A stretch of 64,000 nucleotides of DNA from Syntrophorhabdaceae bacterium PtaU1.Bin034 (GTDB lineage Bacteria > Desulfobacterota_G > Syntrophorhabdia > Syntrophorhabdales > WCHB1-27): positions 62,001 to 126,000 of the forward strand of contig MVRP01000002.1 in assembly GCA_002067405.1 (NCBI GenBank), in the 5' to 3' direction. The notes beneath the pieces were generated by a model. That model searched no databases and was not told the origin of the DNA. It worked only from the letters and a program-made list of their open reading frames with translations. Position numbers and translations under genes: made by a program. Below, in pieces: positions 1 to 64,000 of the stretch (position 1 is its first letter; every line of letters starts with the position of its first letter).

Positions 1-919
1 TGCCGAGCACGGATTGCAGGTGGCGGCGATCCTCCTGGATGGAAGAAACGACAACAGGAGGCAGATCCCCGTGATCAGCCTTTGCTTCTTCGATGACAGA
101 CTTGAGGGCTTGTCCGATCGAGCTTTCCCGTGACCGGGCTCCATTTTCTGCGATGGGGCAGCCAAAGGATGAGGTGAGCATACCGCCACGGACCACGGCC
201 GCTGAAATCGCGCTGTCTTCAGTCTCCACACATATGGAATCCGCAAATCCCATATAGCTGCAAAGGGTGCCAAGACCCGAAACGTTGACAGTGATCTTTG
301 CTACCGCGATGCCCTCTTTGGACAGGGCGCCGAGATACGGGTCGATCCACCCGGCCCTTGCTGCTATCACGATGATTTTGAGTTGACTGTCCTTTTCGGT
401 CAATATCTTGAAGTCGTAGTAGGCATCGTCTGACGTGAAAGGTGTCAGCCTGTCCAGTTCGTACCCCACCGTGCGGTCTATGGTCTCTTTCACCGTAACC
501 GGGAAACAGGCTGTTCTCATAACGACGCGGTCCGGAGGAATGCTCAAAATCACGGGGAGCTTTGATGCCTTCAGCTCCCTTGCTGCAAGAGCTACAGTGC
601 CGGCGAAGGCCTCCGGGCCCGGCACACCCACTTCCTGAAAAGCGTAGCTCCTCATTCCCTTTATTCTTATTTTCGAGAAAAACCTCGATCCCGTTGCAAC
701 CGACACAGACCCCTTCTCCAGGGATACACAGAGAGATTTCTGAGGTGCCAGGATCCCCCGAAAAAGACTGAAAGTGAGAATATTGCCAAGCAATTTCGCC
801 TGTTTCCCGGTTTTTTCGGCAAGAGCCACCCCTTTCGCCGAAAGCTTCCCTATGGCTTCCGCTCCCTGCACGCGACGCTCATCTTTTTTGAGTAACCGAA
901 AGACAATCCCCGTACTCAT
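1..919 (-). CDS. gspL: Type II secretion protein GspL-like (PilM/GspL fold), 3' end cut by window
   Basis: Last visible gene of the type II secretion operon and open through the left edge, so its C-terminus is missing. The ATG at 919 overlaps the gspK stop in an ATGA arrangement, which fixes the start. About 306 residues can be read. The protein has an actin-like PilM/GspL-type cytoplasmic part: a segment with LPVILSIPPDRVVMRT, then YELDRLTPF, typical of GspL/PilM domains that bind the GspE ATPase. No membrane helix is visible yet; GspL has one further on. Role inferred from family and position: inner-membrane platform component linking GspE to GspF and GspM. GspM, if present, would lie beyond the window. 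Confidence 0.78.
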   Translation of the reverse strand, partial: MSTGIVFRLLKKDERRVQGAEAIGKLSAKGVALAEKTGKQAKLLGNILTFSLFRGILAPQKSLCVSLEKGSVSVATGSRFFSKIRIKGMRSYAFQEVGVPGPEAFAGTVALAARELKASKLPVILSIPPDRVVMRTACFPVTVKETIDRTVGYELDRLTPFTSDDAYYDFKILTEKDSQLKIIVIAARAGWIDPYLGALSKEGIAVAKITVNVSGLGTLCSYMGFADSICVETEDSAISAAVVRGGMLTSSFGCPIAENGARSRESSIGQALKSVIEEAKADHGDLPPVVVSSIQEDRRHLQSVLG

Positions 920-1944
920 GGTATCTCACGTCCCGGCCGGTTGCCCTGCCTTACTCCTGCAGGATTCTTGTAGTAGGCATACTTGTATTTCCCGTTTCCC
1001 TCGAGTGTCACTACGGCCTTTACGGCAAGACCGTGCTTTTCTCCTTTTTTGTAGCCTGTCGACTCAATGCTGTAAGCATTCGATTCCGAAGTCCCCACAT
1101 AAGGTTTCATCAGTCTGAAAGATTCGCCCACGATCGATTCTATGTCTTCCGGCGAAGCGATCCGTGCGGAGTTCCGGAAAACGACGATGCGGTCTGCCAT
1201 TTCTCTTGACACTCCCGGTAGCGCAGCGAGGACTTCACCGGGCGCCGAGTTCAGGTTGATTGCCCGTACAGCCGGATCGACGGTGAGAAAATCGATGATC
1301 CCGCTTTTCCCCCGGCTGCCGTAAAGGATCTCGGGGGCAATTCCTCTGACCATCACAAGCTCGTCAAGGGCATCGAACCTGGCGTTCTTCGACCGGTAAG
1401 GAACGGGTAACGACAGATAATAATCTGTTTCTGCCCCGTCAAGCCGGTGCAATTCATCGCTGTCTTTCCAGTCGAGGATCGAGTCGACGATCGTGTCTGC
1501 CTGTTCCTTCGAGACGCCGAGGTTGACCAGAAGGTTGATCAATATGAGCCCCGACGCATCATTGAGCTGATTGAGACCGATCTTCCCTGATTCATCGATG
1601 ATCCGGTAGGTGTAGAAGTCTTCACCCAGCTGTCCTGTATTCAATGTGCCGTCAACTCTTACCGGTTCTGTTCCTGCCACCCTGATATCACTGTCCGGGG
1701 CAACGCCGCGGTACATCAGCTCCATGATCGCCCTTTGAATTCCGGCTTCCGCGAGGAACCTCTTCTCCGCCTTTTGTTTAAAGAAAAGGGTCGCGCGGCT
1801 TTCGGCCCTCACGAGGAACGCGAAGGAGACCACGACAGTCATGAGTATCATCAGGACCCATAGGACCATGAGAAGAGCAACGCCCCGGTCATTCAGGCAA
1901 AAGATAGTTCGGAACATGTTGCGCTTATGCGGCATCTTTAGCAC
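916..1944 (-). CDS. gspK: Type II secretion minor pseudopilin GspK
   Basis: A 342-residue protein of usual GspK length. The N-terminus carries a prepilin-like hydrophobic segment (GVALLMVLWVLMILMTVVVSFAF), but position +5 after the processing Gly does not show the usual Glu, which is the known GspK peculiarity. The body has the GspK helical insert and paired helix-hairpin-helix-like segments (INLNSAPGEVLAALPGVS). It probably caps the pseudopilus tip together with GspI and GspJ. The gene overlaps gspJ upstream by 7 nt and gspL downstream by 4 nt, so the operon is translationally coupled. Confidence 0.9.
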   Translation of the reverse strand: MLKMPHKRNMFRTIFCLNDRGVALLMVLWVLMILMTVVVSFAFLVRAESRATLFFKQKAEKRFLAEAGIQRAIMELMYRGVAPDSDIRVAGTEPVRVDGTLNTGQLGEDFYTYRIIDESGKIGLNQLNDASGLILINLLVNLGVSKEQADTIVDSILDWKDSDELHRLDGAETDYYLSLPVPYRSKNARFDALDELVMVRGIAPEILYGSRGKSGIIDFLTVDPAVRAINLNSAPGEVLAALPGVSREMADRIVVFRNSARIASPEDIESIVGESFRLMKPYVGTSESNAYSIESTGYKKGEKHGLAVKAVVTLEGNGKYKYAYYKNPAGVRQGNRPGREIP

Positions 1945-2624
1945 CGTTCAACAGCTTTACCATCCCGTTTTTCCGAAAGACGCGGCAGAAACCGGAAGAC
2001 ATCAGCATCGGCGCGGGCAAGCAGTTTCTGCACCCTCATCGGAACCACCAGGGATACATCATTCCTGCCGGCTGCGAGCCTGATCCTCACCTTTTCCGGC
2101 AATGCGACGGGGTCGTTCCACGTGCTTGTCCATTTCCCCGATTCTTCAGTGGGATCCTTAAAGAAATAATCGAAGTGTATTTCGGTAAGGGCGCGGAGCA
2201 GGATGGTTTCTCTCGGGTTCCGGGTGCCCACCATATTTTCGCTCTCGTAGAGGCTCCACGTTCCTCCGTCGTCCATGACAGCCCTGTATTCGACTATCAC
2301 ATAGCCTTTTTGCCCGCCCCTGATGGAGTAACTCGTCGCCAATCGCAAAGAATGTTCCGTCCCCTGAAAATAAAGCTGCTTTACCCCCTGCCCCTGTTGA
2401 TAGGAGAGGGGCAGGGCGGACTGTATCTGTGCTTCGATTATCGAGAGGGAGGATCGCAACCTTTCCATGTCGTTGATCTTCTTCTCTCCGCTGCTCACCG
2501 AGCGGTATCCCAGTCTCACCGCGCCGGAGACTATCAGGAGGATCGAACTGAAGAGAACGATGGAGACCAACAGCTCCAAAAGGGTAAAACCGGCACGGCG
2601 GGGATTGACATGGACGTTAGGCAT
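1938..2624 (-). CDS. gspJ: Type II secretion minor pseudopilin GspJ
   Basis: A 228-residue protein with a classical type IV prepilin leader, RRAGFTLLELLVSIVLF, cut after Gly by the prepilin peptidase, with Glu at +5. The order H-I-J-K identifies it as GspJ. It forms part of the GspI-J-K tip complex of the pseudopilus in the periplasm. It overlaps gspI by 8 nt and gspK by 7 nt. Confidence 0.88.
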   Translation of the reverse strand: MPNVHVNPRRAGFTLLELLVSIVLFSSILLIVSGAVRLGYRSVSSGEKKINDMERLRSSLSIIEAQIQSALPLSYQQGQGVKQLYFQGTEHSLRLATSYSIRGGQKGYVIVEYRAVMDDGGTWSLYESENMVGTRNPRETILLRALTEIHFDYFFKDPTEESGKWTSTWNDPVALPEKVRIRLAAGRNDVSLVVPMRVQKLLARADADVFRFLPRLSEKRDGKAVERC

Positions 2625-3066
2625 TCCTGCTCACCATTTTCATGGTTCTCAAAGTAATGGCTTTTTCTTTTGTGCCGCTTTTCCACCGGACGGTAAGGAC
2701 AACGTCCAAAAGCTTCACGGGAACGACCTCGGTCCTCTGTGTCAACGTGTCTGAAACCGTTATATCCACCCGATATCCTTTGTCGGTTGTCTCGCTCCAT
2801 GAACCTTCAGCCAGTCCGTCACGGTCGACCACCTCAAGCATTCTCGATTCCGCCTTGATTAACGCAGCGAGGTAATCCTCGGAAAGCGATACGGCCCGCA
2901 TGTTGGCCGAAAACAGTTGAAAGATGACGGTCACGGCTATGGACAACAACGAGAGCGCCACAAGGACTTCGAGCAGGGTGAAACCGGGCGGAAAGGCAGC
3001 GCCGGATCTTGCGCATTGCGTGTTGAATTGACAGGCGCAATGTGAGTTCATACAGGGCCTCTTCAT
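2617..3066 (-). CDS. gspI: Type II secretion minor pseudopilin GspI
   Basis: A 149-residue pseudopilin with the motif PPGFTLLEVLVALSLLS. The ATG at 3066 overlaps the gspH stop (ATGA), supporting this start, although it gives an unusually long leader of about 27 residues before the cleavage Gly; a shorter start at the internal Met is possible. Small size and position between H and J fit GspI, the nucleating subunit of the pseudopilus tip. Confidence 0.86.
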   Translation of the reverse strand: MKRPCMNSHCACQFNTQCARSGAAFPPGFTLLEVLVALSLLSIAVTVIFQLFSANMRAVSLSEDYLAALIKAESRMLEVVDRDGLAEGSWSETTDKGYRVDITVSDTLTQRTEVVPVKLLDVVLTVRWKSGTKEKAITLRTMKMVSRNA

Positions 3067-3578
3067 AACTTCACCGAGCCGACAACCGGGTCTATGTGGA
3101 TAGAGACAGCTTTCTTCCTGTATCGCAGGATTACAGTCCCTCCTTCAATCCCACCCGTTGCGGGAAACACGATTCGATACCTGCCGTTTCGGATCTCTCC
3201 CCCTGCCGCGGGATCGTCCACAGAAACCGATACGCCTGCGGGAAAGGTCCTCATTCGCCCGTCCTCCGCGCCGTACTGTCCGGCGTCGAGGTCTATGATG
3301 AGCGTCCGGTCTTCACCGTGGTTTTCGGCAAGCGTTTTCATCTGTTTGATCGTTGCCGACAACTCCCGTGCAGTGGATGAAAGCCTGGCTGAAGGAAGGG
3401 CATTGGCAAAGAAGAGAGTGACAAGACCCAGAACAAGGCCTGCAAGCGCCATGACCACTATCAACTCCAGGAGGGTAAATCCTCGGTACCCCACAGGAGT
3501 GCCGGTGGGAAACGACAGTTGAGTGGGTAGATGGGTTGAGTAAGGAGAAAAGATAGACCACTCAACGGTCGTTCTCAA
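3063..3578 (-). CDS. gspH: Type II secretion minor pseudopilin GspH
   Basis: A 171-residue protein with the prepilin motif YRGFTLLELIVVMALAG and a C-terminal beta-rich region. The start overlaps the gspF stop (ATGA), giving a long pre-leader of about 33 residues before the cleavage Gly. GspH joins the pseudopilus shaft to the tip complex. The position directly after gspF, with gspG moved to the front of the operon, distinguishes it from the major pseudopilin. Confidence 0.85.
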   Translation of the reverse strand: MRTTVEWSIFSPYSTHLPTQLSFPTGTPVGYRGFTLLELIVVMALAGLVLGLVTLFFANALPSARLSSTARELSATIKQMKTLAENHGEDRTLIIDLDAGQYGAEDGRMRTFPAGVSVSVDDPAAGGEIRNGRYRIVFPATGGIEGGTVILRYRKKAVSIHIDPVVGSVKL

Positions 3579-4771
3579 AACGGTATCTCCGATATGCTGA
3601 ATATGGCGAGAAGCATGGAGATGACGATGAACCCTATTACGAGGCCCATGGCCAGGATCATTGCAGGCTCAAGAAAACCGACAAATCTTCTCACCGCCTC
3701 TTTAAGGCTCTTCTCATACACGGTTGCCACCTTCAAAAGCATGGTGTCGAGCTGTCCTGTCTCTTCTCCGACCTTTATCATCGATAAGGCAAGGGGAGGG
3801 AATACCCCGGCGGACGCTAAAGGCGCTGCAATGCCTTTCCCTTCTTTTGCACCCTTCAAGACCGATTCGAGCCCTGAAGCTATGACCTGGTTGCTGATCA
3901 CTTCCTTTGCATTGTTGAGGGCCTGAAGGAACGAGACCCCGCTTCGCAGAAGCGTGCCCAGGGTCCTGCAGAAGCGTGCGGTTTCCAGTTTTTTCACCAC
4001 ATCCGCCAACAGCCTCAGTTTCATCCGGTCCCAGTTGCGCCGTCCTGTTCCCGATCTTGTATACAGCCTGGCGATGATCGACGCAGCGGTGACTAACGAG
4101 AAAGCCGCCCACCAATAGCTTCTCAAGCCGTCGCTCACGGCCAGGAGAAGGCTCGTTGAAAGAGGTATGGAGCCGCCGAGCTCGGCAAACATGACAGAGA
4201 ATTTCGGCAGGACAAAGGCGAGAAGGATGATAATGGAGATGCCGCCGGTAAGCGTCAGTATGGCGGGGTAGATCATGGCGGAGAAGATGTTGTCCTTCAG
4301 CTCCTTGCTGGATTCGAGGAATTCGTTCAGTTTATCAAGGACGACGTCGAGCACGCCGCCCGCTTCACCTGCCCGGACCATGTTCACGTAAAGGTCGGGA
4401 AAGGCTTTCGGGTGCTTCCGGAGGGCATCCGAGAACGAGCTGCCGCCCCGGATGGCTTTGAGGATCGAGTCGACCATTCCTCTCGTCTCTTTGCCTTCCG
4501 ATATTTCGGAAAGGACCGTAAGGCTCCGGTCAAGAGGAAGACCGGCATTCAGCAGCACGGAAAGCTCGGTGGTGAAGGTGACAAGATCTACCCCGGATCG
4601 TCTAAAACCGATTCCTCCCTTTAACCCCTTTTGCTTGGGTTTTACTATTTTCAGGGGGATAATGCCCATGTCCCTGATCCTCTCGACAGCCCCCTTCTCG
4701 TCGACAGCTTCGACGACACCTTCAATGGTCTCGCCGGACGTCGTCGTTGCCAGATAAGAATAAAGGCCCAA
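3575..4771 (-). CDS. gspF: Type II secretion inner-membrane platform protein GspF
   Basis: A 398-residue protein of usual GspF/PilC length with two repeated T2SSF domains (about 60-190 and 265-390). Each starts with a helical segment (LVTFTTELSVLLNAGLPL; ARFCRTLGTLLRSGVSF) and ends in membrane helices. It is the polytopic inner-membrane core around which the GspE ATPase turns. It lies one base from gspE and overlaps gspH by 4 nt, as expected for a co-translated E-F pair. Confidence 0.95.
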   Translation of the reverse strand: MGLYSYLATTTSGETIEGVVEAVDEKGAVERIRDMGIIPLKIVKPKQKGLKGGIGFRRSGVDLVTFTTELSVLLNAGLPLDRSLTVLSEISEGKETRGMVDSILKAIRGGSSFSDALRKHPKAFPDLYVNMVRAGEAGGVLDVVLDKLNEFLESSKELKDNIFSAMIYPAILTLTGGISIIILLAFVLPKFSVMFAELGGSIPLSTSLLLAVSDGLRSYWWAAFSLVTAASIIARLYTRSGTGRRNWDRMKLRLLADVVKKLETARFCRTLGTLLRSGVSFLQALNNAKEVISNQVIASGLESVLKGAKEGKGIAAPLASAGVFPPLALSMIKVGEETGQLDTMLLKVATVYEKSLKEAVRRFVGFLEPAMILAMGLVIGFIVISMLLAIFSISEIPF

Positions 4772-6292
4772 TTACGCCTCCTGCGTGACCCTCAGGACCT
4801 CGTTCAGGGTCGTCACGCCTGCCTTCACTTTATCGATGCCGTCTTCGAGCAAGGTCCTCATTCCATGCCGCCTGGCCGTTTCTCCCGTATCCCCTGCATC
4901 GGCATTCTTCAGAATCATCTTCCTTATCGCCTCGTTGACGATAAGAAGCTCAAATATGCCCTGCCTGCCGTAATACCCGGTGTATGCGCACTTTTCGCAC
5001 CCCCTGCCCCTGTAAAGGGAGGCTTCGGAAAGGCCGAAAACACCAAGCTCTTCCTTCCCGGCCGGCGAGGCATCCCTCTCCTTGCAGGTCGGACAGATGG
5101 TCCTCACCAGCCGCTGCGCGAGGATGCCGCGCACGGTCGAGGAGAGGAGAAAGCTTTCCACGCCCATATCAAGGAGCCTCGTTATGGCGCTCGGCGCATC
5201 GTTGGTATGGAGCGTCGAAAAGACAAGGTGCCCGGTAAGGGCCGACTGTATGGCTATCTCGGCGGTCTCCAGGTCCCTGATCTCGCCGATCATGATGATA
5301 TCCGGGTCCTGCCTCACGATATGCCGCAGGGTGCCCGCGAAATTGAGCCCGATCTGCGTCTTTACCTGTATCTGGTTTATTCCCTTGAGCTGGTACTCTA
5401 CCGGGTCTTCGACCGTGATGATCTTTTTGTCCGGGGAGTTGATCTTGTCAAGCGCGCCGTAGAGGGTCGTGGTCTTTCCGCTTCCTGTGGGACCCGTGAC
5501 CAGCACGATCCCATTTGGTTTTTTGATAAGCCCGTTGAAGGTGGCCAGGGTTCCGGCAGGAAAGCCGAGCCGGTCGAGGTCTATAATGATACTCTCCCTG
5601 TCGAGGATCCTCATGACCACTCCTTCGCCGTGGATGACGGGAATGGTGGACACCCTGAGGTCTATTTCCCGGCTGTCCACGCGCAACCTGATGCGGCCGT
5701 CCTGGGGCAAACGCCGTTCCGCGATATTCATCTTCGCCATGATCTTGATCCTTGACACGATCGCGGCCTGCAACCGTTTCGGTGCAGACTCTATGTCGTG
5801 AAGAACGCCGTCTATCCGGTAGCGCACCTTCAATTCGTCCTGGAAGGATTCAATGTGGATATCGCTTGCCCTGCTTTCCACTGCCCGCGAGATGAGGAGG
5901 TTGCACAGCTTGATGACCGGCGCCTCTGACGCAAGGTCCTTGAGGTGGCCCACGTCTTCCTCATCGTCGTGTATGAACTGGAGCCCCTCGCCGTTCATGT
6001 CTTCGATGATACGGTTGATATTCTGTGATTCCTGGCTGTAGAATCTCGACAGGTACTCGTCGATTGTCTGGCGGTCGGCGCGGTACGCCACCACCTCCGC
6101 CCGGGAGCTGACCCTCAGGGCCTCCACGACCTCCCGGTCGTCCGGGTTCCCCAGGACGACCTTCAGCACCCCGTTCTTGAGCTCCAACGGAATAATTTGG
6201 TTCTCCCGGATGAACCGTGAAGATATTCCGTCAAGTATCAGCGGGACTTTGGGAAAGTCTTCTGCCTTCATCAAGTCTGCGTCACCGGCCAT
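4772..6292 (-). CDS. gspE: Type II secretion ATPase GspE
   Basis: A secretion ATPase of about 506 residues powering pseudopilus assembly at the cytoplasmic face. Visible motifs are Walker A GPTGSGKTTTLY, the Asp box (EDPVEYQ), Walker B-type GEIRDLETAEIAIQSALTGH, and a zinc-binding four-Cys element (CPTC...CEKC). I prefer the ATG at 6292 because an AAGGA sits 7 nt upstream; a longer frame starts at 6307. It overlaps the end of gspD by 11 nt and is followed by gspF one base later. Confidence 0.95.
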   Translation of the reverse strand: MAGDADLMKAEDFPKVPLILDGISSRFIRENQIIPLELKNGVLKVVLGNPDDREVVEALRVSSRAEVVAYRADRQTIDEYLSRFYSQESQNINRIIEDMNGEGLQFIHDDEEDVGHLKDLASEAPVIKLCNLLISRAVESRASDIHIESFQDELKVRYRIDGVLHDIESAPKRLQAAIVSRIKIMAKMNIAERRLPQDGRIRLRVDSREIDLRVSTIPVIHGEGVVMRILDRESIIIDLDRLGFPAGTLATFNGLIKKPNGIVLVTGPTGSGKTTTLYGALDKINSPDKKIITVEDPVEYQLKGINQIQVKTQIGLNFAGTLRHIVRQDPDIIMIGEIRDLETAEIAIQSALTGHLVFSTLHTNDAPSAITRLLDMGVESFLLSSTVRGILAQRLVRTICPTCKERDASPAGKEELGVFGLSEASLYRGRGCEKCAYTGYYGRQGIFELLIVNEAIRKMILKNADAGDTGETARRHGMRTLLEDGIDKVKAGVTTLNEVLRVTQEA

Positions 6293-8540
6293 TGCTTTTT
6301 CCTTCATCGGGTAGGGGAGTGCCGGCGCCTTTCCTGATCTGTACCCCGCTTTTCACGACCTCCTCCCTGCTGAGCCCTGCTTTTCCGGAGCCGCCGTTCG
6401 TGATGTTGTCGATGTATTCCGAGGTGATGTGTTGCGCTTCCCTCTGATTCTTGATAACGTGCGGGGTAAGGAGAATGATGATCTCCTGGCGTCGCACCTC
6501 GTTGCTGCGGCTGCCGAAAAGCCCACCCAGCAAGGGGATGCTGCTGAGAAGGGGTATGCCGGATTTTGATCCGCTCTTGTCTTCCCTGATGAGCCCACCT
6601 ATGATCACCGTTTGGCCGTCTTGCACCACGAGGTTGGTTGTTGCCTCGGCTTTATTGAGGATGATCTGCTTTTCGTTTGAAAATAGCACGATCGTTTCAA
6701 AGGTGGAGACTTCCTGGGAAAGATCGAGGGCGACAAGGCCGCTCTCGTTCACCTGCGGTTTCACCTTGAGGATAATACCGATATCCTTATACTGTATTGT
6801 CCTCTGAGGGGCGACCGTGGTCGATCCGAAGGTCTCGGAGGTGACGATGGGCACCTGCTGGCCCACCTGGATGCGTGCTTCCCTGTTGTCCGATACGAGT
6901 ATGTGGGGCGCAGCGAGCAGCTTCGCCTTCGATTCAGAGGCAAGGGCATTCACGTAAGCCCTGACCACGCCTCTGTTGTCCGTCCCTACAAAGGTAAAAC
7001 CGGACGCAGAGAGGCTGGTGGGATCCAGTCCCGATATGCTTCCTGGGTTGAGGGCTATGTCGCTTGTCAAAGCCTCCCCGCTCCTGAAACTAAACTTGGC
7101 TTTCACGGAGTACGCAAGACCGAGGCTGAGGCTGTCGGTAAGATTCAGCGACGCTACAACCCCTTCGATCACGACCTGGCGCGGCACAATGTCGATCCGT
7201 GCAATGGTTTCCTTGATCGTCTCGTAGTCCTCGGGAGTGGCAAGGACTATCACGGAATTGATGATATCGTCCGAGAATATCCGTGTTATATCGGCGACGA
7301 GCGTCTGCTGTGCAGCGGGACCCGTAGCGGGTTGCGAGGCCTGGGCGGATGAAGAGCTCATGGGGAGCGCCTGATTGCCGGAACCTGCAGGGGCAGCGCC
7401 GGTCGCCGGACGTTGGCCGTCTGCCGGGAGGGCGGAAGACTTGGGACCAAGAAATATCCGTTGCAGAAGACCGGCGATATCCCGCGCCTTCCCATTCTGG
7501 ACAGGGTAAACAAAAACCTGGGCCCGCTTCTTTTTCTGCTTCTCGTTATCGAAAGTCCTGATGAGCTGGAGAATTCTTTTCACGCTCGCATCGGTGTCAA
7601 CGATAATCACCTGGTTGCTCTTCGGTACGTCAAGCACCACAGCATTCGCAGACAGAAAGGGAGTGATGAGCTTCACCACTTCACCTGACTGAAGGAAAGT
7701 GACGGGTACGACGTGTACGATCGATTTTCCCGTTGTGGGCAGTTGATCGGGGTCGTTGCCGAAGGAAATCGGCGAAGGTTCTCTGGATACCTCGCTCAAG
7801 GGTACGATTCTGTATAGACCGCTGTCCTCGACAACGCCGATTCCATTAAGTCTCAATATTACTTCCATTACGGGAAGCACCTGATCCCTGCTGATGGGAG
7901 CTACGGACCTGAAGGTGACCCGGCCCTTGATCCTCGGATCGACCACATAATTGACCCGCAGGATCTCGCCGAATACCGTTTGTGTCACGGAAAATACGTC
8001 CGCGTCGTCGAAATTCAGGCTGAAACTCCCTCTCCCCCCGGCCCTTCCTGCCATGCCGGTTTGGGTGAGCGCGGTTCCCGGAAGATCCGGTGCAAGCGCC
8101 GGTTGCCCGGATTGAGCCTGCGGCCGTTGCGGCAAGAGGGACGACGGGGACGGTGAATCCTTTGCTGGCCGGAGCGGGGCGGTGAGTGGTGAAGGAGACG
8201 GTAAAAGGGGCGAAGACATACCCTTGTCCGAGGGGGACGGCACGGGTGCGGGATTCGTGCGCGCCTGGCCCGGCGGCGCCGGAGCAAGCACTGCATGGCT
8301 CGATTCGGGGTCCGGCCGGGAGACTGCACCGGGTGAGGAAACTGTGGGACCCGGGATTTGTGTCTCTTCGGATTGGACAGCCGGCGTTTGCGTTTCCTGC
8401 CGGGTGGGCGCGCTGGACCCTTCAGCGCCGGAGGCAGCAGGAACCGGAACGAGCGTAACAAGACAAACAATTGCAAGCAGCCATGCTCCGATGAGGGCTC
8501 TTGGAAGCAATCGTTCAAACATCTCGGGTAAATACCTCAA
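6282..8540 (-). CDS. gspD: Type II secretion outer-membrane secretin GspD
   Basis: A 752-residue secretin. Residues 1-40 hold a signal peptide; 40 to about 165 is a low-complexity Pro/Ser/Gln-rich linker; then come N0-N3 ring domains, with an Ala/Ser/Pro-rich insertion in N3 near residues 365-410. The C-terminal secretin core includes VPIVTSETFG and GQTVIIGGLIREDKS. The product is the gated outer-membrane channel through which folded proteins leave. The long N-terminal linker before N0 is unusual for GspD. No gspC homologue lies next to it, so the inner-membrane link is either elsewhere or replaced by the linker. Confidence 0.94.
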   Translation of the reverse strand: MRYLPEMFERLLPRALIGAWLLAIVCLVTLVPVPAASGAEGSSAPTRQETQTPAVQSEETQIPGPTVSSPGAVSRPDPESSHAVLAPAPPGQARTNPAPVPSPSDKGMSSPLLPSPSPLTAPLRPAKDSPSPSSLLPQRPQAQSGQPALAPDLPGTALTQTGMAGRAGGRGSFSLNFDDADVFSVTQTVFGEILRVNYVVDPRIKGRVTFRSVAPISRDQVLPVMEVILRLNGIGVVEDSGLYRIVPLSEVSREPSPISFGNDPDQLPTTGKSIVHVVPVTFLQSGEVVKLITPFLSANAVVLDVPKSNQVIIVDTDASVKRILQLIRTFDNEKQKKKRAQVFVYPVQNGKARDIAGLLQRIFLGPKSSALPADGQRPATGAAPAGSGNQALPMSSSSAQASQPATGPAAQQTLVADITRIFSDDIINSVIVLATPEDYETIKETIARIDIVPRQVVIEGVVASLNLTDSLSLGLAYSVKAKFSFRSGEALTSDIALNPGSISGLDPTSLSASGFTFVGTDNRGVVRAYVNALASESKAKLLAAPHILVSDNREARIQVGQQVPIVTSETFGSTTVAPQRTIQYKDIGIILKVKPQVNESGLVALDLSQEVSTFETIVLFSNEKQIILNKAEATTNLVVQDGQTVIIGGLIREDKSGSKSGIPLLSSIPLLGGLFGSRSNEVRRQEIIILLTPHVIKNQREAQHITSEYIDNITNGGSGKAGLSREEVVKSGVQIRKGAGTPLPDEGKSNGR

Positions 8541-8544
8541 ACAA

Positions 8545-8973
8545 TCATTCCCAGCTCACGACGTCCTTATCCTCTCCCTCGCCCCCAGGCGCTCCGTCCC
8601 TGCCGTGAGAGAGCAGGTCATATTCACCGTGTGCGCCGGGCGACTGATAGTTGTAGGCTTTCCCCCATGGATCATTGGGAACGGTCTTCTTCAAATACGG
8701 GCCGTCCCAGTTGTCCATGCCTCCCGGATTCGTCGCCAGCGCGCTCAACCCTTCCTGTGTCGTGGGATAGCGCCCGACATCCAGCCTCAACTGGTCGAGG
8801 GCCTGTCCCAGCAGTTCGATCTGGGCTTTTGCAGCCGCTTGTTTGCCCTTACCGAGCTTAGGAAAGAGCTTGGGACCGACCAGGGCGGCGAGCAGGCCGA
8901 TGATGACCATCACCACGAGGAGTTCGACGAGGGTGAAGCCCTTCTTGTTTCGATACTCTGGTTCCTTTGTCAC
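8545..8973 (-). CDS. gspG: Type II secretion major pseudopilin GspG
   Basis: The longest frame begins at 9042, but an excellent AAGGAGGG precedes the GTG at 8973, giving a 142-residue protein. Its prepilin leader is short: NKKGFTLVELLVVMVIIG. GspG features follow: LGQALDQLRLDVGRYPTTQE and a C-terminal WG-containing, Asp-rich calcium-loop region. It is the main shaft subunit of the pseudopilus. It is the first gene of the operon, ahead of gspD, rather than in the usual place after gspF. Confidence 0.92.
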   Translation of the reverse strand: MTKEPEYRNKKGFTLVELLVVMVIIGLLAALVGPKLFPKLGKGKQAAAKAQIELLGQALDQLRLDVGRYPTTQEGLSALATNPGGMDNWDGPYLKKTVPNDPWGKAYNYQSPGAHGEYDLLSHGRDGAPGGEGEDKDVVSWE

Positions 8974-9326
8974 CCTTTGTTCCCTCCTTCGCTTCAAGAT
9001 CTTTTTCTCGCAAATCCTTATAAAAAATAGCCAGTCGAGCAAATGATTCCATATTACGGTATACCCCGGCCCTGATTGTTTCTGTGGTAGAAGCGACGAT
9101 TATCTTGTCATCCCTTTTGGTTACAGCAGCAAAGCGGGATGGAAGCAGTTTTGTTTTGACTGAAGGTTAAGAGCGTGCGGCAATGAAAAGGCAGCCGACC
9201 AACCCCTCGGCTGCCTCGTTCAGGTCCGGAACCGGAAACCCGGTGCTGCCAACCGGGCAAAAGACAGGAGCGGCCTGTTCGGGTGACGGTCTTCCCGGAT
9301 TCTCTCCCTGCCGGTCATATTCTTAT
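8974..9326. other. Intergenic region between gspG and nhaA
   Basis: A 353-nt stretch without a convincing gene. It carries the gspG ribosome-binding site and presumably the promoter of the secretion operon, though I could not pick out a clean -35/-10 pair. It also holds the nhaA terminator near 9186-9215. A second GC-rich inverted repeat, CCCGGT...ACCGGG near 9239-9258, lies between the nhaA stop and that terminator. Confidence 0.5.
9186..9215 (-). terminator. Rho-independent terminator downstream of nhaA
   Basis: On the minus strand a perfect 9-bp stem GGCAGCCGA/TCGGCTGCC with an 8-nt loop is followed by TTTTC. This is a standard intrinsic terminator and separates the nhaA transcript from the type II secretion operon. 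Confidence 0.85.
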
Positions 9327-10496
9327 TCACTTCTGTAATTTCACTCGTAAAGACAGGCAGAAATAGCCTATCACGCCGGCGGCGGAAGAAGCGGACAGGA
9401 TCGCTATTTTTGAGTCCTGAATGAGATCAGGCTCGTTGAAGGCGAGATTCGTGATGAAGATGGACATGGTGAAGCCTATTCCTCCAAGAACGCCTATACC
9501 CGCAATATGCCGCCAGTCTGCTTTGTCCGGGAGCCTGCATAGTCCGGTCTTGACCGCAATAAAGCAGAAGGCAACTATGCCCAGCGGTTTTCCGAGAAGA
9601 AGGCCTGCAATGATGCCGAGGGTGTTATGGTCGATAAGGCTCGAGTACCAACCGGATGCGAACTGAACATTTGTATTGGCGAGGGCAAAAACCGGAAGGA
9701 CAAGGAAGGGCACGGGTCTATCCAGAAACCGCTGCATTTTATATGATGGCGAGGACTCGTTGCCCCGGCGAAACGGGATTGCGAATGCCAGGAATACTCC
9801 GGTGATTGTCGCATGGACCCCCGATTTACTCATAAAGAACCACATGGCTACTCCGAGAAGCGTATACCAGAGAAGGTTGTCAACACCTAACCGGTTCAGT
9901 GTGAGGAGCGCCACGAAAATTACCATTGCGACCGAAAAACTGATGAGGGAGAATTCATGCACGTAGAAAAACGCGATAACGACAATAGCGCCCAGGTCAT
10001 CGATTATGGCGAACGCGGTAAGCAGAATTTTGAGCGACAGCGGAATTCTGCTGCCAAGCAGCGAGAGTACGCCCAGGGAAAAAGCGATGTCGGTCGCCAT
10101 CGGTATGCCGAATCCCGATTGCGTCGGCCTGCCGATATTGAGGGAAAAATGGATGAGCGCGGGAACGGCCATTCCGCCAAACGCGGCGACTATTGGCAGC
10201 AAGGCGTTCCTGAAGTTCGACAGTTCTCCTTTATACAGCTCCCTTTCAATTTCAAGGCCGACGAGAAGAAAGAAGACGGTCATGAGACCGTCGTTTATCC
10301 AGTCGGCCAGGCTGTGCTTCAGATCGATTCCGAAAAACGACAGATCGAGCGTGCGCTGCCAGAAGGCCACGTATTTGTCCCCCATGGACGAGTTGGCGAG
10401 GAGAATTGATACGACGGTGCAGGCAATAAGCACGATGGCGCCGTTCTTTTCGCCATTGAAAAAATCATGGAACAGGTCCGCTATTTTTGTCTTCAT
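9327..10496 (-). CDS. nhaA: Na+/H+ antiporter NhaA
   Basis: A 389-residue, 12-helix inner-membrane protein of usual NhaA length. The paired Asp motif of ion binding is present (LTAFAIIDDLGAIVVIAFF), as are GLEIERELYKGEL and a conserved glycine-rich helix near the C-terminus (GIGVLGGIGFTMSIFI). It exports Na+ in exchange for H+ for pH and sodium balance, useful in an organism that may run sodium bioenergetics. It lies 40 nt downstream of a small exported protein on the same strand, so the two may be co-transcribed. Confidence 0.96.
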   Translation of the reverse strand: MKTKIADLFHDFFNGEKNGAIVLIACTVVSILLANSSMGDKYVAFWQRTLDLSFFGIDLKHSLADWINDGLMTVFFLLVGLEIERELYKGELSNFRNALLPIVAAFGGMAVPALIHFSLNIGRPTQSGFGIPMATDIAFSLGVLSLLGSRIPLSLKILLTAFAIIDDLGAIVVIAFFYVHEFSLISFSVAMVIFVALLTLNRLGVDNLLWYTLLGVAMWFFMSKSGVHATITGVFLAFAIPFRRGNESSPSYKMQRFLDRPVPFLVLPVFALANTNVQFASGWYSSLIDHNTLGIIAGLLLGKPLGIVAFCFIAVKTGLCRLPDKADWRHIAGIGVLGGIGFTMSIFITNLAFNEPDLIQDSKIAILSASSAAGVIGYFCLSLRVKLQK

Positions 10497-10536
10497 TTCA
10501 GGGGCAAATATATAATTGCTCGGGGTGGCTAATGCG

Positions 10537-11151
10537 TCAGAACCTTTTTATGAGTCGAAACCGCCAGCCGTCGTCCTGCAGTTTCAACGTGGTGTCGCCG
10601 GGCCGCTCGAGTTGCATGCCTCTTCCAAAAAGAATGCTGCCCAGGCTTGCCACATTATAACCGATCATGAATTCAGCCCGGTATTCACCGGGAGCGAGCC
10701 TGCCGGACTGACTGGTCTCGACACGCTGGATCTTGGCCAGCCCGACCATGGGGTCATTACCGGTCCCGTTTTCAAAAGCGAAGAGATATGATTTCGATTT
10801 GTCGTAAAAACTCCTGCCTTCAACCGGGTCTACGGCAATAGTCTTTCCATAAGGCAACGACGTTGCAGACCGATCGCCAAGCAGCATGTGACGGTCTGTC
10901 AAGTCGGGACTTATTCCGACGGGGCCCAGAAAACTGAATGGCTTTGCCGACACAGGGAGATGCTTCGTAAAAGCGTCTGTAATAACGTCTTCCGGTTTTT
11001 TTGCAGCAGGATCACCGGCAAGGGCGAGACCACCCGCGCAGCAGAGCAAAACAGTAGCGAGGAGTAAACGAAAAAGCGGTCGGCATCGATAGCGATTTGC
11101 CAATAGGTTTATTTTTGCGCCCACTTTTTTCTGTCTCGATGGTTCAATCAT
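10537..11151 (-). CDS. Hypothetical exported protein upstream of nhaA
   Basis: Not recognised. The start is set at the ATG at 11151 by a strong GGAAGGAGG just upstream, giving 204 residues. One hydrophobic segment near residues 27-45 (LFRLLLATVLLCCAGGLAL) followed by Ala-Gly looks like a signal peptide or membrane anchor after a basic N-terminus. The rest is soluble and ends in a beta-rich region (WRFRLIKRF). It probably acts in the periplasm. It is the gene immediately upstream of nhaA, so a shared transcript is possible, but no functional link can be shown. Confidence 0.75.
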   Translation of the reverse strand: MIEPSRQKKVGAKINLLANRYRCRPLFRLLLATVLLCCAGGLALAGDPAAKKPEDVITDAFTKHLPVSAKPFSFLGPVGISPDLTDRHMLLGDRSATSLPYGKTIAVDPVEGRSFYDKSKSYLFAFENGTGNDPMVGLAKIQRVETSQSGRLAPGEYRAEFMIGYNVASLGSILFGRGMQLERPGDTTLKLQDDGWRFRLIKRF

Positions 11152-11288
11152 AGACCTTCCTCCTTCCAAAATCAACCCGGCATGACTGCTAACGACCCGA
11201 CTGTTTGCCCGGATATTCCATGATCGGTTCGTGGCACCAAATATGCTTAAATTCCTGCGGTTCGAATGAACCCAAAAAGGAGGCTGCC

Positions 11289-11498
11289 ATGAGGTACTTG
11301 CGAGTCAGATACCGGGATAACCGTTACGATTACGTTCCGGACTTCATGCTCGATGTCCTGATCTCTTCAAATGAGATAGCCGGGTTTTATAGACCTTCAC
11401 AGAAGAGATGGGTCATAGTCGGCAGGGACTTGCTGAGAGGCAGCGACGAATGTGCTGACGAGACCCTTCCGCGAAGAAGAAGCACCGACGTGTTGTAA
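11289..11498 (+). CDS. Small GSU3473-like conserved protein
   Basis: The frame runs from 11205, but AAAAAGGAGG lies ahead of the ATG at 11289, giving 69 residues. The pattern MRYLRVRYRDNRYDYV...WVIVGRDLLRG resembles the short GSU3473-type proteins of deltaproteobacteria, for which no function is known to me. It is basic and soluble with no signal peptide. It stands alone between oppositely oriented genes. Confidence 0.6.
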   Translation: MRYLRVRYRDNRYDYVPDFMLDVLISSNEIAGFYRPSQKRWVIVGRDLLRGSDECADETLPRRRSTDVL

Positions 11499-11560
11499 AA
11501 TAATCGAACGGATGAATCGGCGGATTAAGCCCGGATGACTATCCGGTTCGCTCAAACTTC

Positions 11561-11821
11561 TTATCTTCCGATCTTCTCAATCTTCCTTTCCCGGTGTTCC
11601 TGCTCTTTCCATTCCCCGGTGTCCGTCATCGTCATGTACAGTTCCATGAAATTGACTAAAAGGTCACGCCTCTCCTTGAGCGACAGGGTTGAATAGATCG
11701 GGGATTCCATGAGCACATTTATCACGTTTCTCATGATGCGCTTATTAAGTGACATATACCTCGGAGCCATGCAACTTTCGGGCCAGCTGCCATCTGTTTT
11801 CCATACTCCCTCATGAAGCAT
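11561..11821 (-). CDS. Hypothetical small protein
   Basis: Not recognised. The frame encodes up to 86 residues, charged and mostly helical, with LSLKERRDLLVNFMELYMTM in the middle and a Lys/Arg/Glu-rich end. No clear ribosome-binding site marks the first Met, and a start at an internal Met near 11770 is equally possible. It has the look of a small regulatory or structural protein but the call rests on composition only. Confidence 0.4.
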   Translation of the reverse strand: MLHEGVWKTDGSWPESCMAPRYMSLNKRIMRNVINVLMESPIYSTLSLKERRDLLVNFMELYMTMTDTGEWKEQEHRERKIEKIGR

Positions 11822-12018
11822 GAGGCAGCGAGATCATGGCAAAGACCGTAAAGAAATACGACGGCCTTCAGGACGCGATACCACATCTTTATAGCCTGAT
11901 ATCGGCTCCCGGAATGCGAAAACGGAGTTCTTTGCGCACTTCCCGGGTGTGTAAAGAATTACTGCCACAAGACAGGTATGAGAGGGATAAAGAGCCGCGA
12001 CTTAAGGTGAGTGATTGT

Positions 12019-13518
12019 TTAATTGCCGGAGATGGGGCGCGATTGCTTACGACTCATCGATGTGTCGATGTTGTATTTCTTGATGCGGCTGTAAAGGCTT
12101 GGACGGCTCACTTTAAGGAGCTTGGCTGCCTTTGAAATATTGTTTCCGCAAAGGAGAAGGATCTCCTTTACTTTCTGGGCCTCGATCTGATTGACCTCTT
12201 CTTTTAGCGGCACCACTCCGGGCTTGGCTATTCTGGGCCCGTCGAGACCCAGGTCTGCCCCGCTGATGGTGCTGCCGTCCGACATAACTATAGCCCGCCT
12301 GATCTTGTTGATCATTTGCCTCACGTTACCCGGCCAGGAATAGCTTTCTATCGCGTCTATGGCCTTTCTGGTGAAGGCTTTGGTCAGCCCCATCTCCCGC
12401 GAGAACTTGTTCAGGAAAAACTTCGCCAGCACTAATATATCCTCTCCTCGATCCTTCAGGGGCGGCAGGCTGATAGTGAATTCGTCCAGTCGATAGTAAA
12501 GGTCGCTCCGGAACTTGTTTTCCTCTATTGCAAGGGACAGATCGCAGTTCGTAGCCGCAATGACCCGCACATTGACCCTCTTGCCGCTCGTCGAGCCTAT
12601 CCTTTCAACAACCCTGTCCTGAAGGAACCTCAGCAGCTTCGACTGTAGGTTCATCGGCATTTCGCCTATCTCGTCAAGGAAGACGGTGCCTCCGTCTGCT
12701 GCTTCCATTTTCCCTTTCTTGCTCGCATAAGCTCCTGTGAACGAGCCTTTTTCATAACCGAAAAGCTCTGCTTCCAACAGGTTTTCCGGTATGGCCGCAC
12801 AGTTGATCGTGACGAAGGGTTTGGCTTTCCTGGCGCTTCTCTCGTGAATTGCGAGGGCGGTCAGCTCCTTGCCGGTGCCGCTTTCTCCCAGGATCAGCAC
12901 TGACAAATCCGTTTTCGCCACTTTTCTGATCTTGGAAAACACCTGAAGCATGCCGGGACTCGTGCCTACAAACTCCTGCATCTCCTCGCTGGCCTTTGAT
13001 TTGAGCAGGTCGATGTCGACGTAGTTTATCAGTCTCTGCAATTGCTCTACCTGCAACTCATTGACCTTTCCTTCCAACCGTTTGAAAACTGCCATCTTTT
13101 CCCGATATTCAAAATAGTCCGGCTTTTCGAATACCAGGTCCCATCCGCAGTTCTTGCACATCTTCGGCAATACGGGGTAATGTTGGCCGCAAAAAGGACA
13201 TTCGCTCCCCAGAATAAGATTGTCGACAATGTACTGCCATAGCTTCGTTCTTAACAACATGTCGACCTCGTAGAAGGACAGGGCATAACCGTCTTCCGCC
13301 TTCCTCACTATCCTGGCCGGGTGCTCCAGCAGGCCCTCCTGAGGAAGCTCATACCGTATCATTAGCCCGAATTCGAGTGCTTTAGGGTCCAGATTCTGGA
13401 GCGAGTTCCTGACGAAAGCGCCTTCAAGACCAATGTTGACGATGAGCGCATCCTTTCTTGTGGACCCCAATTCTATTTCGGCAGGGATTTGGACAGTAAG
13501 TCGAGGGCTTACACGCAA
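12019..13518 (-). CDS. PilZ-like/zinc-ribbon sigma-54 enhancer-binding activator
   Basis: A sigma-54-dependent activator with an unusual sensor end. AGGAG lies 7 nt before the TTG at 13518 (499 residues); a GTG three codons upstream is the alternative. Residues 1-90 resemble a PilZ c-di-GMP-binding domain, with RxxxR (RVSPR) and a variant second motif NIGLEG, Gly replacing the usual Ser. A zinc ribbon follows (CPFC...CKNC, about 107-124). The central AAA+ domain has GESGTGKE, the sigma-54 contact loop GSFTGA, GGTVFLDEIGEMP and the arginine-finger region. The C-terminus is a Fis-type helix-turn-helix (NISKAAKLLKVSRPSLYSRI). There is no receiver domain. It is divergent from the fibre locus, whose two promoters are consensus sigma-54, so it is the obvious candidate activator, perhaps responding to c-di-GMP. 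Confidence 0.9.
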   Translation of the reverse strand: MRVSPRLTVQIPAEIELGSTRKDALIVNIGLEGAFVRNSLQNLDPKALEFGLMIRYELPQEGLLEHPARIVRKAEDGYALSFYEVDMLLRTKLWQYIVDNLILGSECPFCGQHYPVLPKMCKNCGWDLVFEKPDYFEYREKMAVFKRLEGKVNELQVEQLQRLINYVDIDLLKSKASEEMQEFVGTSPGMLQVFSKIRKVAKTDLSVLILGESGTGKELTALAIHERSARKAKPFVTINCAAIPENLLEAELFGYEKGSFTGAYASKKGKMEAADGGTVFLDEIGEMPMNLQSKLLRFLQDRVVERIGSTSGKRVNVRVIAATNCDLSLAIEENKFRSDLYYRLDEFTISLPPLKDRGEDILVLAKFFLNKFSREMGLTKAFTRKAIDAIESYSWPGNVRQMINKIRRAIVMSDGSTISGADLGLDGPRIAKPGVVPLKEEVNQIEAQKVKEILLLCGNNISKAAKLLKVSRPSLYSRIKKYNIDTSMSRKQSRPISGN

Positions 13519-13830
13519 AGCGCACACTCCTGAACGATGATGTTGATCCTTGGGGCGTCACCATCCAGAATAGGAGTTTCAGCCAAATCTGTCAACGATT
13601 CAGAGGTCGCAAATCTAACGGGGCAACGGTCTGACAACCAAACCGAAAGGTATCTCCAACCAAAGTGTGACAGCCATTTTTGCAGTATTTTTGTGCCACT
13701 CAACCTTGACAGTTGGCTAAAGGAGAAAGAAGAAAAGTGTCTGATTGTTTGTCGAATTCCGGATGGGCGCGTGTAATCTGCAAACCGGAGGATTCATGGG
13801 AACGAGGTATCGTTTCCGATAGCAGCCTTC

Positions 13831-14018
13831 TTTTACAGTTATGGCCAGTCACAAATAAATCATTAATAATGTCAATAAGTTATGTTGTGACAGGTTGTTT
13901 TACACCCATGGCCCCTGATTGACAGAAGGTTTACAACGTCGAAAGAGGGGCGCTCTTCCTGCAGATAGGGCCGTTCCTCCCGCGATCCCACCCGCCGGAT
14001 TGTAGTGATCTTTTACAG
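13831..14018 (+). promoter_or_regulatory. Cluster of TTTACA boxes, candidate activator sites of module 1
   Basis: TTTTACAG at 13831, TTTTACAC at 13898, TTTACA at 13930 and TTTTACAG at 14011 all lie 50-240 bp upstream of the -24 element at 14071, the distance usual for sigma-54 enhancers. The same box recurs four times upstream of the second module. Binding by the neighbouring activator is inferred. Confidence 0.5.
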
Positions 14019-14070
14019 TCAGGAAAGGTGCGACACTATGAATCTCCTTACGAATCACAGTGTTAGACAC

Positions 14071-14086
14071 TGGCACAACCGTTGCT
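14071..14086 (+). promoter_or_regulatory. Sigma-54 (-24/-12) promoter of fibre module 1
   Basis: TGGCACAACCGTTGCT matches the consensus TGGCAC-N5-TTGCW, with exactly 10 bp between the invariant GG and GC. Predicted transcription start is near 14098, leaving a leader of about 155 nt before the fibre gene. Confidence 0.88.
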
Positions 14087-14156
14087 CCCGTCTGAAATCC
14101 GAACCGCCTTACAAAGGGCCTACAATTGAAGAATTTGCAAGACTGTCATGAAAAAT

Positions 14157-14178
14157 AGGAGGAGGTGGTGCGTATGTA
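14157..14178 (+). promoter_or_regulatory. Start-stop mini-frame with strong ribosome-binding site in leader
   Basis: AGGAGGAGG is followed about 8 nt later by ATGTAG, a start codon directly joined to a stop. It sits in the leader about 75 nt before the true start at 14254, which has its own AGGAGGA. It may be chance or may tune translation. Confidence 0.35.
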
Positions 14179-14253
14179 GGGAAAGGAAGTGGTAAGGAAG
14201 AAATGTCGGTATGTTCCGTATCCACACAATTTAACCAACCATAGGAGGAGACC

Positions 14254-16323
14254 ATGAAACTGAAAGCTTTATCGTGGGTTCTGGCGATCAGTTTGATAAG
14301 CGCACCGTTCATGCCCGCCTGGGCCGGAACAGGAGTTCTTTCGGACGATGATCTCAGCGGATTCAGCGCGCGCGGCTTGCAGGTCATCTACAATGGCCCT
14401 GTTACTGTCGGACAGGATAACAACAACGATTCCGTCCAGCTAAAGTCCGATGCCCAGAAGTCTGCCCGCGCGCTGATGCTCACGAACACGGCAGGATCAG
14501 CAGTAAACGTCGGTCAGAACCTGGGTTCGGCCTACGAGCTGATCGGGTTTAATGGCATTTTTCAGAAGAACGATCAGTTCGCCCTCAATCAGCCCGGCGA
14601 ATCGGAGCAGTATATTTACAACAACCCGTTGGGCCTCATCGACATTACCGCATTGCAGGACAACAATAACGCTTCCGTTCAGCTTAAGGACGATGCCCAG
14701 AAATGGGTAGGTTTTGTGATGGCGAACACTGCAGGTTCCGCTGCGAACGTGGGACAGAATTTCGCCTCTGCCGGCAACCTGCTTTTCGGCAATCTTTTTG
14801 TCCAGAAGAACTATCAGACAGCCATCAATGACGCGTTGGTGTTTGATCCGGCGCAGTACGTATGGAATGGCGGTCTTGTTCTTGGCGTAGATGCATTCCA
14901 GAACAACAATAACGGGTCTACCCAAATTGTTGACACCCAGCAAGGCCACTACATAGCCGCCCTGAATACGGCCGGCTCCGCGGCGAACATGGCACAGAAT
15001 TTCGCCTACGGGAAGAACGGGGCCCTGTTGGATCTCGCCATCCAGAAAAACTGGCAGAGGGCGGAGAACAACAGCGCGGCCGACCAGCACGTGCTTAATG
15101 GATATTCCATACTTGCCGCATCTCTGTTCCAGAATAACAATAACGGCTCTGTCCAGATCGAAGAGGGCGCTCAGGATCACATTAAGGCCATGGTGGTCGC
15201 AAATACCGCTTCCTCAGCCGAGAATATCGGACAAAACATTGCTTCCCTCAAGTCGGTGGTCAGCCTGAACCTGGGAGAGCAGGTGAACCGTCAGAAGGCC
15301 GAGAGCTACACGTATATGCACCAGGAAATCGAGAACGTGGCGCTGCTCGAACTTAATGCACTCCAGGACAACAACAACGGATCCGTGCAAGTCAACTATT
15401 CTCAGGATGAACCAAAGGGCCTGACCCTTTCCAACGTGGCCAACTCCGCAGTGAACATCGGTCAAAACATCATAACAATAGGTGATCTCGTGGGTCTCGA
15501 TGTAGCAGAGCAGAAGAACGAGCAAAGGGCAACGGCCTACACAAACTCGACACAGGATATATCCAACCTTATCCTCTCTTTGTCGCTCGCTCAGGACAAT
15601 AACAATGCTTCGGTACAACTGAACGGTTCCCAGAATGAGGCAAAAGGTCTTTCTATTCTCAACTCGGCAGGTTCAGCCGTCAATGTTGGCCAGAATTTTG
15701 CTGGGATCTTCAATGCCGCCGGCATCACCCTGATAAAGCAGGTGAATGAACAGAAGGCTTTTACAGGCACGGAAACGCTGGTGAACGGCAATGGAAATAG
15801 CGGTCTCTTCCTTCAGCCGAACCAGAATAGCATCCTTGTGGCCCCGTCCGTGGCAGAGCAGAACATCGAGAGTCTTGTTGCCGTGCTTCAGGACAACAAC
15901 AACGGCTCCGTTCAACTCAACGACTCGCAGAACAGTGTAGAGGCTCTCTCCTTAGTCAACGCGGCCATCTCCGCTGTCAACGTCGGCCAGAATATCGCTT
16001 CAGTGAAAGGCCTGCTGCCTCTCGGCACAATAGTTGAGCAGAAGAATGTCCAACTGGCGGTCAACAACTCGTATACCGACCAGGATGTGGCGAACGGATT
16101 AGTCCTCGGCCAGAGAAACAACAACGGTTCAATCCAGCTGAATGAATCCCAGAGATATGTAGAAGGGCTGAACGTAGCGAACGTTGCAGGATCGGCCTTC
16201 AACGTAGGCCAGAACATCGCGAGCGTGAAGGGCATCACAGGCCTCACGGGCATCGTCCAAACCAACTACCAGGCCGCGATCAACACCGGTGCTGTTGTCA
16301 TGACGCCCGGCATTGCACACTGA
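14254..16323 (+). CDS. Large repeat-containing secreted protein, Fap-like fibre subunit, module 1
   Basis: A 689-residue exported protein. Residues 1-24 are a signal peptide; LSDDDLSGFSARG at 29-41 is the leader-like motif shared across the locus. The rest is eight repeats of about 75-95 residues. Each has a block Q(D/N)NNN(G/A)SVQL, a block NTAGSAVNVGQNIA about 20 residues on, then QKNxQ. Gln/Asn/Ser/Gly richness, regular spacing and lack of Cys suit a beta-stacked amyloid or solenoid. The GQN(I/F)A...Q(K)NxQ pattern recalls the repeats of Pseudomonas FapB/FapC, and C39-peptidase and porin neighbours strengthen that reading; a curli-like repeat is the alternative. I infer a structural surface fibre. 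It is the first gene after the sigma-54 promoter and is followed by a strong hairpin. Confidence 0.82.
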   Translation: MKLKALSWVLAISLISAPFMPAWAGTGVLSDDDLSGFSARGLQVIYNGPVTVGQDNNNDSVQLKSDAQKSARALMLTNTAGSAVNVGQNLGSAYELIGFNGIFQKNDQFALNQPGESEQYIYNNPLGLIDITALQDNNNASVQLKDDAQKWVGFVMANTAGSAANVGQNFASAGNLLFGNLFVQKNYQTAINDALVFDPAQYVWNGGLVLGVDAFQNNNNGSTQIVDTQQGHYIAALNTAGSAANMAQNFAYGKNGALLDLAIQKNWQRAENNSAADQHVLNGYSILAASLFQNNNNGSVQIEEGAQDHIKAMVVANTASSAENIGQNIASLKSVVSLNLGEQVNRQKAESYTYMHQEIENVALLELNALQDNNNGSVQVNYSQDEPKGLTLSNVANSAVNIGQNIITIGDLVGLDVAEQKNEQRATAYTNSTQDISNLILSLSLAQDNNNASVQLNGSQNEAKGLSILNSAGSAVNVGQNFAGIFNAAGITLIKQVNEQKAFTGTETLVNGNGNSGLFLQPNQNSILVAPSVAEQNIESLVAVLQDNNNGSVQLNDSQNSVEALSLVNAAISAVNVGQNIASVKGLLPLGTIVEQKNVQLAVNNSYTDQDVANGLVLGQRNNNGSIQLNESQRYVEGLNVANVAGSAFNVGQNIASVKGITGLTGIVQTNYQAAINTGAVVMTPGIAH

Positions 16324-16331
16324 GACAGATA

Positions 16332-16360
16332 AGATGGGGGCTATCCGGTCCCCCATCTTT
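16332..16360 (+). terminator. Hairpin after fibre gene, partial terminator or mRNA stabiliser
   Basis: AGATGGGGG pairs with CCCCCATCT across a 9-nt loop, followed by only two or three T. It sits 9 nt after the fibre gene stop and before the next gene, which has its own ribosome-binding site but no evident promoter. It probably lowers downstream expression relative to the abundant fibre protein. Confidence 0.7.
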
Positions 16361-16383
16361 CAACACGAAGAGGAGGGAAGCAC

Positions 16384-16746
16384 ATGAAGAGCCTTATGGC
16401 GGCAATGGTGATGATAGCAAGCCTCTCACTGATGTTCCTACTCTTTCCCTCTGACTCACCGGCAGCAGAGAAGAATTTCATAGTCTCTTTCGGAACGGGT
16501 GGAATGTCGACTTACAAGGTAGTGGACAACACCTGCTTCGTTTACACCCTTGGGTACCCCAAGGAGGAAAAACAGATCTCCCAGCTGATGAACAACGTTC
16601 TCACCGACAGCATTGGCCAGGCAAAAAAGCAGTTTGCAAAGGAAAACGACGGACTGGTCAATGTAAAGGTATTTTGGCAGTTTTTAGGGAAAGAAAGGAT
16701 CATTTACCAGGTGTGCGGCGATGTTGTTAAAAAAGGAGGTTACTAA
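16384..16746 (+). CDS. Small exported protein of fibre module 1
   Basis: Not recognised. A 120-residue protein with a signal peptide (about 1-27, ending SPAAE) and two Cys (in NTCFVYTL and YQVCGDVV) that could form a disulfide. It has no repeats and no leader-like motif, unlike its neighbours. GAGGAGGG precedes the ATG. Its stop overlaps the next start as TAATG, so the two are translationally coupled. By position it may be an accessory or chaperone of fibre export, but no homology supports that. Confidence 0.75.
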   Translation: MKSLMAAMVMIASLSLMFLLFPSDSPAAEKNFIVSFGTGGMSTYKVVDNTCFVYTLGYPKEEKQISQLMNNVLTDSIGQAKKQFAKENDGLVNVKVFWQFLGKERIIYQVCGDVVKKGGY

Positions 16747-17129
16747 TGCGTGCAATGAAAGGAGCATTGATAGTTACCCTGTTCCTGTTTCTGGCTGTCG
16801 GAGTCTCTCACGGGAAAGGCCTTGAAGTGATGGCCGACAACGAGCTGGATGGCGTTTATGCCCGGGGCTTGAACTTCATAGTGGATGCGAACAGCTTCCT
16901 CGGTGGAAACACGCTTAATTTCAGCAACGTGGGCAACGTCACTCTGCCGAACGTCAGCACCCTGAACAACTCGCTTTTTATTTCCGGTGGCGCCCAGCAA
17001 GGGTCAATGGGTGTCGTAAATGCGGTAAATTCAGCAGTTAATATGCCGATAAACATCGTGGTGCTCATCAATTCGACGGCTATGGGTGGAATCAATATAA
17101 ACAACCTGCTTTCGGCTGTTAACAAGTAA
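16746..17129 (+). CDS. Short secreted subunit with leader-like motif, module 1
   Basis: A 127-residue exported protein preceded by AAAAGGAGG. A signal peptide covers about 1-23, then comes MADNELDGVYARG (29-41). The mature part is Asn-rich and has one block GVVNAVNSAVNMPINIVVLIN, a single, more hydrophobic version of the SAVNVGQNI block in the large fibre protein. It is closely related to the 129-residue protein at 20993. By analogy with two-subunit amyloids it may be a minor or nucleating subunit (compare FapB or CsgB); this is inference. Confidence 0.78.
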   Translation: MRAMKGALIVTLFLFLAVGVSHGKGLEVMADNELDGVYARGLNFIVDANSFLGGNTLNFSNVGNVTLPNVSTLNNSLFISGGAQQGSMGVVNAVNSAVNMPINIVVLINSTAMGGININNLLSAVNK

Positions 17130-17153
17130 GAGGGAAACGCAGAGGTGCAGAGG

Positions 17154-17245
17154 TGCAGAGGGGCGGAGGAGCTGAGGTGCGGAGGAGCGGAAGGGGCATG
17201 GGGTAACGACCGGTGAACAAGCGTTTTCTCCTCCGCCCCTCTGCA
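17154..17245 (+). repeat. Long perfect inverted repeat between subunit and peptidase genes
   Basis: A 17-bp arm at 17155-17171 (GCAGAGGGGCGGAGGAG) is matched exactly by its reverse complement at 17228-17244, and a T-A pair extends it to 18 bp; the loop is 56 nt. The left arm lies in a low-complexity GAGGTGCAGAGG stretch. There is no T run, so it looks like a processing, stabilising or attenuating structure rather than a terminator. Confidence 0.75.
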
Positions 17246-17385
17246 TAGCAAGGGGCGACATAAGCCAACGGCAAAAACGCCTCTTCCTTTTGTTGAGGGG
17301 GAGTCTCTGCGGGCCGGGCACCGCCAGGCGGTCGCGTAGAGGGGGCGACGCGAGCCCCAATAATTGCAATCGAGGAGGGCACGGC

Positions 17386-18114
17386 ATGAGAGGAAAACTA
17401 TTTCTTGCAGCCCTTCCAACTGTTGCGGTGCTTCTCAGCGTCCTTTTGTCCCTCAGCTCATTTGCTGAAGAAGGCAGGGACGCTGAGATGAACATCTCGG
17501 TTGGCGGGTCATTCGCACGGATGGTCATCAAACCCAAGGTCAAGCCGGTCTCGGAGTTCAAGCATAAGAACATCGTCAAGCAGGGACTCGACTTCAGTTG
17601 TGGAGCAGCCTCAGCCGCAACGCTCCTTAACTACTATTTGGGAGAGGCGGTTACCGAGGAAAAGGTGATCAATACCATGTTCAAAGTGGGCGACGTTGAT
17701 AAGATCCTGGAACGACAGGGCTTTTCTTTGCTGGATATCAAAAAGCTGTCAGAAAACATGGGATACAAAGCCGTGGGTTACAAGACCGACCTGGAGGGGC
17801 TCATACTCCTCAATAAGCCCTGTGTGCTTCCCATCGTCCTTCGGGACTACAAACATTTCGTCATATTCAGGGGCGTCGCTCGTGGAAGGGTCTTTCTTGC
17901 TGACCCTGCCCTGGGGAACACAACCCTCTCCATCCATGAGTTCGAAAAGATGTGGTACGGCAATGTGGCGCTTGTAATCGAACCCCGGAACGGCCGGACA
18001 AACGACGGACTGAAATTGCGCGAGGAGGATTTTCAACTGGTGGCATCCGATACAATATGGAAAAGCACCATACGGACTCCTCTTCCTTTTACAAAAGGTG
18101 CCCGAGAGTTTTAG
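17386..18114 (+). CDS. Exported stand-alone C39-type cysteine peptidase (FapD-like), module 1
   Basis: A 242-residue protein; GAGGAGGG before the ATG at 17386 fixes the start within a longer frame. The N-terminus is a signal peptide or anchor (about 1-27). The C39 catalytic set is visible: Cys72 in LDFSCGAAS, His157 in RDYKHFVIF and Asp173 in LADPALGN. C39 domains normally sit on ABC exporters and cut double-glycine leaders; here there is no ABC part and the enzyme should act in the periplasm, like FapD of the Pseudomonas Fap system. Likely substrates are the neighbouring exported proteins carrying LSDxELxxVxARG. A second copy lies at 21558. Confidence 0.88.
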   Translation: MRGKLFLAALPTVAVLLSVLLSLSSFAEEGRDAEMNISVGGSFARMVIKPKVKPVSEFKHKNIVKQGLDFSCGAASAATLLNYYLGEAVTEEKVINTMFKVGDVDKILERQGFSLLDIKKLSENMGYKAVGYKTDLEGLILLNKPCVLPIVLRDYKHFVIFRGVARGRVFLADPALGNTTLSIHEFEKMWYGNVALVIEPRNGRTNDGLKLREEDFQLVASDTIWKSTIRTPLPFTKGAREF

Positions 18115-18142
18115 CAGCAATGACGGGGGAGAGTCGGCAGCA

Positions 18143-18276
18143 TGTAAAGTCCGGCACTCCATGTGTTCACATGTCTTTACAGCGACCTCCTTTACCCCGT
18201 TGAATAGCCCCAGACAGTCTGATTTTTCAGTTAGGAGCCTTTCCCCGCTTTACACGTTGTTCTCCTTCTTTTACAC
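18143..18276 (+). promoter_or_regulatory. Cluster of TTTACA boxes, candidate activator sites of module 2
   Basis: TGTAAA at 18143 (inverted), TTTACAG at 18176, TTTACAC at 18249 and TTTTACAC at 18269 lie 52-185 bp upstream of the -24 element at 18328. The first two form an inverted pair. The box, number and distance match those before module 1. Confidence 0.5.
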
Positions 18277-18327
18277 CCGTTTAGCCCTGATGCAAGATAA
18301 ATACTAGTAATATCAGTTACTTGTTGC

Positions 18328-18343
18328 TGGCATGGCCCTTGCT
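18328..18343 (+). promoter_or_regulatory. Sigma-54 (-24/-12) promoter of fibre module 2
   Basis: TGGCATGGCCCTTGCT fits the consensus, with 10 bp between GG and GC. The predicted start is near 18355, about 40 nt before the first gene of module 2. Confidence 0.87.
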
Positions 18344-18396
18344 TACCTCGATCTATAGCTTGATATGTATTCTTTGTTGACGGAGGGCCAGGCGAG

Positions 18397-18717
18397 ATGA
18401 AAAGAATAGCCACAAATATCCGCGTGCTTCCCTGCCTGCTTTCGTGCCTTCTTCTGCTATGTGCCCCGGCCCTTTTTGCGGAGACTATCGTTTCCTGTCC
18501 GGACGAGCCGGAAGTTCGCGTCGATTCCCGGAGCCATTTCATTCGCCTTCTGACATGCGAGGAGATGGAGGCGGTCTTTGCCCGGGGATGGACCTACAAC
18601 GGGCAATACTTCACCCTGGCGACATGGGATTATGCCGGAAAAATAATCCTGTGGGACGAAGCGGGATCAGCGGGCAGGGCGAGGTGTTTCAACAATAAAG
18701 TAGGCATCAAAAACTAA
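18397..18717 (+). CDS. Small exported protein with leader-like motif, first gene of module 2
   Basis: A 106-residue protein with a signal peptide (about 1-28, ending ALFAE), then a spacer and LTCEEMEAVFARG at 52-64, followed by a 42-residue tail rich in aromatics (WTYNGQYFTLATWDYAG). Three Cys remain outside the signal peptide. It lacks the fibre repeat. The motif followed by a short tail resembles the layout of a C39-processed leader peptide and cargo. It is the first gene downstream of the second sigma-54 promoter. Function unknown. Confidence 0.72.
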   Translation: MKRIATNIRVLPCLLSCLLLLCAPALFAETIVSCPDEPEVRVDSRSHFIRLLTCEEMEAVFARGWTYNGQYFTLATWDYAGKIILWDEAGSAGRARCFNNKVGIKN

Positions 18718-18801
18718 AAAGGCGGGAGGTGATGTCACCGAAACAAGTGTATCGTCCGTAAAAACCGATCACGAATACTTATCTAACCAAGGAGGGAGTT
18801 T

Positions 18802-20886
18802 ATGAAACGGGATTTTCTAAGGTTTCTTCTTGCGCTGAGCCTCATTGCCGCTCCGGTGTCTCCGGCATTTGCCGGAACTGATACCCTTTCCGACAACGAA
18901 CTGGCATCCGTGAATGCCAAAGGATTTGCAGTCGAGGCCTCGAACAACAACGCATCCGTCCAGCTCTACGAAAGCCAGAACGGGATCAAAGGGGTCAGTG
19001 TGGTCAATATCGCGGGCTCCGCTGCAAACGTGGGACAGAACCTGACGAGCGTCAGTGAAACCGTGGGGATCGCACTGCTAACGCAGAAGAACGAACAGTA
19101 TTCGGACAATACAGGCGGCGGGTTTTTCCAGACGACTTATAACACGGACTGGCCGGGGGATGCCGATAATTATTACAACAACAATGCTTCCGTGCAGGGC
19201 ATGGGGTCGGGCTCGGAAACGGGCATAAGGGCGCTCAGCCTGGCCAACGTTGCCGGTTCTGCCTTCAACGTGGGCCAGAATATAGCGAAGGTGGAGGTCA
19301 ACTACTTTGTTGACATGCTTCAAAGTAACGAACAGGAGGCTGTCAACGATTTTCTCGCTGTTCAGACCGTGGTGAATGAGGTTGGAGCACTGACATATCA
19401 GTCGAACAGCAACGCTACAGCGCAGCTTATTGATTCACAGAATTGGGCGAAAGGCCTGAGCATTGCCAACGTAGCGGCTTCCGCACCCAACGTCGGCCAG
19501 AATGTAGCCAATGTCAAAGGCGAGTATTTCGTCGGTGTCGGCCAGATCAGCATTCAGGAGGCCGAGGCGGTCATTGAACCGATCCAGGTTGTGGCCAACG
19601 ATAATTGGGTCCGGTACCAGACGAACAATAATGCTTCTGCGCAAGGCGTAGATTCCCAAAACTGGGCGCAAGCGGTCAGTCTGCTCAACGCGGCTGCCTC
19701 TACCGTCAACGTCGGCCAGAATATAGCGAATGTCAAGGCAGACAAGTTTGCGTACATCGGCCAGGCGAACGTCCAGTTTACTGAAAATGATATCGAAGCT
19801 ACCCAGCTTGTGGTCAACGGCGACGCCGACGCCAAGTACCAGGCGAACAACAACGCTTCCGTTCGGTTCGTAGACTCTCAGAATGGGGCGAAGGCAGTGA
19901 GCATTGCCAATTTGGCCGCGTCTGCAGTGAACATAGGGCAGAACATTGCGAATGTTAAAGTGGAGGAGAACTTCGAAGTCGAGCAGTTCAATATCCAGGC
20001 AGCCGTAGCTGACATTGAAACAACACAGGTTGTTTTCAACGCCGATGACGCCAAGCACCAGGCGAACAACAACGCTTCCGTTCAGCTCGTAGGCTCCCAG
20101 AACGAAGCAAGGGCGTTGAGCATTGCCAACCTGGCCGCCTCTGCGGCGAACATCGGCCAGAACATCGCAAAGGTTAAAGCAGAAGAAGATTTCGGTGTCG
20201 AGCAGTTCAATATCCAGGCAGCCGTAGCCGAGATTGAACCAACACAGGTTGTGAAGAGTGACGAGGTAAAGTACCAGAGGAACAACAGCGCCTCGGTCGC
20301 GCTCGTAGGCTCCCAGAACGAAGCAAGGGCGTTGAGCATCGCCAACCTGGCCGCCTCTGCGGCGAACATCGGCCAGAACATCGCAAAGGTTGAAGCGGAG
20401 GAAGATTTCGGTGTCGAGCAGGTCAACGTTCAGGCAGTGGTGGCCGATATTGAAATCAGCCAGACTGTGGCGAATGCGGACACGGTGAAGCACCAGGCGA
20501 ATAACAAAGGGACCGTGGCCCTGAGAGGCTCTCAGAATTGGGCATCGGCTCTCGCGATCATTAATGCAGCTGCTTCAGCGGTTAACATCGGACAAAATAT
20601 AGCCGGCATTAGCGGACAGCGGGATATCGACGTCTTTCAGACAAACAACCAGACGGCCAGCGTCGCAACCTTTCCGAACCAGACCTTGGAAAACGACGGA
20701 ACGGTCATATACCAGGCTAACAACGGTACGTCTGTCCGGCTTATCGACTCTCAGTCCCATGCATCCGGCCTGGTCATTGCCAATGTGGCAGGATCAGGTG
20801 TGAACATCGGCCAGAATATTACTTCTCTGCGTGGACTTCTGGGAGGAAGCGTGAGTGTGGTCAATACCCAGACAGCTTACAGATAA
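18802..20886 (+). CDS. Large repeat-containing secreted protein, Fap-like fibre subunit, module 2
   Basis: A 694-residue paralogue of the protein at 14254. A signal peptide (1-24) is followed by LSDNELASVNAKG (29-41) and nine repeats of about 72 residues. Each repeat has NNNASVQL, SQN, the core IANLAASAANIGQNIA, and a short variable link with Val-Gln. The repeats are more regular than in module 1 and more acidic, and two adjacent ones are almost identical in DNA. AAGGAGGGAG precedes the ATG. As in module 1, a stable hairpin follows the stop. A surface amyloid fibre is the inferred role; two different major subunits could make two fibres or a mixed one. Confidence 0.82.
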   Translation: MKRDFLRFLLALSLIAAPVSPAFAGTDTLSDNELASVNAKGFAVEASNNNASVQLYESQNGIKGVSVVNIAGSAANVGQNLTSVSETVGIALLTQKNEQYSDNTGGGFFQTTYNTDWPGDADNYYNNNASVQGMGSGSETGIRALSLANVAGSAFNVGQNIAKVEVNYFVDMLQSNEQEAVNDFLAVQTVVNEVGALTYQSNSNATAQLIDSQNWAKGLSIANVAASAPNVGQNVANVKGEYFVGVGQISIQEAEAVIEPIQVVANDNWVRYQTNNNASAQGVDSQNWAQAVSLLNAAASTVNVGQNIANVKADKFAYIGQANVQFTENDIEATQLVVNGDADAKYQANNNASVRFVDSQNGAKAVSIANLAASAVNIGQNIANVKVEENFEVEQFNIQAAVADIETTQVVFNADDAKHQANNNASVQLVGSQNEARALSIANLAASAANIGQNIAKVKAEEDFGVEQFNIQAAVAEIEPTQVVKSDEVKYQRNNSASVALVGSQNEARALSIANLAASAANIGQNIAKVEAEEDFGVEQVNVQAVVADIEISQTVANADTVKHQANNKGTVALRGSQNWASALAIINAAASAVNIGQNIAGISGQRDIDVFQTNNQTASVATFPNQTLENDGTVIYQANNGTSVRLIDSQSHASGLVIANVAGSGVNIGQNITSLRGLLGGSVSVVNTQTAYR
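20089..20520 (+). repeat. Tandem 216-bp near-identical repeat units
   Basis: Units at 20089-20304 and 20305-20520 both begin GTAGGCTCCCAGAACGAAGC. The first roughly 90 bases differ at one position, with divergence rising towards the unit end. This indicates a recent duplication or gene conversion of one 72-residue repeat, and a site for repeat-number change. Confidence 0.85.
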
Positions 20887-20896
20887 ACAAGACGGA

Positions 20897-20921
20897 GAGG
20901 GGGCGTTACGACGCCCCCCTC
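20897..20921 (+). terminator. GC-rich hairpin after second fibre gene
   Basis: GAGGGGGCGT pairs with ACGCCCCCCTC over a 4-nt loop, with one bulged C, 11 nt after the fibre stop. No T run follows (CAATTC), so it may stabilise the fibre mRNA or partly terminate. Its position parallels the hairpin at 16332. Confidence 0.65.
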
Positions 20922-20992
20922 AATTCTCGATTGTACGGATGGCTCGATGGATAGAACAGTCAACAGTCTTTACAGACTTAAAGGAGGATGCG

Positions 20993-21382
20993 ATGCGCGC
21001 AGTGAAAGGCGTTGGGATTTGTTTTGTCTTGCTTGTTTTGCTATCCGCAGGACCTTCCTTTGGAAGAGACCTTCAACAAATGACGGATAGCGAGCTTGAC
21101 GGAGTGCACGCGAGAGGTTTGACGTTCCTTTTCGACAGCAGCACATTGCTGAACGGCGGCAGCATCAGCCCTTACAATATCAATTTTAACGGAACGAACA
21201 ACCTGAGTCTCAGGAACTCCATAATGCTTTCGGGAAATGTGCAGCAGAGCGGGCTTGGAGTGGTCAATGCCGTCAACTCAACCGTCAATATGCCCATTAA
21301 CCTTATTGTCCTTATCAATTCGCAAATATCCGGAGGAATTAACCTGAAAAACGTTCTCTCCGGGAGCAACCGTTTGTGGTAG
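20993..21382 (+). CDS. Short secreted subunit with leader-like motif, module 2
   Basis: AAGGAGG places the start at 20993 inside a longer frame; a nearer ATG at 20988 is out of frame. The 129-residue product parallels the 127-residue protein at 16746 throughout: MRAVKG start, signal peptide, MTDSELDGVHARG at 30-42, an Asn/Ser-rich middle and GVVNAVNSTVNMPINLIVLIN near the end. It is probably a minor or nucleating subunit of the fibre. A CTTTACAG box with a small palindrome (AGTCT...AGACT) lies just upstream at 20966-20979. Confidence 0.78.
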   Translation: MRAVKGVGICFVLLVLLSAGPSFGRDLQQMTDSELDGVHARGLTFLFDSSTLLNGGSISPYNINFNGTNNLSLRNSIMLSGNVQQSGLGVVNAVNSTVNMPINLIVLINSQISGGINLKNVLSGSNRLW

Positions 21383-21557
21383 CAAAGCAGGCCGGCTGTC
21401 ACGCACCCGCTCCACAGCAATGAGGCGAAAGACGAGACAGGTTGCCGATTCTTTCGTAGCAGCGAAGGGAGACAACGTTCCCCCTTCGCTGCACAAAAGA
21501 AAGGTCGAAAGGATGCATTGCTGCAAGAAATACCTGTATTCACAAAAGGAGAATTCC

Positions 21558-22331
21558 ATGAGGTTGAAGTTTTTGAGCTTACAGGTTGCATTGGATCCCA
21601 CCCGGGTAATGAGCGTTATGGTTCTTGTTTTTGTCGGCGTTCTCGTCAGCGGCGTTTCTGCTGCGGAACTCCCGGCTGTCGATAACAGGCCGGCGGTGAT
21701 GAGCATTTCCGTTGGCGGGGGAGGTCCCCTTGGCAGGATGATCATAAAGCCGAGAGTGAAACCGCTTTCGTTTTTCAAGGAGAGGCATGTGGTAAAGCAA
21801 GCGCTTGATTTCAGCTGCGGCGCCGCGTCAACTGCGACCATCTTCAAGTTTTATCTGGGGGAGCAGGTGACGGAGAAGAAAGTAATAGAGGACATGTTCA
21901 AGGCAGGCAACGTAAATAAGATCATTGAGAGACAGGGCTTTTCTCTTCTCGATATCAAAAAGTTCGCTGAATTTATGGGCTATCGAGCTGTCGGGTACAA
22001 GACGGATATCGAAGGTCTTGTCTTGCTTAACAAGCCCTCGATTGTAGCCATCATGCTTCGTGATTACAAGCACTTTGTTGTATTTAGAGGGGCTGAAGGG
22101 GGAAAGGTGTTCCTGGCTGATCCGGCCCTTGGCAACACGACCCTCACCGCCCGGGAATTTGAGCAAATGTGGTATGGTCATATTGCGCTGGTAATAGAAC
22201 CGCGCGACAAGCAGGCTAGGTCTGACCTGAAAATCGAACAAGAGGACAAGTTGCTGATAACGCCCACGGACCTGAGAAGATCGCTCTATTACAACGCAAT
22301 TCTCTTCGGCAAAAGCCCTAAGGAGTTTTGA
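21558..22331 (+). CDS. Exported stand-alone C39-type cysteine peptidase (FapD-like), module 2
   Basis: AAAAGGAG before the ATG at 21558 fixes the start; 257 residues. A hydrophobic stretch at about 18-35 acts as signal peptide or anchor. Catalytic residues are Cys87 (LDFSCGAAS), His172 (RDYKHFVVF) and Asp188 (LADPALGN). The pre-catalytic segment MSISVGG...GRMIIKPRVKP is shared with the module 1 peptidase, so the pair arose by duplication. Each module carrying its own peptidase suggests paired substrate preference. Confidence 0.88.
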   Translation: MRLKFLSLQVALDPTRVMSVMVLVFVGVLVSGVSAAELPAVDNRPAVMSISVGGGGPLGRMIIKPRVKPLSFFKERHVVKQALDFSCGAASTATIFKFYLGEQVTEKKVIEDMFKAGNVNKIIERQGFSLLDIKKFAEFMGYRAVGYKTDIEGLVLLNKPSIVAIMLRDYKHFVVFRGAEGGKVFLADPALGNTTLTAREFEQMWYGHIALVIEPRDKQARSDLKIEQEDKLLITPTDLRRSLYYNAILFGKSPKEF

Positions 22332-22387
22332 TTCCCTCCTCTCTTCCGCCGCAAATCCGCGCCCCGGGCAGAAATAAACATTCTGGC

Positions 22388-22416
22388 TTGACATAGAACC
22401 GCGCTCCCGCTATCCT
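22388..22416 (+). promoter_or_regulatory. Sigma-70-type promoter before outer-membrane barrel gene
   Basis: TTGACA at 22388 and TATCCT at 22411 are separated by 17 bp. The predicted start is near 22423, about 45 nt before the coding start. The barrel gene may therefore be expressed independently of the sigma-54 modules. Confidence 0.75.
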
Positions 22417-22467
22417 TGTAATACAACCGAATCAGGTTAGGATAATCCGAAGACAAGGGAGGGAAAC

Positions 22468-23481
22468 ATGAAGAGAAAAGCCCTTATGGGTGCCGCTCTA
22501 GCACTGTTGTTGACCCTAGTTCCCGAGATCGTTTTTTCGGAGGCCAAGACAGAAATGGAGAGACAAAAAGAAGCGGCTGCACTCATTGCCGCATCAAAAC
22601 AATATGTCCTGCTGAAGCGCAATCAATGGGAAATCGAGAACAGTCTTTCCTATTCCTACTATTCAGCCAACCAGATTTATCTTCAGAGCTTTGCCATACT
22701 CGATCCCGTATTTCTCACCCTTGGCGAATTCGGAATAGAGTCGGCCAGAAGGCATATCTTCACCTACAACCTGGCGAGCAGGTACGGCATAACCAGGAAC
22801 CTGCAGATGGATGTCAATTTTCCCTTCGTCTACCGGCATGATTTGATCACGATCGTAGGCTCCAGTTCCTCGGATTCCGAAAGGACGCTCAACAAAGCCG
22901 CCTTGGGTGACATTTCTTTCGGTTTAAGCTATCAGCCCATTGCAGAGACGGCGAGCGCCCCGGGGCTGGTCCTCAATCTCGCCTTCAAATCCGAATCCGG
23001 CAAAAGCCCTTTTAATATTGATCCGAAGAAGGAGCTTCCGACAGGTACCGGATATCCATCGATAAAAGGGGGAGTAAATCTTATAAAGAGCATTGATCCC
23101 GTGGTGGTGTTCGGCGGTGTTTCCTATGCGCTGAATATGTCAAAGGGCGGCATAAACCAGACAGTCACCTCAACGGAGGGGACCACCGGAATCCTGCGGA
23201 GTGTGGATCCCGGCGATACACTGAGTTTCAACATGGGTCTTGCCTATGCGCTCTCATACAAATTCTCCCTCAATTTCCAATTTCAGCAGGATTACACCTT
23301 CAGCACGAAAGCCAACGGAAGGACGGCTCCCAACACGGAGCTTAACTCGGCAATGATGAGAATAGGCGCAGGCTGGAGCCTGACCCCCAGAACGTCCCTC
23401 AATGTAAGTGTTGCAACAGGGCTGACCACTGACTCGCCTGACTTCACCGTTGAGATCCGGATCCCGATACTTGTTTTTTAA
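22468..23481 (+). CDS. Outer-membrane beta-barrel protein, FapF-like candidate
   Basis: A 337-residue exported protein. A signal peptide (1-24) precedes a short charged helix (TEMERQKEAAALIAASKQY) and then a run of alternating amphipathic strands with aromatic girdles, ending in a C-terminal strand IRIPILVF whose final Phe is the usual outer-membrane insertion signal. About 12 strands seem possible. FapF of the Fap system is also a 12-stranded porin with an N-terminal helical part that exports the amyloid subunits, so this is the candidate secretion pore. A generic aromatic-compound porin is the alternative. It has its own sigma-70-type promoter. Confidence 0.75.
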   Translation: MKRKALMGAALALLLTLVPEIVFSEAKTEMERQKEAAALIAASKQYVLLKRNQWEIENSLSYSYYSANQIYLQSFAILDPVFLTLGEFGIESARRHIFTYNLASRYGITRNLQMDVNFPFVYRHDLITIVGSSSSDSERTLNKAALGDISFGLSYQPIAETASAPGLVLNLAFKSESGKSPFNIDPKKELPTGTGYPSIKGGVNLIKSIDPVVVFGGVSYALNMSKGGINQTVTSTEGTTGILRSVDPGDTLSFNMGLAYALSYKFSLNFQFQQDYTFSTKANGRTAPNTELNSAMMRIGAGWSLTPRTSLNVSVATGLTTDSPDFTVEIRIPILVF

Positions 23482-23599
23482 GGTGCCCCGAGGGCAATTG
23501 ATTAGGAACCGGAGGATCACTATCTTATTCTCGAGGCCGGATGAGGTAGCTGGACGAATTTTCATTATCCGTGTCAACAACATTGATAAGGAGGTAAAG

Positions 23600-23836
23600 G
23601 TGATAAATGAAAATTTGAGAAAGACCCTTCAGCTTGCGTTTGCCACAGTTGCTGCTACCCTCGTGCATCAGCAGATGAAGATAGCGAATCTCGAGAACAT
23701 TATGTTGTCGAAAGGAATGGCACAGGAGAAGGATTTTGTGGTGGCAGGGTTACAGGAAGAGGCGAAGGTCGATGAAATGATGAACGTGTATTTCCCCGAG
23801 CTTGTGCATCTTCCCGAGCTGTTCGACAATGTGTAG
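23600..23836 (+). CDS. Small protein downstream of barrel gene
   Basis: Not recognised. AAGGAGG lies 5 nt before the GTG at 23600, giving 78 residues. No signal peptide; the N-terminal half is helical (LRKTLQLAFATVAATLVHQQ) and the rest acidic. It is likely cytoplasmic. Position at the end of the fibre locus hints at an accessory or regulatory role only. Confidence 0.65.
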   Translation: MINENLRKTLQLAFATVAATLVHQQMKIANLENIMLSKGMAQEKDFVVAGLQEEAKVDEMMNVYFPELVHLPELFDNV

Positions 23837-24167
23837 CGCTCCCGCTGCCGGGCTTTTAGACGCTGCTAACGGAGAAATGACTGTCTTACCTGGCAAGACC
23901 TTTGACTCACAATATGAGACATCGATCTTACATGGTGAGACATTTGGTCTGGCTGGCTTCGTTGGCATTTTCGCTGATTTTAGCGTTGCGTGCCGGTAAA
24001 ACGGGACAAAGAACGCATCTTGTCACTGCACTCGGCTATGGCACGATTATTGAAAAGATTTGGGACAAGCAGCCGCTACTATTAATAATATTGCGCATCT
24101 AATTCCATGCACTTTCCAGAACGACGGTAGGCACAGACACGACATCGTAAACAAAGGGAGGCAGACG
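23837..24167 (+). other. Intergenic region before LuxR-type regulator
   Basis: 331 nt with no convincing gene. A 56-codon open frame from 23932 starts with a signal-peptide-like run (MVRHLVWLASLAFSLILAL) but has no ribosome-binding site. TGGCACGATTATTGAA at 24039 resembles a sigma-54 element but lacks the invariant GC of the -12 box. Confidence 0.45.
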
Positions 24168-24809
24168 ATGGCAATAAAGCTTGCGATAGCGTCGAGCAGT
24201 CGTCTTTTCTGCGAAGGTATCAGAAAGCTGATGGAAAGTGATTCGGAGATTACGATTGTGGGGGACACTGGTCAGACAGGGAGCATAGAGGACCTTATGG
24301 AACTGGACAGCGACATCATATTGATAGATCATCGGGCCCTCTTCGGCATTTCAAGGCACGCCTTGACGGAGAACGGCCATACCGCCAAGTTCATCCTTAT
24401 CGAAAGCAGGATTGAGCCATCGCTGATCGATGGTGAAATTATCGAGCTTATCTCCAAGGGTGTGATGGCCGGCATCCTGTCGGCCGATGCCGACGGAGAA
24501 CTTTTGAAAAAGGCCGTGAAAGTTGTCGCTTCGGGAGAACTGTGGCTCGGTCATCTTACCATCAAGAATATCCTCAGCCAGGCAATGTTTATTAAAAAGA
24601 GTATCACCAGGCAGGAATCTGAAATAGCCGGACTGATCTTGAGGGGCTACTGCAACAAAGAAATCGCCCGTGAGCTAAAGATAACCGAGGCAACGGTAAA
24701 ATCCCACTGCAACAGACTGTTCAAAAAATTCAACGTCTCAGGAAGACTTCAACTCGGTTTGAAGCTGAAAGGGCTTTACGAGGACAAGAAATTTCTGCCG
24801 GCGAACTGA
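24168..24809 (+). CDS. LuxR/NarL-type DNA-binding regulator with degenerate receiver
   Basis: AAGGGAGG precedes the ATG at 24168; 213 residues. The N-terminal 120 residues follow a receiver fold (IKLAIASSS...DIILIDH) with a candidate phospho-Asp in the LIDH segment, but the usual acidic pocket after beta-1 is replaced by Ser (ASSS), so phosphorylation is doubtful. Residues about 145-205 are a LuxR helix-turn-helix (GYCNKEIARELKITEATVKS). In architecture it recalls CsgD, the curli regulator with a non-canonical receiver. It closes the fibre locus on the same strand and may regulate it, which is inference. Confidence 0.85.
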   Translation: MAIKLAIASSSRLFCEGIRKLMESDSEITIVGDTGQTGSIEDLMELDSDIILIDHRALFGISRHALTENGHTAKFILIESRIEPSLIDGEIIELISKGVMAGILSADADGELLKKAVKVVASGELWLGHLTIKNILSQAMFIKKSITRQESEIAGLILRGYCNKEIARELKITEATVKSHCNRLFKKFNVSGRLQLGLKLKGLYEDKKFLPAN

Positions 24810-24998
24810 AGACACGGGTGCCGCATTAAGAAAATCCTTCGCTTTTCCGCCTCGTTACCCATCAGGCATTGCCTTAGATCGCATACAATAATATAGAGGA
24901 CGGAAAAAAGGGAGGGAAACGAGTGAAGTGATCCTGACCGGGATATCTCACTCATCCGGGAAAATGGCTGTCGCCGCCCGGGCAATCCGGTCTGGAAA

Positions 24999-25027
24999 TT
25001 GACTTTTCGCAGCACATGTGCTAAAAA
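24999..25027 (+). promoter_or_regulatory. Sigma-70-type promoter of tRNA-His
   Basis: TTGACT at 24999 and TAAAAA at 25022 with a 17-bp spacer; the start would fall a few bases before the tRNA. Confidence 0.6.
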
Positions 25028-25040
25028 CTGAAGAAAGAAT

Positions 25041-25117
25041 GGTGAGTGTAGCTCAGCGGTTGGAGCACCGGGCTGTGGACCCGGGGGTCGAGGGTTCAAA
25101 TCCCTTCACTCACCCCA
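25041..25117 (+). tRNA. tRNA-His (anticodon GTG), CCA encoded
   Basis: The cloverleaf is complete: acceptor GTGAGTG/CACTCAC, D-arm GCTC/GAGC, anticodon stem CCGGG/CCCGG with loop CTGTGGA (anticodon GTG), T-arm with TTCAAAT. The extra G-1 at 25041 pairs with discriminator C73, the identity mark of histidine tRNA. The terminal CCA is encoded. Confidence 0.97.
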
Positions 25118-25127
25118 AATAGACTTC

Positions 25128-25304
25128 ATGGAAAGAGAACAAATCATAGAGAGAATCAAGTCTGAGAGCAAGAACGGCAAATTGTCGTGCCCCCGTGCGT
25201 TGGCGATGGCGCGCGAGTTGGGTATTTCGCCAAAAGAGCTCGGAGACCTCCTGAACGAACTCCGAATCAAGATCGCCGGGTGCCAGCTCGGCTGCTTTCC
25301 TTGA
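25128..25304 (+). CDS. 58-residue HTH-like small protein after tRNA-His
   Basis: A 58-codon frame starting 10 nt after the tRNA. It has helices suggesting a small DNA-binding fold (CPRALAMARELGISPKELGD) and ends with the distinctive KIAGCQLGCFP, two Cys spaced CxxxC. I have a vague recollection of similar CQLGCF-ending proteins in anaerobes, with no function I can name. There is no strong ribosome-binding site (the CCA end and CAAATAGACTTC lie upstream), so translation is less certain. Confidence 0.55.
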   Translation: MEREQIIERIKSESKNGKLSCPRALAMARELGISPKELGDLLNELRIKIAGCQLGCFP

Positions 25305-25416
25305 CATCCCTCAGAAGGCAACAACATTTTCCAGCCTTAATTTTGCCAAGCTTAGAAACTTGCAACTTGTGAATATAGCGGGTTGCCGTAATATATCGCC
25401 GTCAAAGTAGCTGATC

Positions 25417-25460
25417 AAAAGAAGAGGGCTCGCCGTCGTGTAAGCGGCAAGCCCCTCTAC
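25417..25460 (-). terminator. Rho-independent terminator after DUF35/thiolase genes
   Basis: On the minus strand AGAGGGGCTTGCCG pairs with CGGCGAGCCCTCT and is followed by TCTTTT. It lies 16 nt after the DUF35 gene stop. Confidence 0.8.
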
Positions 25461-25475
25461 GATACGTCCTTACGA

Positions 25476-25889
25476 TCAGACCTTTACGATTTCAAATGAC
25501 AACTGGCCGTCATCGTACTTAAGCGGCCGAATGGTAACATCCATTCCGACCTTTACGTCCTCAGGTTTCATGTCTTTGGCAAGCCGTGCAAAGAGCTTCA
25601 GCCCGCCGCCAAAATCCACCACGCCCATGGTGTAGGGGGGGTCGGCCTCGAAGCCGAAGGGAGCGTAATAAGCAATGGTGAAAGTCTCCAACTGGCCTTT
25701 CTTGGGCATATCGAACCAATCCATTTCTTTTGAAAAGCAGCTCGAACAGTCTGCCCTTGGCGGGAAGAATTTTGCGCCGCACTTCTTGCAGGCCGTGCCT
25801 TCAATCTTGCCTTCGCCCAGAAAATCGACGAACTTTGCGGTTTTTGTCACAGCAGTAAAGCTTTTTCTACCGAATTTTTCGAAACCCAT
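25476..25889 (-). CDS. DUF35 zinc-ribbon/OB-fold acyl-CoA-associated protein
   Basis: A 137-residue protein with an N-terminal rubredoxin-like zinc ribbon (CKKCGAKFFPPRADCSSC, near 35-52) and a C-terminal OB fold. GGGAGG precedes the ATG. DUF35 proteins form complexes with thiolase-like enzymes and help bind acyl-CoA; the benzoylsuccinyl-CoA thiolase BbsAB is a characterised example. It lies 3 nt after the thiolase gene, so the two are surely co-expressed and probably form one enzyme. Confidence 0.88.
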   Translation of the reverse strand: MGFEKFGRKSFTAVTKTAKFVDFLGEGKIEGTACKKCGAKFFPPRADCSSCFSKEMDWFDMPKKGQLETFTIAYYAPFGFEADPPYTMGVVDFGGGLKLFARLAKDMKPEDVKVGMDVTIRPLKYDDGQLSFEIVKV

Positions 25890-25892
25890 TTG

Positions 25893-27074
25893 TCACCTCC
25901 CGAATATTGTAACGTTTCCGTAAAGGCCAACACCGCCAACGTTATGAACAAGGCCTATATCAGGGTCACCCGGAACCTGCATCGGGCCGGCCTCTGCGCG
26001 GAGCTGAAGGACTATAGTACGCATCTGGGATCCGCCGGTTGCGCCGATCGGATGTCCTTTTGAAAGAAGACCGCCGTCAACATTGACCGGAATTCTTCCT
26101 TCCTTGTAGGTCGCCTTTTCACGGATCAACTGCTTGCCTTCACCCATTGGGGCAAAACCCAGGCCCTCATAAGCCATTATTTCAGCGATCGTGAAGCAGT
26201 CGTGAACTTCCGCGACCTTAATATCCTTTGATGTGACACCTGCCATTTTGTACGCCTGCTCCGCTGCTTTGTAGCCGACGCTCAAACCCTTGGAGAAATC
26301 GGGCCTTGCCGCCATGTTAACGGCCTCGGAAGCGGCGCCGATGCCTATTATCCAGACAGGTTTCTTGGAGAAAGCCTTGGCCTTTTCTTTATTGGCGAGG
26401 ATGACGCAGGAACTGCCGTCTGCATTGGCGCATGCATCACCAACCCTGATGGGCCACGCAACCGGAGCAGCCATCTTTGCCTCGGGATTGTTCGGGTCGA
26501 AGTCTGCTGCCTTAACGCCTTTCCTGTAGACGGCCCTCTCATTGATCGTGCCGTAGCTGGCCGACTTCAGCCGCACATCTCTCAGGTCGTCGTGGGTGAG
26601 GCCGTTTTTCGCCATGTAGGCCTGGGCATACAAAGCGTAATAAGCAGGCATCATCGTGCCAAAGGGCGCCTCCCACTGGATGTCCGCGCCTCTCCCCATC
26701 CTTTCCTGCGATTCTGCCGAGGTGATCTCGGACATCTTCTGAAATCCCAGCACTACAACGACATCATGGAGTCCGGCCTTGATCATGCTGTAGCCTACCT
26801 TCACTCCCGCGCTGCTTGATGAACAGACGGTCTCGACATAGAAGGTCGGCTGTGGGATCAGGCCGAGATACTCGGCAAGGACACCGGCAGGCGATCTCTG
26901 CTTGTCGTACTCAGGAGCCGAGCAGAAGACGGAGGCATCCACATCCTTCTGGGTAATGCCGGCATCCTGCATTGCCTCCCTGAAGGCCTCAAATGCCAGC
27001 TCACGGATGGATCCTTCGTAGCCCCTGACGAATGAGCTTTGACCCACACCAATTACTGCAACATCTTTTTCCAT
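25893..27074 (-). CDS. Thiolase (SCP2/acetyl-CoA acetyltransferase type), DUF35 partner
   Basis: A 393-residue thiolase-fold enzyme. The nucleophilic Cys lies in VETVCSSSSAGVKV (about residue 84), an active-site His in VAEVHDCFTIAE, and the second His in KGHPIGATGG. The usual C-terminal Cys motif is replaced by LVHNVGGVG, as in SCP2-type thiolases with DUF35 partners. It likely cleaves or forms a beta-ketoacyl-CoA; the substrate cannot be told. Location 2-4 kb from benzoyl-CoA pathway genes suggests a role in aromatic or fatty acyl-CoA metabolism. Confidence 0.88.
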   Translation of the reverse strand: MEKDVAVIGVGQSSFVRGYEGSIRELAFEAFREAMQDAGITQKDVDASVFCSAPEYDKQRSPAGVLAEYLGLIPQPTFYVETVCSSSSAGVKVGYSMIKAGLHDVVVVLGFQKMSEITSAESQERMGRGADIQWEAPFGTMMPAYYALYAQAYMAKNGLTHDDLRDVRLKSASYGTINERAVYRKGVKAADFDPNNPEAKMAAPVAWPIRVGDACANADGSSCVILANKEKAKAFSKKPVWIIGIGAASEAVNMAARPDFSKGLSVGYKAAEQAYKMAGVTSKDIKVAEVHDCFTIAEIMAYEGLGFAPMGEGKQLIREKATYKEGRIPVNVDGGLLSKGHPIGATGGSQMRTIVLQLRAEAGPMQVPGDPDIGLVHNVGGVGLYGNVTIFGR

Positions 27075-27095
27075 AAACCCCTCCTTCGTCTTTTG

Positions 27096-28103
27096 TTATT
27101 GTTTTCTGCTTTTGTTTTTTTGATATATCAGCACAAAATGATTGTGTTGCTCTATTGTTTTTGAAAAGACGTGACTTCCATCGTTTCTCGATACGAAATA
27201 AAGAACATCGCTCTGCTGTGGATAGAGGGCCGCAATGATTGAACTTCTTGAAGGACTGCAGATGGGCCCCTTCGGAAGTCCTTTCAGCTTGTACGTGTTA
27301 TACGGGGTGTCGGATGAAAGATCGGCTTTTTTAAGATCCCTGTTAAAGCTTCCGAGGCCGTAGATCACGGTGGGGTCTGCATCCAACGTCATCCCGAGCC
27401 GAAGTCTGTTGTGAAATACGGCGGAGATCAGTTTCTTTTCCTCCTCCAGTTTCGCCTCTTTTTCGATAATGGAGGCAAGGGAGAGGACCTGGAGCATACT
27501 CATGCGCAGTTCCTGCATCCTTTGTTTTATATCTTCTTTTTCAAGAAATTTAAAGGTTCGCTGGACTATTTTTTCGAGAAATTCATCGACTTCGGTCTCT
27601 TTGCTGAAGAAGTAGGTATCGGGAGCCAGAAAGCCTTCGAGCGAGTCTGCGGGGATAGCGAGCTTCTTCAAAAAATCCTGCTTGCTCGCCAATTGAAGAA
27701 ATGCTTTGGAGTCCATGATTCCTGCCTTCTCAATCACGTCGCCGATAGTGTAAAGTGTATAACCTTCCACGATTCTCAGGGTATACACTTTCCTGTCACC
27801 GTTGGCCATTTTTTTTGCTATATCAAAAACAGACATGTTCTTCGAGAGCTCGTATTCCCCTGCGACGACACGGCCCCGGTAGAACAAAAGCGAGCCAAAC
27901 AGAAAAAGGTATCTGGAACTGACCAGGTTCTCCTGTTCCAGATGCTGTGCAATAGTACTGATCTTTGTTCCTTTCTTCACGACAAAGCTGCTCGGCGTAT
28001 CGCCGTGATTTCGTTGGCCGCACGACCAAATGAAGGGTTGCACGATAAGGAGGATCAGAACGGTGAGAACGACAAGCCGCCGCTTACCCCCGGTCCTGAG
28101 CAT
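27096..28103 (-). CDS. mltG: Endolytic murein transglycosylase MltG
   Basis: A 335-residue protein with one N-terminal membrane helix (LVVLTVLILLIVQPFIW) and a YceG-like domain with a LysM-like part (about 40-110). The catalytic Glu is in LASIIEKEAKL, and LDADPTVIYGLG and YNTYKLKGLPKGPI are family signatures. It cuts nascent peptidoglycan strands and so ends their growth in the periplasm. It overlaps ruvX by 20 nt, and the mltG-ruvX pairing is common in bacteria. Confidence 0.95.
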   Translation of the reverse strand: MLRTGGKRRLVVLTVLILLIVQPFIWSCGQRNHGDTPSSFVVKKGTKISTIAQHLEQENLVSSRYLFLFGSLLFYRGRVVAGEYELSKNMSVFDIAKKMANGDRKVYTLRIVEGYTLYTIGDVIEKAGIMDSKAFLQLASKQDFLKKLAIPADSLEGFLAPDTYFFSKETEVDEFLEKIVQRTFKFLEKEDIKQRMQELRMSMLQVLSLASIIEKEAKLEEEKKLISAVFHNRLRLGMTLDADPTVIYGLGSFNRDLKKADLSSDTPYNTYKLKGLPKGPICSPSRSSIIAALYPQQSDVLYFVSRNDGSHVFSKTIEQHNHFVLIYQKNKSRKQ

Positions 28104-28518
28104 CCAGGTATCCCTGCAGAATAATCTGGGCGGCCATGATGTCGATCATCCCTCTGCGTTTTTTTCTCCTTATCGACGCCATATCAAAAATCCGATGGGC
28201 CTCATCCGTGGTAAACCTCTCATCCCACAAATCCACAGGAAGCCCGGTCGCCCGCCTGATACTCTCTGCAAACTGCTCAATCAGCTGTGCCTTGGGACCC
28301 AGTGATCCGTCCAGGTTTTTTGGCAGTCCCACGACGATACGCGACACTTCAAACTGCTGCACAACTTCCTTTATTGCAGCGATATCTTTGCTTTGAGAGC
28401 CAGTGGTAGTGTAGAGCTTTAACCCTTGGGCTATCTTGCCGCCGGCATCCGATAAAGCGATGCCGATTCTCTTTTCCCCGACATCAAGACCTAATACCCG
28501 CACCGTAAAGGGTAGCAT
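28084..28518 (-). CDS. ruvX: Putative Holliday junction resolvase RuvX (YqgF)
   Basis: A 144-residue RNase H-fold protein of usual YqgF length. LGLDVGEKRIGIALSD carries the first catalytic Asp, VVGLPKNLDGSLGPKA the middle motif and DLWDERFTT plus DIMAAQIIL the C-terminal acidic residues. Role: pre-16S rRNA 5' maturation and/or junction resolution. It is followed by mltG. Confidence 0.95.
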   Translation of the reverse strand: MLPFTVRVLGLDVGEKRIGIALSDAGGKIAQGLKLYTTTGSQSKDIAAIKEVVQQFEVSRIVVGLPKNLDGSLGPKAQLIEQFAESIRRATGLPVDLWDERFTTDEAHRIFDMASIRRKKRRGMIDIMAAQIILQGYLDAQDRG

Positions 28519-28841
28519 AACGACTGTTTTACTTCAATGATAAAAGCATTTTGGCCCAGTCTGGTGCATTCAGGGACCATCACCCGGACGGGTACAAGCT
28601 GCTCCTCTCGAAACCGTGACTGGAAGAAACGCACGGAACGGTTAGCGGCAGCCGGGAAGGAGCGTAAATGGAAAACAATGATGTTGGCGCCTCTCTCAAG
28701 GTTAAGGAGCTTTGTGACTATGTACCATGAAATTATCCTCCCAATCCGAATCCTATCCGCTTGAATGGGCCCGTGCTCTACCGCTTCTCCCGTAATAAGG
28801 GCATTTGCCACCCGGCAACACCGGCCCGGCATTACGGGCAT
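28491..28841 (-). CDS. Possible small protein upstream of ruvX
   Basis: A minus-strand frame gives 116 residues from the Met at 28841, overlapping the ruvX start by 28 nt. It contains a fairly natural-looking stretch (GANIIVFHLRSFPAAANRSV) but no domain I know and no ribosome-binding site. The opposite strand is also open here for 75 codons. It could be a real but diverged gene, a remnant or chance. Confidence 0.22.
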   Translation of the reverse strand: MPVMPGRCCRVANALITGEAVEHGPIQADRIRIGRIISWYIVTKLLNLERGANIIVFHLRSFPAAANRSVRFFQSRFREEQLVPVRVMVPECTRLGQNAFIIEVKQSLCYPLRCGY

Positions 28842-29010
28842 TCTGAATCTAACTTGTCGCTTCGCCGCGGGAATTGGCGTTTTCGGGATATTCGGCCTTT
28901 TTGTGGGGCTTTTTTTGTCTTGACATAAATTTCTATTGTAGCTAAAATTTGCTCCATACGTTCTATATTTTGTAAAAATTTTCACAAGTAAAAAACTAGA
29001 GAGGTCGCCC
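28519..29010. other. Intergenic region between ruvX and the SDR gene
   Basis: 492 nt. Besides the doubtful frame noted at 28491-28841, it holds an inverted repeat CCCGTAAT...ATTACGGG around 28786-28850, a T-rich segment near 28898-28918, and a clear sigma-70-type promoter at 28920-28948. Confidence 0.55.
28920..28948 (+). promoter_or_regulatory. Sigma-70-type promoter of the SDR/benzoyl-CoA gene block
   Basis: TTGACA at 28920 and TAAAAT at 28943 with a 17-bp spacer. It lies 60 nt before the SDR gene and probably drives SDR-had-oah up to the terminator at 32130. Confidence 0.8.
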
Positions 29011-29763
29011 ATGAAACTAGAAGGAAGAAATGCAGTCGTAACCGGCGGCGGTAGAGGCGTGGGAAGGGCAATCAGTATTGCTCTGGCGGCGGAGGGCGCC
29101 AACGTTACGGTTAACTACGCAGGCCGCCAGCAGCCGGCCGAGGAAGTAGTTGGAATTATACAGGGCATGGGTAGAAAAGCGGTTGCCGTCCAAGGTGACG
29201 TGGCCAAGTGGGAAGACGCCCAGAAGATCGTCGACACGTGTGCACAGAACTTTGGATCTGTCGACATCCTTATTAACAACGCAGGCATATCGAAACCGGC
29301 CATGCTTCACAAACTGAGCGACGAGGTGTGGGACGAGGTCGTCAACATTCAGATGAAGGGTCCGTGGCACATGATAAAGGCCGCTTCAAAGTACTTCATG
29401 GAAAAGAAGTACGGTCGCATTGTAAATGTTACGTCTGTTGCAGGTATGGTTGGTACCACCGGACAGATCCACTATGCGGCAGCGAAAGGCGGGGTGGTGA
29501 CGTTGACGAAATCGGCCGCAAGAGAGCTTGCCCGCTACAACGTCACATGTAACTGTATATCCCTTGGAATCGTGACCACAGAAATGACGACGACACTGCA
29601 GCAGGACGAAAAGATGAGGGATATCTATCTCAGGCGCATCCTTCTGAACAAATACGCTGAACCCGAGGATGTTTCTCCTGCCTTCGTCTTCTTCTCTTCG
29701 GACGACGCACGTTATATCACCGGGCAGGTACTGCCGGTGGACGGCGGCTACGGGATGACGTAA
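29011..29763 (+). CDS. Short-chain dehydrogenase/reductase (FabG-like)
   Basis: A 250-residue SDR. The cofactor site is TGGGRGVGRAISIALA, NNAG appears as ILINNAG, and the catalytic Ser/Tyr/Lys are in VTSVAGM and IHYAAAKGG. The enzyme is FabG-like and reduces a 3-oxoacyl group or oxidises a hydroxyacyl-CoA. It precedes had and oah on one transcript, so it likely handles a ring-derived or pimeloyl-type hydroxyacyl-CoA formed after ring opening; this substrate is inferred. Confidence 0.88.
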   Translation: MKLEGRNAVVTGGGRGVGRAISIALAAEGANVTVNYAGRQQPAEEVVGIIQGMGRKAVAVQGDVAKWEDAQKIVDTCAQNFGSVDILINNAGISKPAMLHKLSDEVWDEVVNIQMKGPWHMIKAASKYFMEKKYGRIVNVTSVAGMVGTTGQIHYAAAKGGVVTLTKSAARELARYNVTCNCISLGIVTTEMTTTLQQDEKMRDIYLRRILLNKYAEPEDVSPAFVFFSSDDARYITGQVLPVDGGYGMT

Positions 29764-29816
29764 AACGGGGCGATCTATAACGAATAGGCGGAAATAAAAA
29801 CATTGGAGGTGTCGGA

Positions 29817-30926
29817 ATGGCTGATATACCAAACGTAATTAAGCAGTGGCAGATGGTGCAACCAACTGTGTTCAACAGAGAAACCAAGGAGACGACGCCC
29901 GGCAAACTGGCCGTCGCGGAAATCCCGGTTCCTGAGCTTAAAGAGGGTGAGGTCCTCGTGCAGGTTGCAGGTTGTGGCGTATGTCACACCGACCTGGGGT
30001 ATTTTTATGACGGTGTTCCCACTGTCAGCAAGCCCCCGCTGGCCCTCGGACATGAGATTGCCGGTACGGTTATCGCTGGCGATCCTGCATGGGTTGGAAA
30101 AGAAGTTATCATCCCTGCAGTTATGCCGTGCAGGAAATGCATCCTTTGCAAGACCGGAAGAGGCAACAGGTGCCTCGCTCAGAAGATGCCCGGTAATTCC
30201 ATCGGCGTCTATGGTGGCTTTGCAAGCCACATCGTCGTTCCATCCATCGATCTTTGTTTTGTTGGGGACAAGAAAGGCTATAAGCTGGAGCAGCTGGCCG
30301 TGGTTGCCGACGCAGTGACAACACCCTATCAGGCAGCCAAAAGGGCAGATTTACAGCCCGGCGACAACGTCATCATTATCGGGGCCACCGGAGGCGTGGG
30401 AGTGTATATGGCTCAGATGGTCAAGGCACTCGGAGCAAGATCAGTCATAGGTATTGCCCGGAACCCCCAGAAGCTGCAGAGAGCGTTGAACTTTGGCTGC
30501 GACCACGTTATCAGCACGCTGGATAAGACGAACAAGGACATCGTAGGCGAGTGGAGGAACTACTGCAAGACGAAAGGCCTTGATCAGGCAGGGTGGAAGA
30601 TCTTTGAGGTTACGGGATCGAAAGCCGGGCAGGAATTGGCCCTCGATCTTCTCTCGTTTGTCGGCAAACTCATCCTTGTCGGTTTCGGCATGGCAAAGAG
30701 CGAGTACATGTTCTCGAAACTGATGGCGTTTGACGCCGAAGTCATTGGAACCTGGGGCTGCCTCCCCGAGTACTATCCTATCGTCCTGGATATGGTGCTG
30801 AACAAGAAGATTCTCATTGATCCGTTCGTCGACGTAAGACCCATGAGCACCATCGCGGCGACATTCGATGAGATTCACAAAGCTGGATCCCCTGAAAAGA
30901 GGGTTGTGTTGACGCCAGATTTCTAA
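29817..30926 (+). CDS. had: 6-hydroxycyclohex-1-ene-1-carbonyl-CoA dehydrogenase
   Basis: A 369-residue zinc alcohol dehydrogenase closely resembling Had/BamQ of the benzoyl-CoA pathway. Catalytic-zinc motif CGVCHTDLGYFYDGV, structural-zinc Cys cluster (CRKCILCKTGRGNRC), AQKMPGNSIGVYGGF and nucleotide-binding GATGGVGVY are visible. It oxidises the 6-hydroxy cyclic enoyl-CoA with NAD+ to the 6-oxo compound, the substrate of the next gene's product. Ribosome-binding site TTGGAGGTG; 53 nt after the SDR gene. Confidence 0.95.
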   Translation: MADIPNVIKQWQMVQPTVFNRETKETTPGKLAVAEIPVPELKEGEVLVQVAGCGVCHTDLGYFYDGVPTVSKPPLALGHEIAGTVIAGDPAWVGKEVIIPAVMPCRKCILCKTGRGNRCLAQKMPGNSIGVYGGFASHIVVPSIDLCFVGDKKGYKLEQLAVVADAVTTPYQAAKRADLQPGDNVIIIGATGGVGVYMAQMVKALGARSVIGIARNPQKLQRALNFGCDHVISTLDKTNKDIVGEWRNYCKTKGLDQAGWKIFEVTGSKAGQELALDLLSFVGKLILVGFGMAKSEYMFSKLMAFDAEVIGTWGCLPEYYPIVLDMVLNKKILIDPFVDVRPMSTIAATFDEIHKAGSPEKRVVLTPDF

Positions 30927-30956
30927 TGCCATTAAAAAACTATTAGGAGGAAGATT

Positions 30957-32105
30957 ATGTCATTAAGTTGGATGCCTAGAGAACACGGATTGAAGGATCA
31001 CAGCAGACATACGTCACAGTGGTGGGGCACGCAGGCTCCGTGCACCGTGTACGAGAAGAAACCCTTGACAGACCCGAAAGGCAACGTAGTTCCCGGGCTG
31101 TACGTGGCATGGATTACGCTCAACAATCCTGCTCAGTACAACTCCTATACCACGGAGATGGTGAAGGGCGTTATCGCCGGTTTTGAAAATTCTTCTACCG
31201 ACCGCGAAGTCGTAGCAACAGTTTTCACCGGCACGGGCCCGAACGCGTTCTGCACGGGCGGCAACACGAAAGAGTACTCCGAATATTACAGCATGAGACC
31301 CGAAGAGTACGGCGCGTACATGGAACTTTTCAACAACATGGTCGACTCCATCCTTATGTGTAAAAAACCGGTTATTTGCCGGGTAAACGGCATGAGAGTT
31401 GCCGGCGGCCAGGAAATCGGCCTCGCCTGCGACCTCGCCGTTGCATCTGACCTCGCCATTTTTGGTCAGGCAGGTCCTCGCCACGGTTCAGCCCCGGTTG
31501 GCGGGTCGTCAGACTTCCTCCCGTGGTTCCTTACCGCTGAAGATGCGATGTGGAACTGCGTAAGCTGCGAAATGTGGTCCGCATACAAGATGAAGGCCAA
31601 GAACCTGATCTCCAGGGCCCTGCCTGTCCTGAAGGACGACAAGGGCAACTGGGTCAGGAACCCGCAGGTCATTACCGACACCTTCGTAAAGGACGGCGAG
31701 ATCGTGTATGGCGAGTACAAAACCGGCGACGAGGCCAAACAGGCACGGGCATGGGTAAATGAGAAACTGAAGAATAACGACTATGATTTTTCACTGATCG
31801 ACGCAGAAGTAAACAGGATCGTCTGGGTCTTCGCAAATCTGTTCCCCGGTTGCTTGATGAAATCCATTGATGGCATCAGGCAGAAGAAGAAGTCATACTG
31901 GGATGTGATGAAGAACGATCACAGATACTGGCTGGCAACGAACATGATGGGCGAGGCATTCCTCGGTTTCGGCGCTTTCAACACGAAGAAGATCACCGGG
32001 GTCGATACCATCGACTTCATCAAGAACCGCCAGCTTATCGCTCAGGGCGCCCTGAACAACGAAGAGTACATGGAACAGGTTATGGGGAAACCGCAGGCGA
32101 AGTAG
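30957..32105 (+). CDS. oah: 6-oxocyclohex-1-ene-1-carbonyl-CoA hydrolase (ring-opening)
   Basis: A 382-residue crotonase-family enzyme of the length and type called Oah or BamA, the marker gene for anaerobic aromatic degradation. CoA/oxyanion segments FCTGGNTKEYSEYYSM and RVAGGQEIGLACDLAV are present, with the extended C-terminal part that separates it from simple hydratases. It adds water and hydrolytically opens the ring to 3-hydroxypimeloyl-CoA. TAGGAGGAAG precedes the start; a strong terminator follows at 32130. Confidence 0.96.
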   Translation: MSLSWMPREHGLKDHSRHTSQWWGTQAPCTVYEKKPLTDPKGNVVPGLYVAWITLNNPAQYNSYTTEMVKGVIAGFENSSTDREVVATVFTGTGPNAFCTGGNTKEYSEYYSMRPEEYGAYMELFNNMVDSILMCKKPVICRVNGMRVAGGQEIGLACDLAVASDLAIFGQAGPRHGSAPVGGSSDFLPWFLTAEDAMWNCVSCEMWSAYKMKAKNLISRALPVLKDDKGNWVRNPQVITDTFVKDGEIVYGEYKTGDEAKQARAWVNEKLKNNDYDFSLIDAEVNRIVWVFANLFPGCLMKSIDGIRQKKKSYWDVMKNDHRYWLATNMMGEAFLGFGAFNTKKITGVDTIDFIKNRQLIAQGALNNEEYMEQVMGKPQAK

Positions 32106-32129
32106 TTGCACACATAGCAATAGCACCAC

Positions 32130-32160
32130 CATAGGGGGGCTTTTGCTCCCCTATTTTTTT
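32130..32160 (+). terminator. Rho-independent terminator after oah
   Basis: ATAGGGG and CCCCTAT form the stem around GGCTTTTGCT, followed by a run of eight T. It ends the SDR-had-oah transcript. Confidence 0.9.
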
Positions 32161-32331
32161 TACTGCCTTTTGACGCAAGCACCTTAGGCCAAATAGCCGA
32201 TGAGTGCTAAAAACTGCTGGAATTATAAGTCGAAACTGTGATAAAAGTTGGTATCGACATCGTACTTTAAGCACTGCTAAGGATCCCGTACGCGGGGTTG
32301 CAATTCATACTATCAGAAAGGGGGATTTCTC

Positions 32332-33102
32332 ATGGCTTTCAACTCGATTACCTATGAAAAGAAAAACAAAGTGGCAACTATCACGCTTAACACGCCTCCG
32401 CTCAACTGGCTTACCATCTCAATGATGAAAGAGATCAACCAGGTGCTTGTAGAAGTGAAAAACGACCCATCCATACAATTGCTGGTTTTTGACCACTCGG
32501 GCGAGAAAGCATTTTCGGCAGGTGTCGACGTCGCGGACCATACAGAAGATAAAGTGGACGAGATGATCGCGGTTTTTCACGGAATGTTCCGCCTCATGGT
32601 TGAGATCGATATCCCGACCGTCGCTGTTGTGAACGGTGTTGCAGCCGGAGGAGGATGCGAGGTGATTGCATTCTGCGATATGGTCATTGCCTCCGAGAAA
32701 TCACGTATCGGCCAGCCGGAAATCGCTGTCGGTGTTTTTCCGCCTGTTGCGGCTGCATGGTTTCCGAAAATCATCGGCCTCAAAAAGACCTACGAGCTTC
32801 TGCTCACCGGTAAGATGGTCACCGCAAAAGAGGCGGAAGCCATCGGTCTTGTCAATGCAGTTATCCCCAACGAGAATTTCAGAGAAGGGGTCGACAAATT
32901 CCTCGGTGAGTTGCTGAACAAGAGCCGCCCTGTTGCTATGTGGACGAAACGGGCGATCAAGGCCGGGCTGAGCCTCGATTTTGCGCAGGCATTGAAGGCA
33001 TCGGAGATCATTTATCTCCACGGCTGCATGGCGACAAAGGATGCGAAAGAAGGCATCGCTGCCTTCATGGAAAAGAGAAAAGCCGTGTGGAAGGATGAGT
33101 AA
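32332..33102 (+). CDS. dch: Cyclohexa-1,5-diene-1-carbonyl-CoA hydratase
   Basis: A 256-residue crotonase-family protein resembling Dch/BamR: the CoA-binding SAGVDVADHTEDKV, oxyanion GVAAGGGCEVIAFCDMVIA and IGQPEIAVGVFPPVAA. It hydrates the 1,5-dienoyl-CoA from benzoyl-CoA reductase to the 6-hydroxy-ene product used by Had. It follows the oah terminator with about 170 nt of its own upstream sequence, so it seems to be a separate transcription unit. GAAAGGGG precedes the ATG. Confidence 0.92.
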   Translation: MAFNSITYEKKNKVATITLNTPPLNWLTISMMKEINQVLVEVKNDPSIQLLVFDHSGEKAFSAGVDVADHTEDKVDEMIAVFHGMFRLMVEIDIPTVAVVNGVAAGGGCEVIAFCDMVIASEKSRIGQPEIAVGVFPPVAAAWFPKIIGLKKTYELLLTGKMVTAKEAEAIGLVNAVIPNENFREGVDKFLGELLNKSRPVAMWTKRAIKAGLSLDFAQALKASEIIYLHGCMATKDAKEGIAAFMEKRKAVWKDE

Positions 33103-33111
33103 AAGAGCACC

Positions 33112-34284
33112 ATGCTGTTTACCCCGAAAGAAGAGATTCAGAACAGGATAGACAGGTTAAGACCATTAATTGAAAAGGCCTCTCTCGACGGGGCCTTTTT
33201 TCATTATAAAATCGATTACTTTTACCTGTCGGGCACGATGCAGGACGGCTTTCTTTTTGTTCCGCTCGATAGTGAACCGGTGCTTTTTGTGAAAAGGGAG
33301 CTGAAAAGGGCCAGGAGGGAGTCCCCCCTTAAAGAAGTGATCCCGATACGAACGCTTGAGGAGACAAAGACTCATACGCGGGGGATGAAGCGGATCGGAT
33401 TGCAGCTGGACGTGATGCCGTACAATATGGTGATGAAATATAAGGAACTTCTTCCCGAAGCTGAGTTCATCAATGTGTCGCCGCTGACAAAGACGATCAG
33501 GAAAAAGAAGTCGCCCTTTGAAATAAAGATAATGGAGAAGGCGGCCGCAATTGCCAGGAAGGTGTATGAGCGGGTCCCCGAGATTCTGCATGAGGGGATG
33601 AGTGAAATTGAACTGGGCGGACTCATGGAGTCCTACGCGAAGCCCTTGGGACACGAGGGGCTTTTGCGCATGCGCTCTCTCAACTATGAGCCCTATACCT
33701 GGCACATACTCAGCGGTCGCACAGGCAGTATTGTGAGTCAATCCGATTCGCCTATGGGTGGCCTCGGGCTTTCGCCGGCTTTTCCGGTAGGCGCGAGCCT
33801 GAAAAAGATGCGAAAAGGCGAGCCTATCCTGGTGGATTTCGGGATAAGCTACCATGGCTACCACATGGACCTCACAAGAATGTATGCAATCGGCTATATG
33901 CCCGAAGAGTTTGTCCGGGCCTACGAGGTCTGTAGGGATATACACAATCGGGTGCTTGGCGCCGCCCTTACGGGAATGACAGCGTCCGATCTGTTCTACT
34001 ATTCCAAGGAGTTGGCGCACGATGCGGGGTTCGGGGCCTATTATCTGGGCTACGATCATCATAAGGTCAGTTTTCTGGGTCACGGTATAGGCGTTGAACT
34101 CAGTGAATTTCCTTTTATCGCCCCGCGGCATGATTATCCCATAGAAGAGGGCATGACCTTCGCCCTTGAACCAAAGATGGTTCTTCCAAGGAAGGGTGCA
34201 AGCGGTATAGAAAACACGGTCGTTATAGAAAGAGGTGGTTACCGGATTCTGTCGGACGTAAACGATAGTATCATCGTTGTATGA
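33112..34284 (+). CDS. Xaa-Pro aminopeptidase-like M24 metallopeptidase
   Basis: A 390-residue creatinase/aminopeptidase P fold. The C-terminal pita-bread domain has all five metal ligands: VDFGISYHG, MDLTRMYA, FLGHGIGVE, FALEPKM and IENTVVI. The N-terminal creatinase-like domain covers about 1-150. It removes N-terminal residues before Pro or acts on a similar amide. Nine nt after dch and overlapping the next gene by 4 nt. A second M24 enzyme lies at 37370. Confidence 0.9.
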   Translation: MLFTPKEEIQNRIDRLRPLIEKASLDGAFFHYKIDYFYLSGTMQDGFLFVPLDSEPVLFVKRELKRARRESPLKEVIPIRTLEETKTHTRGMKRIGLQLDVMPYNMVMKYKELLPEAEFINVSPLTKTIRKKKSPFEIKIMEKAAAIARKVYERVPEILHEGMSEIELGGLMESYAKPLGHEGLLRMRSLNYEPYTWHILSGRTGSIVSQSDSPMGGLGLSPAFPVGASLKKMRKGEPILVDFGISYHGYHMDLTRMYAIGYMPEEFVRAYEVCRDIHNRVLGAALTGMTASDLFYYSKELAHDAGFGAYYLGYDHHKVSFLGHGIGVELSEFPFIAPRHDYPIEEGMTFALEPKMVLPRKGASGIENTVVIERGGYRILSDVNDSIIVV

Positions 34285-35096
34285 AAATCCTCTTTTCAAC
34301 CGGCTCTCTCTTCTATCTGCCCTTGAAAGAGATTTTTCTCATCGCCAGAGATGCCGGCTTCGACGGGTGTGATCTTGTGGTCCAAAGCCACCTCGATGAC
34401 CCTTACTATAAAGAAACGCTGCACGAATGTATTCAGATCCTGCCTGTTTTTGCAATGCACACGCCTTTCCTGAGACTGACGTCATGGGGCAACCAAATCG
34501 AAGCGCTTATCAAGTGTATAGAGGTGGCGAAGGAATTCGGGATAGGAGTGGTCAACTTCCATCCTCCCTCATGGTTTTCGATGGAGATAGGTTTCCTGAA
34601 GTGGTTCAGGGGGATAAAGGATTTCCAAAGAGAGCTCAGGTGTGAGCCAGTCTTTCTTGCCCTCGAGAACATGCCTCTTCTCGCCAAGAGCACGAAAATC
34701 AATACGTATGTGCTGAATACCATTGATGAAATAATCAGGTTCGGGTCACAGAGGAATCTGTATTTTACCCTGGATACGACACACGCGGCGACCACGGGCC
34801 ACGATATCATCCCCACATTTCTCAATCTTTATAAGACAGGAAGACTAATGCATGTTCATCTCAGCGACTATTCCCGCATAGGCAGTCACCTTTTTCCCGG
34901 TTCCGGGAGCTTACCGATTGTGAAGCTCCTGAATACAATGAGGAAAATGGGCTATAATCAGGCGATCAGCCTTGAAGTATCTCCAATGCAGCTGCCTTCT
35001 GCGGCTTTGCCCCTGAAGAAGGTTCTCTGGTATGCAGCATCCTTTCTCAAGATGCATGCAGGAAATGAGCTTCAGGAAGGGGAAGAGCGTGGCTAA
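34281..35096 (+). CDS. Sugar-phosphate isomerase/epimerase-like TIM-barrel protein
   Basis: A 271-residue AP-endonuclease-2/xylose-isomerase-like barrel. Likely metal ligands are in FAMHTPFLRL, VVNFHPPSW, ALENMPLL, TLDTTHAA, MHVHLSDY and ISLEVSP. The substrate is unknown. The start overlaps the preceding peptidase stop (ATGA) and the end overlaps radA by 8 nt. Confidence 0.82.
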   Translation: MKILFSTGSLFYLPLKEIFLIARDAGFDGCDLVVQSHLDDPYYKETLHECIQILPVFAMHTPFLRLTSWGNQIEALIKCIEVAKEFGIGVVNFHPPSWFSMEIGFLKWFRGIKDFQRELRCEPVFLALENMPLLAKSTKINTYVLNTIDEIIRFGSQRNLYFTLDTTHAATTGHDIIPTFLNLYKTGRLMHVHLSDYSRIGSHLFPGSGSLPIVKLLNTMRKMGYNQAISLEVSPMQLPSAALPLKKVLWYAASFLKMHAGNELQEGEERG

Positions 35097-36414
35097 ACAG
35101 AAATCAATCTTCATGTGTGAGTCCTGCGGATACGAAACCCTGAAATGGATGGGGAAATGCCCGAGATGCAACGGATGGGACACCATAAAAGAATGCAAGG
35201 TGGAACCGGAAGGGGAGAGGCAGGAAAAAGAACACCCCGTCATTATGGAGGACGATGAGCTATCGGAAGAACGGGTGGTGCTTGGAATTGAAGAATTGGA
35301 CAGGGTGCTGGGCGGAGGCCTTACCGTAGGCTCCTCGGTACTTCTTGGCGGTGACCCCGGCATAGGCAAGACTACCCTTTCTTTCGCCGTGGCATCCCGC
35401 ATGGTCGAACTGGGTCTGAACGTCCTTTATGTGTCCGGAGAGGAATCCCTGAAACAACTGGCCGGCAGAAAGAAGCGGCTCGGGTTGAAATCGGCCTTTT
35501 CTATACTTGCCACAAATCAGCTCTTTGACATTGTCGACGCGGTTAATGAAAAAAAGTATAGCCTTGTCATCATTGATTCGATTCAATCCATCTACAATTC
35601 CAGGCTCGCTTTTTTGCCCGGAAGCACGAGCCAGATCAAGGATGTGAGCTCGCGGCTTATCAGAGAGCTGAAACAGCAGGAAATCACCCATATATTCATA
35701 GGGCACGTGACGAAAGAAGGGACGATTGCGGGTCCTAAAATACTCGAACATATGGTCGATACAGTGCTTTATTTTGAAGGCGACCGGACAATGCCGTACC
35801 GGATGCTCCGGGCAATAAAGAACAGATACGGGCCGGTGGACGAAATCGGCCTCTTTCAGATGAAAAAGGAAGGTCTTGTGAGTGTTGAACCCTCCCTGTT
35901 TTTTCTCTCTGAGCGGGGGCAGGCAGGCTCGGGAAGCACGCTTTTCCCCCACGTCACCGGTTCGAGACCGCTCATAATCGAGGTTCAGGCCATATGCCCG
36001 AAGACGAGCTTTTCCTTCCCCAAAAAGCTGTCTGTCGGCTATGATGTGAACCGCCTTTTTATCCTTGTCGCCGTTCTCGAGAAGTCTCTCGGCATTCCTT
36101 TTTTCGATCGGGATGTGTACGTAAACGTCACGGGCGGCATAAAGGTTGCCGAGCCGGGGATCGATCTTGCGGTCGTCGCCTCCATTCTCTCCAGCTATAA
36201 GGACGTGAGCTGGAACCAGGCAGCTTTTTTCGGCGAAGTCGGCCTGACCGGCGAGGTACGAAGGGTGGTAAGCGCGGAGATGAGGATCAGGGAATGCGAG
36301 AGGCTACAGATAAGGAAGGCGTTTTGCCCTCGCGGTGTAGAGAGCCTTCCGGGTATCGAAGTGATGCAGGTAAACGACCTGAAACAATTATATGAGCATC
36401 TGGCGAAGATGTAG
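35089..36414 (+). CDS. radA: DNA repair protein RadA
   Basis: A 441-residue RadA/Sms. I place the start at the GTG at 35089, after GGGGAAGAG, rather than further upstream. An N-terminal zinc finger (CESCGYETLKWMGKCPRC), Walker A GGDPGIGKTT, the RadA-specific KNRYG motif (Tyr for the usual Phe) and a Lon-like C-terminal domain are visible. It drives branch migration of recombination intermediates. Confidence 0.96.
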   Translation: MAKQKSIFMCESCGYETLKWMGKCPRCNGWDTIKECKVEPEGERQEKEHPVIMEDDELSEERVVLGIEELDRVLGGGLTVGSSVLLGGDPGIGKTTLSFAVASRMVELGLNVLYVSGEESLKQLAGRKKRLGLKSAFSILATNQLFDIVDAVNEKKYSLVIIDSIQSIYNSRLAFLPGSTSQIKDVSSRLIRELKQQEITHIFIGHVTKEGTIAGPKILEHMVDTVLYFEGDRTMPYRMLRAIKNRYGPVDEIGLFQMKKEGLVSVEPSLFFLSERGQAGSGSTLFPHVTGSRPLIIEVQAICPKTSFSFPKKLSVGYDVNRLFILVAVLEKSLGIPFFDRDVYVNVTGGIKVAEPGIDLAVVASILSSYKDVSWNQAAFFGEVGLTGEVRRVVSAEMRIRECERLQIRKAFCPRGVESLPGIEVMQVNDLKQLYEHLAKM

Positions 36415-36476
36415 GAAAGCACGTACCCTCACGGAGGCGTTTTATGATTGTCGGCGGTAAAGTACGCTGTATGTAC

Positions 36477-36505
36477 TTGACAAGAAAAGCCCGAGAATTT
36501 AATCT
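36477..36505 (+). promoter_or_regulatory. Sigma-70-type promoter of Rrf2 regulator, near-leaderless
   Basis: TTGACA at 36477 and TAATCT at 36500 with a 17-bp spacer. The predicted start falls within about two bases of the ATG at 36514, so the mRNA would have almost no leader, and no ribosome-binding site is visible. Confidence 0.75.
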
Positions 36506-36513
36506 ATTGCATC

Positions 36514-36981
36514 ATGAAAATTTCCACGCAGAGCAGATACGGATTAAGAGCGCTATTTGACATAGCCTACCACTCCGCCGGTTTGTGTACCCAGGTTAAA
36601 GACATATCGACCAGACAGGGAATCTCGCCGAGGTATATTGAACAGATCTTCCAGAAACTGAAAAAAGCGGGGATCATTAAGAGCATCAGGGGACCGTCCG
36701 GCGGATACTATCTGGCGAGGAAGCTCGAGGAGATCAGTGTAGGCGATATCGTGAGGGCTACGGAAGGGAGCATTCATCTCGTTTCCTGCGCTGCCGCCAA
36801 GAAGAGCTCGAAAAAGGCCTGCGACAGGATCGAACAGTGCGTGGTCCGGGATGTGTGGACGGAAGCCTCTCACAAGCTCATGACCTACCTCGACTCAATC
36901 ACGCTCCAGGATCTTTGCAAGGAAGCTCAGGCCAAGGGTTTGGAGCGGGTTATCGATAAACACCTCATGTATTACATCTAA
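36514..36981 (+). CDS. Rrf2-family transcriptional regulator (IscR-like)
   Basis: A 155-residue protein with an N-terminal winged helix (STQSRYGLRALFDIAYHSAG) and the Rrf2 wing (SIRGPSGGYYLAR). Three Cys in the C-terminal half, spaced C-x(10)-C-x(5)-C from about residue 92, could bind an iron-sulfur cluster as in IscR, though the first gap is longer than IscR's five residues. It probably senses iron-sulfur status or redox. No isc/suf genes are adjacent. Confidence 0.9.
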   Translation: MKISTQSRYGLRALFDIAYHSAGLCTQVKDISTRQGISPRYIEQIFQKLKKAGIIKSIRGPSGGYYLARKLEEISVGDIVRATEGSIHLVSCAAAKKSSKKACDRIEQCVVRDVWTEASHKLMTYLDSITLQDLCKEAQAKGLERVIDKHLMYYI

Positions 36982-37146
36982 GACGAAAGCCCAGGGAATC
37001 GCATCCGGTCGGGCCCTGATCCGTTGTTCCGGCTATCGCGATCCTCTTGATGCCGGCAAGACTTATTCCCGCATCGGCCATTTTTGTGCTATATTATTGA
37101 GCAAAAACCGTCGTTCAACCATTTACCCCGGAGGAAGGCTTTTATC

Positions 37147-37392
37147 ATGGCGAAGGAAAAGCTCAAGATTCTCTCGTTTACATTAGCCGAGATTTACATG
37201 CGGCAGGGGCACTTCGACAAGGCCAAAGAGATTTACGAAAAGCTCGTGTTGAAGGATGAAACAAACGGTTTGTACAAGAGCAGGCTCGCCATGCTTTCTA
37301 CCGAAACGCCGGAAACGAAGAAGCTCAAGATCCTTTCCTCCTTGTTGAAAAAAATAGAAGAAAGACGTGATGAGAGAGAGACGATTAAGTAG
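37147..37392 (+). CDS. Small TPR-like protein
   Basis: GGAGGAAGG before the ATG at 37147 gives 81 residues. It contains one clear tetratricopeptide unit (AEIYMRQGHFDKAKEIYEKL) and a second partial helix pair. Cytoplasmic, probably a protein-protein adaptor. It overlaps the next gene by 23 nt. Confidence 0.72.
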   Translation: MAKEKLKILSFTLAEIYMRQGHFDKAKEIYEKLVLKDETNGLYKSRLAMLSTETPETKKLKILSSLLKKIEERRDERETIK

Positions 37393-38449
37393 AATCCTCG
37401 AGCTGTTGGAGCAAAAAGGTCTTCACGCCTGCATCCTCAAAGGCATGGACAACATTTTCTACGTTACCGGTTTCAGAGGGTCTGAAGGAACGGCGCTGAT
37501 TACGAGAGGCGATGTCCTGCTTCTGACTGACAGCCGGTATATCACCTATGCGCAAGAGGTGGCGAAAGGCTGCATCGTGATCGAGACTAGGGGAAAGAGC
37601 GATATCCTCGACAGTCTCTTTCAGCGATATGGTATAGGGAGAGTGGGTTTTGACAGCTACCATACCACCTATCAGACCTATCAATCATGGACAGAGAACA
37701 GCCCGGCAGTGGAATTCGTGCCACTCACGAACGATATCGAGTCGATAAGACAGTATAAGGAACCCGAAGAAATCCTTGCGGTAAAGAGGGCAATAGACAT
37801 CGCGACACAGGCATTTACCGCTGTTTTTGAAAAAATTGTACCTGGAAGGACGGAAAAGGAGATAGCGAACGAACTTGACTACACGATGCGTCGCCTGGGA
37901 GCAGACGGACCTTCCTTTGAGACGATTGTTGCCTCGGGCCCGAGAGCCGCTCTTCCTCATGCCCAGCCGACGGACAAAACGCTTGAAGCAGGAGAGGCAG
38001 TGATCGTTGACTTCGGGTGCCAGTTGGACGGCTACTGTTCCGACGAGACATGCACCGTCTTGCTCGGTGAGATAGGCAACGATATGAAGGAAATCTATGA
38101 GACCGTCTATAATGCCAGGCAGAAGGGAATTGAGGCGGTGAGAGCGGGTCTGCCGGCGATCGAACTGGACATGATCGTGCGGGGCTTCATCGAGGAGAAG
38201 GGATACGGAGAATACTTCAGGCACGGAACGGGTCACGGAGTGGGCATTGCGGTGCACGAACCGCCTTCCGTAACGGTGAAAGCTGAAGGACTATTGGAGG
38301 AGAATATGATTATCACCATTGAGCCGGGCATTTACATCCCCCATTTGGGTGGTGTCCGCCTGGAGGATATGGTGCTTGTGACCGAGAGCAGGGGAGAGGT
38401 TCTCACCCGTTTAAGAAAAGATCTAGTCGAAATAGGGGGATTGTCATGA
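37370..38449 (+). CDS. Aminopeptidase P / M24 metallopeptidase
   Basis: A 359-residue Xaa-Pro peptidase (GTG at 37367 is an alternative start). Metal ligands: VDFGCQLDGYCSDETC, GTGHGVGIAVHE, TIEPGIYIP and VRLEDMVLV. It lies directly before efp with a 4-nt overlap, an arrangement seen in many bacteria and suggestive since EF-P relieves stalling at proline runs while the peptidase removes N-terminal residues before proline. Confidence 0.93.
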   Translation: MRERRLSRILELLEQKGLHACILKGMDNIFYVTGFRGSEGTALITRGDVLLLTDSRYITYAQEVAKGCIVIETRGKSDILDSLFQRYGIGRVGFDSYHTTYQTYQSWTENSPAVEFVPLTNDIESIRQYKEPEEILAVKRAIDIATQAFTAVFEKIVPGRTEKEIANELDYTMRRLGADGPSFETIVASGPRAALPHAQPTDKTLEAGEAVIVDFGCQLDGYCSDETCTVLLGEIGNDMKEIYETVYNARQKGIEAVRAGLPAIELDMIVRGFIEEKGYGEYFRHGTGHGVGIAVHEPPSVTVKAEGLLEENMIITIEPGIYIPHLGGVRLEDMVLVTESRGEVLTRLRKDLVEIGGLS

Positions 38450-39015
38450 TCGTAGCGACAAGCGAATTCAGGAAGGGCCTGAAGATTCTGCTGGATAACG
38501 AGCCTTTTTCCATAGTTGAATTTCAGCATGTTAAGCCGGGAAAAGGCGGGGCTTTTGTGCGAACGAGGGTCAAAAGCCTCGTTACCGGAAACGTATTGGA
38601 CAGGACGTTCAGATCGGGTGACAAGGTCGAGATTCCGGATATGGACGAAAAAGAGATGCAGTACATGTACAAGGAAGGTGTCAATTACTACTTCATGGAT
38701 GTGAACACCTACGACCAGCTCTTTATAGAAGAAGAGAACCTTGGCGACGCGAAGAACTACCTGAAAGAGGGCCTGACGATCAACGTCTCTTTTTACAAGG
38801 GGAAAGCCATTGGCGTGGAGCTTCCCAATTTCGTGGACCTCAAGGTAGTAAAGACGGAACCAGGGGTAAAGGGCGATACGGCGCAGAACGCAACCAAGCC
38901 GGCGGAGCTGGAATCGGGTTACGTGCTGCAGGTGCCGCTCTTTCTTGAAGAGGGTGAAATGATAAAAATAGACACCAGATCGGGCGAGTATATTACAAGG
39001 ATTTCCAACAGGTGA
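38446..39015 (+). CDS. efp: Translation elongation factor P
   Basis: A 189-residue EF-P of usual length with three beta-barrel domains. The tip loop HVKPGKGGAFVRTRVK holds the Lys that is modified or conserved in EF-P. It rescues ribosomes stalled at polyproline. Coupled to the preceding M24 gene. Confidence 0.97.
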   Translation: MIVATSEFRKGLKILLDNEPFSIVEFQHVKPGKGGAFVRTRVKSLVTGNVLDRTFRSGDKVEIPDMDEKEMQYMYKEGVNYYFMDVNTYDQLFIEEENLGDAKNYLKEGLTINVSFYKGKAIGVELPNFVDLKVVKTEPGVKGDTAQNATKPAELESGYVLQVPLFLEEGEMIKIDTRSGEYITRISNR

Positions 39016-39019
39016 CAGA

Positions 39020-39643
39020 ATGCTCATCACGTTCGAGGGGATTGAAGGAAGCGGGAAGTCCACTCAGATCGAGCTTCTGAATGACTACCTGAAAGACAAG
39101 GGATATGAAGTCGTAAAGACCAGGGAGCCGGGTGGGACAGCGTTGGGAGAGGCACTTCGCAAAGTCCTGCTGCAGAAGGACCTGCATGTGCTTCCCCTTA
39201 CTGAACTGCTCGTATTCATGGCAGTGCGGGTTCAGCATATAGAGGAAGTGATTTTGCCTGCCCTTCAGTCAGGCGATATCGTGCTGTGCGACAGGTTTGT
39301 CGACGCAACGTTCGCCTATCAGGGCTACGGCAGGGGTGTTGATACAGGCATAATCGGCACGCTCAACCGTCTCGCGACCAAAGGTATTACGCCCAATTTG
39401 ACGATACTTCTGGATTGCGACGTTGACCGCGGGCTCAAAAGAAAGCAGATCAACAACCCCGATTCCGACCGGTTTGAAGAGGAAGAGGCGTCCTTCCACC
39501 AGGTGATAAGGGCAGGATACCTCAAGCTGGCAGAGGAGGACGCGAAGAGGTTCTTCGTGGTCGACGGGAATCAGGATATTCAGGCTATTCATCTGACAAT
39601 AAGGGACAGGGTACGGAAGCTGCTGGAGAACCATGGAGTTTAA
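39020..39643 (+). CDS. tmk: Thymidylate kinase
   Basis: A 207-residue kinase converting dTMP to dTDP. P-loop FEGIEGSGKSTQIELL, the DR motif VLCDRFVDATFAYQGYGRG and the lid region are present. It is followed by holB with an 11-nt overlap, the usual tmk-holB pair. Confidence 0.97.
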   Translation: MLITFEGIEGSGKSTQIELLNDYLKDKGYEVVKTREPGGTALGEALRKVLLQKDLHVLPLTELLVFMAVRVQHIEEVILPALQSGDIVLCDRFVDATFAYQGYGRGVDTGIIGTLNRLATKGITPNLTILLDCDVDRGLKRKQINNPDSDRFEEEEASFHQVIRAGYLKLAEEDAKRFFVVDGNQDIQAIHLTIRDRVRKLLENHGV

Positions 39644-40595
39644 CGCCATTTTCGGTCATGATCATCAGAAGCAAATACTTTCCTCTCTCGTGCAAAAGGA
39701 GAAACTTCCCCATGCCCTTCTTTTTGCCGGTCCGCGGGGAGTGGGTAAAAGAACAACTGCCTTTGAACTGGCAAGAAACCTTTTTTGCGAGGAGAAGAGG
39801 GCGTGCGGTACATGCCGTTCCTGCCGCAACCTGGCGGCTGCAATTCACCCGGATTTCAGGCTCCTTCCCGGTGAAACGTCGATCAAGATAGACGAGCTGC
39901 GTGCGATCAGGAAGGAGGTCTATGAGCCGCCTTATGAAGCCCCTGTCCGGGTCATTCTCATTGACAATGCGGAACTCATGACAAGAGAGGCGGCGAATGC
40001 GCTGCTGAAAACCCTGGAAGAGCCGCCGCCCTCCAACCTGTTTATCCTCGTTACATCGAGAGAGCAGGAAATACCGGCCACGGTTCGGTCTCGGTGTATG
40101 CGCATCGGATTCGGCCCGCTTTCACGGGATACGATACGCTCCTATTTTGAAAACGTGTTGAATCAGGACCGATCAAAAGCGGAGCTCTTTTCCGGGATAA
40201 GCAACGGGAGCATTGCAGCGGGGATTTTCTGGATGAACGAAGGCAACTTCCAGACGAGGCAAAGGATAGCAGAGGTGCTGACAGGGAAGCGGAGAGGCTT
40301 TACGAGTGCGACGATGATTGCGGAAAGGATCACCAAAGAGGGGAATGAATTTGAGTACCTCTCTTTTCTCCTCTCCTTTTTCAGGGATATCTGGTGGGCC
40401 GGTTATGCGGGCGACGCTTCCGGCCTTTTAAACAGCGATTTGAGAGAGATCATAGAGAAGAATGGGCGCGGTCGTCTCGGATGGGCGGAAGTATCCATAA
40501 AAAGGGTCCTGGAGACGATAAGGACGCTCCGTTACAATGTAAACAGATGGCTTGTGATGGAAAGTTTATTGCTGAACATAATGAGGTCGGCATGA
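39633..40595 (+). CDS. holB: DNA polymerase III subunit delta'
   Basis: A 320-residue clamp-loader subunit. The P-loop region is AGPRGVGKRTTAFELA, zinc-binding CEEKRACGTCRSC follows, and LLKTLEEPPPSNLFILVTS is the sensor/SRC-type region. It overlaps tmk upstream and the PSP1 gene downstream (ATGA). Confidence 0.94.
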   Translation: MEFNAIFGHDHQKQILSSLVQKEKLPHALLFAGPRGVGKRTTAFELARNLFCEEKRACGTCRSCRNLAAAIHPDFRLLPGETSIKIDELRAIRKEVYEPPYEAPVRVILIDNAELMTREAANALLKTLEEPPPSNLFILVTSREQEIPATVRSRCMRIGFGPLSRDTIRSYFENVLNQDRSKAELFSGISNGSIAAGIFWMNEGNFQTRQRIAEVLTGKRRGFTSATMIAERITKEGNEFEYLSFLLSFFRDIWWAGYAGDASGLLNSDLREIIEKNGRGRLGWAEVSIKRVLETIRTLRYNVNRWLVMESLLLNIMRSA

Positions 40596-41389
40596 AGTCC
40601 TGCCGGGTACGATTTGACGGTCTGACAGGTACTGTAGAACTGGAGACGGTTGACGAGCTGAAGATCGGAGACCAGGTGGTCTGCGAACTTGAAAAGGGAG
40701 AATGTCTCGGCGTAGTGGTGAGTGAACCGGTGGAGACCACAAAAGAAGGCCTTCGGAAGATATCGAGGAAAGCCTCCCCTGAAGAGATTGCCGGCCATCA
40801 GACGTTGAAAGAGAAAGAGGGTCGTGCCTTCGATCTGTGCAAGCGAAAGATTGAGGAGCTCAAGCTGCCGATGAAGCTTTTGCGTGCTGAATACCTTCTC
40901 GGCGGCTCCAAGTTGCTTTTTTTCTTTTTCTCTGAGGACAGGGTTGATTTCAGGGAACTCGTGAAGGAACTGGCCAAAGAGTTCAAGGTGAGGATAGAGA
41001 TGCGCCAGGTGGGCGTCAGAGATGAGGCCAAGATCATCGGTGGGTTGGGCAATTGTGGTAATGTCGTGTGCTGCAAGCGTTTCCTGAACAACTTTTCTAT
41101 TGTCTCGATAAAGATGATGAAGGAGCAAAACCTCCTCCTCAATCCGTCGAAGATCTCGGGTGTGTGCGGAAGGCTGATGTGCTGCCTGGCCTACGAGTAC
41201 GAGATGTACGTCGAGTTGAAAAAAGACTTTCCTAAGCTGGGCAAGAGGGTGACGACACCTCAGGGAGAGGCGAAAGTCGTGAAATACAATGTGCTTAACC
41301 GCACGGTCACGGTCGAGACGGATGAGCGAAAAGAAGTGACCTTTCCGGTCGGGGACGTGAAACTGGTTAAGAGCGGAGAACCACAGTGA
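40592..41389 (+). CDS. PSP1 domain protein (RicT/YaaT-like)
   Basis: The ATG at 40592 overlaps the holB stop, giving 265 residues. It has the PSP1 C-terminal domain and several conserved Cys (GNCGNVVCCKRF, GVCGRLMCCLAYE), as in RicT/YaaT, where such Cys help bind iron-sulfur clusters. In Bacillus the Ric complex aids RNA processing; the role in this lineage is unknown. Gene order tmk-holB-PSP1-metG is common. Confidence 0.92.
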   Translation: MKSCRVRFDGLTGTVELETVDELKIGDQVVCELEKGECLGVVVSEPVETTKEGLRKISRKASPEEIAGHQTLKEKEGRAFDLCKRKIEELKLPMKLLRAEYLLGGSKLLFFFFSEDRVDFRELVKELAKEFKVRIEMRQVGVRDEAKIIGGLGNCGNVVCCKRFLNNFSIVSIKMMKEQNLLLNPSKISGVCGRLMCCLAYEYEMYVELKKDFPKLGKRVTTPQGEAKVVKYNVLNRTVTVETDERKEVTFPVGDVKLVKSGEPQ

Positions 41390-42912
41390 GCAGGTACTAT
41401 TTAACAACACCGATTTACTATATAAACGATGTCCCTCATATCGGCCACGCCTACACAACATGCGCGGCAGACGTGATGGCCCGATACAAGAGAATCTGCG
41501 GCTACGACGTTTTCTTTCTTACCGGAGTGGACGAGCACGGTCAGAAGGCGGAAAAGGCGGCATTGGAACAGGGCATTCGACCCCAGGAGCTTGCAGACAG
41601 AATGGTGCCGACCTATACCGATCTCTGGAAGGCTCTGAACATCACCAACACCGGTTTCATAAGGACCACCGATGAAGACCACCATAAGGTAGTCCGCTAT
41701 CTGTTCGAAAAGATACAGGAGAAGGGCGACATCTATCTCGGGGAATACCAGGACTGGTATTGCATTCCTTGTGAAAGCTATTTTACCGAGCTGCAGCTCA
41801 AAGACGGGAAATGCCCTGATTGCGGCCGTGACGTAGAGCTTCTCAGGGAAGAGAGCTATTTTTTCGCTATGTCGAAGTACGGCGATCGTCTGCTCGATTA
41901 CCTGGAACAGCACAGGGATTTCGTCATGCCCGATATCAGATACAACGAAGTGGCAAGCTTCGTAAAAGGCGGGCTTCGCGACCTGTCGATCAGCAGGACT
42001 ACGTTCAAGTGGGGCATACCTGTGCCGGGCAACCCCAAGCACGTAATCTACGTCTGGTTCGACGCCCTTACCAACTATCTGACCGGCATCGGGTTCCTCA
42101 ACAATATGGAGCTTTTTGAACGGTTCTGGCCATGCGACGCGCACCTTATCGGTAAAGATATCCTGAGGTTCCACGCCGTCTACTGGCCGTCATTCCTCAT
42201 GTCCGCGGGCATCGAGCTTCCGAAGCACGTTTTCGCCCACGGCTGGTGGACTGTCGAGGGCCAGAAGATGTCAAAGTCGTTGGGAAACGTTGTGGATCCC
42301 TTCGAAGTGGCGAATACCTACGGCGTCGACGAATTCAGGTTTTTCCTCTTCAGGGAAGTGCCCTTCGGTCTGGACGGAGATTTTTCGAAGGACGCGATAG
42401 TGGCGCGCATTAACGGTGATCTGGCGAACGACTTCGGCAACCTTGTGTCGAGAAGCGCCAACATGATACAGAAGTTCCTCAAAGGAAGGATTGAAAAACC
42501 GGAGGAATCGGGCGGGTCCGATGCCCACCTGATCGAACGAATAAAGGCGCTCGTGGGTGAGTACGAGCAAGAGATGAATGTGTTCTCATTCTATAAGGCC
42601 CTTAACAATGTCTTCGAGATCACCGGGCTTTTGAACAAGTATATCGATACGGAAGCCCCCTGGAAGCTGGCCAAAGAGAATCCGGCGAGGCTTCCCACGG
42701 TCCTTTACAATATCTGGAATGGTGTGAGGATCAGTACACTCCTCCTCTATCCCTTCATGCCCTCCAAGACTGCCCGGATATGGAAAGCCCTCGGCATCAA
42801 CAGGGATATTGAGAAGGCAAGCTTCGAGGACGAGAAGCATTTCTACCATGCAGGCGATCTCTCATCCATAGAAAAAACACCGCCTCTTTTTCCAAGGATA
42901 GAGACGAAGTAG
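41386..42912 (+). CDS. metG: Methionyl-tRNA synthetase
   Basis: A 508-residue class I synthetase, starting at a GTG that overlaps the preceding stop. TPIYYINDVPHIGHAYT holds the HIGH motif, GQKMSKSLGN the KMSKS motif, and the connective peptide has a zinc site (CIPC...CPDC). It lacks the C-terminal tRNA-binding extension found in longer MetRS proteins. Confidence 0.97.
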   Translation: MSRYYLTTPIYYINDVPHIGHAYTTCAADVMARYKRICGYDVFFLTGVDEHGQKAEKAALEQGIRPQELADRMVPTYTDLWKALNITNTGFIRTTDEDHHKVVRYLFEKIQEKGDIYLGEYQDWYCIPCESYFTELQLKDGKCPDCGRDVELLREESYFFAMSKYGDRLLDYLEQHRDFVMPDIRYNEVASFVKGGLRDLSISRTTFKWGIPVPGNPKHVIYVWFDALTNYLTGIGFLNNMELFERFWPCDAHLIGKDILRFHAVYWPSFLMSAGIELPKHVFAHGWWTVEGQKMSKSLGNVVDPFEVANTYGVDEFRFFLFREVPFGLDGDFSKDAIVARINGDLANDFGNLVSRSANMIQKFLKGRIEKPEESGGSDAHLIERIKALVGEYEQEMNVFSFYKALNNVFEITGLLNKYIDTEAPWKLAKENPARLPTVLYNIWNGVRISTLLLYPFMPSKTARIWKALGINRDIEKASFEDEKHFYHAGDLSSIEKTPPLFPRIETK

Positions 42913-42913
42913 C

Positions 42914-43210
42914 ATGGCTTTCTCGGCTCTGAAGGGAATTCTGGAAAGGGTCTTAAGGGAGCAGCAATTCAGGGGTGATATAGAGGCGTATAAGATTTTT
43001 TCCCAGTGGGAAGAAATCGTAGGACCGAAGGTCGCAGCGCACACCCGCCCCAACAGGATCATCAACAAAGTGCTCTACGTCGAGGTGGATGACCATCTTT
43101 GGCTTGCCCAGTTGAAATATATGAAGACGGATATGCTGAGAAAAATAGAGCGGGCCGTGAAACAGGGCGTATTCAGCGATCTAAAGTTCTTTCTTAAGGG
43201 CCTCCAGTAA
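42914..43210 (+). CDS. DUF721/DciA-like protein
   Basis: A 98-residue protein with the DUF721 pattern (WEEIVGPKVAAHTRPNRI and LYVEVDDHLWLAQLKYMK). DciA proteins load the replicative helicase in bacteria lacking DnaC; the short length suggests only the core domain. Its last 30 nt overlap the end of larC on the other strand. Confidence 0.85.
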   Translation: MAFSALKGILERVLREQQFRGDIEAYKIFSQWEEIVGPKVAAHTRPNRIINKVLYVEVDDHLWLAQLKYMKTDMLRKIERAVKQGVFSDLKFFLKGLQ

Positions 43211-44329
43211 ACTCCGGTAGGGCATTCCCTTCTCGTCTGCTATCCGCTTGACTTCTTCAAACTCGATGTGGGTCTTTGAGGGCCTGCCCGAACGGTCATA
43301 GCCTTTCTTTACCTTGACCGGTCCGAAGGATGTCCGGCAGATTTCTTCCTCTCTGGCCAGAACACTTCTGAACTCATTCCTGATTCGGACTCCGAACGTC
43401 GTTGTCTCCGTGAAAACCGTTTCCGTGAGGTCTTTGAGGCGCGACAACGGCGCAGTGACCGAAAGACGGATACCGGGCCTCCCCTTTTTCATCTGAACAG
43501 GGAAATAGAGGACATCAAGCGCTCCCGCATTCCGTATCCTGTCGGCTATTGCCCCCATGTACTCGATTTCTATATCGTCCATGTCCGCTTCTACCACCCA
43601 CACTTCTTCCTCGATGACGTCGTCCTTTGCCTCACCGATGAAAACGCGAAGAACATTGGGTCGCGACGTCTCAAAGGTACCGAAGCCATAGCCATGGCCC
43701 GTGATCCTGAAAGGCATTTTTACCCGGTTTTTTACATAGTATTTAATAATTGCCGCTCCGGTGGGCGTAGTCAGTTCCAGTTCCTCGTCGAGAAAAACGA
43801 CGTCAAAGCCGGCCAGCAGTTCAGCTGTTGCAGGGGGTGGGTTGGGCATGATGCCGTGTGCGGTCTTTACGAATCCTCTGCCCTGGGGTATGGGGCCGCA
43901 GAGCACCTTCTCGATTTTGAAATGGGCCATGGCCCGGGCCACGCCGAGTATATCAACGAGCGTGTCTATGTGGGACAACTCGTGGAAGTGCGTCTCTTCT
44001 CTCGGTACCCCGTGTACTTTCGATTCCGCGCCGACAAGGACATCAAGGATGCCCCTGGCGTCCTTCTTGATTCGTTCGTCTGCTTTCAGGCCGTCTATGA
44101 TCTCTTCCATCTCTTTTACCGAGAAGTGGCTGCGGCTGTGCCCTATGTTCAGGTACGTCCCCTCGACGGCGCCTCTGCGCCTTTTTTCAGGCTCAATGGA
44201 CGGCAGTTTTACGGGGAGTTGCTGGAGCACATCCATCACGACGGAGAACGGACAACCGGCGTCGAGAAGGGCGCTTATGGCCATGTCGCCGCTGATTCCA
44301 AGGACGGGGTCGAAATAGAGCAGATTCAT
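43181..44329 (-). CDS. larC: Nickel-pincer cofactor biosynthesis protein LarC
   Basis: A 382-residue DUF111/LarC protein that inserts nickel into the pincer nucleotide cofactor of lactate racemase-type enzymes. LYFDPVLGISGDMAISALLDAG, the His-rich ETHFHELSHIDTLVDI and PNPPPATAELL are visible. It is one continuous frame, unlike lactobacillar larC1/larC2, which need a frameshift. It follows larB with a 4-nt overlap. No larE or larA is in the window. Confidence 0.93.
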   Translation of the reverse strand: MNLLYFDPVLGISGDMAISALLDAGCPFSVVMDVLQQLPVKLPSIEPEKRRRGAVEGTYLNIGHSRSHFSVKEMEEIIDGLKADERIKKDARGILDVLVGAESKVHGVPREETHFHELSHIDTLVDILGVARAMAHFKIEKVLCGPIPQGRGFVKTAHGIMPNPPPATAELLAGFDVVFLDEELELTTPTGAAIIKYYVKNRVKMPFRITGHGYGFGTFETSRPNVLRVFIGEAKDDVIEEEVWVVEADMDDIEIEYMGAIADRIRNAGALDVLYFPVQMKKGRPGIRLSVTAPLSRLKDLTETVFTETTTFGVRIRNEFRSVLAREEEICRTSFGPVKVKKGYDRSGRPSKTHIEFEEVKRIADEKGMPYRSLLEALKKEL

Positions 44330-45066
44330 AGCCGATTGATGAGGGTTGCGAAATAAGCGGCGCCGAAGCCGTTGTCGATGTTGAAGGCGGCCACCGTGGA
44401 GCAGGAGTTGAGCATGGTGAGCAGGGCGGAAAATCCCCCAAGGCTCGCACCATAACCGACGCTGGTCGGTATGCCGATCACAGGAACCCCGACTATGCCT
44501 GCGACGATCGAGGGAAGCGCTCCCTCCATCCCTGCGGCAACGATAATAACCCGCGCCTTCTTCAGGAGGTCCAGGTTCTGAAACAGGCGATGAATGCCTG
44601 CCACGCCTACGTCATAGAGCCTTTCGGTTGCATTTCCGAAGAACGAGGAGGCAACATACGCCTCTTCGGCCACCGGCATATCACTGGTGCCGGCTGACAC
44701 AATAAGTATCGTCCCTTTGCCCTTGATTGAGCTCTCTCGTTTGATGGTGAAGCAACGGGCCGTTTCCCAATACGTCCCGTCAGGGAATGATTCGGCGAGG
44801 CGCGCTCCTTTTTCCCTGTCGATCCTGGTGGCGAGCACATCTACCTTCTTCTCGGTCATGGAGCGCACGATATCGGCCACCTGATCGACGCTCTTTCCCT
44901 CCCCGAAAATCACTTCCTGAATGCCTTTCCGCAATTGTCTGTGATGGTCGATCTTCGTGTGAGAGAGATCCTGAAAAGGGACGTCTTTCAGCTCTTCGAA
45001 AGCCGCGTCAACGGTGACGGAACCGGCAGCGACAGCAGAAAGGAGGGCTCTGATCCGTTCATCCAT
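44326..45066 (-). CDS. larB: Nickel-pincer cofactor biosynthesis protein LarB
   Basis: A 246-residue protein with a PurE/AIR-carboxylase-like domain (VVAAGMEGALPSIVAGIVGVP, GIPTSVGYGASLGG). LarB carboxylates and hydrolyses nicotinic acid adenine dinucleotide, the first step of the pincer cofactor. Overlaps yraN by 8 nt and larC by 4 nt. Confidence 0.94.
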   Translation of the reverse strand: MDERIRALLSAVAAGSVTVDAAFEELKDVPFQDLSHTKIDHHRQLRKGIQEVIFGEGKSVDQVADIVRSMTEKKVDVLATRIDREKGARLAESFPDGTYWETARCFTIKRESSIKGKGTILIVSAGTSDMPVAEEAYVASSFFGNATERLYDVGVAGIHRLFQNLDLLKKARVIIVAAGMEGALPSIVAGIVGVPVIGIPTSVGYGASLGGFSALLTMLNSCSTVAAFNIDNGFGAAYFATLINRL

Positions 45067-45415
45067 GTTCTTCTACCAGAAATGCGTTCTTCACGATCTT
45101 CACCCGTTCGTTGTCGATACCGATTACGTCGAACCGGACGCTTCTGCCAAAGCAATCGTGCACCTTCATGTAAAAAAGAGCTGCCCGGGCGAGCTGCCGT
45201 TGTTTTCTCTCGTCGACCGCGCAAATTGCTTCGCCGAATCTGCCGGAGTTCCTCTTCTTCACTTCGACGAACACAAGGCACCCTCCCTCCTCAGCGACCA
45301 CGTCTATCTCGCCAAGCCTGTTCCTGTGGTTCCTCTCGACTATCCTGTAGCCCTTGCCCTTAAGGGCTTCTATTGCCATTTCTTCACCGCGGAGACCTTC
45401 TTCACGGCTACTCAT
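45059..45415 (-). CDS. yraN: YraN/UPF0102 endonuclease-like protein
   Basis: A 118-residue protein with the PD-(D/E)XK-type core EIDVVAEEGGCLVFVEVKKR. Function is not settled. It overlaps rnhB by 8 nt, the usual neighbour. Confidence 0.92.
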   Translation of the reverse strand: MSSREEGLRGEEMAIEALKGKGYRIVERNHRNRLGEIDVVAEEGGCLVFVEVKKRNSGRFGEAICAVDERKQRQLARAALFYMKVHDCFGRSVRFDVIGIDNERVKIVKNAFLVEEHG

Positions 45416-45995
45416 CGCAATACTCCCTCACGCCCTTGAACGTCTTTCGGTGGATAGGCGCAATGCCGAATGCCTGAATTGCCTTTCTGTGTTCCTCTGT
45501 GGGGTATCCCTTGTTCTTCTTCCATTGGTACCGGGGATACCGGACGTCGTAAATCTCCATAAGATGATCTCTTACCACTTTTGCAACAATAGAAGCACAG
45601 GCAATATAGAAGCACTTTCGGTCGCCCTTGACCACCGGTTTTGATTGGGGCATGCATTTCAAGGGGAAGAGACCGTCAATAAGAAGCAGATCGGGCTGCA
45701 AATTGGTATTTCTTACTGCCCTTTCCATGGAAAGGAGGGTTGCAAAATGAATATTCAGCCGCTCGATTTCGTCGTGTGTGGCAATACCGACGGCGACCTT
45801 GTGAGCATTTTCAAGAATCCAGCTGAAAAAACGGTCCCTTTGTTTTTCAGTGAGAAGCTTGGAATCATTGACTTTTTCTCTCAATGCGGGCAGGCCGTCC
45901 CACACAACACATGATGAGACGACCGGACCGGCGAGAGGCGCTCTGCCGGCCTCATCGAGGCCCGCCACAAACAGGCCTGTCAGCCGGCAGCTCAT
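45408..45995 (-). CDS. rnhB: Ribonuclease HII
   Basis: A 195-residue RNase HII that cuts at ribonucleotides in DNA. AGLDEAGRAPLAGPVV carries the first Asp and Glu, LLIDGLFPL the next Asp, and IVAKVVRDHLM the last. Overlaps the rplS stop by one base (TAATG). Confidence 0.96.
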   Translation of the reverse strand: MSCRLTGLFVAGLDEAGRAPLAGPVVSSCVVWDGLPALREKVNDSKLLTEKQRDRFFSWILENAHKVAVGIATHDEIERLNIHFATLLSMERAVRNTNLQPDLLLIDGLFPLKCMPQSKPVVKGDRKCFYIACASIVAKVVRDHLMEIYDVRYPRYQWKKNKGYPTEEHRKAIQAFGIAPIHRKTFKGVREYCDE

Positions 45996-46342
45996 TAATC
46001 CCTTTTTTCTTTCAGCTTGGCTGCTTTGCCCCTGAGATCCCTGAGGTAGTATAGCTTGGCCCTTCGCACTTTCGCCTTGCTTTGAACTTCTATTCTTTCG
46101 ATCAAGGGCGAATGCTTCGGGAAGGTCTTCTCGACACCGACCCCGTACGACACTTTTCTGACGGTGAACGTAGCCCTGGTATTTCCACCCCTTTTCCCTA
46201 TCACCACGCCTTCGAACATCTGTATCCTTTCCTTGTCGCCCTCATAGATTTTGGTGTAAACCTTCACACTGTCGCCTACGTTAACGTCAATGAGGTCGAG
46301 CCTCATATGTTCCTTTTCGATGAGGTCAATTGTCTCGTTCAT
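45995..46342 (-). CDS. rplS: Ribosomal protein L19
   Basis: A 115-residue L19. [20 protein letters not shown] and [17 protein letters not shown] are family features. GAGGAGGAAG precedes the ATG. The 150-nt region before it has a possible leader structure. Confidence 0.97.
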
Positions 46343-46374
46343 TTCTTCCTCCTCTGTGAATTATCGGGATACCT

Positions 46375-46437
46375 GCGAGCCAGTGCCCGGCCTCCTCCTC
46401 ATAAAAAGGAAAAAGCGTGTTCAGACTGATGGCTCGC
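46375..46437 (-). promoter_or_regulatory. Possible rplS leader structure
   Basis: In the rplS leader, GCGAGCCA at 46375-46382 pairs with TGGCTCGC at 46430-46437. It sits between the SPOUT gene and rplS and could be an autoregulatory L19 leader or a processing site. The evidence is one 8-bp stem. Confidence 0.35.
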
Positions 46438-46493
46438 GTCGCCTTTCCAACGGCAAATCCGTCAGGGCCTCCCCTCTTTTTCGCGATTCAGCA

Positions 46494-47042
46494 TCATTCG
46501 CCGAATAATCTATCGAGAATAATACCGATTACCACCCGTAAGGAGAGGTGATTATACTCCCCCGCTCCTTTGACCGGCAGCAGCACCCTCTCACAATTTT
46601 CTACTATTTCAGCGGGTAGTCCCCAACCCGTACCAAAGAGCAACAAAAAAGGCCTCGGATCAGCCTGAATCCAATTTTTAAGCTCGCCATACCCAATCGA
46701 GGTGTCTCTTCTCTTTGAAGAGGTGCCGATCAGAACCGGCTCAAGCCCCTGAAATTCAGACATCACGTCAGCGACGGCCCTCTTGATGCTTATCTTGTTC
46801 AAAGCGGCCGCCCTATCAGGATTATAGCTTCGTCCGTAGCCGCTCTTCCAATGGTCGACAAGCTGTTCTGCTATCGCCCTCTGTTTGTCGAGAGGCGTAA
46901 CAATATAGCATAATTCTACGCCGAATGTCATGCAACTTCTTGCTACATCATGCAACTCGAGGTTGTTGAGGCTGGTTGAGACAATGTCTCCCTGCTTGTC
47001 AAGTACCGGATAATGGATAATGGCGAGGGACGTAGTACCCAT
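46494..47042 (-). CDS. SPOUT-type RNA methyltransferase (RNA_Me_trans family)
   Basis: A 182-residue protein with a knotted SPOUT-like C-terminal pattern (LLLFGTGWGLPAEIVENCERVL, LSLRVVIGIILDRLFGE). Proteins of this family are typically encoded between trmD and rplS, as here. The target nucleotide is unknown. Confidence 0.87.
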   Translation of the reverse strand: MGTTSLAIIHYPVLDKQGDIVSTSLNNLELHDVARSCMTFGVELCYIVTPLDKQRAIAEQLVDHWKSGYGRSYNPDRAAALNKISIKRAVADVMSEFQGLEPVLIGTSSKRRDTSIGYGELKNWIQADPRPFLLLFGTGWGLPAEIVENCERVLLPVKGAGEYNHLSLRVVIGIILDRLFGE

Positions 47043-47055
47043 GGTTAAAGGCAGC

Positions 47056-47787
47056 CTACTCCATGTCCTCCATGATCTGTCGCATCAGTTTTTTGTCCTC
47101 TTCGTTCGGCTGAAAGCGTTCCATGAGGTCGGGCCTTCTCAGGATAGTCCTTTTGAGCGATTCCTTCCTTCGCCATTTCCGTATCTCTTCGTGATTTCCC
47201 GACAGAAGGACCTCGGGGACCTCCATTCCGATAAATTCCCGTGGCCGCGTGTATTGAGGATATTCGAGCAGCCCGTCCTTGAAGCTCTCGTCAACAGGCG
47301 ATGCGTCGTTGCCTACTACGCCGGGAATGAGCCGGGAAATGGCATCGATCACTACAAGCGCAGCCGCCTCGCCGCCTGAAAGCACATAATCGCCGATTGA
47401 TATTTCGTCATCCACGAGAGAGAGTATCCTCTCATCAACCCCCTCGTAACGTCCGCAAATAAGCGCAAGATGCGGAAGGCGGGAGAATCTGGCGGCAGTG
47501 TCCTGATCGAACGTCCTGCCGTGCGGGGTGAGAAGTACGAAACGAGCTCTTCCCCGCTCTTTCCGTACATGTTCGATCGCATGGTGGATCGGTTCGACCT
47601 TCATCACCATGCCTGCACCGCCGCCAAACGGATAGTCGTCACAGGTCTTGTGGATATCCGTGGCGAAGTCCCTGATGTTGACTATATTGAATTCGAGCAG
47701 TCCCTTGTCACGAGCTTTCTTTATGATGCTTTCGTTGAGCGGGGATTCAAATATGGCCGGAAAGAGTGTCAGAATAGTGAAAATCAT
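47056..47787 (-). CDS. trmD: tRNA (guanine-N1-)-methyltransferase TrmD
   Basis: A 243-residue enzyme making m1G37 in tRNA. LTPHGRTFDQDTAARF, LICGRYEGVDERI and ISIGDYVLSGGEAAALV form the knotted AdoMet site. Overlaps rimM by 4 nt. Confidence 0.97.
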   Translation of the reverse strand: MIFTILTLFPAIFESPLNESIIKKARDKGLLEFNIVNIRDFATDIHKTCDDYPFGGGAGMVMKVEPIHHAIEHVRKERGRARFVLLTPHGRTFDQDTAARFSRLPHLALICGRYEGVDERILSLVDDEISIGDYVLSGGEAAALVVIDAISRLIPGVVGNDASPVDESFKDGLLEYPQYTRPREFIGMEVPEVLLSGNHEEIRKWRRKESLKRTILRRPDLMERFQPNEEDKKLMRQIMEDME

Positions 47788-48281
47788 TCAACAAGAGCTT
47801 CCTCTCTGATCCGTACAAGCCCATCCTTCGGGCTGATGTTCACAATGTGGTTTTCCGTCATGGGCACGAGCACTTCCCGAACGCCATCCACGATGAGAAT
47901 ATCATTGGCCGTTGTGTGCATCACGCCCTTTACCTTGCCGATCACCCTGTCATCTTCAGCTACCACGTCGAGCCCGATTAGCTGGTAATCGTAGTATTCG
48001 CCCTCATCAAGCCCCGGAAGATCGTCCTCTCTGACGGAAAGCTCCTTTCTTATCAGAAATTGGACACTTTCCACCGTTTCCAGGCCCCTGAATTTTATTA
48101 CGAAGGCATTTCCCTGAAGGCGGATCCCGGAGGGTTTGAGCTCGACCGTTTTTCCTGATTGGTCTACGAAAAAAGAAGGGTACTTCAACGAATCCTTTCG
48201 GGTTTCATTGTAGTACCAGAATTTTACCTCTCCCCTTACTCCATGGGCGGAAACTACCCGCCCCACCGGAACGAACCTCAT
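47784..48281 (-). CDS. rimM: Ribosome maturation factor RimM
   Basis: A 165-residue protein with an N-terminal barrel (VGRVVSAHGVRGEVKFWYYN) and a C-terminal PRC barrel (YYDYQLIGLDVV). Assists 30S head assembly. Overlaps khpA by one base and trmD by four. Confidence 0.95.
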   Translation of the reverse strand: MRFVPVGRVVSAHGVRGEVKFWYYNETRKDSLKYPSFFVDQSGKTVELKPSGIRLQGNAFVIKFRGLETVESVQFLIRKELSVREDDLPGLDEGEYYDYQLIGLDVVAEDDRVIGKVKGVMHTTANDILIVDGVREVLVPMTENHIVNISPKDGLVRIREEALVE

Positions 48282-48514
48282 TATTCAATGATTTCGAGAA
48301 CGGCCCTCTTTTTCACCTTGGTTGAGGCTGCGCTCAGTATCGTCCTCATAGCCCTGGCAGTCCGGCCCTGCTTGCCTATGACCTTTCCGAGATCGTCCTT
48401 AGCAACATTCAACTCGATAACCGAGGTTTTCTCCCCTTCGATTTCGGAAACTTTTACTTGATCAGGATTGTCCACCAATGCCTTAGCGATGTACTCGATT
48501 AGTTCTTTCAGCAC
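48281..48514 (-). CDS. khpA: KH-domain RNA-binding protein KhpA
   Basis: A 77-residue KH protein ([19 protein letters not shown]). Binds RNA in the cytoplasm, often with a KhpB/Jag partner. Located between rpsP and rimM as in many genomes. Confidence 0.93.
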
Positions 48515-48542
48515 AGCTCCACCTCCGAAGGTTAATGTGTTG

Positions 48543-48788
48543 CTAGCCCAGGACTCCTTCTCGCTTGAACAGTTCTTCCACCGTTTTTGTCGGTCTCGCG
48601 CCCTTCTGATACCAGGCGGCTATCTTATCCTTGTCGAGATGTATTTCAAGAGGTTCCTTCAGGGAGTCATACGAGCCTACCATGTCGATAAACCTTCCGT
48701 CCCTGGGATACCTCTCGTCTGCGACTACAATACGATAAAAAGGCTTCTTTTTCGATCCATGTCGTGAAAGTCTGAATTTTACCGCCAA
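48543..48788 (-). CDS. rpsP: Ribosomal protein S16
   Basis: An 81-residue S16 ([20 protein letters not shown]). It lies 10 nt after ffh. Confidence 0.98.
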
Positions 48789-48798
48789 CCTATCCTCC

Positions 48799-50127
48799 TC
48801 ATCTAAATAAGTGTTTCGGAAGGCCTTTCATGCCTCCCTTTGCAAATTTCCTAATCATTTTCTTTGTTTCCAGGTATCGCTTCAGGAGTTCGTTCACATC
48901 CTGGACACGGAGCCCGCTCCCCTTTGCTATCCGCACCCGTCGCGAACCGTCAATCAAGTGCGGGTAGAGTCTTTCCTTGGTGGTCATGGAATTGATGATC
49001 GCCTCGGTCCGTTTGACCTCCTTCTCGGCTTCCGAGAAGTCTATGGCCCCTTTGAACTTGCTGAGACCCGGGATCATGCCGATGACTGATTCCATGCTCC
49101 CCAGCTTCTTCATCTGCTTTATCTGTTCCCTGAAATCCTCGAGCGTGAACTCGTCTTTCCTCAGTTTGCGCTCGAATTCCTGTGCCTTTTTCTCGTCAAA
49201 GACCTCCTGCGCCTTTTCGACCAGGGAAACAACATCGCCCATGCCGAGTATCCGGGAGGCCATTCTGTCCGGATAGAAGACTTCAATGGCATCGAGCTTC
49301 TCGCCCATACCGATGAACTTTATGTATTTCCCCGTAACGGCCCGCACGGAAAGGGCTGCGCCACCCCTTGCATCACCGTCGAGCTTGGTGAGGATCACGC
49401 CGTCAATCGCAACCTTCTCATCGAAGGCTTTCGCCATATTTACCGCGTCCTGCCCCGTCATCGCGTCGACGACAAGAAGGGTCTCTCTGGGGTTGAGAAG
49501 CTTTTTCTGTCTTATCAGCTCATTGACCATGTCCTCGTCTATATGCAGACGCCCGGCCGTGTCCACGATCAGGGTATCAAACCCTTTTTTCATTGCGTAG
49601 GCCTTGGCCTCCTGGCAGATTTGGACCGGGTCCGCGCCTTCTGCGGGCGCATAACTCTCTATCCCCAGCTGGCTTCCTATCTTTGCGAGTTGCTGGATGG
49701 CTGCCGGACGGTACACGTCCGTAGGAACAAGAAGAGGCCTTCGCCCCTTTTTTCTCAAGTAAAGTGCAAGTTTCCCTGCGGTGGTGGTCTTTCCCGAACC
49801 CTGCAGGCCAAGGAGCATCACGGGTACGGGCGGGGAACCGCTCACATCGAGAGGCTTGTTGGCATTGCCCAGAAGCTCGCACATCTCATCGTAGACGATC
49901 TTCACGAACTTCTGGCCGGGAGTGATGCTCGTGAGCACCTCCTCTCCCATAGCCTTCTCTTTTACCTTCTCAAGGAAGTCCTTCGCCACCTTATAGTTGA
50001 CGTCTGCTTCAAGGAGGGCTATGCGAACCTCGCGGAGCGAATCCTTGATGTTGCTCTCGCTCAGCTTGCCGTAACCCTTGACTTTCTTGAATATTCCGTC
50101 GAGTCTTTCCTGTAATTTCTCGAACAT
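48799..50127 (-). CDS. ffh: Signal recognition particle protein Ffh
   Basis: A 442-residue SRP54. The N domain is followed by the GTPase G domain (LGLQGSGKTTTAGKLA, VDTAGRLHIDEDM, LTKLDGDARGGAAL) and a Met-rich M domain that binds signal peptides and 4.5S RNA. It is first in the ffh-rpsP-khpA-rimM-trmD operon. Confidence 0.98.
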   Translation of the reverse strand: MFEKLQERLDGIFKKVKGYGKLSESNIKDSLREVRIALLEADVNYKVAKDFLEKVKEKAMGEEVLTSITPGQKFVKIVYDEMCELLGNANKPLDVSGSPPVPVMLLGLQGSGKTTTAGKLALYLRKKGRRPLLVPTDVYRPAAIQQLAKIGSQLGIESYAPAEGADPVQICQEAKAYAMKKGFDTLIVDTAGRLHIDEDMVNELIRQKKLLNPRETLLVVDAMTGQDAVNMAKAFDEKVAIDGVILTKLDGDARGGAALSVRAVTGKYIKFIGMGEKLDAIEVFYPDRMASRILGMGDVVSLVEKAQEVFDEKKAQEFERKLRKDEFTLEDFREQIKQMKKLGSMESVIGMIPGLSKFKGAIDFSEAEKEVKRTEAIINSMTTKERLYPHLIDGSRRVRIAKGSGLRVQDVNELLKRYLETKKMIRKFAKGGMKGLPKHLFR

Positions 50128-50495
50128 ATGTCAATAAGATAATGGATAAAGGGTGAATAGTCAACCTGAAGCTGCGGGAGGTATGCGTGAGAGGGGATGG
50201 CCATTTCTCCTTATCGGGACGCCCCGGATGACAACTTCCTGATGAGCGGTGTTCTTATCTGAGGTAGATAACGACTGCAAAGAAGGCCACCCATGCGATG
50301 ACGAAAGTGTGGATCTTTTGTGCTTGAACGGCCTGTCGGACATCTTTCTCAAGCTTGACGGAACCGCAGAAACGGGCAGCGGGACAAGCAGGAGTTCTTT
50401 TAGCGAATGGCTTCGGACTGCCGGAAGGGAGCTTGTCCCGGCAACAAGGCCGTCCGCCAATGGCTTTTGACGACCGGCCTTGTTGCCCAATAGAA
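50128..50495. other. Intergenic region between ffh and the transaldolase-like gene
   Basis: 368 nt. A 13-bp hairpin lies at 50440-50487. On the minus strand, ending at 50255, a short open stretch codes for KIHTFVIAWVAFFAVVIYLR, which would be a membrane helix, but no start codon or ribosome-binding site goes with it. The region presumably also holds the ffh promoter, which I could not place. Confidence 0.4.
50440..50487 (-). terminator. Hairpin after transaldolase-like gene
   Basis: GGCAACAAGGCCG and CGGCCTTGTTGCC form a perfect 13-bp stem with a 22-nt loop, 9 nt after the stop. There is no T run, so termination is uncertain. Confidence 0.5.
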
Positions 50496-51140
50496 TTACT
50501 TCTTCAGCGTCTCGTAGTCTTTCAGGAACCTTTCGATTCCGATATCGGTCAGCGGATGGTTCATTAATTGTTTCAACACGTTAAAGGGAATAGTGGCGAT
50601 GTCGGCGCCCATCAGTGCTGAATGGAGCACGTGAAGGGGGTTGCGGATGCTCGCCACAATAATCTCGGTCTCAAACCCGTAATTCGAGTATATGGTCGTA
50701 ATCTGTTCTATGATCTCCATACCGGAAGTGGAGACGTCATCGAGACGCCCGACAAAAGGACTCACGTAATCGGCTCCTGCTTTGGCGGCAATAAGGGCTT
50801 GCAGGGGCTGGAATATGAGGGTAACATTCGTGCTTATCTTCTCCTGGGACAACACCTTGACCGCTTTCATGCCTTCCTCGGTCATGGGTATTTTTACCAC
50901 GACGTTAGTCCCTATTGATGCGAGCTGTCTCGCCTCCTCAATCATTCCCTTTGTCTCAAGGGAGAGCACTTCCAGACTCACCGGGCCGGGAACCAGGGAG
51001 ACAATCTCTCTTATCGTTTCGTTCGGGTCCTTCTTTTCCTTGGCCAGAAGTGAAGGGTTCGTAGTAACGCCATCGACCAAGCCCATTTCGAGGCCCTTCT
51101 TGATCTCGCCCACATTTGCCGTATCGATAAAGAACTTCAT
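50496..51140 (-). CDS. Transaldolase / fructose-6-phosphate aldolase-like protein
   Basis: AGGAGG five nt before the ATG at 51140 gives 214 residues, the length of the small transaldolase/FSA group. [33 protein letters not shown] and the Schiff-base Lys in [16 protein letters not shown] are visible. It transfers or cleaves a dihydroxyacetone unit in sugar-phosphate metabolism. Which activity dominates cannot be told here. Confidence 0.92.
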
Positions 51141-51243
51141 CACGACCTCCTGATTTTAATGAAATGATGAAGCAGGGCAAAATCCGGCCTTTGCCCATTT
51201 TGTCCATTTCACCATTTTTCTGTTTGTGCGTTATCCGTTTCTG

Positions 51244-51843
51244 CTACCATGTTTTGTATTTGTCTGAAAACTTTCTGTATTCCTTTCCGCCTTGCAGATG
51301 ATAGATATAGAAACTGGAGGCTTCGAGACTGCTGGTCAGCATATAAGCATCTTCCAGCATATCTCCCCGTGCGAAGCTCCCATGACCCCTGAGCATCACG
51401 ACTTTATAGTCTTTGAGGCACTCGCTGATCAGCTCTGCCGCTTCCAGCGACCCTATGGTCTTCTCTGCGGTTACCACCGGGACTTTCTTAAAGAGATAGG
51501 AACCCTCCGAGTCGACGGGGATGAGTTCGTCGAAAAGCATCGAGAGAAGGGTGGCGTAGGGCGGGTGGGCATGGACAATTGCGAGCGCACTTGTATTGCG
51601 GTATATTGCCCTATGAACGACCGTTTCGGAAGATGCGCGGAGTATATGGGAGTCCGGTTTGTGAAGGTCGACATCCACCAGGTCTTCCTGGGTGATCCTG
51701 CCGAGCATCGAACCCCGTCGTGTGATGCAGATCTTATGTCCTATCCTGAGGCTGATATTGCCTGCATGCGAGCTGATGAGGCCGCGCAGGAACAAGTCCC
51801 GGCCGATGTCGCGAAGCATGACGAATGTACTTTCTTCCAGCAA
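51244..51843 (-). CDS. Class II aldolase/adducin family protein
   Basis: The frame runs to 51930, but GAGGG precedes a TTG at 51843 that gives a typical family N-terminus (199 residues). SSHAGNISLRIG, AIVHAHPPYATLLSM (zinc His pair) and VMLRGHGSFARG (third His) match fuculose-phosphate aldolase-type enzymes. It may use a methylthio-sugar or other sugar phosphate. It lies 112 nt after an AOR gene whose aldehyde substrate could come from such an aldolase. Confidence 0.85.
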   Translation of the reverse strand: MLEESTFVMLRDIGRDLFLRGLISSHAGNISLRIGHKICITRRGSMLGRITQEDLVDVDLHKPDSHILRASSETVVHRAIYRNTSALAIVHAHPPYATLLSMLFDELIPVDSEGSYLFKKVPVVTAEKTIGSLEAAELISECLKDYKVVMLRGHGSFARGDMLEDAYMLTSSLEASSFYIYHLQGGKEYRKFSDKYKTW

Positions 51844-51954
51844 CGTGCCCTCGTCAAATGCATAAGCTAAGTGAAAACGCTTGTGAGAATAGCACTTCCC
51901 TTCCCCAAATTCAACAGCTTGGACGAGCATGCAGCAGCGTAACCGACGAGCGTT

Positions 51955-53664
51955 CTATGGAAGACCCAGTGTCTCGAGTTTCTCTGCGGTGGGCACGCCC
52001 GCCTCGTCCCATCCGCGGACCGCATAGTATTCCCGGAACATCTCTTCAAGAGGGAACGTTGCGAACCTGCGCGGAAGCGTATCCGGCTCCACGCCTTCCC
52101 GTATATTGAAAAGCCTCTCCAGGTTCCAGATCCGCTCCCCGATCTGTTGGGTTTCCTCCCAGGTGAACTTCCTCCCGGTTACTGCGCTCGCAATGCGGGC
52201 ATGGTAGTCGGTTGGAATGGCAAAGGCCGCGAATCTGCAGAGGCAAAGCGTGTCCATGAAGGCGAAGGCATTCTGCTGGCGGGCGAGGAGCGTGGCCTTC
52301 CCCTGCACCCCGAAGCGGTCGAGCAGTTTTGGAATACCCAGGACCTCGGTGCCGATGAAATAGCCGGGAAGATGGCATCCACCCCTGTTTGACGTTGCAT
52401 AGCCGAGGGCGTTGCCGTAGGCTCCTCGTGGATCGTACGCAGGCAGTTCGAGCCCTTTGACCTCTGCCCCTGCATCTGATACTTCAAAGTGCGCCGATAT
52501 CTTCTTGGTGCCCTGCGAGAGAATAGCCCCCGGTCCTGTCCTTTGGGCGATCTCGTTGATAATTCGGCTGACTGCGTTCGCGTCCCCGTAAGCCGGTGAA
52601 AGGGGTATGACGCCTTTTTCCGCAAGCTCACAGGCCATGGCCACCACGACGCCGGCACTGATCGTGTCCATCCCCAATTCATTGCAGAGTGCATTCAACT
52701 CGGCCACCTTTTCAAGATCAAATATGGCAAGGTTTGCGCCAAGGGACCAGAGACTCTCATATTCCGGGCCTTCACCATACCGCGTAATCCTGCCACAGGC
52801 GACAGGGCAGAAGGGGCAGGCCCTCCTTTTTTTCAGAAGTGTCGAGGTAACCATCTCGCCGGAAATATTGGCCGACTCGAAAGGCGCCGGATCACGGTAG
52901 TTCCGGGAGGAAAGAAGACCCATTTCTCTCATCAGATTCAAGAGCACGCCTGTGCCGAACTGCGGCAGGGCCTCTGACGTGACCGGATTGGCGGCAAGCC
53001 ATTTTTTGCATTCGTAGGCCACGAAAGAAAACATGTCAGGATCGGGCACGTTTATCCTGTTCCCTCCTTTCGCCTTGACCGCAACAGCCTTTATGTTCTT
53101 TGAACCCAGAACTGCCCCGAGTCCGCCACGACCGAGATAGCGGCCGTCATTCTCGATATTCGCAAAGAGCACACCGGTCTCACCTGCCTTCCCGATAAGG
53201 AGGATGGATACATCCTTACCGTGTTTTTCACGCAAGTACGCCTTGACGTGAGATTTTTCAGTGCCCCACAGCGGCGATGCATCAAAGACCTGAGCGTTTC
53301 CGTCCTCGACGAACAGGTAGGAAGGGCGATCAGCCTTTCCGGTCACGATGAGCACATCGATACCCGCTTTCCGGAGATGGACGCCGAGGCGGCCTCCGCA
53401 GGAGGAGTTGAAAACGGTCCCGGTAAGAGGTGATTTTGCGGCTGCAATAAAGCGGCTGCCCATAGGAAAGGTGGTGCCGGTCAGAGGACCGGTTGCGAAG
53501 ATGATCGGAGCCCGGGCATCAAGTGCGTCTCTGCCGGGCTCAAACAAATCGAAGAGCATCCGGGTGGCAACACCGCGCGCTCCTACATACTGTTTCTCGA
53601 TGGTGAGGCCGAGAGGTTGAAGGGTCGTGGTTGCAGCGGACACATCGATGCTGAGAACGTTCAC
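51955..53664 (-). CDS. Aldehyde ferredoxin oxidoreductase family protein
   Basis: A 569-residue tungsten/molybdopterin enzyme. The pterin-binding segments are LGRGGLGAVLGSKNIKAVAV and DTISAGVVVAMACE; the cluster Cys are in RRACPFCPVACGR and a later Cys in DTLCLCRF. It oxidises aldehydes to acids with ferredoxin, or the reverse. The length is slightly below that of classical AOR (about 600). The start overlaps the folK stop (ATGA). Confidence 0.93.
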   Translation of the reverse strand: MNVLSIDVSAATTTLQPLGLTIEKQYVGARGVATRMLFDLFEPGRDALDARAPIIFATGPLTGTTFPMGSRFIAAAKSPLTGTVFNSSCGGRLGVHLRKAGIDVLIVTGKADRPSYLFVEDGNAQVFDASPLWGTEKSHVKAYLREKHGKDVSILLIGKAGETGVLFANIENDGRYLGRGGLGAVLGSKNIKAVAVKAKGGNRINVPDPDMFSFVAYECKKWLAANPVTSEALPQFGTGVLLNLMREMGLLSSRNYRDPAPFESANISGEMVTSTLLKKRRACPFCPVACGRITRYGEGPEYESLWSLGANLAIFDLEKVAELNALCNELGMDTISAGVVVAMACELAEKGVIPLSPAYGDANAVSRIINEIAQRTGPGAILSQGTKKISAHFEVSDAGAEVKGLELPAYDPRGAYGNALGYATSNRGGCHLPGYFIGTEVLGIPKLLDRFGVQGKATLLARQQNAFAFMDTLCLCRFAAFAIPTDYHARIASAVTGRKFTWEETQQIGERIWNLERLFNIREGVEPDTLPRRFATFPLEEMFREYYAVRGWDEAGVPTAEKLETLGLP

Positions 53665-54188
53665 ACCTTTCCTCCGGACAGCAGCTCGTCTACCGTAATT
53701 CTTCCCAAAAACGCGATCTTTTGCTCATCTCCTACGTTTTTCAAGAAGGCTGCGAGCGGCAGCCCCAACCGGGGATGACTCAAATCGGGATCTATCTCCA
53801 GGCATGGAACGAGGGCGAACTTCCTTTGGTGAAGCCGGGGATGGGGAATGGTCAACTCAGGTTCATCGAGGAGAAGATCACCGTAGAGAAGGATGTCCAG
53901 GTCCAGGACGCGGGGGCCGAGGGGGATGGTGCGTTCTCTTCCCATGTGGAATTCTATTCCATTGAGGAACGAGAGCAGCTCGACTGGAGAAGCAGCCCAC
54001 TCTATTTTTAAAGCGCAGTTTATGAAGTCGGCCTGCTTTACGGGAGAGACAGGTGAGGTGCGATAAAACGATGAGAGGGCCACATACCTGACCCTCTCAT
54101 CGTTTATTACTGCTCTTAATCCTTTTAGACAATTTTTATAGCTATCATCAATGTTTGATCCCACGCCGATGTACGCTGCCTTCGTCAT
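53661..54188 (-). CDS. folK: 2-amino-4-hydroxy-6-hydroxymethyldihydropteridine pyrophosphokinase
   Basis: The ATG at 54188 gives 175 residues and a standard HPPK N-terminus (AYIGVGSNIDDSYKN). The longer frame to 54227 would overlap tatA. GPRVLDLDILLYGD and PHPRLHQRKFALVPCLEI are family signatures. It makes the pterin diphosphate for folate. Pterin synthesis next to a pterin-using AOR may be chance. Confidence 0.93.
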   Translation of the reverse strand: MTKAAYIGVGSNIDDSYKNCLKGLRAVINDERVRYVALSSFYRTSPVSPVKQADFINCALKIEWAASPVELLSFLNGIEFHMGRERTIPLGPRVLDLDILLYGDLLLDEPELTIPHPRLHQRKFALVPCLEIDPDLSHPRLGLPLAAFLKNVGDEQKIAFLGRITVDELLSGGKV

Positions 54189-54198
54189 GCTGGCGTTG

Positions 54199-54393
54199 CT
54201 ATGATGACTTCGGTTTCTCCTGATCACCTTTTGGCGGGGTTACATCAATTTCGTCCGGCTCATGCACCGATTTTTTGAAGCTCTTTATCCCCTTGCCGAT
54301 TGCTCCACCTATCTCGGGAAGCTTGCCGGCACCGAAGATAATCAGTACGATAACCATTATAACGATCAGTTCAGGGAAACCGAGTCCGAACAT
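54199..54393 (-). CDS. tatA: Twin-arginine translocase subunit TatA
   Basis: A 64-residue protein with an N-terminal membrane helix ([20 protein letters not shown]) and the amphipathic helix [14 protein letters not shown], then a charged tail. TatA forms the pore for folded-protein export. No tatB or tatC is adjacent. Confidence 0.95.
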
Positions 54394-54659
54394 TTCAAGC
54401 CCTCCTTGCAGTCACATTATATCAGGTAAGTCCGGGATTCCGGCAGCCATTTTACCTGCACGTGCAATTGTCCGAAAGCACGTTTTCATGTGAGAACTGC
54501 CTAGTATATCATTAATTCTCCCCTCCTTCAATTTGTGCAACTGTATCGTTCACTGTCTCGGCTTCCACGTCCAGAAAGAGGCGCGATCCGACGACCGGCC
54601 ATCGGGGAAGTCCGGGGGATGAGAGCATTACAGCGATCAGGCAAGGACAGCCGGATATG

Positions 54660-55076
54660 CTATAGTTTTGTATACTCTTTGGGTGCCAGGTTTGTCGCCA
54701 TGGTCCACGTTGTTGCAACGGCATTTGCCACACGGAAGACCTTGATTACGTCAATCCCCTGAGCGTCGACCAAGGGTTTGAGGAACGGCCTGATTTTAAG
54801 GACTTCTTCCTTAAGGGCCTGCTCCTCCAGAAACTCGGCTGTTCCGCTCACCCGCAGTTGTACGCCGGATTTGAAATCATTGAAGCACAACTCTACCTTC
54901 GGGTTTTTGAGAAGTTGCTTGTACAGGTCTTTCATGCTGCCCAGCTGGATCAGGATGCCCCTTTCATCCGCCGCATACATGTGCATTCCGCGGACACGCG
55001 GCGCGTCGCTTTCTACGGTGGCAAGATGGCAAATGGGATTCTCATTCATCAACTTATACATCTCTTCCTTGTTCAT
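54660..55076 (-). CDS. Pyridoxamine 5'-phosphate oxidase-like flavin-binding protein
   Basis: AAAGGAGAG before the ATG at 55076 gives 138 residues. The split-barrel fold shows CHLATVESDAPRVRGMHMY and VELCFNDFKSGVQLRVSG. It probably binds FMN or F420; the substrate is unknown. Confidence 0.85.
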   Translation of the reverse strand: MNKEEMYKLMNENPICHLATVESDAPRVRGMHMYAADERGILIQLGSMKDLYKQLLKNPKVELCFNDFKSGVQLRVSGTAEFLEEQALKEEVLKIRPFLKPLVDAQGIDVIKVFRVANAVATTWTMATNLAPKEYTKL

Positions 55077-55159
55077 CGGCTCTCCTTTCTTGGGGCCCCT
55101 CACGGCTGCCCCATCCGTTTCTTTTGCTGTTCAATGTTGAGCGTAAGAGATAATATCTT

Positions 55160-57307
55160 TTATGTCAAGCCGTTTTTTATGAATCTGCCGATACCGGCCA
55201 GGCCGAGGAACCCGAGCACGTAAACCACAAAAAGGAAGGGGTGCTTCGCTCCCAGGATGACAGGTCTTAGCAGCCCCCGTATTACCAACTTCAGCCCATC
55301 GCGCCCTTCTATGAACGCCGCCACCGGAGGCGAAAGCCGGTAGTAGCAGTGGACAATGTATCTGCCGGGCAAGTTCGTAAGGAGATAGGAATCCCTGAAG
55401 CGCTTGAGAACGGCTACTTCGGGAGCAAGACTGCTTCCGTATACGGCGGTGGCGATAAAACACCCTCCCCCTCCGCCTCCTCCACTGGATGGATCGGTGC
55501 CTCCGCTTTCCGTGCTGCCCCCGGTTGTCGGCTGCGTCGCCGTGATCACGACGTCATCGTGCTGGCTTCTGAAGCCGTCCTTATCCGTCACTACGACGGT
55601 TGCGGTGTAGCTTCCCGCTATGTCGGCAATAAAATTTGGCCTTGCTGTTGTCAGGTTCACCATGGATGCCGAGCTGCCCTCGGGTCTTTGGAGCGTCCAT
55701 TCGTAGGCAAGGGGAGTTGCTGCGTCCGGGCTGAAGCAGCCGCTGCCGTCGAGGACCACCGTTTCCCCGACGAGCACCGACTGGTCAGCGCCTGCATTTG
55801 CGACCGGGGGAGACCCGACGCTCACGCTTACGGTGCTTGGCTGGCTTTGGAGACCGATAGAGTTGGTAACTACCAGGCTTACCGTATAGATCCAACGCTG
55901 ATCCGGTGTAATGATGCACTGTGCGGAAGTTGCATCTTTAAGGGTTGCGGCACTGCCGGCAGGTTTTGCGGTAATCGTCCACGAGTATTCAAGGGGGACA
56001 TTTCCGTCCGGATCGGAGCTGCCGCTGCCGTCGAGGACTACTTGAGTTCCCACCTTCACCCCGGATTTGTCGGAACCGGCGTTTGCCAAAGGGAGCGCGC
56101 CTGCGGTAACCGTTACTGTAGAAGGTCGGCTCTGGAGCCCGGTGGAATCGGTCACCACGAGCTTGACTGTGTAAGATCCCCGGACATCAGGCACGAAGCT
56201 GCTCTTTACCGAAGTTATATTCGTGAGAGTTGCCGTGCTATTCGACGGACGGGACTCTATCGTCCAGGAGTAAGTGATCGGGTCACCGTCCGGATCGGAG
56301 CTGCCGCTGCCGTCGAGGGTCACTACCGTGCCTGTCTGCACAGTCTGATGCTGACCTGCATTCGCTATGGGCGTGCCCGCGACCGAGCCTGACTCCAGTA
56401 TGGTACCGTTAAAGCCCGTAACGACGAAGGTGTTGTACACACCGAACGTGACCCCCCTCAAACTGACCGAGACGCCCGGTGATCTCCGGGTCCAGGAGAC
56501 GCCATCCAGGGAAGAAAAAATGGTCCCTTTTGCGCCTACCGCCACAAAGATGCCGTTCCCGTAAGCGATACAGTAAAAGTCCGTGGTCCCGGCTGATCTC
56601 TGGGTCCAGTTCGTTGCATCGCGTGAAGTAATGATAGTCCCTGACTGGCCGGCCGCAACAAAAAGACCGTTACCGAATGCTACCTGGTCCAGCCAGCTTC
56701 CGGTGTTTGATACTTGCTGCGTCCACACTACCCCGTCGTTTGATGTCAGGACCACCCCTGATTCGCCCACCACAACGAACCGGCCGTTGCCATAAGTGAC
56801 ACCGAACAGGCCTGAACTTACCCCTGACGTTACCCTTGTCCAGGTATTGCCTCCATCGGTGGATGTAAGTATGGTGCCGCCCGTGCCGACCACCACGAAA
56901 CGGTTTGAGCCGAACGCCGCGCAATAGAGCAAGTTGCTTGTCCCGGTTGACCTCTGGGTCCACGAGTTGCCGTCGGATGAAGTGACAATGGTGCCGTTTT
57001 GGCCGGACGCCACAAATGTACCGTTTCCGTAAGCAACTCCGTAAAGCCAGTTAGTCGTTCCGGACGTTGCTCCGTTCCACGAAATGCCGTCCCATGAGGT
57101 GAGGATGGAGCCGCCAAGGCCGACGGTAACCAGTTTTTGCCCATTCCAGACAACATTATAGAGATCGCTGGTGGTTCCCGAGTTTCTGGACTGCCATTCG
57201 TCGAGCGGTTCACCAGTCGCCATTTGGGCCCCAAGGATCAGGCAGAAGAGAAAACAAAATGTCTGAAGAAAAAGGATCGAAAAACGAGCCGGCACACGTT
57301 TCCGCAT
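55160..57307 (-). CDS. Secreted seven-repeat propeller, PKD and CFI-box protein
   Basis: GGGAGG before the ATG at 57307 gives 715 residues. A signal peptide (1-33) is followed by seven repeats of about 40 residues with the pattern YGNGxFVxVGxxGTIxTSxDGxxW (about 40-315), which should close as a seven-bladed beta-propeller. Three PKD-like domains of about 92 residues follow (LDGSGSSDPDGD...YSWTI). Then a Gly run leads into a C-terminal CFI-box (CFIATAVYGSSLAPEV...FRDSYLL) and two hydrophobic segments that may anchor the protein. It is an exported surface or adhesion protein by architecture; ligand unknown. Confidence 0.87.
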   Translation of the reverse strand: MRKRVPARFSILFLQTFCFLFCLILGAQMATGEPLDEWQSRNSGTTSDLYNVVWNGQKLVTVGLGGSILTSWDGISWNGATSGTTNWLYGVAYGNGTFVASGQNGTIVTSSDGNSWTQRSTGTSNLLYCAAFGSNRFVVVGTGGTILTSTDGGNTWTRVTSGVSSGLFGVTYGNGRFVVVGESGVVLTSNDGVVWTQQVSNTGSWLDQVAFGNGLFVAAGQSGTIITSRDATNWTQRSAGTTDFYCIAYGNGIFVAVGAKGTIFSSLDGVSWTRRSPGVSVSLRGVTFGVYNTFVVTGFNGTILESGSVAGTPIANAGQHQTVQTGTVVTLDGSGSSDPDGDPITYSWTIESRPSNSTATLTNITSVKSSFVPDVRGSYTVKLVVTDSTGLQSRPSTVTVTAGALPLANAGSDKSGVKVGTQVVLDGSGSSDPDGNVPLEYSWTITAKPAGSAATLKDATSAQCIITPDQRWIYTVSLVVTNSIGLQSQPSTVSVSVGSPPVANAGADQSVLVGETVVLDGSGCFSPDAATPLAYEWTLQRPEGSSASMVNLTTARPNFIADIAGSYTATVVVTDKDGFRSQHDDVVITATQPTTGGSTESGGTDPSSGGGGGGGCFIATAVYGSSLAPEVAVLKRFRDSYLLTNLPGRYIVHCYYRLSPPVAAFIEGRDGLKLVIRGLLRPVILGAKHPFLFVVYVLGFLGLAGIGRFIKNGLT

Positions 57308-57588
57308 TGTGATCCTCCCATGATGTGTTGATCTTTTGAATTGCCTGCCAATCTTGTTTTCGTTACTACGTGAAGCTCTGAAGAACGGGGAGCCTAAGAG
57401 CCCGGAAGATACAAGAAGCATGCCCGAAACGGAGTGGTGTGCAATTTGTCGGGAATAAGGGCAGGGCGAAGCAGATCGACCTGCGGCAACACGCAGAGCG
57501 GGTCTTGCAAAGCGAGACAACCGTCTCGAAATGGAAGAATGACGTCTCGTTCGTGAAGACTAATCCTTATGGAGATGGCAGCAACAAC

Positions 57589-59181
57589 TTATGGAACGGA
57601 ACCGGGCTGTTCCCACGGAGGGGCAAAGGCAGGATAACGGAACTCCACGAGATAGGGTTCATCCCAGTGCACGTCGTTGAGAAATATACCCTCTAACTCG
57701 TCAATGTTTTCCGCTCTCTTTGCCTTAATTCCGTAAGAGCCCGCGAGGGCGGGGAAATCGGGCGTGTGGAGGTCCATTGTGCTTTGCACCCCATAACGTT
57801 TTCTCATGTAATCCTCCAGCACCCCGAAACTGCCGTTATTGTAAACCAGGATCACCACAGGGACCCCGTACTTCATGATGGTTGCCAGTTCAGCGGCAAC
57901 GGGGGCGAAGCTGCCGTCACCCGTAATGCATATGCAGGGAAGCTCAGGGTTTCCAAGCTTGGCGCCGATGGAAGCGGGGAATGCATAGAAGATGGGAGAG
58001 ATGCCCCGGGGGGTCAGGAAACTCCGCTGTTCGAAAACGGGAAAATAGTATTCCGCCCAATACCCGATCAGACTGAGGTCCCAGACGGTAACCGCATTTC
58101 CCGGAATCAGGCGTCGCAAACACCGGGCGATCCTGAAACCTTCGTGATTCCTTTGCAGTTCTTCCTGTTCCTTAAGCCGGCGCATGTTCAGCTCTTCCAT
58201 GTCCCAGGAAAACCTCATTCCCTTCAGAATACCGTAGAGGGCCCCGGCAGCCTCGTTCGGGTCGGCCGCTACTGCAACCTCCGTCCGATAATTCTTCTCC
58301 AGCCACCTGCTGTCCGTATCGATATGAACGAGCCAGCCGAACCGTACACCTCTCCTTTTGGCATCCACCTCTCTCAGCCTGGTTCCCAGTGCAACGGCAA
58401 TGTCGGCAGATCTGAGTATATCTCTCGCCACCCCTTTTGTAATAACATTACCAAACACAAACGGGTTGTCCTCGGACATCACCCCTTTTCCTGAAGTGGT
58501 GGTGAGAAAGGGGATCCCTGCTTCCCGGCACAGGCGGCCAAGAAGTTTCCTTGTTTCAGCGCGCATCAACCCTTTTCCGCCTATGATCACAGGCTTTTTT
58601 TTTCCGTGTAGCGCTTTTTCCATCGGCCGCATATCCAGACTGCCGCCCCCGTGAGCGACGAACCGGTGAGACGCACACGCTACTTCCTTATCGAGGCAGC
58701 CAAAAGGGACAGAGACAATGACTGGACCGGGTCTGCCCGACATTGTCTCCCGGTAGGCTGATTCCAGTTTCGTAAAAAGATCCGTCTGACCCGAGACAAC
58801 AAAGCTGCTCTTGCTTATGCCCGTAAAGATTGCCTCCGGCTCCTGCAACCCGTGCAGCACGCCTTTTGCCGCATCCTTTCTTTCCGCATCAATAAAAATT
58901 ATCAGCAGCGGTACATCATCGTTGTGAGCTTCCATGGAGGCGGTTACCACGTTGCCGAGACCGGGACCCGGCGAGACCAGTACGACACCCGGCCGGCCTG
59001 TGGAGCGTGAATAACCATCGGCCATAAAAGCAATATTCGACTCGTGTCTTCCGACAATAATTTGAATATTCGACCGTATGAAAGCATCGTTCAGAGGAAG
59101 GGTATGAATACCGGGCAAATGAAAAATATTCCTTATTCCTTTGCCTTCAAAAAAGTGTATAATAGCTTCTTTTCCCAGCAT
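57589..59181 (-). CDS. Thiamine diphosphate-dependent enzyme, acetolactate synthase-like
   Basis: A 530-residue ThDP protein with N-terminal pyrimidine-binding domain (catalytic Glu in VGRHESNIAFMADGYS), a central domain and the C-terminal ThDP/metal motif GDGSFAPVAAELATIMKY...YNN. The family includes acetolactate synthase, benzoylformate decarboxylase and similar enzymes; the substrate is not clear. It is divergent from the XRE-cupin regulator and could be a target of it. Confidence 0.88.
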   Translation of the reverse strand: MLGKEAIIHFFEGKGIRNIFHLPGIHTLPLNDAFIRSNIQIIVGRHESNIAFMADGYSRSTGRPGVVLVSPGPGLGNVVTASMEAHNDDVPLLIIFIDAERKDAAKGVLHGLQEPEAIFTGISKSSFVVSGQTDLFTKLESAYRETMSGRPGPVIVSVPFGCLDKEVACASHRFVAHGGGSLDMRPMEKALHGKKKPVIIGGKGLMRAETRKLLGRLCREAGIPFLTTTSGKGVMSEDNPFVFGNVITKGVARDILRSADIAVALGTRLREVDAKRRGVRFGWLVHIDTDSRWLEKNYRTEVAVAADPNEAAGALYGILKGMRFSWDMEELNMRRLKEQEELQRNHEGFRIARCLRRLIPGNAVTVWDLSLIGYWAEYYFPVFEQRSFLTPRGISPIFYAFPASIGAKLGNPELPCICITGDGSFAPVAAELATIMKYGVPVVILVYNNGSFGVLEDYMRKRYGVQSTMDLHTPDFPALAGSYGIKAKRAENIDELEGIFLNDVHWDEPYLVEFRYPAFAPPWEQPGSVP

Positions 59182-59239
59182 AATTGTTCCAGTTTTTTGA
59201 GTTTAACATAGTGTATCTTCAAGTTAAATAAAAATTGAG

Positions 59240-59268
59240 TTGACATGCTTTTCCATTTGGTTTAGTTT
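59240..59268 (+). promoter_or_regulatory. Sigma-70-type promoter of polyamine gene block
   Basis: TTGACA at 59240 and TAGTTT at 59263 with a 17-bp spacer. It would drive the regulator gene and probably the genes after it. GTTTAA repeats in the same region (59199, 59265) may be operator half-sites. Confidence 0.6.
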
Positions 59269-59271
59269 AAT

Positions 59272-59288
59272 ACCAATAAACTTTTGGT
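59272..59288 (+). promoter_or_regulatory. Palindrome ahead of XRE-cupin gene, candidate operator
   Basis: ACCAA and TTGGT flank a 7-nt spacer, 15 nt before the ATG and just downstream of the predicted start, a good place for an autorepressor. Confidence 0.45.
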
Positions 59289-59303
59289 GAGCTTTTACTG
59301 TTT

Positions 59304-59858
59304 ATGGCTAAGGTTGAAGGATCGAGCATAGGAGAGAGAATACGCATGATAAGACAGGCTAAATCTCTCACCCAGGAGGAGCTTGGATCGAGGGCAGGAT
59401 TGACAAAGGGGTTCATATCGCAGGTCGAGAGAAACCTTACGTCCTTATCTGTCGAGAGCCTTCTCGGGATCCTTGACGCCCTTGATCAAAAGGCCTCAAC
59501 TTTCTTTGATGAGGCTTTTCATGAGAAGATCGTTTTCGGGATAGACGATAGGGTTGAACTGGAAAAGGAGAATGTAGACAAATTCGAGATCCTCGTTCCT
59601 GCGGCTCAGAACAGGCGGATGGACCCCGCATTACTTGCTCTTAATGCGGGAGAAAAGACCGAAGAAGAGGAGCCCCACGAAGGGGAAGAATTTGGCTTTG
59701 TACTGACTGGAAGCATAGAAGTGATACTCGGCGTGAAGACTTACAGGGTCCGAAAAGGAGAATGCTTCTATTTCAAGGCTTCAAAGAAGCACTATTTAGC
59801 GAACAGGCGAAAGATGAGGGCGTTGGTCCTGTGGGTATCTTCGCCTCCTAATTTTTAG
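59304..59858 (+). CDS. XRE-family regulator with cupin domain
   Basis: A 184-residue protein with an N-terminal helix-turn-helix (LTQEELGSRAGLTKGFISQVER, about 20-45) and a C-terminal cupin (HEGEEFGFVLTGSIEVIL). This is the PuuR-type design, whose Escherichia member senses putrescine. It precedes the polyamine genes, so a polyamine-responsive repressor is likely. Confidence 0.92.
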   Translation: MAKVEGSSIGERIRMIRQAKSLTQEELGSRAGLTKGFISQVERNLTSLSVESLLGILDALDQKASTFFDEAFHEKIVFGIDDRVELEKENVDKFEILVPAAQNRRMDPALLALNAGEKTEEEEPHEGEEFGFVLTGSIEVILGVKTYRVRKGECFYFKASKKHYLANRRKMRALVLWVSSPPNF

Positions 59859-59899
59859 TGCACCCTAATGGGTATTAAAGAGTTTGGGAGGTGGTCAAC

Positions 59900-60373
59900 A
59901 TGATTATTAAAACCCCTACAAAGTTTTTTCTTGTGAGTGGTGCGTCCGAAGGCTTCTCACTATTAAATGCGTTTGATGGCGCCCTTTTGGCTTCGGGAGT
60001 CGGAGACACGAATCTGGTGCGAATGAGCAGCATTCTTCCTCCTGGCTGCGAGGAAGTCAAGCCACCTCCAGTTCCGCTGCCTCAAGGAGCACTTGTGCCG
60101 GTGGCATATGCTTCTCTCTATAGCGACGTCCCGGGAGAAGTGATTTCTGCCGCGGTGGCAATAGGTATACCAAAGGATCCGAATCGCGCGGGCCTGATCA
60201 TGGAGTACTCGGCGAGAGCGGAAGAGAAGGTCGTGGTAGAGCAGGTCAAGAAGATGGCGGAAAAAGGTATGGAGCTGAGGAACCGGCCAATAAAGGAAAT
60301 AATGGCTATATCAGCCACCTACAAAGTCGTGACAATTGGCGCTGTGTTTGCCGGCGTAGTGTTGTGGGATTAG
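59900..60373 (+). CDS. Pyruvoyl-dependent arginine decarboxylase
   Basis: GGGAGGTGG sets the ATG at 59900 (157 residues, usual length). The self-cleavage site that forms the pyruvoyl group is in VRMSSILPPGCEE. It converts arginine to agmatine. It is the first step of the polyamine route here and is followed by agmatinase. Confidence 0.94.
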   Translation: MIIKTPTKFFLVSGASEGFSLLNAFDGALLASGVGDTNLVRMSSILPPGCEEVKPPPVPLPQGALVPVAYASLYSDVPGEVISAAVAIGIPKDPNRAGLIMEYSARAEEKVVVEQVKKMAEKGMELRNRPIKEIMAISATYKVVTIGAVFAGVVLWD

Positions 60374-60425
60374 AAATCAGGCTTTCGGCTTCCGTTCTAT
60401 CGGCATTTCACAGAGATATTCTTAC

Positions 60426-61253
60426 GTGAAAGGCGTCTTCAACCACAAGTTTATTGCTTCCGGAGAAGATGAGGAGTTGGCCGGCACTATTTTGCTGGGT
60501 TGCCCTTTGGACGCTACATCTTCCTTCAGGGGCGGGACGAGATTCGCTCCGGAAAGCATCAGAAAGGCATCCTGGACGCTTGAAACGTATAGTCCCTACC
60601 TCAAACAGGATTTGGATGAGGTCGAATTCTATGATGCGGGCAATCTCGAACTTCTTCCGGGTGATCTGGAACGTTCGATTGGCATCATAGAAAATGCGGT
60701 AGCCGAAATAATAGGAAAAGGAAAGAAGGGTCTGGCGCTCGGCGGCGAGCATCTCATTACCTATCCTGTTATGAAAGCGATGACAAAACGCTTTAATGTC
60801 ATACAGGTCGTCCATTTTGATGCCCATTGCGATTTGAGGGATGATTATGAGGGGCAAAGGCTCTCCCATGCCACAGTTATGAAGCGGGTGAAGGAATTGG
60901 GGGGATTGGAGGTTTTTCAGATAGGAATACGATCCGGGACGAGACAGGAGTTCGAAGAGCTTCTTCCCATCGATTCGCCGGCATCCCTTGCGGCTCACCT
61001 CGACCGGAACCGGCCGGTCTACGTGACATTCGACATCGACGTCTTTGACCCGTCGCTGGTTCCCGGTGTGACGACGCCCGAGCCCGGGGGCCTGATGTTT
61101 AAAGAAGTCGTGGAATATTTCTCTGTTCTCAAGGGGATGAACATTGTGGGAGCGGACATTGTCGAGCTTGCCCCGGACTATGATACTACCTTCGTTTCCT
61201 CTGTTACAGCCTCAAAGATAGCCAGGGAGATTCTCATGCTTTTACAGTTGTAG
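60426..61253 (+). CDS. speB: Agmatinase
   Basis: A 275-residue ureohydrolase starting at GTG 60426. Manganese ligands are in LALGGEHLITY, FDAHCDLRDD and TFDIDVFDPS. It splits agmatine to putrescine and urea. Fifty-two nt after the decarboxylase gene. Confidence 0.94.
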   Translation: MKGVFNHKFIASGEDEELAGTILLGCPLDATSSFRGGTRFAPESIRKASWTLETYSPYLKQDLDEVEFYDAGNLELLPGDLERSIGIIENAVAEIIGKGKKGLALGGEHLITYPVMKAMTKRFNVIQVVHFDAHCDLRDDYEGQRLSHATVMKRVKELGGLEVFQIGIRSGTRQEFEELLPIDSPASLAAHLDRNRPVYVTFDIDVFDPSLVPGVTTPEPGGLMFKEVVEYFSVLKGMNIVGADIVELAPDYDTTFVSSVTASKIAREILMLLQL

Positions 61254-61347
61254 TACGCCGGCCCTCTATATCAACGATTCAGGCAAAGCCCAAGAACAAT
61301 AAACAATAGAAGGCAAAGTAAACGCAATTCGTTATCAGGAGTGTGAT

Positions 61348-62586
61348 ATGGATAATGTCAGAAATCGCGGAAGAATAATGATAATCGGCGCCGGAGGCGT
61401 GGCGACCGTGGCGGCCCACAAGTGCGCTCAGGTTCCTGATGTTTTCAAGGAAATAATGGTCGCGAGCAGAACGTTGTCGAAGTGCGAAGCGATCAGAAAT
61501 GATGTCAAACGGAGACATGGCAGAGACATCCAAACAGCCCGGGTGGATGCCGACAACATACAGGAACTGGCAGCTCTTATCAATAAGTTCCAACCTGACC
61601 TTGTGCTCAATCTTGCCCTTCCTTATCAGGACCTGCATATTATGGATGCCTGCCTGGAGACGGGGGTACATTACATAGATACCGCCAATTACGAGCCGCT
61701 TGATGAGGCACACTTTGAGTACAGCTGGCAATGGGCTTATCAAGAGCGATTTCAACAAAGAGGGATCATGGCGGTCCTCGGTTCCGGATTCGATCCGGGG
61801 GTAACGAATGTCTTTGCAGCCTATGCCCGGAAGTATCTTTTTGATGAGGTGCATTATCTGGACATACTGGACTGTAATGCCGGGTCCCACGGTCATGCCT
61901 TTGCGACGAACTTCAATCCTGAGATCAACATCCGGGAAGTCACACAGGTCGTCCGACATTGGGAAAACGGGAGGTGGATCGAGACGCCCGCCATAATCGA
62001 TGAAGGCAGTGTCCATTTCACTTTTGAATATCCTGTAGCAGGAGCGAAGGAAAGTTATCTCCTCTATCATGAGGAATTGGAATCTCTTGTTCGGAATATA
62101 AAAGGGCTGAAAAGAGCGCGGTTCTGGATGACCTTCTCCGACAACTATCTCACGCATCTGAGGGTGCTCAACAACATAGGTATGACCCGTATAGACGAGA
62201 TCGACTACGAGGGATGCAAGATCGTTCCGATAAAATTGCTCAAGGCCCTCCTTCCCGAACCCGCCTCCCTTGGAAAGAAATATACGGGGAAGACGGTCAT
62301 CGGTAACATTATGACCGGGAAAAAGAACGGGGAGACTATCACGAGGTATATCTACAACGTATGCGATCACGAAGCAGCCTTCAGCGAGACCGGAACACAG
62401 GCTATTGCCTATACGACCGGCGTCCCTGCAATGATCGGGGCGATGATGCTGCTCACCGGAGTCTGGCAGGGGACCGGGGTCTACAACATCGAGCAATTGG
62501 ACCCCGACAGGTTCATGGAGGCGTTAAACAAACACGGTCTTCCCTGGCAGGTAGTCGAACGTGACCCGCTTCCCGATGAGGTGTAA
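61348..62586 (+). CDS. Carboxynorspermidine/carboxyspermidine dehydrogenase
   Basis: A 412-residue saccharopine-dehydrogenase-family protein (MIIGAGGVATVAAHKCAQ nucleotide site; YIDTANYEPLDEAHFEYSWQ). It condenses putrescine with aspartate semialdehyde and reduces the product to carboxyspermidine. The adjacent decarboxylase and upstream agmatinase support this over lysine metabolism. Confidence 0.94.
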   Translation: MDNVRNRGRIMIIGAGGVATVAAHKCAQVPDVFKEIMVASRTLSKCEAIRNDVKRRHGRDIQTARVDADNIQELAALINKFQPDLVLNLALPYQDLHIMDACLETGVHYIDTANYEPLDEAHFEYSWQWAYQERFQQRGIMAVLGSGFDPGVTNVFAAYARKYLFDEVHYLDILDCNAGSHGHAFATNFNPEINIREVTQVVRHWENGRWIETPAIIDEGSVHFTFEYPVAGAKESYLLYHEELESLVRNIKGLKRARFWMTFSDNYLTHLRVLNNIGMTRIDEIDYEGCKIVPIKLLKALLPEPASLGKKYTGKTVIGNIMTGKKNGETITRYIYNVCDHEAAFSETGTQAIAYTTGVPAMIGAMMLLTGVWQGTGVYNIEQLDPDRFMEALNKHGLPWQVVERDPLPDEV

Positions 62587-62595
62587 AGTCGTTTA

Positions 62596-63933
62596 ATGGC
62601 AGTTGGGCAAATAGAAGAGATTATTTTGAATATCTCGGCTGGAGGTACTTCCGTAGCGCATGAGTTCTCCGGTTTGCCGGACGGCACGAGAAGAGAGATA
62701 ATCGAGCGGTTGGGCACCAGGGAGCTTGAATCGCTGACCCGGGCCGTCAAAGACGTGAAAATGCAGGGCTTTCAGGCGGCGAAGGTGAGGTTCTGCAGTA
62801 TGGCAGCCGGGGCGATAAATACTCCCGTGTACCTCCTGGACGAAACCCTCATCGAAGAGAACATGCGAGTCCTGAGGTACGTAAAAGATCGCACGGGCTG
62901 CAAGATACTGCACGCATTGAAGGCGTACGCGTCGTTCGCTACTTTTCCTGTCATGAGAAGGTATCTTGACGGAACGTGTGCGAGCGGTCTCAATGAAGCA
63001 CGGCTTGGCCGTGAGGAATTCGGAAAAGAGGTGCACACTTTTGCCGCAGCGTACAGGGAAAAAGATTTCAGCACGATAGTGAGATATTCCGATTCGGTCA
63101 TATTCAATTCTTTTCATCAACTCGAGAAGTATGGAAAGATCGCGAGAAAGAGCGGCGTGGATGTAGGATTGAGGGTAAACCCCGGGCATTCGGAAGTCGC
63201 AACCGAGATGTACAACCCCTGCGCGCCCTGTTCGAGACTGGGAATAACGTACCGGACATTCGAAGAGGAGTTCCCGAAGCACAGGAACATGGTCGACGGT
63301 CTTCACTTTCATGCGATGTGCGAGCAAAATTCGGATGTTCTCGGGAGAATCCTGGACTCGTTCGAACATTTGTATGGACCTTACATCGGAGGACTGAAAT
63401 GGGTCAATTTCGGGGGCGGCCATCACATAACGCGTGACGATTACGACCTGGAGCGCCTGATCGACCTTATAAATGCATTCAGAAGAAAGCACGAGGTTCA
63501 GGTCTATCTCGAGCCCGGTGAAGCAAGCGTTCTGGATGCGGGCGTGCTGATCGCCTCGGTTCTTGATATCGTGAAGAACGAGATGGAGATCGCCATAGTG
63601 GATACCTCTGCGGAAACACATATGCCGGATGTGCTTCTCATGCCTTACAGGCCGCAAATAATGGGGTCGGGGGAACCGAATGAGAAGAAATATACTTACC
63701 GGATTGCGGGACCGAGCTGTCTTGCAGGCGACGTTATTGGTGATTATTCATTCGAAAGGCCCTTAGAGAGAGGGGACAAGCTGGTCTTTACCGATATGGC
63801 CCTGTACAGCATAGTCAAAAGTACGACCTTCAACGGAATAAACCTTCCTGATATAGCGGTAATAAGGAACGGAGGGAGCGTGGAAGTAGTGCGGAGATTT
63901 GGCTACAGGGATTACAAAAGCAGACAATCATGA
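62596..63933 (+). CDS. nspC: Carboxynorspermidine/carboxyspermidine decarboxylase with N-terminal extension
   Basis: A 445-residue PLP enzyme that makes spermidine. The PLP-Lys is in ILHALKAYASFATF; FGGGHHIT and LEPGEASVLDAG are further signatures. Family members usually start near TPVYLLDE. Here the frame stays open for 68 more codons upstream, with natural codon use (MAVGQIEEIILNISAG...). A start at the ATG at 62800, preceded by GGTGAGG, gives 377 residues, the usual length. I report the longer frame but either is possible. Confidence 0.88.
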   Translation: MAVGQIEEIILNISAGGTSVAHEFSGLPDGTRREIIERLGTRELESLTRAVKDVKMQGFQAAKVRFCSMAAGAINTPVYLLDETLIEENMRVLRYVKDRTGCKILHALKAYASFATFPVMRRYLDGTCASGLNEARLGREEFGKEVHTFAAAYREKDFSTIVRYSDSVIFNSFHQLEKYGKIARKSGVDVGLRVNPGHSEVATEMYNPCAPCSRLGITYRTFEEEFPKHRNMVDGLHFHAMCEQNSDVLGRILDSFEHLYGPYIGGLKWVNFGGGHHITRDDYDLERLIDLINAFRRKHEVQVYLEPGEASVLDAGVLIASVLDIVKNEMEIAIVDTSAETHMPDVLLMPYRPQIMGSGEPNEKKYTYRIAGPSCLAGDVIGDYSFERPLERGDKLVFTDMALYSIVKSTTFNGINLPDIAVIRNGGSVEVVRRFGYRDYKSRQS

Positions 63934-64000
63934 TGGTGTGATCGTTCCTCATGACCTGTCGGTCGCCTGAGAAGCCGCCTCAAAAGATATTGAAAAATTC
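63934..64000. other. Right-edge tail
   Basis: 67 nt after the last gene; nothing recognisable. Confidence 0.5.

Follow-up and report, generated by a model that had tools for sequence, protein, structure and literature searches.

In the C39 peptidase LahT, leader residues -4, -7 and -12 occupy hydrophobic pockets, a charge at any of these positions blocks or impairs cutting, and changes at Glu -8 are tolerated; for the C39 enzymes of ABC transporters, GG, GA or GS is named at -2/-1 (PMC6363468, PMC10885120). In the Fap system of Pseudomonas a C38A mutation of the C39 peptidase FapD abolishes FapC secretion, FapE is the Fap protein reported with complete N-terminal processing, and the FapF linker may also be processed; the authors of that work described the Fap proteins as lacking canonical C39 sequences and the FapD target as unclear (PMC5557850). 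The FapD substrate and its recognition sequence were reported to be open questions in 2017 and 2018 (PMC5557850, PMC6173800), and elsewhere FapD is said to modify FapC (PMC10638192), contrary to the mass-spectrometric reading in PMC5557850.

The 64-kb stretch of DNA analysed here (the window) contains a cluster of exported proteins, two C39 peptidases and an outer-membrane barrel (Table 1). By eye, the region 14254-22331 is a module of repeat protein, small subunit and peptidase that occurs twice in tandem, and a lone barrel gene follows the second copy. The flanking genes are one resembling a sigma-54 activator by eye (12019-13527, - strand) and one for a LuxR-type regulator (24060-24809, + strand; PF00196); in a related locus (L038), a gene upstream of the peptidase has a start resembling that of the 12019-13527 gene. 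Neither Pfam nor NCBIfam gave a match at E up to 1 for the N/Q-rich repeat protein at 14254. Seven of the eight homologues of the 20993 small subunit were aligned together with both window copies, a scan of viral contigs found no relative of this subunit, and nothing was read from its poor structure model (mean pLDDT 43.6).

Table 1. Features of the cluster (window positions) and of leader-bearing loci elsewhere (positions prefixed by locus); a slash marks the proposed cut
Feature	Position	Strand	Remarks
Exported N/Q-rich repeat protein, 689 aa, presumed fibre subunit	14254..16323	+	repeats and fibre role by eye
Leader LSDDDLSGFSAR	14338..14373	+	proposed cut 14373/14374, before Gly; predicted register
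Exported-looking 120-aa protein without motif	16384..16746	+	
Small exported subunit, 127 aa	16746..17129	+	51% identity to 20993 protein
Leader MADNELDGVYAR	16830..16865	+	proposed cut 16865/16866
Sec-exported C39 peptidase A (FilB/FapD-like), 242 aa from the ATG given	17386..18114	+	PF03412, 75 bits
Small exported protein, 106 aa, with ILWDE stretch	18397..18717	+	predicted mature peptide of 43 residues
Leader LTCEEMEAVFAR	18550..18585	+	proposed cut 18585/18586
Exported N/Q-rich repeat protein, 694 aa	18802..20886	+	likeness to 14254 protein by eye
Leader LSDNELASVNAK	18886..18921	+	proposed cut 18921/18922
Small exported subunit, 129 aa	20993..21382	+	8 homologues besides itself
Leader MTDSELDGVHAR	21080..21115	+	proposed cut 21115/21116
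Sec-exported C39 peptidase B, 257 aa from the ATG given	21558..22331	+	PF03412, 68.1 bits
Outer-membrane barrel, FapF/FilC-like, without motif	22468..23481	+	FapF 158.6 bits, FilC 146.3 bits
ILWDE-like leader-bearing small protein	L043:4828-5244		leader end GK/G
ILWDE-like leader-bearing small protein	L044:7026-7430		leader end GK/Y
ILWDE-like leader-bearing small protein	L052:7572-7913		leader end GQ/G
ILWDE-like leader-bearing small protein	L080:653-1114		leader end GK/G
DUF6160 loci of genome G158	L083, L087, L091, L095, L097, L099, L101-L109		small exported-looking proteins with unlike mature parts

The initial annotation had described a motif, LSDxELxxVxARG, common to five exported proteins. 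A six-frame scan of the 64 kb bears this out: it returned five strict matches, all on the + strand and all in the ORFs that had been named, beginning at residues 29, 29, 52, 29 and 30 of these in gene order (signal peptides were called by a simple hydrophobicity rule and by eye, with no dedicated predictor). A slightly tighter pattern matched five times in six frames against none in 100 residue shuffles, and a looser one, allowing any residue at position 12, six times, the sixth match lying in a minus-strand stretch where no signal peptide was seen by eye. The same scan agrees with the annotation that the 120-residue protein, both peptidases and the barrel lack the motif. The carriers are two long N/Q-rich repeat proteins, two related small subunits and one unrelated protein of 106 residues; these motif-bearing exported proteins are probably fibre-forming.

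The motif, its spacing, its link to the peptidases and the intact active site of the latter are evident at the level of sequence, and we consider it quite probable that the motif acts after Sec, in the periplasm, as a leader of the C39 type. The subunits would cross out of the cytosol by Sec, and signal peptidase would take off the signal to leave a short propeptide ending in the motif. We infer that the leader helix (hydrophobic at -12, -7 and -4, acidic at -8) would then dock on a Sec-exported C39 peptidase, which would cut between Ala-Arg or Ala-Lys and the next Gly, and that the trimmed subunit would exit through the FapF/FilC-like barrel and assemble outside. There is good support for the motif as the leader read by the two local Sec-exported C39 peptidases, with the cut itself as a prediction.

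Both local peptidases match PF03412 well above its cut-off of 22 bits, and the best NCBIfam match of each is FilB, at scores under the family cut-offs (A: FilB 166.5 and FapD 127.3 bits; B: FilB 154 and FapD 120.9 bits; cut-offs 475 and 330). The barrel likewise scores under the cut-offs of FapF (700) and FilC (630). The peptidases are stand-alone proteins with a signal-like N terminus, not fused to an ABC transporter, and the predicted model of peptidase B resembles the peptidase domains of ComA, LahT and PCAT1. We compared the window with loci around the best 80 of at least 588 confirmed C39 matches. The catalytic residues (Gln83, Cys89, His174 and Asp190 in peptidase B, in the numbering of window:21552-22328) are invariant in all 55 peptidases that were aligned out of 82, both window copies included; in a separate set of 30, Gln and Cys are invariant and His and Asp are kept in 90% or more. 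This invariance, the loss of secretion in FapD C38A and the apparent processing of FapE (PMC5557850) make it unlikely that the motif is a tag for docking or routing that stays uncut, with the barrel or a chaperone-like peptidase as its binding partner, although protease-inactive C39-like domains are named as substrate chaperones in some type I systems (PMC5557850) and a gene resembling the window barrel directly follows the peptidase in 8 of the first 25 loci, as judged by eye. A canonical cytosolic bacteriocin system was also considered and dropped, given N termini of Sec-type appearance and the absence of an ABC transporter among the ten cluster proteins scanned. Some peptidase columns distinguish partners of Gly type from those of Arg/Lys type; these columns are uninformative, because the two groups are also different lineages. 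One genome (G066) holds, on several contigs, seven stand-alone C39 matches to FilB at 55-60 bits.

For a leader cut by these peptidases, the predicted position of the bond follows from the spacing. The window motif is hydrophobic at positions 1, 6 and 9. To bring these onto -12, -7 and -4, the cut has to fall after position 12, between Ala-Arg or Ala-Lys and the Gly at 13; given a cut before Gly, all five window motifs are hydrophobic at -12, -7 and -4. At -2/-1 the window has Ala-Arg (four) or Ala-Lys (one) rather than GG, GA or GS, and the motif is therefore not filed as a canonical double-glycine leader, even though it most likely works like one. The initial annotation had instead let RG or KG replace GG and placed the cut after ARG. 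The Gly at position 13 is indeed invariant in the five window copies and present in 10 of 14 scored proteins of one genome (G158, see below), and Gly is the classical -1 residue; however, a cut after it would move the hydrophobic residues to -13, -8 and -5, out of the register that LahT needs, and the literal Gly-Gly of relatives aligns with positions 11-12, the Ala-Arg columns, the next column being F, Y, G, A or E and thus often a residue other than Gly. We regard a cut after ARG or AKG as quite unlikely. Ala followed by Arg or Lys would accordingly take the Gly-Gly place, which puts the earlier register off by one residue; the mature ends, expected earlier at L, W or F, are now predicted as GL, GL, GW, GF and GL.

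A search for the motif beside exported C39 peptidases, as the initial annotation had proposed, found the same leader type in several phyla. Of 521 signal-bearing ORFs in the window and the best 80 loci, 71 have the core motif at a suitable distance from the signal, a count that includes chance matches; AQG, AKG, GQA, AQE, GGF and GRF are among the endings. Under a scoring consensus modelled on the canonical leader, with weights fixed after the results of the core-motif scan were known, a score of at least 5 of 6 is reached by 40 of 273 signal-bearing ORFs near the peptidase, against none of 239 internal stretches and 20 of 5460 shuffles; it is also reached by 8 of 213 distant or opposite-strand ORFs, seven of these being + strand leaders of delta-type loci. 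With the threshold at 4.4 there are 67 near matches, of which 65 have Gly or Ala at position 11. Their residue at position 12 is Q (24), G (14), R (10), E (6), S (5), A (4), K (2), L (1) or T (1), and at position 13 G, A and F are the commonest. Residue -1 is relaxed, being R or K in the window and in relatives Q, E, S or G as well. Leaders of one locus agree at -1 in 18 of 35 pairs, where chance would give 11.3 (p 0.015), and in 11 of the 20 pairs with unlike mature parts, where it would give 6.5 (p 0.015), kinship being uncontrolled in both; agreement at -2 was not significant (p 0.16 for the 35 pairs and 0.55 for the 20); the 63 leaders used include a few that resemble chance matches. A search among ORFs below 220 aa for the ILWDE-like stretch of the 106-residue protein gave seven matches, namely the window protein itself, four small proteins and two unrelated ones. 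This proposed window substrate, for which there is no family name, thus has leader-bearing look-alikes elsewhere, their leaders ending in GK or GQ as against AR/G in the window.

The ORF just after the peptidase, which we call the FapE position, bears a leader under a strict pattern in 42 of the 55 loci L026-L080 (36 distinct strings). The leaders end in GG (25), GR (9) or GK (8), followed by F (30), Y (10), L (1) or I (1); the tallies at positions 6, 11, 12 and 13 are not independent, since the strict pattern accepts there only L/M, G, G/R/K and F/Y/I/L, respectively. Residue -12 is V, L, I, M or, in four, Ala; residue -4 is L/M/I in 31, Ala in 6 and Q/E/H in 5; and -8 is E, D or Q in 26. Both the strict pattern and the weights of the scoring across loci were fixed after the FapE matches were known. 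Because the scan covered all start codons and frames directly behind the peptidase, its matched control is the loci L001-L025, with no match in 25; other ORFs of the loci, each tested once, gave 9 matches in 717. Among the 80 loci, the strict scan left 20 with no leader; these include contigs ending near the peptidase and several loci (L009, L017, L020, L021, L023, L066 and L075) whose leaders are below threshold or further off.

Four FapE-position proteins were compared with NCBIfam. Two are FapE, at 335.5 and 315.5 bits against a cut-off of 250; a third has a weak match of 17 bits and the fourth has none. In two Pseudomonas operons, where FapA, B, E and F of L071 are named by NCBIfam and the other Fap genes by position and likeness, FapE has the full consensus score of 6 of 6, and FapB, FapC and FapF score at most 3.7; internal stretches score 4.5 in FapD and 4.4 and 3.9 in FapA, and the highest score of an unassigned ORF is 4.7. 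The predicted cut at residue 40 of FapE fits its reported processing and by itself would fall short of explaining the whole gap. In FapA (L071:7781-8230, an NCBIfam match) a leader-like stretch, LSDGDFAQVTSG/S or close to it, lies in mid-protein, and a similar one is found in the FapA-like proteins L059:7780-8319 and L080:1128-1652. This internal stretch might bind FapD as a false substrate; the published mass spectrometry reports no FapA processing (PMC5557850). The titles and abstracts of the literature searched mention no leader of FapE, FapD or DUF6160.

The family DUF6160 (PF19657) extends the range of the tag. DUF6160 is matched at E <0.01 by four of the ten leader carriers compared with it, and two of the four exceed the cut-off. 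The core of this family is the same signal-plus-leader tag; among the window proteins scanned, none matched it at E up to 1. In 143 genomes of one class, DUF6160 occurs in four (three above the cut-off, the centre, G001, being one of the four), and a FilB-like C39 above 200 bits occurs in the same four. In 293 genomes of one order, counted as per-genome rows, DUF6160 was found in 39, a FilB-like C39 of at least 161 bits in 38 and both in 37 (Fisher p 2e-43, without correction for kinship, by which the sample is biased). The FilB threshold was chosen with the scores in view, in the gap that separates 161 from 125 bits; some FilB match at E 0.001 is present in 65 of the 293 genomes and in 20 of the 143, and G001 and G027 belong to both samples. 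The initial annotation had held that conservation of the motif without an exported C39 peptidase would speak against it, and with DUF6160 as stand-in 37 of 39 genomes have the FilB-like C39 as well. The exceptions are G164, a 1.7-Mb assembly with two clear leaders in which no FilB-like C39 was found, and G218, in whose weak DUF6160 match the scan found no leader; their only C39 matches are open frames of 503, 751 and 721 residues. The converse exception, G219, has a FilB-like C39 on a contig that also encodes a leader-bearing protein, whose DUF6160 score is weaker.

Genome G158 has 15 DUF6160 matches on 10 contigs and a single C39 match. In its 14 scored N termini, -12 is M/L, -7 is L/M, -4 is V/I and -2 is G in all 14, -1 is Q in 13 and +1 is G in 10; the windows were picked by -12, -11, -8, -7, -4 and -2 (positions 1, 2, 5, 6, 9 and 11), and -1, +1 and later columns were not used. 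From +2 on, columns carry 0.8 to 1.7 bits, which is background for 14 sequences; L083 gave no scored window, though a leader is visible. Since +1 is also conserved, this profile alone leaves the cut unfixed; it is the leader spacing together with the FapE endings that fix the predicted position. It is very unlikely that the motif is a structural helix of the mature proteins or a trace of N-terminal ancestry unrelated to the peptidase: some carriers are paralogues and the mature parts are similar in 15 of 35 same-locus pairs, but in the other 20, as among the 14 scored proteins of G158, the tag is shared by proteins whose mature parts had no shared sequence in our tests, and it co-occurs with C39 genes in several phyla.

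The proposal that the motif is a C39 leader for the local peptidases thus stands as regards its form, its place behind the Sec signal and the company of C39 genes in several phyla, and has been changed in its register; the idea is right in kind and the reach of the tag is wider than had been claimed. We see an even chance that a Sec signal plus C39 leader forms a general route of periplasmic sorting and maturation, in which many unrelated and dispersed proteins would be cut by one exported peptidase of FapD/FilB type and released through its barrel partner, amyloid and pilus-like systems being special cases and the S1 site having drifted from Gly to Gln, Arg or Lys. PEP-CTERM tags, which mark proteins for exosortases, offer a parallel. 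The tag provides a simple search rule for substrates of periplasmic C39 peptidases, the unexplained DUF6160 family included, and it names FapE and an exact bond as candidate target of FapD, the peptidase needed for secretion of a biofilm amyloid; cleavage targets of FapD are now testable via the tag on Pseudomonas FapE.

Compared with the double-glycine leaders of LahT, ComA and PCAT1, the window leader has the same hydrophobic -12, -7 and -4, acidic -8 and small -2, and the peptidase is homologous with the same active site. In contrast, the window leader follows a Sec-type signal, its peptidase is stand-alone and exported, and its proposed substrates are large repeat proteins and small subunits instead of bacteriocins, which points to reuse after Sec of a leader known from cytosolic peptide export. 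Residue -1 differs as well, being R or K in the window (in relatives also Q, E, S or G); Arg, Lys or Gln before the cut is not reported for the known enzymes in the papers considered here. With the Pseudomonas Fap system the window shares an exported C39 peptidase, a FapF-like barrel, repeat-rich secreted proteins and, in FapE, the same kind of leader; it differs in having five leader-bearing proteins and two peptidases, in FapD and FapF scores under the family cut-offs, and in that the window proteins scanned match no Fap subunit family. The putative FilA-FilB-FilC pilus system is likewise close, FilB being the best NCBIfam match of both window peptidases, albeit under its cut-off, and DUF6160 holding the same signal-plus-leader core, although the window proteins themselves have no DUF6160 match.
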